In this document: in pieces, positions 1 to 64,000 of the stretch
Numbering within the stretch: the first letter of the stretch is position 1
How the letters are laid out: each line of letters starts with the position of its first letter
DNA from: Petrosia ficiformis
Lineage: Eukaryota; Porifera; Demospongiae; Haplosclerida; Petrosiidae
Reading direction: 5' to 3'
NCBI GenBank assembly: GCA_947044365.1
Contig: OX345637.1
Location: 3,582,501 to 3,646,500, forward strand
DNA length: 64,000 bases
Notes under the pieces: model-generated
The model's input: the letters and a program-made list of their open reading frames with translations, nothing else
Database searches by the model: none
Told to the model about the DNA's origin: nothing
Position numbers and translations under genes: made by a program

Positions 1-55
1 GTGTTTTATCATAATTACTTTGTAGGAAAGTGTCCCTTTTCAAAACTTAGGTTGC
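1..55. mobile_element. Partial TIR element (AAAAGGGACACTTTCCC family) at window edge
   Basis: gtaggaaagtgtcccttttc followed by aaaacttaggt matches the right end of the copy at 58918-59144. The rest lies outside the window. Confidence 0.65.
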
Positions 56-972
56 ATATACATATACATTATACATGTATATAATTATGTATACATGTAC
101 ATGTGTATATTATACAATGTATGAAAGTACAATGCTATAAATTTGTAGGCTAAGATTAAGAATTTGATATCACACAATTCATCATTAATACACATACATG
201 TACATGTACATTACGTACATGTACATACATGTACATGTATATATTATATGTACATGTACAAGTACATGTACAGTATATATCAACAAACCTGTAAACATAA
301 CATATGTATTTTGGGTAGTAGCAAACATGACAATACTATCAATTCCTCTTTAACATCCTCTGAAACTCCATCAGCATTTAAGATATCGGTGAAGAGAGGT
401 GATAATCTACATAATTATACATATTAGAATGTAATGATCAGGGTTGTACCTATACCAGTATGTATAGGGATCTGTATAGGTGCCTATATTAAAGATATAG
501 GATATAGGTAGAGTATCAGAATAGGACACTTCATTACCTATACCTTACATATATTTTTCAGGCTTTGCAGATTACACTGCACAAGTACAGTCTAGATATA
601 TTTTAAAATGCGTGCAAATAGTAATTTGGGGTTGAATATATCTCATTGTTAAAGCTGGAATAATGTCCATGTGTGTGAGTGGTTGTAAACTAGATAAAAA
701 CATTATTTCACAAAGACAGTAATATCGGATCGGATCTGAATGTAGGTAATTTTGATTATTAAATATAGGTGTATAGGCAAATTGCTGTATAAGTTTGCTC
801 TAGTAATGATACATGTACACAGTGCAAAAATGAACACATGCAATATATTTTCAAAACTGCTGCGTATATACATGTACATGTACGCAGGATGGTTGCACAT
901 GTCCAGAATGTGTAGGACAGCAAAATTAAATGGTGTCTGAATGTACTTTTCTGCTTATATGCAGTACACATC

Positions 973-1555
973 TGTGCACATATCTACATCGTACATGTGC
1001 ACATATCTACATGTACATGTGCACATATCTACATGTACATGTGCACATATCTACATGTACATGTGCACATATCTACATGTACATGTGCACATATCTACAT
1101 GTACATGTGCACATATCTACATGTACATGTGCACATATCTACATCGTACATGTGCACATATCTACATGTACATGTGCACATATCTACATGTACATGTGCA
1201 CATATCTACATGTACATGTATACATATCTACATGTACATGTACATGTGCACATATCTACATGTACATGTATACATATCTACATGTACATGTCCACATATC
1301 TACATGTACATGTGTACCATTTACATGTACATGTACATGTACATGTGCACATATCTACATGTACATGTACACATATCTACATGTACATGTGCACATATCT
1401 ACATGTACATGTGTACCATTTACATGTACATGTGCACATATCTACATGTACATGTGCACATATCTACATGTACATATGCACATATGTACATGTACATGTG
1501 TACCATTTACATGTACATGTGCACATATCTACATGTACATGTGTACCATTTACAT
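973..1555. repeat. Minisatellite, about 22-bp unit of alternating TACATGTACATG and CACATATC
   Basis: The unit (TACATGTGCACATATCTACA-like) is repeated more than 20 times with small variants, such as a ccattt replacement near the right end. All three plus-strand frames stay open through it and give Cys-Thr-His-Tyr-Met peptides. These are artefacts of a stop-free repeat unit, not genes. Confidence 0.95.
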
Positions 1556-3269
1556 GCAGCATGCTAAAATTTGCCAACCATGAAAGCATCATTTTTGTGA
1601 TAGTATAAAGGATACGCACAGTGAGTCACTTCATGTACTGTTTATCATACCATGATAACTAGGGGTTTGTGATTATTGGTAACAAGGGTTCTGTGCAGCA
1701 CGGCATTCATTGAAATGTCTATAATTAACTACAACTACAACACTGTGACTGTGACAACATTAATCTAGATCTGCAGTACTATATAATTCAGTATTACTCA
1801 CAGGTCAAATGTAATATCTTGTTTCTCTCATCGTTTTGTAGTATCAATAAAATGAACAGAATAATCATTCTTAACTCACGAATAACATGGGAAAATCACA
1901 CATATGTATACATGTATGTGCAATTAAATTTGTGTGGCAATGAAGAAAACTGTAGCTTTATCAATACAAACTAAATACTGAAATATCATTAGACTTCCAA
2001 TCAAAGTAACTACATGTAGTATTGAATTACTCACAATTATTGGATTGTGTTTCATGTAAGAACACGAAAACATTCAAGCATATACATGTATTATATGGTA
2101 CGTACTACAAGTATACCACAATACTATAATAGAAGCCCTAACCTTACATGTACATGTACATGTATATATCTGCACTAGCTGGTGACAGGTGTAGTACCAT
2201 ATTGTGATAACTTTGATAAAATCTTTAGTATGAACATCACTACTTAATAATATACACAACACAACTCTTGTGAATACTAAGTATAGAGGCTATTATATAA
2301 ACAAAGTTACAAAGATGAGGACATACTCCAAAGTAAAGGACATGTATAACAGTGACAAAGAACTGGACAACAATAAATATAGAACAGGACATTATAAACA
2401 GTAGAGAATCCTAATGTGTAAATTAGAATATGTAATAACTGTAAAGAAAACAATGTCATAACATATCATATAAAGAACTAGATTACCACACATATACATG
2501 TAATTATACATGTACTCTAATTATTTCATGTAAGCACACACAATAATTGTACAACATCTATACCACAATCTACCCCTGTCACATGTACAAGTACTAGCTG
2601 GTGTGTATAGTACCATATATACTCTAATTATTCATGTAAGCACACGAAATAATTGTACTATATGGTACTACATGTATACCACAATACTATGATAGACACC
2701 CTACCCCTCCATAGCCAATACCCATCTTATTTCATGTTGGCTTATATGAAGCACTTACCAAATGAATGTTGAAATGATGAGTTTTGCCATTTTTCTATGA
2801 CTACATGTACATGTTCATGTAAATTCACTAAATTGTACATGTTTATGTACACATTGTATAGTCATGTGATTACACATTTTAGTTATAATTATATTATGCC
2901 TTCAAAATTTTAGGATGTACCAATTTTCATTTTGCCAACTCATCACCTTATTAACCAATGACATCCTCAATCAGTTATGATGGTAGGGTTTGAATTGAGC
3001 CATATTCCCTACCAATATTACTTTACATGTACATGTACATTGTATATCTGTTGAATGATAATGTTATTTTCAATATTTATTATGGTCACATGACTGTCAG
3101 TTGACTAAACAGATATTTAACTGAAAGTAACTAAAGATTTGCAAATTTTAATTTGTCACAGCAGACTAATAAAACTAAACCTCACAATATCTCCTGTACT
3201 TAATCCCCTTCAAATTCAAATTTTGCCACCCTCTCAATAATTTCTAAATGAGGCCTGAAATAGACATAC

Positions 3270-5397
3270 CTACTAGTGAGTAGTGGTTCAGGAAGTTCTC
3301 TTAGATATTGTTTTAACAGTGCAGCTACATCATGTGGATTACTAGAGACAGGAAATGTCTTACCAGCTTCTAATAAGACCTAAAAGTATAATAAGGTATA
3401 TATATACACTACATACACATTCCTGTTGGGACACACACATACACATGTATGTACATGTCATGTACATTACCCCTATAGTCTAACATTTGCCTCCCCTTTT
3501 GCAAACTAACTATACATGTACATGTACATGTATAATAAGGTATGAAGTGAAGCTTCACAGCACAACTACATATAAATGTACATGTAAATGTAGATATCAT
3601 ATTGTTCCCATACCCGTAAATCTCTCTGTCTATTTACAGACCCAGCTTTTCTAAATATACCCTCACAAGAGACATGAGCTTCAAGGAAAGACAATGTATT
3701 CAAGAAAAATCTAGAGAATAAAGATAATAAAGATGATGAAAATATTCTGTCAATCAATACGGAAAGTACTTTTATAACCAAAGCTGAAAATTCAACTAAC
3801 TTCCACTCGCAACTCAACTACAATCTATACATGATTACATGACCGGAGTTTTTGATATGTTTTGAAGCATGAGCCAAATTGGCTCAAAAATGGTTAGTGT
3901 GTGCACCATTGGGAAATCATCTTGAGCCAAAGAGTTAATACTGTTAGTGACAAAATAATCGGAATTTACTGTGTCACTAGCCCAAAGAGAGAACTGTGCA
4001 GTGACAAATAAGAAACTCTTTGGGCCAATGGTGCACCATATCAGCACATTATAAGTTGTGTGTTACAAATAATTTCGCTTTAGTTAAAAACCCTTTTATT
4101 ATATATAAGACATTGTGACTTTTAGCTAACTAAACTATATATAACTAAATGAATTACAAGTAACTATAACTAAATAAAATGAAAAATGGCTAATAATGAG
4201 CCTTAGTTCACTAAAACTAAAACCATTTTAGTAAGCCTAATATAAACTATAACTAAACTAAACGTTTGTCAAACTAAAATAGCACTAGATACAATGTATA
4301 AATATATGATTCAAAGGTCTTCTTTAGCTATCAACATTCTGTTTATTAAGTAATCACACAACTTGAATCTACCAACATGATAATTTATTCAAGGAGGTAC
4401 ATATACATGTACAAAGTAGGCTAAAATGACAATTGTTGTCTTATAACTCCAAAATAAATGGTGAAATAAAGATTGCCTAGGTTTTAAACAACAGTTATTT
4501 TGTTTTCTAAAAGGTGGATTCACTGCTTCAATGTCTGGATAACATCATAATTTCATAAACTAAAGGTCATTCACATTCATTATGACATTAGGAAAATGCT
4601 TTTGACCTGCACCATTTTCATGTAATTATGTTTCCAATATTTCCTGTGTATGTCAGATTTTAATCCGTATAGTTTCATTAGCAAGTTATGATATTAACCT
4701 TATAACATTACTATACAGTACATATAAAGGCATCACATCATAATTTTGAGTCGTCACGAATGTGAACAGGCGTTAGGTAATTGAGTTATCAAAAGGACAG
4801 GTTATTCATCAAGAGTGGTAATATTACATGCTCCACTTATTTCTCCTTGTCATGGGTGGCAACAGAATGTTCAATTATCCCGGATGAAGGTGTGGCTTAA
4901 AATTTCACTATACTTAAAATAGTGGCAACAATGTCAGCTATTAAACAAATATCACTCAGGGTGAGTGGGTCAGTGAAGGAGGTAGCTTATAACTATACAC
5001 CTAAATCTGAAGATGGAGGATCTAGTCCTTAAAATTGGGTACACTATATGTGGCCACACACACAACCAAGCTGAATAGCATCCTGTCGTAACCACATCTT
5101 CATAATGAACAGGGGCCGTCCTCATTACATAAGACTAATTTTAACAATAACATGTTATTTAACATACTTAGGAAGATAATATGACTTTCCTTCAAAAAGT
5201 GTCATCTCTGTTTCCTGCCCTTCATCTTCCAAGAGTACACCAAATACATCTCCTTTAGCCTTTCCCATAGACACACCCACAACTTTATCAGACCACAATA
5301 CCCTATCTGATTTTATATGATATTGAGATAGTTTGTTTACAACAGCCCGACGTATGAAATCTGTAGATTTCGTTGTAAAAATATCTTTCCTCTCCAT
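3270..5397 (-). CDS. ARHGAP11-like Rho GTPase-activating protein (partial, 5' three exons)
   Basis: Exons on the minus strand are 5168-5397 (ATG at 5397), 3614-3710 and 3270-3379. Junction phases agree: exon 1 ends with AA and exon 2 supplies A, giving Lys; exon 2 to 3 is phase 0. Exon 1 encodes RAVVNKLSQYHIK and then GDVFGV, which match in order the short N-terminal region before the GAP domain in ARHGAP11 proteins. Exon 2 has EGIFRKAGSV with the catalytic arginine finger (Arg of FRK). Exon 3 has LLKQYLRELPEPLL, a core RhoGAP motif. The family stimulates GTP hydrolysis by Rho GTPases, and ARHGAP11 acts in cytokinesis. The right end of exon 3 (gtatgt donor) is uncertain because the frame stays open about 50 bases further. 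The rest of the GAP domain was not found to the left. The gene is divergent from the CIB gene at 5544. ARHGAP11 assignment is by motif order and could be another small RhoGAP. Confidence 0.8.
3841..4040. mobile_element. Interspersed element, TTGGCTCAA family, copy 1
   Basis: About 200 bp shared with 13433-13636 and 56879-57055. Common blocks are caaattggctcaa, aatggttagtgtgtgca, cttgagccaa, gcccaaagagagaact and tttgggccaatggtg. Internal inverted blocks (gcaccattggg against gggccaatggtgc) suggest a foldback or MITE structure. Ends and target duplication were not resolved. Confidence 0.7.
4562..4770. repeat. Interspersed element (AAAGGTCATTCAC family), copy
   Basis: Starts aaaggtcattcacattca and ends cacgaatgtgaacagg, in RhoGAP intron 1. 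Shares ttaaccttataacatt and atcataattttgag with the copy at 41725. Confidence 0.65.
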
Positions 5398-5543
5398 TCC
5401 TCATTCAAAAGTCATATTAAACCGCCGTTCAACAAATCAAAAGTGATTGGCTATAGCATTCTTCTACAGCCACACCTTTCATCTAATAAGCTTACGTGCG
5501 CGGGTATGCGTAAGTGTGCGTACTCACTATAACTACAGGTACT
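5398..5543. promoter_or_regulatory. Candidate bidirectional promoter between RhoGAP and CIB genes
   Basis: Only 146 bp separate the ATG of the minus-strand RhoGAP gene (5397) from the ATG of the plus-strand CIB gene (5544). The segment is locally richer in G and C than its surroundings (cttacgtgcgcgggtatgcg at 5491-5510) and lacks the TACATGTA repeats found nearly everywhere else. No TATA box is evident. Promoter function is inferred from geometry alone, and unannotated 5' UTR exons could move the start sites. Confidence 0.55.
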
Positions 5544-6283
5544 ATGGGTAACAAGCAAAGTGTATTTGATACTGAAGCACTGGATCAATTTCAGGAATGC
5601 ACCTATTTCAATGAGAGACAGATTATACATTTGTACAAACGATTCTCTGCTCTCAATGTAGACAAAATAAATCCTAAATCTGCTGATGTAGATACAAGGT
5701 ATATATAGACTGACACTCAGTTTAGATGGTGAACATCAACTTAATTAAATTTTAGACTTTCCTTTTCAGAGATACAAAATTTACCTGAGCTAAGAGAAAA
5801 CCCATTCAAAGTACGCATATGTGAAGTTTTCTCATCAAATGGACGTGGACTCACATTCAAGGACTTTTTAGACATGTGTTCAGTCTTTAGTGAAGGTCAG
5901 TAGCTAAATAGAAACTAATTTTTAGAACTAATCATTATAATAATCCATATTGATATTAGGAGCAGCATGGGATTTAAAAGCTGCATATGCTTTTAGAGTA
6001 TATGATTTCAACTCTGATGCGTTTCTCTGCGAAAATGATCTAGAAGAAACTCTGATATGCATTACAGGTATTTCATCATTTTTCATGGCCTGTATAGCAT
6101 TATCTGCATGTGATTTGATTATGTACAGGTGATGGATTAGATGGAGAAGAAATATCTGTCATTGTTGATCATGTGATTAAAGAAGCAGACATTGATCAGG
6201 ATGGAAAGTTATCATATGCAGAGTTTGAACATATTGTTTCCCGAGCCCCAGACTTTATTAATTTGTTTAGGATGACACTGTAG
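5544..6283 (+). CDS. Calcium and integrin-binding (CIB2/CIB3-like) EF-hand protein
   Basis: Four exons: 5544-5698, 5756-5895, 5960-6067 and 6129-6283. All introns are GT-AG and short (57-64 bp), and the joined frame is 185 aa, close to the 187 aa of vertebrate CIB2. The start MGNKQS is an N-myristoylation motif and matches the CIB2/3 start. LPELRENPFKVRI in exon 2 is a CIB hallmark. The third EF loop is DFNSDAFLCEND, with Asp at position 12 and no Gly at position 6, as in CIB2. The fourth is a canonical loop, DIDQDGKLSYAE. The first two EF-hands are degenerate, as is normal in this family. CIB proteins bind Ca2+/Mg2+ and integrin tails or, for CIB2/3, TMC-type channels. Membrane association through myristate is expected. 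The assignment to CIB2/3 rather than CIB1 rests on the EF3 loop. Confidence 0.9.
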
Positions 6284-6411
6284 TATAATTACAATGTATT
6301 ATCATAGAAATGTGATAATGACTTTTAATTGCTTATTCATGCATGGTTTATTATCAAGATTATTGATTATTCATTGACATACAGTCCTTTTTGGCCTTGA
6401 AAACACTGAAA

Positions 6412-6657
6412 ATGGCTTACCCTTGCAATCAGCCTCCTCCTCTGGGTTTATGATATGGGTACCAACAAATGGCCCAATTGGCAATTGTTTGTGTCAAAAC
6501 GTATTATCATCCATGGACTGAAAGGGAACCACACAGCCTACTATGCAGAGTGTACATGTGTACTGACCCCCACCCCATCAGCATGCAAATAATCAACTGT
6601 GGTTTTTCATGATGCAGGTAATAAATTGTATCAAAGCTCAAACTGATCATACCCCAA
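6412..6657 (+). pseudogene. Decayed 5' fragment of the ricin-type lectin gene
   Basis: It starts with ATGGCTTACCC like the intact lectins at 7227, 8330 and 9465 and keeps the Pro-codon stretch, but meets a TGA in the frame after about 11 codons. Further along it matches the intact copies again (gcaaataatcaactgtgg, gatgcagg, tgtatcaaagct, gatcatacccc) with several indels. The match ends near 6657, so the second and third lectin subdomains are missing. It is an older, more diverged copy than the three downstream genes. Confidence 0.8.
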
Positions 6658-7226
6658 ATCGCTCTGTAAACTACACACATTTTTTCATATTTGATTATAA
6701 TTATTGTCCTCTTGTTTTTGATTCTCCTTTTTTCCATAATAATATATCATATAATTATAGCTATAATACTCATTAGCACAATGGTAAAATATCATACATT
6801 ATTTAGATAATGGATGTTCTTTGTATTGTCACATGATAAAACATGTGACAGTGTCTTGACTATCATGAATTTTCAATTGCAATCACCTGTTATGTCGCAC
6901 AATTGAAACCATAGTAAAACTTATTATAAATACCGAGCAGAGTCTAGTCCCAAAAAATCTGCATTGGAAAGGTTGAGCTCTATAGTAACTGAAATTAATA
7001 TATGCTTCTGGAACTATAGGCCTTTTTACCAAGAAAAGAGTTGATTGTCAGCCATCATATTTACTGCGTTTAGAGGCCGATGGAAGCTACACAGTCATAG
7101 ACGGGGCGCGGGCATTCAGCCCCCACTGCACTCCACCCCTTTCACTTTCTACGTACGTAACACATCACATGATGCTGCTCAGCCTTTGAGCCCTTATTAA
7201 ACGAAAACAGATTAGTGCAGCTCTCA
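6658..7226 (+). other. Upstream region of lectin copy 1
   Basis: No coding region seen. The DNA just before the 7227 start is unrelated to the upstream DNA shared by copies 2 and 3, so copy 1 has its own promoter. A more GC-rich patch lies at about 7075-7145 (gacggggcgcgggcattcag). No clear TATA box is recognised. Confidence 0.5.
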
Positions 7227-7787
7227 ATGGCTTACCCTCCTCCTGCTCCGGGTTATGGATACCAGCAACCTCCTTTTGCTGGTTATCAACCCCCGCCACA
7301 AGGTGGGCCAGTTGTACGTGCCAAACGGTATTATTATTACCTTACAAGCTGTTTGAATGGACTCGTCATTAGTGTCCCAGAAGGAAGCACAGAACCAACT
7401 AGAGTGTGTACTGCTCCAAAAAACCCAGTGAAAAATGCAAATAATCAGCTGTGGTTTCTTGATGATGCAGGTGAAGGTTATTATTACATTGTATCAAAGC
7501 TTAAACCTGATGATACCCTGGTTCTTGACATCGAAGGAAGAAGCACTGAGAATGATGCACGTGTCAAGACATCACATCGTAAACCAGACCATAAACCAAG
7601 ACAAGATCGTGCTAATCAGATGTGGAGGGTTGATCCTGATGGAACTATTGTATCTGCATTGCATGGAAAAGTAATGGATGTCAAAGGTCGAAATACTGCT
7701 CCTGGTACTCCTATAGTCATGTTTGGGAAGAAAGCAGCACATGATCGTCCCCAAAATCAACAATGGAGGCTTGAACCAGCTCAGTGA
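7227..7787 (+). CDS. Small ricin B-type (beta-trefoil) lectin-like protein, copy 1
   Basis: Single-exon frame of 186 aa from the ATG at 7227. An ATG 12 bases upstream (7215) is in frame, but 7227 matches the MAYP start of the paralogues. Residues 1-30 are a Pro/Gly/Tyr/Gln-rich tail (PGYGYQQPPF). Residues about 35-186 form a trefoil with three QxW-type motifs: NNQLWFLDD, ANQMWRVDPDG and NQQWRLEP. LVLDIEGRST and VMDVKGRNTAPGTPI are the typical strand motifs preceding a QxW. There is no signal peptide or membrane segment, so the product is probably cytosolic or non-classically secreted. Carbohydrate binding is the usual family role, but no sugar-contact residues can be assigned with certainty. 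From about residue 11 onward the DNA is nearly identical to copy 2, which points to very recent duplication or gene conversion. Confidence 0.85.
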   Translation: MAYPPPAPGYGYQQPPFAGYQPPPQGGPVVRAKRYYYYLTSCLNGLVISVPEGSTEPTRVCTAPKNPVKNANNQLWFLDDAGEGYYYIVSKLKPDDTLVLDIEGRSTENDARVKTSHRKPDHKPRQDRANQMWRVDPDGTIVSALHGKVMDVKGRNTAPGTPIVMFGKKAAHDRPQNQQWRLEPAQ

Positions 7788-7935
7788 AGTTTAAAAATTT
7801 GAGCTGTTAGAACTACAATAATTATATATATATTAATTATTTGTTATTACAGGTTGTTTTTTTTTTGGCTGATTTCTTTATGAAAATTATTATACATGGT
7901 GTAGGAGCAGGCCCCCAGTTTTTATTACTTTTGTT

Positions 7936-8329
7936 TATAAAAGAGGGAGGGGCTGGCTACGCGAGATAGTATGAGAAAGTCAGCCATGATTACTGAATGC
8001 TGGACACCAGAAAGCAATCATATCTTTCTCGTGTATTTTGTTTTCATGTATGAGTTGTATTCTCTTAGCGAAGGGTGTAGCTCGATTAGTGTTAGTGTGT
8101 TAATAATAATAATTATTTATTAATTTTATTTTATTAATTAATTAAATACCTAGAGTAGATGTTCATAAGTCCCGTCCCCCAAAGTAGATGGACTGTTAGC
8201 TACTAGTAGTAAGCGTAATTACACCAAGTCTGTGTTCTCGGCTGAAAAACGTCATATCCTATTAGGAGGGGCCTAACTAGTTGCCCCAGTCCCTGTGCTG
8301 TCCCACCAAGTACTTCAGCTCGCTTTCAG
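7936..8329 (+). promoter_or_regulatory. Candidate promoter and 5' UTR of lectin copy 2
   Basis: TATAAAAG lies at 7936-7943, about 390 bp before the ATG. The ATG at 8330 is preceded directly by a strong splice acceptor (cgctttcag). A donor-like gtaagc is at 8209. Together these suggest a 5' UTR intron (8209-8329) ending at the start codon. The same arrangement occurs before copy 3 (TATAAAAG at 9049, gtaagc at 9336, acceptor ending at 9464). This is inference from motif positions. Confidence 0.45.
7960..8036. repeat. Interspersed element (AGTCAGCCATGATTACTGAA family)
   Basis: The segment around agtcagccatgattactgaa, followed by tgctggacacca and aaagcaatcat, recurs in the duplicated spacer at about 9080-9150 and at 14005-14080. 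Its outer part (aagcaatcatagggatac) recurs alone at about 16388, 39257, 54915 and 59172. It is a short transposon-like repeat carried along with the lectin duplication. Confidence 0.6.
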
Positions 8330-8899
8330 ATGGCTTACCCAGGTTATCAACCTCCTCCTCCAGGTTATGGATACCAGCAACCTCCTGTTGCTGGTTATCA
8401 ACCCCCGCCACAAGGTGGGCCAGTTGTACGTGCCAAACGGTATTATTATTACCTTACAAGCTGTTTGAATGGACTCGTCATTAGTGTCCCAGAAGGAAGC
8501 ACAGAACCAACTAGAGTGTGTACTGCTCCAAAAAAACCAGTGAAAAATGCAAATAATCAGCTGTGGTTTCTTGATGATGCAGGTGAAGGTTATTATTACA
8601 TTGTATCAAAGCTTAAACCTGATGATACCCTGGTTCTTGACATCGAAGGAAGAAGCACTGAGAATGATGCACGTGTCAAGACATCACATCGTAAACCAGA
8701 CCATAAACCAAGACAAGATCGTGCTAATCAGATGTGGAGGGTTGATCCTGATGGAACTATTGTATCTGCATTGCATGGAAAAGTAATGGATGTCAAAGGT
8801 CGAAATACTGCTCCTGGTACTCCTATAGTCATGTTTGGGAAGAAAGCAGCACATGATCGTCCCCAAAATCAACAATGGAGGCTTGAACCAGCTCAGTGA
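8330..8899 (+). CDS. Small ricin B-type (beta-trefoil) lectin-like protein, copy 2
   Basis: Single-exon frame of 189 aa, and the best representative of the cluster. Residues 1-30 are MAYPGYQPPPPGYGYQQPP followed by another PPP block, a flexible Pro/Tyr-rich tail. Residues about 37-189 are the beta-trefoil, with QLW, QMW and QQW marking the three subdomains. Compared with copy 1 it differs in the N-terminal repeat, in one adjacent residue (Val for Phe) and in one Lys/Asn codon. The C-terminal domain is otherwise the same. No transmembrane segment or signal peptide is present. It sits in a tandem unit of about 1.1 kb that includes the 3' flank and the next promoter, so this copy and copy 3 share regulatory DNA. 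Confidence 0.85.
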   Translation: MAYPGYQPPPPGYGYQQPPVAGYQPPPQGGPVVRAKRYYYYLTSCLNGLVISVPEGSTEPTRVCTAPKKPVKNANNQLWFLDDAGEGYYYIVSKLKPDDTLVLDIEGRSTENDARVKTSHRKPDHKPRQDRANQMWRVDPDGTIVSALHGKVMDVKGRNTAPGTPIVMFGKKAAHDRPQNQQWRLEPAQ

Positions 8900-9464
8900 A
8901 GTTTAAAAATTTGAGCTGTTAGAACTACAATAATTATATATATATTAATTATTTGTTATTACAGGTTGTTTTTTTTTTTGGCTGATTTCTTTATGAAAAT
9001 TATTATACATGGTGTAGGAGCAGGCCCCCAGTTTTTATTACTTTTGTTTATAAAAGAGGGAGGGGCTGGCTACGCGAGATAGTATGAGAAAGTCAGCCAT
9101 GATTACTGAATGCTGGACACCAGAAAGCAATCATATCTTTCTCGTGTATTTTGTTTTCATGTATGAGTTGTATTCTCTTAGCGAAGGGTGTAGCTCGATT
9201 AGTGTTAGTGTGTTAATAATAATTATTATTAATTTTTATTAATTTTATTTTATTAATTAATTAAATACCTATCAAATTAGAGTAGATGTTCATAAGTCCC
9301 GTCCCCCAAAGTAGATGGACTGTTAGCTACTAGTAGTAAGCGTAATTACACCAAGTCTGTGTTCTCGGCTGAAAAACGTCATATCCTATTAGGAGGGGCC
9401 TAACTAGTTGCCCCAGTCCCTGTGCTGTCCCACCGCGCCCTTGAGTACTTCAGCTCGCTTTCAG

Positions 9465-10036
9465 ATGGCTTACCCAGGTTATCAACCTCCTCCTCCAGGT
9501 TATGGATACCAGCAACCTCCTGTTGCTGGTTATCAACCCCCGCCACAAGGTGGGCCAGTTGTACGTGCCAAACGGTATTATTATTACCTTACAAGCTGTT
9601 TGAATGGACTCGTCATTAGTGTCCCAGAAGGAAGCACAGAACCAACTAGAGTGTGTACTGCTCCAAAAAAAAACCTGTGAAAAATGCAAATAATCAGCTG
9701 TGGTTTCTTGATGATGCAGGTGAAGGTTATTATTACATTGTATCAAAGCTTAAACCTGATGATACCCTGGTTCTTGACATCGAAGGAAGAAGCACTGAGA
9801 ATGATGCACGTGTCAAGACATACCATCGTAAACCAGACCATAAACCAAGACAAGATCGTGCTAATCAGATGTGGAGGGTTGATCCTGATGGAACTATTGT
9901 ATCTGCATTGCATGGAAAAGTAATGGATGTCAAAGGTCGAAATACTGCTCCTGGTACTCCTATAATTATGTATGTCAAGAAAAAACCACATCAAAATCCC
10001 CAAAATCAACAATGGAGGCTTGAACCAGCCCAGTGA
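9465..10036 (+). pseudogene. Ricin B-type lectin-like gene copy 3, frameshifted
   Basis: The start and Pro-rich tail match copy 2. After CTAPK the run of A at about 9666-9674 is nine long, where copy 2 has seven. The resulting 2-nt insertion puts a stop at 9678-9680, within four codons. The rest of the lectin is intact in another frame (about 9665-10036, ending QQWRLEPAQ). The downstream half has its own differences: TYHRK for TSHRK, and IIMYVKKKPHQNP where copy 2 has IVMFGKKAAHDRP. Either a real disabling slip in a homopolymer or an assembly or sequencing error could explain it, since the remaining frame shows no other damage. Its 3' flank also differs from that of copies 1 and 2, marking the end of the tandem array. 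Confidence 0.75.
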
Positions 10037-10804
10037 ACAAGATATTTTAGAACTATATACAATATTTGCTTTTTTAGGTTTATTTTTTGCTGATTTGTTA
10101 ATTATAAATATTACATACTGTATAATAATTATGACACTAATAATTGATAATTATATTATGTAATTATAATTATAAAAACTAATTACCTACTTGAACTTTT
10201 ACAAAAAAAGTAATGTCACGATGAATTTCAATGAAACCTTGGTATGCAAGTGCTATATTGAGATTGGCAAATGCTTGATCAGTCTGGAACATATGCATAA
10301 TAATGGATCTGTTTAAAAACAAGTACTGAGGACATGCAGAATGACCAAAATCCAAAGAATGAGTCTTCTACAACTAATATTTGCTGTAGAAAAAAAATCT
10401 TATTTTTCAGAAACATTGCCCTCCTGGTCATGATCAGTATTGTGAGCATAACTATGCTTAGGGTTCCTGTTATGTTCAAAATTATACTATGCATAATTAT
10501 CACTACATAATATTATATATGTACACTATGCATAATGAATAATGTAGTATAACACAATAACATGAAATTAAATAGTCGTTTAAAAAATAACAAATTGATT
10601 GATAGGGTTTTAAATTTTAATACATGTATATGTACAATAAAAACAAAGAATAAGTATTATCATTATTGTCAAAAATTAAAATGCTATAATTATAATTATA
10701 ATCCATTCAAAGTACAGCTAATCAAATGAATTAAAATATACACACATGTTCACTATATCGTACTGCAACACACTTGAAAATGTCCTAACCCAATGTCATA
10801 ACAA
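10037..10804. other. Intergenic gap between lectin cluster and stonin gene
   Basis: No coding region supported. AT-rich DNA, the convergent 3' flanks of lectin copy 3 and the stonin gene. Confidence 0.6.
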
Positions 10805-12904
10805 TTAGTCAATAGATAGATCGGGAAACATCTGCACTCGATACTTATACTGTATTTCGTATTTTACCCACGTCTCTGGCTTTTCTCCTTCAACATGAAA
10901 ACCTTTAACTGAAATTCCTGTGGAGGATCCTGGCACTGCATATGTAACTACTGCTTGTTCATTTTGCATGTCGGGCTTTTGCATTCCAGATTTAAGCTGA
11001 ATTTCACATGTAAATGTATGAGGCTGTGATGTGTTACTATACGAACCAAGTCTCCACATGATAGCCTGATGTTCTGGTTCATACTTTGCACTACCAAGAT
11101 GGGTTTCGATTTGGCACTCATTTGTTTTTATCTTACGCCGAAAACTTCCACGCAGAGCTGCAGTTGATCCAATTGTACGCTTCTGACCAAATTTACTTTC
11201 AGTTAAAAAGAGACTACTCCATGAGGACGGAATTGGGAATTTTATAGTGAAATTTGTGATTGGTCGTTGTTGAAGATTGTGTTTCTTTCGGACGATAAAG
11301 GATGATGTGATTCTTACATTATGTTGAGTCTGGTTATATTCCATAAGGCATGAAACATTGATTGGTGGTGATACATAAGGATCAATTGAGCATCGGAACA
11401 ACTCGAATGTTGACCCATCGATAGGTTGGAATTTTAGCTCTCTGGATGTACGATACAGGTCGGCATTGACACATGGATGGAGCACAGTATCACGAAGACG
11501 AACTTGCCTTGTCATGCTCTGTGAAAGTAGACTCTTTCCTTGAAGCAAAGTAGCTTCTACATCATTTAATACAATCGTACACTCTGGCGCAGCTGTAAGG
11601 AATGCCTGTATATAAACACGATTTAGAGATTTTCGGTCCAAAACAGCACCGTCACAGTTCATCAAAATGTCTGAATATTCCTTAACATCAACAAAAACCT
11701 CATTACTACGATAAGCTACACCTTTCATTCTAATTACAGGAAGTTGACGTACAGCTTCATTGATAGCTTCTGAGATATTTTGTATTAAGCCAAGATCATG
11801 TGATCCAAGTTTCAGTAAAGTGCTAGACGAAGTAATGTGTTCCCTAAGAAGAAATCTTTTAAATGTACGCCTTTCTCGAGCAACTGTCTTTTGAAGTTTT
11901 ATCTGGTGTAATTTCGTTTGACGGTCATAAGATCGTGGAACTGGGCCTGTTACAGTATGATCAAGCTGTAAAATAATATCTTCTACTACAGATGGAGCAT
12001 ACTCAATCTTTTTTCCTCTACCAGATGGAGGAATTGCACCTTTCTTTACTGACAGTACACCATCTTTTACAGTGACTTTAACAGGCAGCCATTTTGTTTT
12101 GGTTCCTGGAATTCGCTTATTTAACTTTAAAAAAATATCCCATTGGCGATCGATTTTAAACTTGCGTGTGAGTTCATCTTCATTAGAAAATCTCTGTTGA
12201 AGCTCTCGATCAAGACTAGTGTTACTAAGTCGTCTTTGTCGAAGGGAATCAACAATTCGTACCGCGCGATGAGTATCAGCTCTCATGCTTTGAGTCCTAC
12301 GAAATGGTAATGATTCTGAATCAGTTGGTTGCGACGTAAATTTATTATTATTTAATGTGTCATTAAGTGCTGTCCATTCGGACTGATTCGTCTCTGTATC
12401 GATACCATACCTCTGAACATCCTCTAGATCACCATTGCTATCAATCTTATGTTGTTTTGCAGTATGTTGATTTGTCACTGGATCATCATCAAAACTCTCC
12501 CATTTCTTTTCTCTCACTTCTTTTGATTTCATTGGCTCGTCAAGCAAATTGGGAAGTGATTGACACTCAAGATCATAGCCATTGTGCTCGATTTCATTGG
12601 GTGGAGTCTCAGATCTGTCGGGCTCTAATTCAAAGTGTTCCCAGTTTTCGGTTTCAACTTCTATGTCAATCCCTCCTACTGCTCCATCTAAATTAATATT
12701 ACCCGTACTGGAATTGGAATTAGTGTGATTAGTGTGAATCGGAGAGTCAGTGTTTGAGAAATCATCAGAGAAACGATTAGGTTTTTTTTGAGGAGATGAG
12801 TCACGACTGGGTGTGTCAACAAAACTGTCACGAAATCCCTGGTCACTGTCAGTACCAGACGTGTGTCTGGTAACTTCCATAGTTGTAGTAAGTTCTACTG
12901 CCAT
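10805..12904 (-). CDS. Stonin-family endocytic adaptor (stonin homology plus mu-homology domain)
   Basis: A single uninterrupted frame of 699 aa on the minus strand. Residues 1-230 are acidic, Ser/Asn-rich and disordered. They contain WEHFELEPD, WESFDDDP and EWTALND, acidic Trp motifs like the WVxF-type AP-2 ear-binding motifs of stonin 2. Residues about 245-390 look like the stonin homology domain (QWDIFLKLNKRIPGTKTKW, KWLPVKVTVKDGVLSVKKG). Residues about 390-695 are the mu-homology domain (RMKGVAYRSNEVFVDVKEYS, then PITNFTIKFPIPSSW, KYEPEHQAIMWRLGSY, and a C-terminal KYRVQMFPDL). Stonins link synaptotagmin-type cargo to AP-2 in clathrin-mediated endocytosis. The whole CDS lacks introns while all other large genes here are intron-rich, so it may be retro-derived or simply have a UTR intron upstream. 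The ATG at 12904 is the first in frame. Confidence 0.88.
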   Translation of the reverse strand: MAVELTTTMEVTRHTSGTDSDQGFRDSFVDTPSRDSSPQKKPNRFSDDFSNTDSPIHTNHTNSNSSTGNINLDGAVGGIDIEVETENWEHFELEPDRSETPPNEIEHNGYDLECQSLPNLLDEPMKSKEVREKKWESFDDDPVTNQHTAKQHKIDSNGDLEDVQRYGIDTETNQSEWTALNDTLNNNKFTSQPTDSESLPFRRTQSMRADTHRAVRIVDSLRQRRLSNTSLDRELQQRFSNEDELTRKFKIDRQWDIFLKLNKRIPGTKTKWLPVKVTVKDGVLSVKKGAIPPSGRGKKIEYAPSVVEDIILQLDHTVTGPVPRSYDRQTKLHQIKLQKTVARERRTFKRFLLREHITSSSTLLKLGSHDLGLIQNISEAINEAVRQLPVIRMKGVAYRSNEVFVDVKEYSDILMNCDGAVLDRKSLNRVYIQAFLTAAPECTIVLNDVEATLLQGKSLLSQSMTRQVRLRDTVLHPCVNADLYRTSRELKFQPIDGSTFELFRCSIDPYVSPPINVSCLMEYNQTQHNVRITSSFIVRKKHNLQQRPITNFTIKFPIPSSWSSLFLTESKFGQKRTIGSTAALRGSFRRKIKTNECQIETHLGSAKYEPEHQAIMWRLGSYSNTSQPHTFTCEIQLKSGMQKPDMQNEQAVVTYAVPGSSTGISVKGFHVEGEKPETWVKYEIQYKYRVQMFPDLSID

Positions 12905-13432
12905 TGTCTATATCTGTATAAAAATAAACAAAATCATAATTACAAATAGTAATCTAATAAAGGTACTTCATGATGTATCGCTTCATTTCATTGTAACATG
13001 ATCAAAATGATTAAGCCAGCTTCATTATTAATTCACTACATAACTTTGTACTGTGCCTACATATTATGTTTCAAACCATTATATCCAGTAAATTCCATAT
13101 AGATTATGGATATCTCTAATGATGAAAGTGGATTCTATGCTTCTTTTGAAAGGATTGAAACCCTCAAGAACCAATAGTAAAACAGACAATTACCATTATC
13201 AATTTAGAAAAAAATCAACTGATGTTAGGGCTTAATTCATCCACGATTTACAGACAGACTGTACAGCGTTAGATCCATTTTGTATGCTGAAAAAGAGCCA
13301 CCATTTTAAAAAGGAAGAAAAATAAAGCATTCTAGGAACAACATGGTATATGGGAATTCTTAGTTACATGCACTTTGACACTGGAAATACTTGCACCTGT
13401 ACATGTAGTACATGGTTCATAGGAAATATGTG

Positions 13433-13636
13433 TACCAGAGTGTTTGATATTTTGAATATGGGCCAAATTGGCTCAACAATGGTTAGTGTGTGCAATATTA
13501 GAAACAAATCTTGAGCCAATTAACACAGTTAATGCTGATAGTGACAATATTATTATAACTAACTACGCCACTGGCCCAAAGAGAGAACTTTACAGTGCCA
13601 AATAAGAAGTTCTTTGGGCCAATGGTGTGCCATATA
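13433..13636. mobile_element. Interspersed element, TTGGCTCAA family, copy 2
   Basis: Same order of blocks as the copy at 3841, in the same orientation, with point differences and a changed block after gtgtgtgca. Confidence 0.7.
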
Positions 13637-16436
13637 AATTTATCGAAACACTGATGTGTACATTTACATGTAAGGTTTATCAATACTTGTATGTATCGGT
13701 ATGAGAGAATTAGAAACACTATAAAAACATGACTAGGGATTGAACCCAAGACTGTCTAGTCAGATTCCAGATTTTTCAGTTGTGTCATTCTGAGGGGCTC
13801 GGTCAATTAATGGGTGAAGCACATACATGTAATAGAACACACACTCGAGTTGTACAGACCAGCAGGAAAAAAAAAGCTGCTTGTAACTTATGTAAGAAAC
13901 TGGAACTAATAGCTATTCTAACTGAAATATATTCCTAAAGTTCTACAATATCCTTTAAAAGGTAAGGAGAGTAGATAATAACTATAATAGGCTGTTGTGT
14001 TTCAGGCATGAAAAAGTCAGCCATGACTACTGAATGCTGGACACCACAAAGCATTTATAGGGATACTTTTTCTCTATATTTATCCTGTTTGACTGTAACC
14101 CATAGCTAACCATTTTCAGTTGTATTTAAAAATTGTATTTTAATCCATAATCTCAGAGCTGGTCATTATGGTTTCCATATATGTGACTATAATGAGAGCC
14201 AATAATTCAAGCTCTCTTTCCATAATCCATATATAAATGTACAAAGTACATATCATGACCATGTCCAAAAGTAGATTTACTTTCAGTTTGTGTACTGCTT
14301 TAAGTTAATTACAAAGCATCCATTAAAATGCTATACTAATGCCAAAAACTAATTCTTATTGATGAAGACTAGTACACATACACTAATAAATACACTCCAA
14401 ATAGTACATGTACATGGGGTGGGAAATAACCACAAATATTAACTTGCAGTACTATAATTATACATGTAGTAAATTATAATTATATACACAAACACTACAT
14501 GTACACTACATGTACATAACTACATGTACATAACTACATGTGTAATCTGTACTATTAATTATGTACATGTATGCATATACAATGTACATACATGTACATT
14601 GTATACAGTATATACTTGCATGAGTAATCAAATTAGTACACAATTCATTACTAATTACACATACATGTACATGTACATGACTTCCAAGTTTCTACACATT
14701 TTCACTCTATTTGGATTTTTTGTACACTAAACTAAAAGTCCAATTAGTAGTTTTAACACATAATTCATTACTAAGGACATGACAAATTTTAGACTAGCAT
14801 ACATATATCATATGTACGTGTACATGTACATGTACACGACTTCCACATTTCTACACATTTTCACTCTATAAGGATTTTTTTGTACACTAAACTAAAAGAG
14901 GTATAAACAGATGCTCTTGATCAATTACATGAGGCTGAAGGAATGATATTTGCTTCCAGGAATGAATGAAAAAACCTATCTTTAAAGGAATGAAGAGATA
15001 CTACACCCAAACATTATGATCTGTTAACACTTATTCAGTATGTGTATTGTGTACATGTACATGTTTGAGATAGCTGTAGATACATGTATTACAATTCAGA
15101 AATCCCTTTTCTGATTTTATAGAACATCAAATAAAAATTTGTCTTTGCTTTCAAATGAATGATATCATATGTTATATAGCACTGATTTTATTTAACATAC
15201 TTCTTCAAGCATTATATTCATTACCTATGGTATTTAGATGAAACTCATCAGGGGCAAACATGATTAGATGAGATATTTCGTAATATATTACAATTTCAAT
15301 TTTTGCTCTGCTGAAATTTATTTTTTGAAGTAGAAAATGTCACTTATAATGCAACATACAATGTATGTGAGTATTGAGTATAAATAATCGAAGCTGGGAG
15401 CTATGGAAAAAATGTTGAAACTCTGCTCGAACATAACTCACACTTGCTTTATAATTAATATATAAAATATTCCATTTGCCAAATCTATATAAAACACAAA
15501 GTACATTCAAATTGACATACATCATCTGGTGTCCAAATTGTTTCTTGCTTAGTCAAGAATTATTGTTCAATTCAAAACAAAATAGATTGTATTACGTAAC
15601 AGTTGTTACTAGGTTATCTATAGATACTGCTGAAACAGTTAAAATAATTGATGTTACCTACATTCATGGATATCTGTGTATCAATATTACTTTATATAGC
15701 CAATCATAACACCTAATATGTAATATTGAATGAAAATGATAACTTCATGTATGTATACTATAAAATAGACACAGGTAGATGAGGAAATCACAACACAGAT
15801 GATAACAAGTATTATAGTACCTGTGGTTTGAAAACATTCCTATTAGGACATTGTTGATATAATATGAAAATTGTCTGTGCTATGTACATGTATATCTAAC
15901 ATTTATTTCTATAATGCATAATTTCACAGTAGTACATATATACAGACCTGTCACTGAATTTATTTAAAAAAAAGATCTGATATATATAGGCCTGACCCAT
16001 CACTATGATTGCTTTGTGGTTAACTACATGTATGTATTAATATATAATACACACTGAGTCAATCACGTTTCATATATTGGTCACCTGATCATGTTTTAGA
16101 CACACTTAAGAATGCATTCACTACTCAATGCATAGTTAACTATGAAAATGCAAGCAACACACTAGAAATGTGAAGCGATAGACAATAAATCTTTTATAAC
16201 ATTATTTAATTAAGTGTTATCATTTGGCACTTGGGTGGAGCTCAATGAAGGTACTTGAGCAGACCTTTATTGGTCCACCTGAGTGTCATATTATAACACT
16301 TAGCAGAAAGAAAACGATAATTTATTGTAAAAATACTTTGAAAATTAAAAGTGTCATTTAAGGCACGAAAAGGAGATTTATTGAAAAACGTATCCCTATG
16401 ATCGGTTTGTTATACCCTTCATTCATAGCTGACAGC

Positions 16437-16610
16437 CAATGGTATGGAAATAGCCAGTGGTGTGCCAGTCATGCAGGACTTTGTCTGATAAATGTAGCGA
16501 ATGTCCGAAAAATTGAAACTAAACTGTATACAAAGTATATGGGGAGAAGGACAACAGTGGTGGAAATAGGTCAAAATATCCAGTAATCGGCTCAATGTTC
16601 CACATCCTTG
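16437..16610 (+). mobile_element. hAT-like MITE (CAGGGGTGTGGAAA family), 174 bp
   Basis: Ends caatggtatggaaa and ttccacatccttg are degenerate forms of the family TIR. It is flanked by ctgacagc (16429-16436) and ctgacagt (16611-16618), an 8-bp target duplication with one mismatch. An 8-bp duplication with CAG ends is typical of hAT transposons. Confidence 0.85.
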
Positions 16611-17891
16611 CTGACAGTTCCGGCACATGTACCTTTCTGTGTACTCTAAATAGCAGATTACATAGATGTTTGATGAAACTAAAGTACTCATTCAAGGCTC
16701 TAACCTAAATTATTTCCTCATGTCTGAAACTCAACAACCTGTTATACATGTTTTTCTTAATTTGTATTCCTGCATCATTTTTAAATAATATTTCTTTACT
16801 GCAGCAGTTATTAGTTTCGCCCTGCGCAGTCTGTAGCTCGAATGCACACTCCTTTATGTGCCACACCCATTAACTGACCATGCCCCTTCCCTCCAAATGA
16901 TAAAACACATGGTAATTAAAACATCCTTAATTACCATGTGCAGCACATGTGATAATATACATAATTAACCTTGTGGAAAGAAATCATAGGGAGGGCTCTG
17001 TGGGCAATATTAAAAAAAATGAATTTCAGTGATCATCTCAATAAATGTAATCATTATTAGACCTTCATTACAATAATTATCTATAACATGTATTGGGTAA
17101 GTAAATAATTATAATTACATATATTAGGTGTATGTTTACACACATACTTTCCAATCATTTACATCAACACCCAGTAATGTGATTAACTTTACACATCTTG
17201 CTGGAGTACAATTATCCCCTAAAAATATGTGTATTACATCAATTCCAAGTTTATGACAAACAATTTATGCTCTTTCAAAGATATGTCACCAAAAAATTAC
17301 TAATAAAAATGAATACATGCAAGTATAATATTATTGCAATACACACACATAAATATTCTATTTGGAGAACTTCATAAACTTCTATTTAATGTTCATACAT
17401 TATGTAATGGGCAAATTATGCTGAAAATTCATGATGAACCAACACAGCCAGTGGCTAAGAATAATACCACAACACAGGAACTACAAATTTCAAGTTAAGG
17501 ATGACACACACCAGGGTATTTGAAGGTAACGAGACAGACACATATATTTATTATTATCATTAGCTGATTATCAGTTTATAACGTATAACAATTCAATGAA
17601 ACGTGACTGCATAAATTATATAATTATAAACATAACACATTCATGTTAGAAGAAAAAAACAATAATCAAGTTATGAATTTTAAAATAGTAGTTACCAACT
17701 TACATTGATGTGAGCGGAAAGACTATCAACCAGTTTCACTTGATAAAGGACAGCTAGTGAATAATTACTCACCACAGGAATTCAATTTCGTTGTTCTTTT
17801 GTATGGGTTCAACGTGACTAACTTCGTACACTTTCAGTAATCTGACTCCGTTTATCTAAAGCTCCACCAAAACGCTGCCTTTCTCCACCAA

Positions 17892-20800
17892 ATGGCGTAT
17901 CCAGGGGAGGGGTATAAAATGTCCAATTATGGATACAAGACGTACACTCCAGAACAAATAAAAGAAGTTTGGAGGGAAAGCACGGCAAGAGAGTCAAAGA
18001 TTGCTGAACAGCATAACGCAACTAAAGCTGTAGCTATGAAGAGAGAGGTAGGATAACAGACTAATAAAAACTTGTTTATTTAACAAGCCAAACTATCAAC
18101 AGACAACTGTGTCACCTGTTTAGAATAGTACAGAAATGTAGAAATCGTTACCTGTATTTTTCAACCAGCAGTAGCTAGATTCTGCTATATATATATATAT
18201 ATATATATGTGATCCACAATTTACACTCTCTTGTAAGCACCCAAAATTCATATTGGAGTACACCACTCTTACTTTATAGATGAACCCCCAGTATTGCAAC
18301 TTACGCTTTGTCTCCTATACTGACACCATGTCTTTATAGGTCTTGGAGTACCAGCAAGTGGTGTGTCAGCAGAACAGGGTCTAGACCATTTTCTGCTGAA
18401 TCATAGGGTCTAAGGGACCATGTTCTGCTGAACCATAGGGTCTAGGGGACCATGTTCTGCTGAATCATAGGGTCTAGTGACCATGTTCTGCTGAACCATA
18501 AGGTCTAGTGGACCAGGTTCTGCTGAACCAAGGTCTAGTGTACCATGTTCTGCTGAAACATAGGGTCTAGTGGACCATGTTCTGCTGAACCATAGGGTCT
18601 AAGGGAACAAGGTCTGCTGAATCATAGGGTCTAGTGGACCATGTTCTGCTGAACCATAGGGTCTAAGGGACCATGTCCTGCTGAACCATAGGGTCTAGTC
18701 ACTAGACCCTATGGTTCAGCAGGACATGGTCCCCTAGACTCTAGTGAACCATGTTCTGCTGAACCATAGGGTCTAGGGGACCATGTTCTGCTGAACCATA
18801 GGGTCTAGGAAGAGTATGGTTAAATTATTTCAGTTATATAGTAACACACCCACTTCCATACTCAATGTGTTCTCTATCATTTCTGGTAGATAAGTGTAAT
18901 AATTCATTGGTTCTCCAAGACCAATAATTACAGTTCTAGTGCAGGAGGTATACCCTTAAATTTAATCTGTGACTCACATACCAAAACTAGTAGTGTTTAA
19001 TCTTCAGCCTAAATTGCTAAAATGTCGAACCATAGGGTCCAGAGATCATGTTTCATTGAACCATGTGGTCTGGGAGAGTAGGATCCTAATAGGTTAGCCA
19101 TAGCATAATTTAAAGTGACAAATTTTTAAGAGATTTTCTTGAAACATTTGAGATTAGTCTACTGGTCCATGTAGAATGACACAGACATTCTTCATTTCCT
19201 TATTAGAAGGGCTGGTGCGTTAGTTATACCATTCTTGCTTCATATTTCAAAAGGAAGGGGAAACTGTGAATCTTTGCAATGACCTATTAACTAATTCCAA
19301 TTTTTATTCATGAGCAGGATTTTATAAGTAACTTTTCTAGGCATATACACAACTGCATATATATTTAATTATCTTTACATGTTCTTGATAGTAGCCTATT
19401 TTGTTGAAGAGAAGACCTTCCGAAAAGCCATAGATAACACAATGATTATTCCTTATTGCATAAACACAGTAAAGTAATTTCTGTAGGCTGTAATTAAACT
19501 TTAGTGGTCACACGACCAGGCAAATTTTACTGGCCCTGCACTCAATCTTTCCAGACATTTCCTCCCCTGTGCAATAAACCATGTGAGATTACCACAAAAT
19601 TTGCTGTGAAATGTTTGAGATTCTTCCATTTTTAATTTAAAAATTTACACCTCATTCCTAGAGTTATTTCATTCTGAACTGTATACACCCTCTATTGATA
19701 TTATACATGTACATGTAGATATTGTATTATTAACCTTTGCTCCCGTAGGCATAGTGGAGGATTACTGTAATATCATTATTATTATTAGTTATCTACACAT
19801 ACACTTATAAATTGTAATTTCTGCTCACAATAAATTGATCTTCTAACTAATGTAATTTCTTACACATGTACAAACTAGTTAATACTCCTTTAGTTATAAT
19901 AAAATTTCATAAATCAGCATTAACAGAACATTCCAACATAGTGAAAGCAATCATCATATTCTGTTTTGAAAGTTATCTTTAACTAGTAATTATTGTGTCT
20001 CAATCATCCAATCTCTTAGTCCTATTAACTGCTTCTGACTGCTGGATGTGTGATTATAGTATATACTACCACCTGTACATGACATATAAAGGATTGTGGA
20101 GAGCTGGTATTTTTCACTTTCCTTTTTAGTCATGTACTATTAAATTATCTATGTATAGCAAGAGCAAGAGAATATAATTATAGTACTACAGGCAGGGGAG
20201 GGGGAGGGTTTGGAGGTATGTTCATTTTAAAATGGCTTCTGGAAGGAATGTGTGGAGGGGGAGAACCCAGTGTGTCCCCCACTACTAAACTTATGACATA
20301 ATTAGTCTATACATGTACATGTCATATATAATCATAATTATATTGTACATGTATCACAGCCCCATATCCCAAGTAAGGAGTATAAATCCAAAATATGTAA
20401 CATGTAAAATTGCTAAGGTGTGGCACTCAATAACGATATTCATTGCTTGCTTAGTAATTCCTCTGTTATATATACATGTACATGTACATAGTATTCTTAG
20501 TATTGAATATTTGAAAGTGTTTATATTAATTGCAAATGTTATAAACAGGAAATATGTATTTCATATCCCATTATATCATATAGAATGGCATGTCTATCCT
20601 GTACCTCTACATACTGTACCTGACTTAATGAGAGGTATACTTTAATAAGGTGATACTCAACTGTACATGTACTTCTAATGTACTGTAATAAGTGTGAATT
20701 CCCTTTACTGATAGCATAGTACTAAGGTGTAATACTGTATAGTACATTTGAAGTACAGTGTAGTTCACTCACAAAGTACATGTGATAGTACATGTATGTA

Positions 20801-23800
20801 AACATAATGATGTGTATCTATGATTGTTTCTTTTGTGTTTATTATTTAACTGTTAACACTACCTTACTCAAATGATGTGACTGACCACATGTTGAATCTC
20901 CCACACAATCAACACATGCAATTAACTGGATCAGTCAAGCATCTGATATCAGTCACAACAGATAATATGTCACAAGGAGATATGTTTTAACAATCATCCA
21001 TGTAGTCATGATATTTGTATTTAAGCGCTCATGCATGTACATGTATATAACGCATTCATGGACAGATATGTGTAAATATTTGCAAATGGATGTACATCAT
21101 ACATGCATGTATGTATATACTATATATAGATATGTGTATGTAGTACATATACATGTCCGCGTATAGTATATGCAAGCACACATCATATATATATACAATT
21201 ATACATGCATGTGGTGTATCCATCTGCAAATATTTGCACATGTACAGTACATGTGTAAATGTACATGATATACAGTGAGTATGTATTGTATGTGTTGTAT
21301 GTGTGTGTTTACTCATACAATAGATAAGGATATGTGTATGTACAGTAATGCCACACATACACATATCCCTATCCATTGTCATATGTGAATGTACTTATAC
21401 GTATACAGTGTGTATGTATTCTATATGTGTTTAACTATAATGTCTGTACATGTACATGTACATACATACATGTACTTGCGTGAATGTCCAGTATGTATAC
21501 ATTCTATAATAGTAGTGTACATATATGTACATGTATGTACAATGTATGTACATATATGTACATAAATGTACATGTGCATTCATGGAATGTTTAGTTATGG
21601 CTGTTATGTATATTGCTCATGCTTTGTTACTATAACTTTGTTTATGTGTCTCTTCTATCATTAAAAGGTTTTAATAACTGTTGACATTGTTTTTGATCTC
21701 ATGATACACATGTACATGTACTAGAGTATTATTTGTAATCATGTTTACACTGCTTTAGATTAGATTGATTATAGCTTCATGTAGAGTAATTATGTATGTT
21801 GACCATGTTTACTAAAGACTGACTCGTTGTTTTACGATGGAATACTCGTGTTTAAATGATGCCATTCGACTTAATGTTGTTTTAGTTAACTATAACTATA
21901 ACTAAAACCCTTTTTCCACCACATTTCAGTGGCTTAAACATGCACAAGCATTGATCAAGTTATCTTCCTCCAAATATTTTTCACATCACCCATTTTAACT
22001 TGGTTCTTAAATTATCCATTAATGATATCAGAACATAATTATATAATGTCTATGCTTTGTTTAGAGAGATTTAACCATAGTAACTGATTTGCAAAATTGA
22101 TTTGTTAATTATCAAGTGCCAGCTTCATATGTGATTTTGAATTCTCAACTATCTGTTGTATTGAAATATTGATCTTATTTATCAATGACGTTGAACCAAT
22201 ACATTCACTGAAGCACAAACTAGCTTATGTGTATCAAAGCCACTATGGTCATGATACTGTATATGTTCAGATGACGTTTATTGAAAACTTCCTAGGAAGT
22301 TCAATTGAAACATGTTTATACATACATAGCTAGTATGTATAATACAGGTGCATTCTTTCTTCAACTCATTGATTCCTAATTAATGAGGAGAAAGTTTGAT
22401 GCACATGTACAATGTATGATTTACTAAGAAACAAGAGGGGAAAATCTTGCTTACTTTATAATAATACATGTTTATAAAATCTATATATTATCAGATGCAT
22501 AAATAGTAACCTTTATAAGCACAAATTTTAAACTGTCTCAATACATGATACACACTCTGGATACATACATGTGCATGTAGTATACGTACATTCAGTCTCA
22601 ATACATACACTCTGGATACATATACATGTGCATGTAGTATATGTACATTCAGTCTCAATACATACACTCTGGATACACTCTGGATACATACATGTGCATG
22701 TAGTATATGTACATACAGTCTCAATACATACACTCTGGATACATACATGTACATGTGCATGTAGTATATGTACATACAGTCTCAATAAATAAACTCTGGA
22801 TACATACACTCTGGATACATACATGTGCATGTAGTACATGTACATACTACATACAGTCTCAATACATACACTCTGGATACATAGTACATACAGTCTTGGT
22901 ACATACAGTCAGTGGTGTGGAAACAGCCAGTCATGCAGGACATTGTCCAATAAATCTAGTAAATGTCCAGTAAATTGAAACTAAACTGTATACAAAGTAT
23001 ATGGGGAGGACAAGAGTGATGAAAATAGGTTGAAATGTCCGGCAGGTTGCTCAATATTTCCACACCCCTGCATACAGTCTCGATACATAACACTCTACAT
23101 ACATAGTACATACAATCTTAATACATACACTCTGGATACATAACACTCTAGATACATAGTACATACAGTCTGGATACGTTGTTAAAGTTAATTGGATGTT
23201 CCTATGCATCTTTACTACGACTATGGCTAAGCATTATGAAGGGCAAAAGGAGCATTTTAATCATTACCTCATAACCTCCAACACAATGTATACTATTTGT
23301 AGGTACTTCAGTTTGTAGTATATAGTACTTTGTACTTTACCATCTAGTTTATAGTACATGTACATGTAGATCATAGTATTGTCTTTCTTCCATTTCCTTC
23401 TTATATATGCTTTGTAAGACATATTTCCCAGTTAAAAATATTTAATTACCACAATTTTGTATGCTATGCCCATTTTAGACCTCACTTCTTGTATTTGTGT
23501 ACTACATCTGATGATGACTTATTACTTACAAACAATAATATTAATGTGTAAGTAAAGCACTCATAGGGGTGGTACTTATATTTCAAGGTGGAGAAGATAC
23601 AATTATGTTAGCAAAGTACTGTTAGAGAAAGGACTGATAATATTCCATGATAGGAACAGGTATGGGGGAAACAGCCATGAGTGATGTAGAACCTTGTCCC
23701 ATAAATCTAGTACTGGAATGTCTGTTTTACATTACACCACCTTTTGATGTCTTTGTACTGCACTTGTGAATGAGGTTTGTGTATGTGGACTTCATATACA

Positions 23801-25100
23801 GTTAATTAGTACTGAAATAGTATACTACAATAACTGTAGTGGAATTTAATTGCTACAATTTCACAGGTCAATACAACTCAATCAATAAACTATTTTGGCA
23901 ACCAGAAACAATATCACTCATCTTCAGCATTTGATCAGACTTTTCAAGTAACAGATGGATACTGTCAAAAACTGAAAAGAGATGACCTTCAGCACACACA
24001 GGTACAAATATTGGGATCAGGATTACAAAGCCTGTCATTTGAAGGAAGAAGAAGTTAATGATATGCTTTCAAATGGAAGTATAGATCAATGAGTTATTTC
24101 ACTTCCTGTACAAAATGGGTGATCAGCGAGTGTTTATAATATGAGCATTGATCATATCATCTTCCTCCAAATAGTTTTTTGGATCTAACATCATCATTTA
24201 AGTTATCCAAACAGTATTAATTATACAGTATATAAGAGAATTGGTGTAACCATAGTAACTGATTTGCATAGTTAATTTACTGAAAGAATGATGTATGCAT
24301 TTTATTATTATACAAACATTATCAATTAAGTGCATGCAGCCTCTTTTTGAGTGGTATACTATACTGAATTATACAGTCAAACAATTCTATATAGTCAAAC
24401 AATTTCACAAATGTTCTATTATATTACACGTATATATATTTATATAATTATATATAATATATATATACATATATATATATCCCGATACAGCGAAACATCA
24501 AAGTAAACCACAGGTTTATAAATCAGATATAGTCAGATATAAAACCTGCCGTCGAAACAGACTACAAAAAAACAACGCTTATCTTCTCCAAAGTGCCTAC
24601 AAAAAAGTAGGAGAAGCATCAGACATCAACAAAGGTTTTGTCTTTCGTAAAATATATTAATTATAACACGCCTACTCGTGCTATATCAGAATTATAATCA
24701 CCTCGCCCTCGGGCCTACGACCCTCGTGCTCAGTGATCATGAATCTGATATAGCACTCATAGGGTGTTATAACCTATATATATAATATTATAATATACAT
24801 ACATGTATAATTATATGATACATGTGAAAGTGGTATTTCTCTAATATTCTGACACCTTTGCACTAGCTACAACTAGTTTATACATATGTATGAATTACTA
24901 CACATAATTATATTAACTATTATTCTGTATAGGGTCTCGATGTACATGCAGAAGAACAAGCCAAAAGTGTGCCTATCCTCTCTAATTCCATATATGGACA
25001 TCGAGCACCGTTAGAATACCCAACTCGGGAGCATGTTCGTGTTGCTGTAGTCAGGAGAGAGTTTTATCGATCATGTGGGACAAGTATTAATGCTCATTGA
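17892..25100 (+). CDS. Small three-exon protein of unknown function
   Basis: Exons 17892-18047, 23867-24001 and 24933-25100 are all in phase 0 with GT-AG borders, giving 152 aa. The start MAYPGEGYKMSNYGYKTYTP is chosen because it is the first ATG and leads directly into the frame. Exon 1 has a charged helical segment (PEQIKEVWRESTARESKIAE). Exon 3 encodes a more conserved-looking block, IYGHRAPLEYPTREHVRVAV followed by VRREFYRSCGTSINAH. There is no signal peptide or membrane segment. I do not recognise the family. The compact, basic, Tyr/Arg-rich C-terminus and modular length are reminiscent of small ciliary microtubule proteins, but this is only an impression. The first intron is 5.8 kb and packed with repeats. 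The stop at 25100 is 407 bp before the LGR start on the same strand. Confidence 0.72.
18375..18808. repeat. Minisatellite, about 32-bp unit (CATGTTCTGCTGAACCATAG)
   Basis: About 13 units of ggaccatgttctgctgaacc followed by atagggtctag in intron 1 of the gene at 17892. Single units also occur at about 19025-19075 (gaaccatagggtccagagat) and 29222-29242. An inverted junction inside the array gives a perfect palindrome at 18667-18733. Confidence 0.92.
18667..18733. repeat. Perfect 33-bp-arm palindrome inside the minisatellite
   Basis: Bases 18667-18699 are the exact reverse complement of 18701-18733, with one base (18700) between. The palindrome is formed by two array units in opposite orientation. 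Confidence 0.95.
20630..20800. repeat. Interspersed repeat (GTACTTCAAATGTA family)
   Basis: Blocks such as ttaataaggtgat, tgtacttctaatgta, ttgaagtacagtgtag and the following cactcaca recur in reverse orientation at about 39560-39730 and 55950-56140. This looks like another short mobile element family of about 170 bp. Confidence 0.6.
22550..23170. repeat. Minisatellite of CACTCTGGATACATA and CATGTGCATGTAGTA blocks
   Basis: Six or more units of roughly 55-60 bp lie at 22550-22905, then the hAT-like MITE, then further units (23072-23170). Short frames open on both strands here are repeat artefacts. Confidence 0.88.
22910..23070 (+). mobile_element. hAT-like MITE (CAGGGGTGTGGAAA family), 161 bp
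   Basis: Ends are CAGTGGTGTGGAAA and TTTCCACACCCCTG. The flanks are a perfect 8-bp duplication, catacagt at 22902-22909 and 23071-23078. It inserted into a minisatellite whose units resume on the right side. No coding capacity. Confidence 0.92.
24661..24772. mobile_element. Foldback element with about 28-bp imperfect inverted ends
   Basis: The left end tataacacgcctactcgtgc, running on into tatatcaga, and the right end tctgatatagcactc, running on into atagggtgttata, are inverted copies with a few mismatches. The middle is GC-rich (cctcgccctcgggcctacga). It is surrounded by AT microsatellite and lies in intron 2 of the gene at 17892. Confidence 0.65.
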
Positions 25101-25507
25101 GTGTAGTCATGAACAGATATTTTATTCCGTATTATTAGTGTATTAATAAATGATATATGATATGATTGTTATCATTTGTTATATTGTGAAATAACTAATC
25201 CAGGAGGTGTGTTTATCTCGTGTTATAATAGTGTTGCTATGACTAACACTCCCACTTGGCCAAACAAAGTAAATCGGCAAAATAACATATGTCTCCTATT
25301 TCGCTACTCGGATTATAAAATCAGATTTGTGTAGCTTGGAAGTCTAAATTAGATGCGCATAGATAAACTGAGATCTTGAGCACGGCTCAGTCTTGGAAGT
25401 CAAAAGATAATTGCATACAGCATATACGAAGGTTAGCTAATAGTTGTTCAATGTGTATAATCATAATGTTATTTCTTTCAACACCAGCTAATGCAAGATA
25501 CTGCACA

Positions 25508-26620
25508 ATGAAGAACAGTTCTTCATATAATCGTTCATTGCTAATCATATTCGAGCTGTTTCTTATACTACTCACTTTACCTAATCAGAGTTCTGCCAAC
25601 TGTACTGTCTTTCGTGAACACAAATGTATATGCTTTGAACATTCCATAGACTGTATTGCATCGAGCTCAATACCTTTTGATGAGTTTCCATTGACTGGTG
25701 GAGTATTTCCTAATGTTGGGACTCTGTGAGTTGTAATGTGTTCTAAACTAAACAAGTGTTTGTTTTGCATGTCTTCCTCTGCAAGCAATTTCATTCTAGA
25801 TAATTGATGAGCTTTCATTTTTATTTACAGTTGTTGTTTATATATAGCTGTGGTTGCAAACCAATCATTCTGAGTTTCTTGACACACAAACTAAACCAAT
25901 CCTAGAAATTATAGCTATGATTCCATGCTTAATATGCAACTAGATTGTCACAGAGAGAACTGCAATCCGTTTTAAATATTCAGACACATAACTATTATTA
26001 TGCATGTTTTCATGTTACTATAACATTCTGGAGTTATAAAATGTCACATTTTCATTGTCTACCTTCATAAATATTCTCTCTCAATAATGACCAGACTACT
26101 GCTGCATGTACATGTGTTATATATTCTCGCTAATGACAAAACTACTGCTACATGTACGTGCACATGTACATAATCATTTCATAAATAAGTGGTATTTTGC
26201 TAAAGAGACCTGAATGATTGAGTAACATTTTATTTGTTTTCGCCGATCAATGATAATTTTATTAACCAAATGTTTGTCTACTAATTATGGTATATAATAA
26301 TTTTTAGAATACTAAAATAACAAAATTTAGCAAAAAGATATAAAGTAATGTCTCCTTGCTCATTCGTCTGAAGATTATATCTGGTGAAGACCATGTAGAC
26401 ATAAGTTTGTGTGTACATTGTCATGGTAGCTCAGTAATACTATTATTTGTGTGCCTGTAGTTTATATAAATGATTTGTTATCACAGTGAGATTATGGCAT
26501 GTTCAACACTGCTTGACAGCCCAAGTCAACAGTCTATCAAATATAGAATCAAACAACTATATTAGTACATCTTTGCCATAAATAATTATAACATATTTCC
26601 ATGTAGGTCTTAATTGCCTT

Positions 26621-26669
<49 letters not shown>

Positions 26670-29600
26670 TATTCATTTTTATCAATGTTCATATGATATA
26701 ATTGTTGCTTTTATTTTCCATAGTGTTATTGAGAACGGCAGATTCACTATCATTAATTCATCACATCTGGCACAGTTTCCTGCATTAACAACATTGTGAG
26801 TATTAAATGTTTTCTGATAATAATACATGTAGATAATGGATCTTATACTGCTGATATTCAACCAATCATTAGTCGCATTGCTTATGTAATTAATAGCCCA
26901 TTGGCTTACATTCTAGTGAAATCATTAGTAGCTATTGTACATGTAGCTGATCGATTTCAGTAGGTCATTGATATGATCCTACATGTACTTGCAAGAGTCA
27001 TATTTTATAGAGCTTATGTTTTATGAAGTGTGGTCATTAATATGATCCTACTTACATTCTGCTTGAGTAATAAAAAGCAGTGCCAAATAACTGTGATTGT
27101 AAACAGAACATGCCCTGTTATTTTTTAATTAATATTTACTGTAAGGCTAGGTTAACGCAAACCCTTGCATTGTGTCTGTAGCATTGTGATAAAATTCTGA
27201 AAACCGATTGGTCAAACACAATGCAGCTGATGCAAAGATGGAATCAGATCCTATCCTTGCATTACATAGCATCTGATGACGTTGAAGGAAGCGTATCATG
27301 CTTACAATACATTGACACACACACAAAGAAATGCAAGGCTTTGTGTCAATATATGAACCAGTCTTTAATGAAGGCCATCATGACTTAAAGTATACCCAAA
27401 CATATAAATAGTTAAATACTTTTTCACAGAGAAATCGTACATGGCAGCTTGGAAATGATAACTGAAGATGCTTTGCTTCAACTTCCAAATATCAAAACTA
27501 TGTAAGTCTATAGTCAGTTTCTCATATTATGCAATGGAGATTATTAAATTGTTAAAGTAGATTCTTGTTGAGTTTAAACTGAACTTATTATAAATTCGTG
27601 ACTTAAAGGAATGTTCATGTGCCAGTATCAGGGGTGTGAATACACTGCCAGACATTTTGGCCTATTTTCATCTCTCTTGTCCTGCTCCCCTCAGTTTCAA
27701 TTTACCGGACATTCACTAGATTTATTGGACAATGTCCTGCATGACTGGCTGTTTCCACATCACTATCCAGTACTGGTCCAATCAACATGATGACCACACT
27801 GTATACATAGAAAAAGTGGTAATTGTCCTATGCATATGTACAAGATACATTTTCCATAGTAATTTTGTCATGAATTTATAATGAGCTAGGTCAACTCTAC
27901 TTCAGTACATGGATGTTGTAAAATCTTGATGTGAGCTTTAATGTGTGGTTCTCTGTTATTCAGCTAACTTAAAAATTAATTTTGAAGCTAAATAACAATT
28001 GTATCACATGTCAATATTAACCCTTTCTTGCATTTCATGTAAACCGATTACATAAAAAATGAATTCAGAATTATAGGTATCAGTTTTCTGATTGGTATCG
28101 TGTTTATTATTTGATATGTATAAATAGAAATTACAACATCTGTAGCACTAGAACTTTGTAAACATGTAGTCAGTAGAGACACATATTTTACATAGTTGGT
28201 GTTTATCAAAGTGTAGCCATTAATATTATCCTACTTACATTTCTGCCTGCGTAAGGACCAGTATCAAATAACTATGATAGTCATTCAAGCATCCATTGTG
28301 AATGCTTTTATGTATTGTATTATATTGTGTTACTCCATTATTATCTTTCTCTATCAGTCAACTTGATCATAACAGACTCACCACATTTCCAACTATTGCT
28401 TCTCTCCAGCTACTTACTAGAGTGTGAGTTAATTCTGTGTGGTTGTATATCCAAAATGCATTCATACTATAGGACACCAGCTTGTATATATAAAAGCAAT
28501 TCATAATTTCATGTACTGTAATTAATGAATGCACTCGCAGTGCAGAACCCTCGCCACAAGTGTGATTTGGGAAACAAGAATGATTCAATAATGACAAGAA
28601 AATAACTGCAGACAATATTTGACTATTATTACAATTATTATACTTTACACTCCAAGTCCTACCAAGAGTACATAATTGTGTCTGCAACTTGTGAAAACGT
28701 ACTGAAATTAATTAATCACCTCTATCACGTGTTTAGTACGGGCATGCACGTATAACGTATGTGCGCGCCCATAATTGTAGGTGGAGCTAGTTAGGAAGCT
28801 ATCTTGCATCAATGGATGTAGTATCCACTACCTCGATTGTTTTGGTGGTTTGAAGGGTTTCTTGGCTAGCGACAGTCATGAAACAGGATCACTTGTGTTT
28901 GTGTGTCCATATTTACTCATGTTATTGCCCTCGTTTCATCTTAAAGTAGTGAAACGGTAACTGTGAGTTATAAAAATTGTCATAACTTTAGAACCAAAAG
29001 GTTTTAGAAGAATTCCTACGTTATTTTTTTTCCTTGTATAATTTGAAGTCTACTAGTACCCCGTTTGAAATGTCAATGTTTTTATTTTTCCAGAAAAAAT
29101 GCTAACAGACACACAGACAGACAAAACGATTACCGTACCCTTCCACCTACGCTACACGGCGAGGGTAAATATACATAGTATTATTATTGATTAAATTCCT
29201 GAATTGTTGCTCCATTGAGTCTAAGCTCAATCATAGGGTCTAGCAGTTGATACAGTTCAGTTAATTATATAGTAATCTACCCACCTTCCCAACAAGCCAG
29301 CCATGTGTGGCTCAATTGTCAAGTGATTATATCATTGTATGTTCCTCTTTGTAAAAAAATTCATTGACTAATTCCTGGAGATAGGTATATTCATTGTTAA
29401 TTAATATTAAAGGTCATTCACTTTCACCTCAACAAAAATGTCCATAACTTTGACTTGAACTATATTATGTGTCATCGCATCCTAATTTTGAGGTCATTGT
29501 GAATGTGAACTGGTCCATGTCAATTAACCCCAAGAACATAGTATAATTATCATTATTATAATAATTATTATATCTCTTTCTTTAGTGAAGTTCAAAATAA

Positions 29601-32600
29601 TAGAATTAAGTCCATAGAATATGAACAGGTGAAAGGATGTTTCGAACTAGTAGAGATGTGAGTATAGGTTTAATTTTATAAACTCAGGAATTAATAATTA
29701 ACTAGTGGAAGTAACTATCAATGTATTAATCATTGTTTGTATTTGTTTGTAGCAATCTTAATAACAATCAACTGAAAGTCTTAACAAATCGTACCTTTCG
29801 AGACTCTTGCAAGCTAAATGAAATGTAAGCTATAACACAAACATGTGTAATTGTGTATGTATGGAACTATGTATTTAGTACACATTATGTATGTATGTGT
29901 GTGTGTATGTATGTGTGTGTGTATGTATGTAAGTATGTGTGTATATGTGTATGTATGTATGTATGTGTGTATGTATGTAAGTATGTATATATATGTGTAT
30001 GTATGTGTGTATGTATGTAAGTATGTATGTATATGTGTACATGTATGTATGTATGTATGTATATGTGTATGTGTGTATGTATGTGTGTATCTGTGTAAGT
30101 ATGTATATATATGTGTATGTATGTATGTATGTGTGTATGTATGTAAGTATGTATGTATATGTGTATGTATGTATGTATGTGTGTGTCTATGTAAGTGTAT
30201 ATAAATATGCGTATGTGTGTGTGTCTGTTTACAGGTACATGTATGTATATAACTATGTATAAATACTTAAATACATCATGTATCTAAATAATATGATAAT
30301 ATCAATGGACTGTAATGTGTATGTGTGTTTGTGTATGGCAGATGACATACCTACGAAAGAGATAACACCGTACCTTTCTTAAATTGAAATTCTTAAGCAA
30401 TTCACAAATTATAAAGAAAGATGAGAGCTTAGCCATTGTGTTTACTTAGTTCAGTAACATCTATAAACTCCTATGAGACAATCTAAGTATGTATACATAC
30501 ATGCAATATTTAATTTTAGGATTGCATTTGATATGTAGACATATATTATGGTATGTATGGTATGTATGGTATGATCATGAATATGTTTATAATACACATT
30601 GTGTAGTGTTTACTTTACTGTATATATGTACATGTGTATTTGTATGAATATATTTGATGCTGTTTATAGTGATAATGCAGTGTTCTGCCCATATGTTTAG
30701 AGTAGAGATTGGATTCTAACTGGCATTTAGTGCAGTTTATCCAGTATATACTTAATTCTGTCTCAGTAGCCTATATATGTATTATCTGAGAGGTGGTTAA
30801 CTTGTGCTGAGAGGTGGTTAATTCATGCTGAGTGGTGGTTATTCCCAACCAGTGCCAACACAGAACAATGGATAATGTAAATCTGCAGCATGATTTTATA
30901 AATAAGTTTTATTTGCAGATTTCTGCTAGCCATTGGCTTTCTCAAATATTTAAAATGAATATCCGACCATTTTGAGCATATAGGCATTACATAGCTGATC
31001 AAAATTCAGCAATTTGTGAGACTATTTATTGATCTGATCTGTGTATTAAAATTGTTATTGTAATTACAAGTGTGTTATTATCTGTCTACTTTAAATATTA
31101 TTTTAGTAATGCGTCTCGTAATGAAGAGCTACGACTCATTGAAGATGATTTTTTTGTTGGATTGAACATTAGAACTTTGTAAGTGTATTAATTACATTAT
31201 TATTAAATCATACATACATGTATCATGAATAATAATTTGGATTACTGTAAACTTCAATTAGGTACTGTATGTATAACTATATACTGTATGACCATGTTTA
31301 TCAAAGGCTCATACTGTACAGGAAGCCAATGAAATTGAAAATGGCATGTAAGGGTATAATTCCTTATATAATATAGAAACCCCAGCATACCACTAATATA
31401 GTACCTATACACATACACTCTAGTTACTTTGATTTTCGCTACCTGTAGAAAATGATCAAAAGGCATCTTTTTAATTATATTTGATACCTCAAAATGATTG
31501 AGCATTCATTTAATTAAAGGCACTCAGGTAATTAGCATATTCATGAGTAACCACTTCTAAATACTACAAAACTCTACTTACAGAAGATGTGCTTAGTTAC
31601 TTTTGATAGTCTTGCTGATATATACACACAGAGCTGATGTTATGTTGATAGTATTTCCATTTTGAAGCAATTGTGTGTTGTGTTTTTTAGCTACACAAAG
31701 AGATAACTGATTTGAGGAATCTACCACAGTTATGATATGAAACTTGGTTTATTCTCATCACATATCTGAACTTACTACATAGCAATGATCTCCTTTTTTT
31801 AAAATACAGCTTATAGGATCTCTGAACGAGTATTTCAGTATTTAAAATGTACTATGGCTCAAAAACAAACAGAAAAATCGGACCGTTGCCAAACACTTCA
31901 CTGGTTTAGCTACTGGTTTTAAATGTTTCAGAGCAATAAAGTGTGTGGATAATTAGAACAAGTTACCAAAAATTATACTAGGACAGTAATCAGAAATGTA
32001 TAGCGATTAATAAATATGCTAATTACCCAAGTGCCACTTTAAGTATATAATATCAGGTAGATGTAATCCTGGCAATATCTAAAGATGGAAAATATTTTAT
32101 TTTTTTGCAGGGATTTTTCGTATACAGCAATTTCAAAGTTCCCAACAAATGGTTTGAGGAGGCTTACAGAACTGAATTTATATGGCTGTAAAGATTTAAA
32201 AGTGTTTCCAAATGCAATTGGAAATTACGATCCTGAGCTTTGTACTAATGTAACATTTCCCTTCTTGAAGAAAGTAATGTTTGAATATCACGCTCATTGC
32301 TGTACATATAGCCGTACAAAACCTTTGAAAATCTGTCCTAAAATAGTAAACGGGAAATGCAATGACACAATTATCACGCTTACTGGTTCTATTGGAGTGT
32401 CCAATAATACTGTAAACTATGTTTGTATCAATGCAACTGATGGCACCTCTGTAAGTGGATACACACCAACTGATGGTGAGATTTATACACTCTCCGAACT
32501 ATGCCTTCTTATTCCATATTGTTTTGATAATCGTTGTCATGACAACTGTATAAATGATCCAGGATTTAGTGGATCAGGTGATTTTGTAGGAATGGCTTGT

Positions 32601-35402
32601 ATTGTGGAATCTAATGTATTTCCGACTCCGTCACCTTCCCTCTCATCTTCAGAAACGTTTGTTACATCACTAATAGAAGTATCATCATCATCAAATATAT
32701 TCAGTATACTTCATACTACTATCTGTTGGAGTGGAAGTGTAATTATTTCTTCCACACCAAGCACAATAGTTCAGTCTCCCACACCTACCATTTCTGAATC
32801 ACCAATAAATTATGAAGAATGCCCTACTGTTGAGTGTGCTGATTGTGTAGTTGAGGAATGCATGGATATGTCTTGTAGTGATTATGTTCCTTATTGTGAA
32901 GCTCAAGAGAAGAAAAGAAAGAAGAGGCTAGTTGATGAAATTCTATGCTCTACCATTGACGTGACGTTGACACCGAAAATTAATGTTCTATGTTCCACAA
33001 CTGTACAATTCACAGTTCCTACGCCAACCGTAACCTCAACCTCAAGTTCACCCTCTCCCTCACCAACAGAATGTCCTGAAAGTAACACTGTTTGTCAGGA
33101 CTGTGTAGTAGAAGAGTGCATGGAACCTCATTGTAACGAATTTCAAGTTTATTGTGACAATGAAGACAGGAGAAGAAGAGAAATTACTCTCTGCTCTTCA
33201 CAAGAATATCCTTGTGTGTCTTTTTCATTGGCCTGTCTCTCTCCCTCTCCCTCTACCTCCACCTCATTTACAACTACTACTGCATTCCCAACACAAACTC
33301 CAGAGAGTGAATGCCCAGATGGAGATACTGATTGTCAGGATTGTGTTACAGAAGAATGTGTTCGCAATGAATGTGCCATGTATCAATCAATCTGTGATGC
33401 CCAAAAAAGGAAGAGAAGAAGAAGGAATGAGGAAAGTGATATAGATTCCGCAAAATGTTCTGTGACTGCAATTATAGGAAATTGCATTTCTGAAAATCCT
33501 CCTCAGCCTAGTTCTACTATTACTACCATTAGTAGTATTACTCCAATACCTCCACCCTCCTCTTCTACAGTGGCTCCTCTTGCCTGTACACCAGATATAT
33601 TTCTTTCCAATCCATGTGAAGCGTATGTGGAAGTGGATGAGTATACGGAATGTTCCCCAGGTAATGATCCTTTCAATCCATGTTTTGATATACTTGATGA
33701 TGACATTCTTCGTGGTGCAATATGGATTGTTATACTTATAGCAATAGGAGGCAACTCACTTGTAATTAGTGTTACAATCCTCCATTGGATTTATCGATAT
33801 CGTTCTAGTCGCAAAGAGCCTCATTTATTGTACGTACTTTATCTCAATCTAGCTATGGCCGATCTTTTTATGGGCATATATTTGCTAACAATAGCAGTAG
33901 TGGATGTTGAAACCAAAGGCAGTTACTCTGAAAAAGCTATTGCTTGGCAAACAGGTCATGGATGTCGCTTTGCTGGTTTCTGCGCTATTGTTTCCAGTAT
34001 ATTGTCAGTGTATACTTTATTAGTGATAACCGTTGAGCGTGTTTACTCAATAAAATTCTCGCTTCAAAGAAAGCATTTCAAAAAACATTGGGTATGTTTT
34101 TTCATGATCATTGGCTGGGTTATTGGAATATCACTTGCTGTGTTACCAATGGTTGGTTTGAGTAGCTATGAAAGAGTAAGTATCTGTCTACCCTTTGAAT
34201 CACGTGAAATTGAAGATAAAGCATACATTGCTACTATCCTAGTACTAACTGGTATAGCTTCATTTGTAATTCTATTCAGTTATGTTTATCTATTTTATAT
34301 CGTCGCTTGTGGTACTCGCAAAAAGAATCTGCATGGATCACTTACAGCACGAGAAGAGTTGAAATTAGCTTTACGAATGAGTTTACTTATAGTTACTGAC
34401 TTTATGTGTTGGGGTCCCATTGCCTTCTTTGGCTTAACAGCTGTGTTTGGACAGCCATTGATTGGAATCAAGGCTTCAAAAGTGCTAATAGTTTTCGTGT
34501 TTCCACTTAATTCATGTTTGAATCCAATACTGTATTCATTTTCAACTAGACTTTTCAGACAAAACGTGAAAAATTTATTCGACAAATGTGGGCTGTGTAC
34601 AACTTGCAAACATTATCTCAAGACTCAGCATTCAACTGGATATATTCAGAACTCCACACAGTCAAGAGATGAACCTCACTATCATAGTCGACGAAGGAGT
34701 ACACAAATCAGCGTTATGTCTCGTCTACTCTCAATTAGTTCTTCTTTCGGAGGTGATGGCTCGAGAAGAGGAAGCGCTTTTAGTGGTAGTTCAGAAGAAG
34801 GAAGCAGTATATTCAGATCTAGTACCCCACCCCCTCCAATTGATGGCCTTCCAAACCGTACTTCAAAAGACCGCAGGATCAGTCAGGTTAGTCTATCTGG
34901 TCAATTGAATGTGTTGCCAGAAGAAGATGAGGATACTGTCATTACTAATGAAGATGCAGTAATCTATAATCGAAGCAGAAATGCGTCATCTGATTCTTCT
35001 TTTGATCTCCAGTTAAATTATGTTTCTCATTATATTGGCAATGGTGATTGTAGACATGATGACTATAGTGATGAAAAAGTGCTTCAGTTGGAATCTACTG
35101 TTAACAGAAATGGACTGAAGATTAAACAGACAAATTTGACTGAGGTTGACAACCAATCCAAAGATGGTCGTGAATCTGCTACGAATCCACGGCGACAAAG
35201 TTTACCAACAATCTTAGATGTTCAAGAGAATTATGATGACTTTGAAACTGAAGACAGTAGTAGTCGGCAGAATGTACTTTACAATGCATATACAGGTGAC
35301 GATGAAGACGATGGATTCATTATGAGAATAATCGAAAAGGGAACTATTATTAACCAAAATTCTCAAAACGAAACTCAAGAACAGGAGGTTACCTTCATGT
35401 AA
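25508..35402 (+). CDS. Leucine-rich-repeat GPCR (LGR, glycoprotein-hormone-receptor class) with unusual hinge
   Basis: Eight exons: 25508-25725, 26724-26795, 27430-27501, 28358-28423, 29586-29657, 29753-29824, 31107-31178 and 32111-35402. All internal junctions are phase 2. The joined frame is 3936 nt (1311 aa). Six LRR exons are 66-72 nt, one repeat per exon, as is classic for LGR genes. The start MKNSSSYNRS begins a signal peptide ending at SSA-NC. An LRRNT cysteine cluster follows, then about 8 LRRs. Hinge: EYHAHCCTY matches the LGR HCC motif. Next come three Cys-rich modules (about residues 450-670), then ECSPGNDPFNPCFDIL before TM1. The 7TM domain spans about 749-1028 with GNSLVISV, LNLAMADLFMGIYLL, WQTGHGC, VERVYSI in place of DRY, SSYERVSICLP and NPILYSF. 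The 283-aa Ser-rich tail has many arrestin/kinase-type sites. LRR number suggests type A, but type B cannot be excluded. An upstream ATG at 25451 is in frame. Confidence 0.9.
26618..26668. repeat. (TA)n microsatellite in LGR intron 1
   Basis: About 22 consecutive TA dinucleotides, shortly before the second LGR exon. Confidence 0.95.
27629..27765 (-). mobile_element. hAT-like MITE (CAGGGGTGTGGAAA family), 137 bp
   Basis: Starts CAGGGGTGTGAAT and ends TTTCCACATCACTA, in the reverse orientation. Flanks gccagtat and tccagtac match at 6 of 8 positions, an aged target duplication. It lies in an intron of the LGR gene. Confidence 0.78.
28535..29168. mobile_element. Possible element bounded by ACCCTCGCC / GGCGAGGGT
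   Basis: The stretch from gcagaaccctcgcc to cggcgagggtaaat has short (9-bp) inverted ends. It is less repetitive and more GC-rich than its surroundings, with gtgcgcgccc near 28760 and ttaccgtacccttccaccta near 29130. It lies in an LGR intron. I see no coding frame. It could be a decayed transposon, but the evidence is weak. Confidence 0.35.
29410..29515. repeat. Interspersed element (AAAGGTCATTCAC family)
   Basis: Blocks aaaggtcattcac, tccataactttga, catcctaattttgaggtcatt and gaatgtgaac are shared with 4562-4770, 41725-41952 and 53043-53375. The two ends (tcattcacattca against tgaatgtgaac) are inverted, which suggests a MITE family. Confidence 0.65.
29885..30215. repeat. (GTAT)n / (GT)n microsatellite
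   Basis: About 330 bp of tgtatgta repeats in an LGR intron. All-Tyr/Val/Cys/Met open frames here are artefacts. Confidence 0.95.
30678..30860. mobile_element. Repeat with inverted GCAGTGTTCTGCC-like ends, copy 1
   Basis: Starts gcagtgttctgcccatatg and contains the same taattctgtctcagtagcct and gaggtggttaa tandem block as the copy at 47467. Lies in the LGR gene intron before exon 7. Confidence 0.65.
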
Positions 35403-37730
35403 TATATTTTCAGGTAAATTAAAATTGCTAATTGTAGGTGTATAGACTAATTTTGAGGGATTGCAGCCAATAGAATAGCACAAGTAATCCGAATAGCTGT
35501 AAACCCAAAAAGGGATGTATGATGTTTAAACCACTCACTGCAAAAACAAAATTGTTATAACTATTTTATTGGTTAGAGTTGCAAGGATTTAACAATAATT
35601 ATAATTTTTACTTTCATTTCTTTTTTCAGATCAGTCTGTTTAACTTCGGCAGCTGTAACAGCAAAATAATATTTTTAAAGCATATTTTATCGTGAAAAAT
35701 TTATTTCTTTTATTCAGTACATAGAATTTCTCGATCTATTTATACTTTATTAATTTTATGAACATGTACCTTTATAATAATTATTATTACTCTGAATTCA
35801 ATTTGCTATAAAATAATTCATAAATTGAGAGTTTTTCTGTCTTAGATCCATTGTAATCATCAACTGAAAGTTTAGTGGGAGTATAATGGAATAATTATGT
35901 ATCCTAAATTATCATGTGCATGTTGGCATACATATATACCATATGGAGAGATAAAATGATTACTGGTCTGCCTACACATGCAAGTGGTATATACATGTGT
36001 ATTAGTGTTGGCATACATACCATATGGTCAGATAAAATGATCACTGGTCTGCCTACACATGCAAGTGGTATATACATGTGTACTAGTGTTGGCATACATA
36101 CCAGATAAAATGATCACTGGTCTGCCTACACATGCAAGTGGTATATACATGTGTACTAGTGTTGGCATACATACCATATGGACAGATAAAACGATTACTG
36201 GTCTGCCTACACATGCAAGTGGTATATACATGTGTACTAGTGTTGGCATACATACCATATGGACAGATAAAACGATTACTGGTCTGCCTACACATGCAAG
36301 TGGTATATACATGTACATGTGTATTAGTGTTGGCATACATACCATATGGTCAGACAAAATGATTACTGGTCTGCCTACACATGCAAGTGGTATATACATG
36401 TGTATTAGTGTTGGCATACATACCATATGGTCAGACAAAATGATCACTGGTCCACCTACACATGCGAGTGGTATATACATGTGTACTAGTGTTGGCATAC
36501 ATACCATATGGTCAGACAAAATGATCACTGGTCCACCTACACTTGCAAGTGGTATATACATGTGTACTAGTGTTGGCATACATACCATATGGTCAGACAA
36601 AATGATCACTGGTCTGCCTACACATGCAAGTGGTATATACATGTGTACTAGTGTTGGCATACATACCATATGGTCAGACAAAATGATCACTGGTCCACCT
36701 ACACTTGCAAGTGGTATATACATGTGTACTAGTGTTGGCATACATACCATATGGTCAGACAAAATGATCACTGGTCTGCCTACACATGCAAGTGGTATAT
36801 ACATGTGTACTAGTGTTGGCATACATACCATATGTGTATTAGTGTTTTTTTATGACGACTTTTAGTTATAGTTATGGTATGCCTAGCTAGTTTCTCAAAC
36901 TTACAGTTTAGTTATAGTTTAATTAACATCGGGCTTGGGGTTTTAAGTTCCATTATTGGCCATTTTTAGTTAAACATATGTAGTTATTACAATAGACTTG
37001 TAAGTAATTTAGTTATACTTTAGTTAATTAAGTCAAAATGCTTTACTAAAAGAGTGTTTTAGTTTTAGTTTTAGTTACTTAAAACAAGACTAATGTGTAT
37101 ATACTCTATTGTCAAAAAGGAAATTTTAATTTTTATCTGCTTGAGCTTATATATATATACACAATTGAGTATTTTGTGTTACGAGTTAGCACCTATTATT
37201 ACAATAATTAGAGCTTCCTACAATCCTATATTATATAGTTACACAAACATGCTTTCAAAGTCATTAATTTTACTATTAATATATAATATACACTGGACTA
37301 CCAAGTACTAACTAACTCAAAATATTAAATACAGAAAATGGATTAGAAATTATTGTAATAATAAACAAGGCTTGGGGGCTAGCTCATGTAACAGTGAACT
37401 TATGTACATGAAATTACTCTTGAGATATGTCTCATGTCTCATATGTCTCATATACCTAAACATATTTGGCTGTGTGGGGTGCTGATAGTCTAGAGTATAT
37501 GTAATAAATTAATTATTATTGTGATGACAGACATATTGATGTCACTATGAACATACATACACACTTAAAAAATGCATTGATCTTAGACAAACAAAATCTC
37601 AACAATGAACGTAAAAACATGATCTATAAAAATTAATGTTTGTACATTTAAAATGGAAGGGCACATTATATGTACAGAATTTAGAGTAATATCACTATTC
37701 ATTTCATAATACTGAAAAATTATTTAGTCA
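35403..37730. other. Convergent intergenic region with an 81-bp minisatellite
   Basis: The LGR gene and the RasGRP gene end toward each other here. Apart from the minisatellite, the region holds AT-rich 3' flanks and a tract of tttagttatagtt / actaaaac repeats (about 36855-37090) related to those at 4085-4290 and 59600-60000. No coding exon seen. Confidence 0.65.
35925..36838. repeat. Minisatellite, 81-bp unit, about 11 copies
   Basis: The unit contains accatatggtcagacaaaat, gatcactggtctgcctacac, atgcaagtggtatatacatg and tgtactagtgttggcatac. Units vary at a few linked positions (ggtctgcc or ggtccacc; attactgg or atcactgg), so subfamilies are visible. Because 81 is a multiple of three and the unit lacks stops, 267-aa frames are open on both strands. 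I treat these as artefacts. Confidence 0.95.
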
Positions 37731-60254
<22,524 letters not shown>

Positions 60255-60859
60255 CTAAAAGCAGTGATAATTAGTAATTCTAAATATGTAATGGAAACAT
60301 TTACTGAAGACTTACATGAAACAGTGGAGTACATAAACATATACAATGTACATATAACATAAGAACACTATTAATTGCATGTACAGGTACTAACTGTAGT
60401 GATTTTGAAGTACAATACTAAAAAGTGATTTTGACACAAAGGGACCTTGTGTGTGTTAGGCAGAAAGTCTCTATGGTTTTAGAGAGGATACAGTAACCCC
60501 TTATATACATGTAATGTATCCCTATCAAGTTTAAATACACCCACTGTACCCTTCTGTATTTGTAGTAGTAAAATGAGTATTTATAGTTTTATATACTCAA
60601 AAGAACCAAAACAACATATGATACACAGGTTACAAAAGGCCCAGAGGAAGCAATAAATTGATGCAAACGTCAAAGCCACACACACAATTGATACATGCAG
60701 TATATTATTACAAACTATAATGTAAACCAATGATCACAATCATCAGTTAGCTACATACTCTGTTATAGAAAAGTACCAAAAGTACTAATACGATGGTCAG
60801 AATTTGAGATGAAATCATTAGCCATTTATTTTAGATCTAAGGAATCTGTACATTCCTTG

Positions 60860-61275
60860 TGTACATGAATGATCAGTAGATTGTTAATTCTCTCCTGCTT
60901 TATAATGGCTCTAAGATAATGTTTTAATCCACAAAGTGCACTGTGTCTTCTCAATACCATAGTTTCATATTTCCAATCCCATGGATACATTGAATAAGAA
61001 CATATTTACAAGGAAGGCTGACAATTTATTTAGTCATGCGCTGACTTGCAAACACTGGATTAGATCGAGATTCTCTCATCTTCAGCTTAAAAGCAGTTAC
61101 ACAAATGAGGCAATAGGCAACATCTTTTATCTTGTCATAATGTAAGAAAGTCCACTGCTTCAGCCAAGATGCTTGAAAACAACTCCACACAGCTTTTTTC
61201 TTTCCATAAGCTCTTTTTGGGAATGAAAAGCTGTCAGGAGGATGATGAGGAACAGGTAGAAGATCACTTTTTTAG
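60860..61275 (-). pseudogene. Decayed zinc-finger transposase-like fragment
   Basis: On the minus strand from about 61267 to 61033 the frame reads SFSFPKRAYGKKKAVWSCFQ then ASWLKQWTFLHYDKIKDVAY, followed by CLICVTAFK. This is the pattern of the TTF-type zinc-finger module (FQxxWxxxWxxLHYDxxKDxxYCxxC) found at the N-terminus of hAT-type transposases and domesticated relatives. There is no ATG, a stop precedes it, and several stops follow after FASQ. A further recognisable stretch (WDWKYETMVLRRHSA) appears near 60945. No catalytic domain was found. Confidence 0.6.
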
Positions 61276-61394
61276 ATCAGGCAAAGCCACTTTATCTCCA
61301 AAATGAGAAGCCATAGCAAAGTAACAAAAGCCAAACTGTAGCTACATGTATCTCTGAGATTCTGTCCACTTGTAATGATAGTATTTGATAGAGC

Positions 61395-61712
61395 TAGCGA
61401 TGGGTGATTCAATACCAAGTACTCGATACTTCGATACCACGCCTGAAATTTATGGCCTCGAGTAATGTCCAAGTATCAATACCAGTCACTACGCCTCTAT
61501 TTTTAATCTGACACACCCGTTTATCAGAAAAGGTTTCATAGAGCTTCCACATTTTTAACTGAATTTGTATAAAATTTGATGTTTATGTAAGCACATGTAT
61601 TATGCGCATGCGCATTATGAAGTATCAGTATAGTACTCGATACCATTGATACTGATTCCCAAACTACTTGGTATTGTATCGGAATGAAAATTACTGGTAT
61701 CACCCACCACTA
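61395..61712. mobile_element. hAT-like element with TAGCGATGGGTGAT ends, 318 bp
   Basis: Left end TAGCGATGGGTGAT, right end ATCACCCACCACTA. Flanks gatagagc (61387-61394) and gataaagc (61713-61720) form an 8-bp target duplication with one mismatch. The interior has atgcgcatgcgcat, and gatac-rich subterminal repeats resembling those of the element at 59281. Confidence 0.87.
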
Positions 61713-61724
61713 GATAAAGCAAGA

Positions 61725-62818
61725 ATCTCATGCTTTTGTTATAGATACTCACTATTGTATAGGAAGCCAGTGAAATTATGTACCCAGGACCAGTCTTAAC
61801 GGATCTCATGCTTTTGTTTCAGATACTCACTATTGCATGGGAAGCCAGTGAAATTATGTACCCAGGACCAGTCTTAACCAATGACAAGGATCTCATGCTT
61901 TTATTATAGATACTCACTATTGTATAGGAAGCCAGTGAAATTATGTACCCAGGACCAGTCTTAACCAATGACAAGTATCTTTGACAAGTATCTCATGCTT
62001 TTGTTATGGATACTCACTATTGTATAGGAAGCCAGTGAAATTATGTACCCAGCAGTCTTAACCAATGACAAGGATCTCATGCTTTTGTTATAGATACTCA
62101 CTATTGTATAGGAAGCCAGTGAAATTATGTACCCAGCAGTCTTAACCAATGACAAGGATCTCATGCTTTTGTTATAGATACTCACTATTGTATAGGAAGC
62201 CAGTGAAATTATGTACCCAGGACCAGTCTTAACGGATCTCATGCTTTTTTTTAGATACTCACTATTGTATAGGAAGCCAGTGAAATTATGTACCCAGGAC
62301 CAGTCTTAACCAATGACAAGGATCTCATGCTTTTGTTATAGATACTCACTATTGTATAGGAAGCCAGTGAAATTATGTACCCAGGACCAGTCTTAACGGA
62401 TCTCATGCTTTTGTTATAGATACTCACTATTGTATAGGAAGCCAGTGAAATTATGTATCAAGGACCAGTCTTAACGGATCTCATGCTTTTGTTTTAGATA
62501 CTCACTATTGTATAGGAAGCCAGTGAAATTATGTGCCCAGGACCAGTCTTAACCAATGACAAAGATTTCATGCTTTTGTTATAGATACTCTCTATTGTAT
62601 AGGAAGCCAGTGAAATTATGTATCCAGGACCAGTCTTAATCAATGACAAGGATCTCATGCTTTTGTTTTAGATACTCACTATTGTATAGGAAGCCAGTGA
62701 AATTATGTATCCAGGACCAGTCTTAACCAATGACAAAGATCCCATGCTTTTGTTTTAGATACTCACTATTGTATAGGAAGCCAGTGAAATTATGTACCCA
62801 GCAGTCTTAACCAATGAC
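61725..62818. repeat. Minisatellite, about 85-100-bp unit, 12 copies
   Basis: Unit: tctcatgcttttgttataga, tactcactattgtatagg, aagccagtgaaattatgtac, ccaggaccagtcttaa, with or without ccaatgacaagga. Length variants drop gacc (cccagcagtctt) or the ccaatgacaa part. A further diverged unit piece lies at 63499-63535, on the far side of the next array. Confidence 0.93.
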
Positions 62819-62819
62819 A

Positions 62820-63475
62820 GGTATAACTATAACTATAATATGATAAACTAGACATACTATAACTACATGTATAACTATAACTATAATATTATGATAAACT
62901 AGACATACTACAACTACATGTATAACTATAACTATAATATGATAAACTAGACATACTATAACTACATGTACAACTATAACTATAATATGATAAACTAGAC
63001 ATACTATAACTACATGTATAACTATAACTATAATATGATAAACTAGACATACTATAACTACATGTATAACTATAACTATAACTACATGTATAACTATAAC
63101 TATAATATGATAAACTAGACATACTACAACTACATGTATAACTATAACTATAATATGATAAACTAGACATACTATAACTACATGTATAACTATAACTATA
63201 ATATGATAAACTAGACATACTATAACTACATGTACAACTATAACTATAATATGATAAACTAGACATACTATAACTACATGTATAACTATAACTATAATAT
63301 GATAAACTAGACATACTATAACTACATGTACAACTATAACTATAATATGATAAACTAGACATACTATAACTACATGTATAACTATAACTATAATATGATA
63401 AACTAGACATACTATAACTATAATATGATAAACTAGACATACTATAACTACATGTATAACTATAAGTGGTTATTA
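62820..63475. repeat. Minisatellite, about 60-bp unit (ATAACTATAACTATAATATG)
   Basis: Unit: aactataactataatatgat, aaactagacatactataac, tacatgta. About 11 copies. A Ser/Tyr-rich 202-aa frame open on the minus strand is an artefact. It directly abuts the previous array and is followed by one of that array's units. Confidence 0.93.
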
Positions 63476-63794
63476 TTATCATACTAAAACAACACAAGTA
63501 GGAAGCCAGTAAAACTTGGTATCCAGGATCAGTCTTACAAACACAGTCCCATCAGTCAGTAATGAAATCACTATCTTTACATGTGAAATGATCATTAGAC
63601 ATCTGGGATACACAATTTCATTGCCTTCTTGCCAAATAATGAGCCTGACCAAGTCACATTTAGTTTAGTAAACTTTGTAGGTACCATGTTTTTTTTCATA
63701 GCTGCTTAACTTTGTTTAGTTTGTTAATTGTGTGAAGCATTCATTAATATGGAAGTATTTTCAAGTTCATAGTCAACTATAAGTTTGCTATTTG

Positions 63795-63936
63795 CAGTAG
63801 CGAGCCAATTGTTGGACATTTTGGCTTGTTTTCAACACCCTTGTCCTGCTCCCCATATACTTTGTATACAGCTCAGTTTTAATTCACTAGATTTATTCGA
63901 CAATGTCCTGCATGACTGGCTGTTTCCACATCATTG
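63795..63936 (-). mobile_element. hAT-like MITE (CAGGGGTGTGGAAA family), 142 bp
   Basis: The left end is degenerate (cagtagcgagcc) and the right end is TTTCCACATCATTG. A perfect 8-bp target duplication, gctatttg, is at 63787-63794 and 63937-63944. Confidence 0.85.
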
Positions 63937-64000
63937 GCTATTTGTAACATATATACAATGTACATGTATTATTAACCTTACAGCAATACACGATGCAGTA

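Follow-up and report, generated by a model that had tools for sequence, protein, structure and literature searches.

The locus raises the question of whether a sponge LGR, in whose hinge three cysteine-rich modules are each coupled to a run of basic residues, is cut in this hinge as the TSH receptor (TSHR) is, and what such cutting would leave behind. The gene lies in a stretch of 64,000 nucleotides from Petrosia ficiformis (GenBank assembly GCA_947044365.1, contig OX345637.1, positions 3,582,501 to 3,646,500, forward strand), hereafter the window. Its predicted model is continuous, comprises eight exons on the plus strand (25508-35402) and codes for 1311 amino acids with the sole stop at its end. 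Exon 1 (25508..25725), delimited by its open reading frame and the donor gtgagt, carries the start codon, a start that by eye resembles a signal peptide, and an N-terminal cysteine cap. It is followed by five exons of 72 nt (26724..26795, 27430..27501, 29586..29657, 29753..29824 and 31107..31178, the last with an LRR_8 match) and one of 66 nt (28358..28423), which by reading hold about one LRR apiece (LRR_8, E 1.2e-18); with parts of exon 1 and of the last exon the number of repeats comes to an approximate, uncounted eight, and type A LGRs have about seven to nine. The last exon (32111..35402), placed by open reading frame, Pfam and gene model, contains the final LRR part, the three-module hinge, the 7TM domain, a long cytoplasmic tail and the stop, with modules, 7TM domain and tail all within a single open frame of 1111 codons. 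Residues are numbered from window position 32067, so that residue n begins at 32067+3(n-1), and all features of the gene given below are on the plus strand.

Around the receptor gene, an 81-bp minisatellite of 11.2 copies (35931-36834, 93% match) begins about 530 bases 3' of its stop codon. Further observations in the window are three tandem open reading frames of near-identical lectin-like sequence (7173-10036), the first of which, the only one scanned, matches the ricin-type beta-trefoil PF14200 (E 4.2e-21), a 700-residue open frame on the minus strand (10808-12907) that matches the adaptor-medium-subunit domain PF00928 (E 4.9e-40) and is stonin-like by reading, and a tRNA gene at 52062-52134 (RF00005). 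Promoter-like sites were no commoner than in shuffles and terminator-like sites numbered 2 vs 0.6; both were given no weight, as bacterial models had been used.

By sequence and by fold, the window protein is a type A LGR and thus a relative of the glycoprotein hormone receptors. Its 7TM domain (PF00001, 33774..34535, residues 570-823, E 6.1e-26) has TSHR (E 4.9e-69) and the LH receptor (E 2e-68) among its PDB sequence matches, the best eight of which are TSHR, LHR and FSHR, and in a fold search with an 861-residue model TSHR, FSHR and LHCGR account for all of the first 13 matches. The hinge opens with HCC (32295..32303; nearly invariant in the alignment, with Cys 78 and 79 as presumed anchors) and closes with FNPC, a motif named in PMC8990981, which also describes the six-cysteine hinge of type A LGRs. 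Of these six cysteines, which form three bridges, the positions of HCC, C529 and C539 have clear counterparts and C98 and C507 likely ones; the hinge holds 40 cysteines, and any pairing is presumed. LDLa domains, as found in type C LGRs (relaxin receptor, GRL101), did not appear in Pfam scans of the window protein, and a GAIN/GPS domain, as in adhesion GPCRs, was absent among Pfam matches up to E 1. Type A LGRs are activated by cystine-knot hormones; the families PF00007 and PF03045 of such hormones had no match in the genome, a result that is uninformative since the positive controls were equally silent.

Three tandem modules occupy the middle of the hinge, as the initial annotation had stated. 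They follow a cysteine-rich N-terminal part defined by alignment (C90-C178, 32334..32600), in which C98, C120, C146, C152, C157, C161 and C178 are invariant across ten aligned sequences. Each module has the pattern C-x4-6-C-x2-C-x4-C-x4-C-x6-C, then a basic run, then two to three more cysteines. Module 1 has its six-cysteine core at 32817..32897 (Cys 252, 257, 260, 265, 270, 277), site 1 (KKRKKR) at 32910..32927 and the pair C294 and C309 beyond it (32946..32993; a strand is modelled at 293-301). In module 2 the core lies at 33069..33155 (Cys 336, 343, 346, 351, 356, 363) and site 2 (RRRR) at 33168..33179, followed by C376, C383 and C390 (33192..33236) in a piece with an odd number of cysteines. 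Module 3, also covered by an AlphaFold model, has its core at 33309..33395 (Cys 416, 423, 426, 431, 436, 443), site 3 at 33405..33425 and the pair C464 and C473 at 33456..33485; its basic run is KRKRRRR in full, where only RKRRRR had been read before. The pre-TM1 segment (33585..33683) with C507, C517, C529 and C539 of FNPC, presumed anchors by alignment, completes the hinge. Pairwise scores of the modules (105, 107, 118) roughly double the highest values reached in 500 shuffles each (54, 55, 59), and the stalks between the modules are rich in Pro/Ser/Thr, as had been described. The basic runs had further been placed at the ends of the modules; runs are indeed present, but they are situated inside the cysteine pattern because two to three cysteines come after each of them.

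Both AlphaFold models predict the core as a short and a long helix with a turn between, with pLDDT per ten-residue block of about 70-86 in the cores and about 31-63 past the basic runs; helix 2 continues through the basic residues with falling confidence. These models, built from 32 and 15 sequences, are weak overall (mean pLDDT 64.6 and 67.4, pTM 0.49 and 0.44). No solved structure was matched by the module 3 model in Foldseek, and a module profile found no good match among Pfam and PDB sequences, one weak PDB hit being an LDL receptor repeat (E 0.73). Single modules reached E 0.014-0.21 against Pfam, each family in only one or two of 25 members, and the three-module stretch matched PF25789 (TPR) at E 0.004, below the cut-off of that family. 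The module looks like an undescribed protein domain that so far occurs in these receptors only: none of 2803 candidate proteins of about 140-446 residues was a stand-alone module protein, and the genome contained no copies beyond the three (E up to 10; three candidates scored).

The initial annotation knew of no other LGR with this arrangement. This does not hold, as at least 57 further sequences in the database contain a match to the core when modules are searched against LGRs, among them P0001, which is 99% identical to the window protein and perhaps from the same species. Searching with the hinge retrieved nine proteins, searching with the 7TM part 137, of which 120, including the nine, were listed and used; with the window protein they form a set of 121 sequences. 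Among these matches listed, the core occurs in 58 of 121 LGR sequences, with 91 modules in total and one to three per protein. A tree of 117 rows was calculated; it includes the second LGR of this genome and omits five rows in which the pre-TM1 motif could not be located, among them two that carry modules. All 56 module rows fall into one group of 70 (support 100/98, midpoint root), presumably sponges, while the other 47 rows, including all named arthropod, mollusc and fish proteins, have none; named cnidarians are not represented in the tree (P0117 was dropped). Since 14 rows of the group are without the core pattern and the label requires ten changes, module losses or misses by the pattern must occur. 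By reading, the hinge of the genome's second LGR (L003) is likewise free of modules. In six proteins (P0004, P0005, P0006, P0008, P0009, P0011) modules are 0.74-1.00 alike within the protein and at best 0.50-0.65 alike to others, a clear case of repeat homogenisation, and the unit there has a second cysteine-rich half bearing its own basic run. Concerted evolution is not claimed for Petrosia, where the window modules are 0.33 alike among themselves vs 0.77 against P0002. No description of the modules appeared in the passages of open-access papers that were searched, where the only related remark concerns one sponge receptor with an enlarged hinge.

The coupling of modules and basic runs is conserved throughout these relatives. 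In the listed matches and the window protein, a polybasic run comes no more than 14 residues after 85 of 91 modules, compared with 8.5% when every stretch of 14 residues in these hinges, including the modules, is counted; strict RxKR/RxRR accompanies 68 of 91 vs a background of 5.6%, leaving 23 modules without the strict motif and six without any basic run within 14 residues. The core pattern consists of cysteine spacing only and includes no basic run, therefore the coupling is not built in. In 63 of 85 cases the residue directly past the run is S, N, D, E or A; at site 1 of the window protein it is Leu. Convertases prefer extended sites, whereas helix 2 is modelled through the basic residues, and furin has less liking for Leu after the cut; both points count against cleavage, as do the modules without the strict motif. 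The window protein and P0002 share 18/18 core cysteines and 17/17 basic residues but differ at 20 of 78 other core positions. Regardless of modules, RxKR/RxRR was found between HCC and NPC in 37 of the 46 rows of the clade that have both motifs (73 rows given), where shuffles predict 1.6; the nine hinges without it include P0019 and P0020, which are enlarged and cysteine-rich and do not show the module pattern. Among other non-fish LGRs with both motifs it is present in 16 of 30 hinges (1.1 expected; 34 rows given), the named ones being arthropods and molluscs, with sites that differ in their letters and lie 32-78 residues past HCC in 15 of 16. These motif counts are not independent because the rows are related. 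None of 14 salmonid TSHR hinges, which are near copies of each other, contains the motif. Conserved coupling to the modules supports the earlier reading of the runs as furin-type sites and its comparison with the cleaved TSHR hinge; the cut itself is predicted from these motifs. In the portions available of the LGR1 and thyrostimulin literature surveyed, furin is mentioned nowhere, and in those of a mosquito LGR1 paper receptor fragments are not reported (PMC3896475). As to possible enzymes, convertase P domains are plentiful in the genome, with 32 matches to PF01483, three of which contain stops. Many of them lie in a tandem-looking cluster (C1:54.9-55.2 Mb), perhaps an expansion of subtilisin/kexin-like genes, and the domain is also found on C10.

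If the sites are cut, the cysteines decide what would be released. Three released peptides had been envisaged, which is the wrong number, because only two pieces, of 84 and 82 residues, lie between the basic sites. They span residues 288-371 (window 32928-33179) and 372-453 (33180-33425). In relatives, the cysteines per piece between module-linked basic sites number 8, 10, 12 or 14; outside the Petrosia trio (window protein, P0001, P0002) this number is even in 25 of 25 pieces, or in 20 of 20 when P0003, P0013 and P0040, where no HCC-like motif was found, are left out; extra basic sites inside some pieces were not used in this count. Even numbers would be in keeping with pieces that pair their cysteines internally and are able to leave. 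In the trio the second piece has nine cysteines, and C383 within it and C517 in the pre-TM1 segment occur, among ten aligned rows, in these three only; a disulfide C383-C517, which we predict, would make the count even. The remaining chains could hold together: C78, C79 and C98 on one side and C507, C529 and C539 on the other flank all three sites, these anchor positions are conserved on either side, and they match by position the TSHR pairs C283-C398, C284-C408 and C301-C390. According to the available text of PMC9640187, three cysteine bonds presumably tether the TSHR chains, although the third pair stayed apart in simulation; C98-C507 may correspond to this pair. With cysteines at the tethering places of TSHR conserved on both sides of the sites, shedding of the ectodomain, which had also been proposed, is not the simplest outcome.

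We consider it fairly probable that this gene codes for a sponge type A LGR whose hinge carries tandem cysteine-rich, probably two-helix modules, each followed by a convertase-like site, and which matures to a cleaved two-chain receptor. A furin-type convertase would cut past the sixth cysteine of each module in the secretory path, while hinge disulfides of the kind present in type A LGRs would keep the LRR and 7TM chains together, therefore the mature receptor would be a two-chain protein like TSHR. The pieces of 84 and 82 residues would be excised, the first free and the second possibly held by the lineage-specific bond proposed above. We infer that cutting would shorten and free the linker and thereby tune hormone-driven activation.

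Alternatively, the modules could be folded spacers or partner-binding units of an uncut receptor, with the basic runs as heparin- or polyanion-binding patches, which we regard as rather unlikely. The change of the cores speaks in its favour, since it is expected of binding surfaces under changing selection: cysteines and basic residues left out, cores are less conserved than the remaining ectodomain in 75 of 79 close pairs (7TM identity >=83%), 48 of them with p<0.05, in a protein-level comparison, with pairs that share species and are hence not independent and with unlike copies compared where module numbers differ. Window protein and P0001 keep 55/59 core vs 414/414 other ectodomain residues (p 2.2e-4), all four ectodomain replacements falling into cores, and four of six replacements in all fall within 113 of 1107 residues (p 0.0014); P0003 and P0014 keep 31/58 vs 317/380, P0005 and P0008 26/50 vs 473/507. 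For window protein and P0002 the direction is the same, yet not significant (46/59 vs 334/390, p 0.17), and in P0004-P0006, P0044-P0045 and P0061-P0072 it is opposite or no difference exists. The modules with a non-strict basic run or none also suit an uncut receptor, as does SGxG, which occurs in 21 of 65 hinges of the clade where 4.4 would be expected, and in five of 44 others (3.3 expected); in the window protein it is the SGSG motif at 32568..32579, placed by alignment, and we take such motifs to resemble glycosaminoglycan attachment sites. However, most runs are RxKR/RxRR with a small or acidic next residue at a constant place past the last core cysteine, and this motif is also present in module-free LGR hinges.

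Tandem cysteine-rich units between convertase-like sites also resemble a peptide precursor, so the receptor gene might double as a prohormone whose inter-site pieces are secreted signalling peptides, and both the even cysteine numbers outside the Petrosia trio and a copy number of one to three could be read in this way. It is quite improbable, as among the candidates scored the module was found neither in a stand-alone protein of about 140-446 residues nor in a second gene of the genome, many relatives have a single module and therefore no piece between module sites, and a receptor that would bind such a peptide is not known. Very improbable is that most transcripts lose the segment as an in-frame intron, in which case the working hinge would have about 132 residues, close to the length of 130 in TSHR. 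An intron at 32578-33570, 993 nt and hence a multiple of three, would remove all three modules; its donor CAG|GTGATT, the GT of which lies at 32578 within the SGSG codons, scores 8/9, the best of the segment, and its acceptor before 33571 is among the two best, so a short-hinge isoform is possible. Yet the donor has no G at +5, which all seven donors of the gene model possess, Ser/Pro codons yield pyrimidine tracts by themselves, and even deep branches of the tree have preserved the cysteines and basic runs, for which an intron would have no use.

A cleaved two-chain receptor, the reading preferred here, can be set beside several known systems. The adhesion GPCR Gpr126/ADGRG6 is said to be cleaved by furin at a site in its ectodomain; it belongs to another receptor class, and the window protein has no GPS/GAIN match. 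The sponge receptor CKHR of Ephydatia muelleri is likewise an LGR. One sponge receptor with a significantly enlarged hinge was noted by Roch and Sherwood (2014; PMC4079206), in whose main text furin, cleavage or an insertion are not mentioned. Invertebrate LGR1, the receptors for GPA2/GPB5, share the type A six-cysteine hinge (PMC8990981, available text) and, in the 16 of 30 hinges outside clade and fish, an RxKR/RxRR site, but mostly have six hinge cysteines and no modules by pattern. TSHR resembles the window protein as best PDB match of its 7TM part, in a hinge from HCC to FNPC, and in a cleaved region within this hinge, which in the available text of PMC9640187 comprises 50 residues (316-366, the C peptide) and is called unique to TSHR, and at which a membrane-bound matrix metalloprotease reportedly cuts; it differs in that the module pattern was found in none of the 14 salmonid TSHRs scanned.

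With convertase-like hinge sites in the clade (37/46) and in other non-fish LGRs (16/30), an old origin of hinge processing becomes testable, and judged from these motifs it may be old in type A LGRs. Tentatively, and with considerable doubt, one could go further and suppose that convertase cutting of the hinge was ancestral to type A LGRs, that sponges came to excise tandem, fast-changing modules as disulfide-closed pieces, which may act on other cells, that protostomes have a single RxKR-type site, and that the metalloprotease cleavage of TSHR is a late replacement. The cysteine-rich module, which looks undescribed, varies in copy number between relatives, and its cores show less conservation than the surrounding ectodomain in 75 of 79 close pairs.
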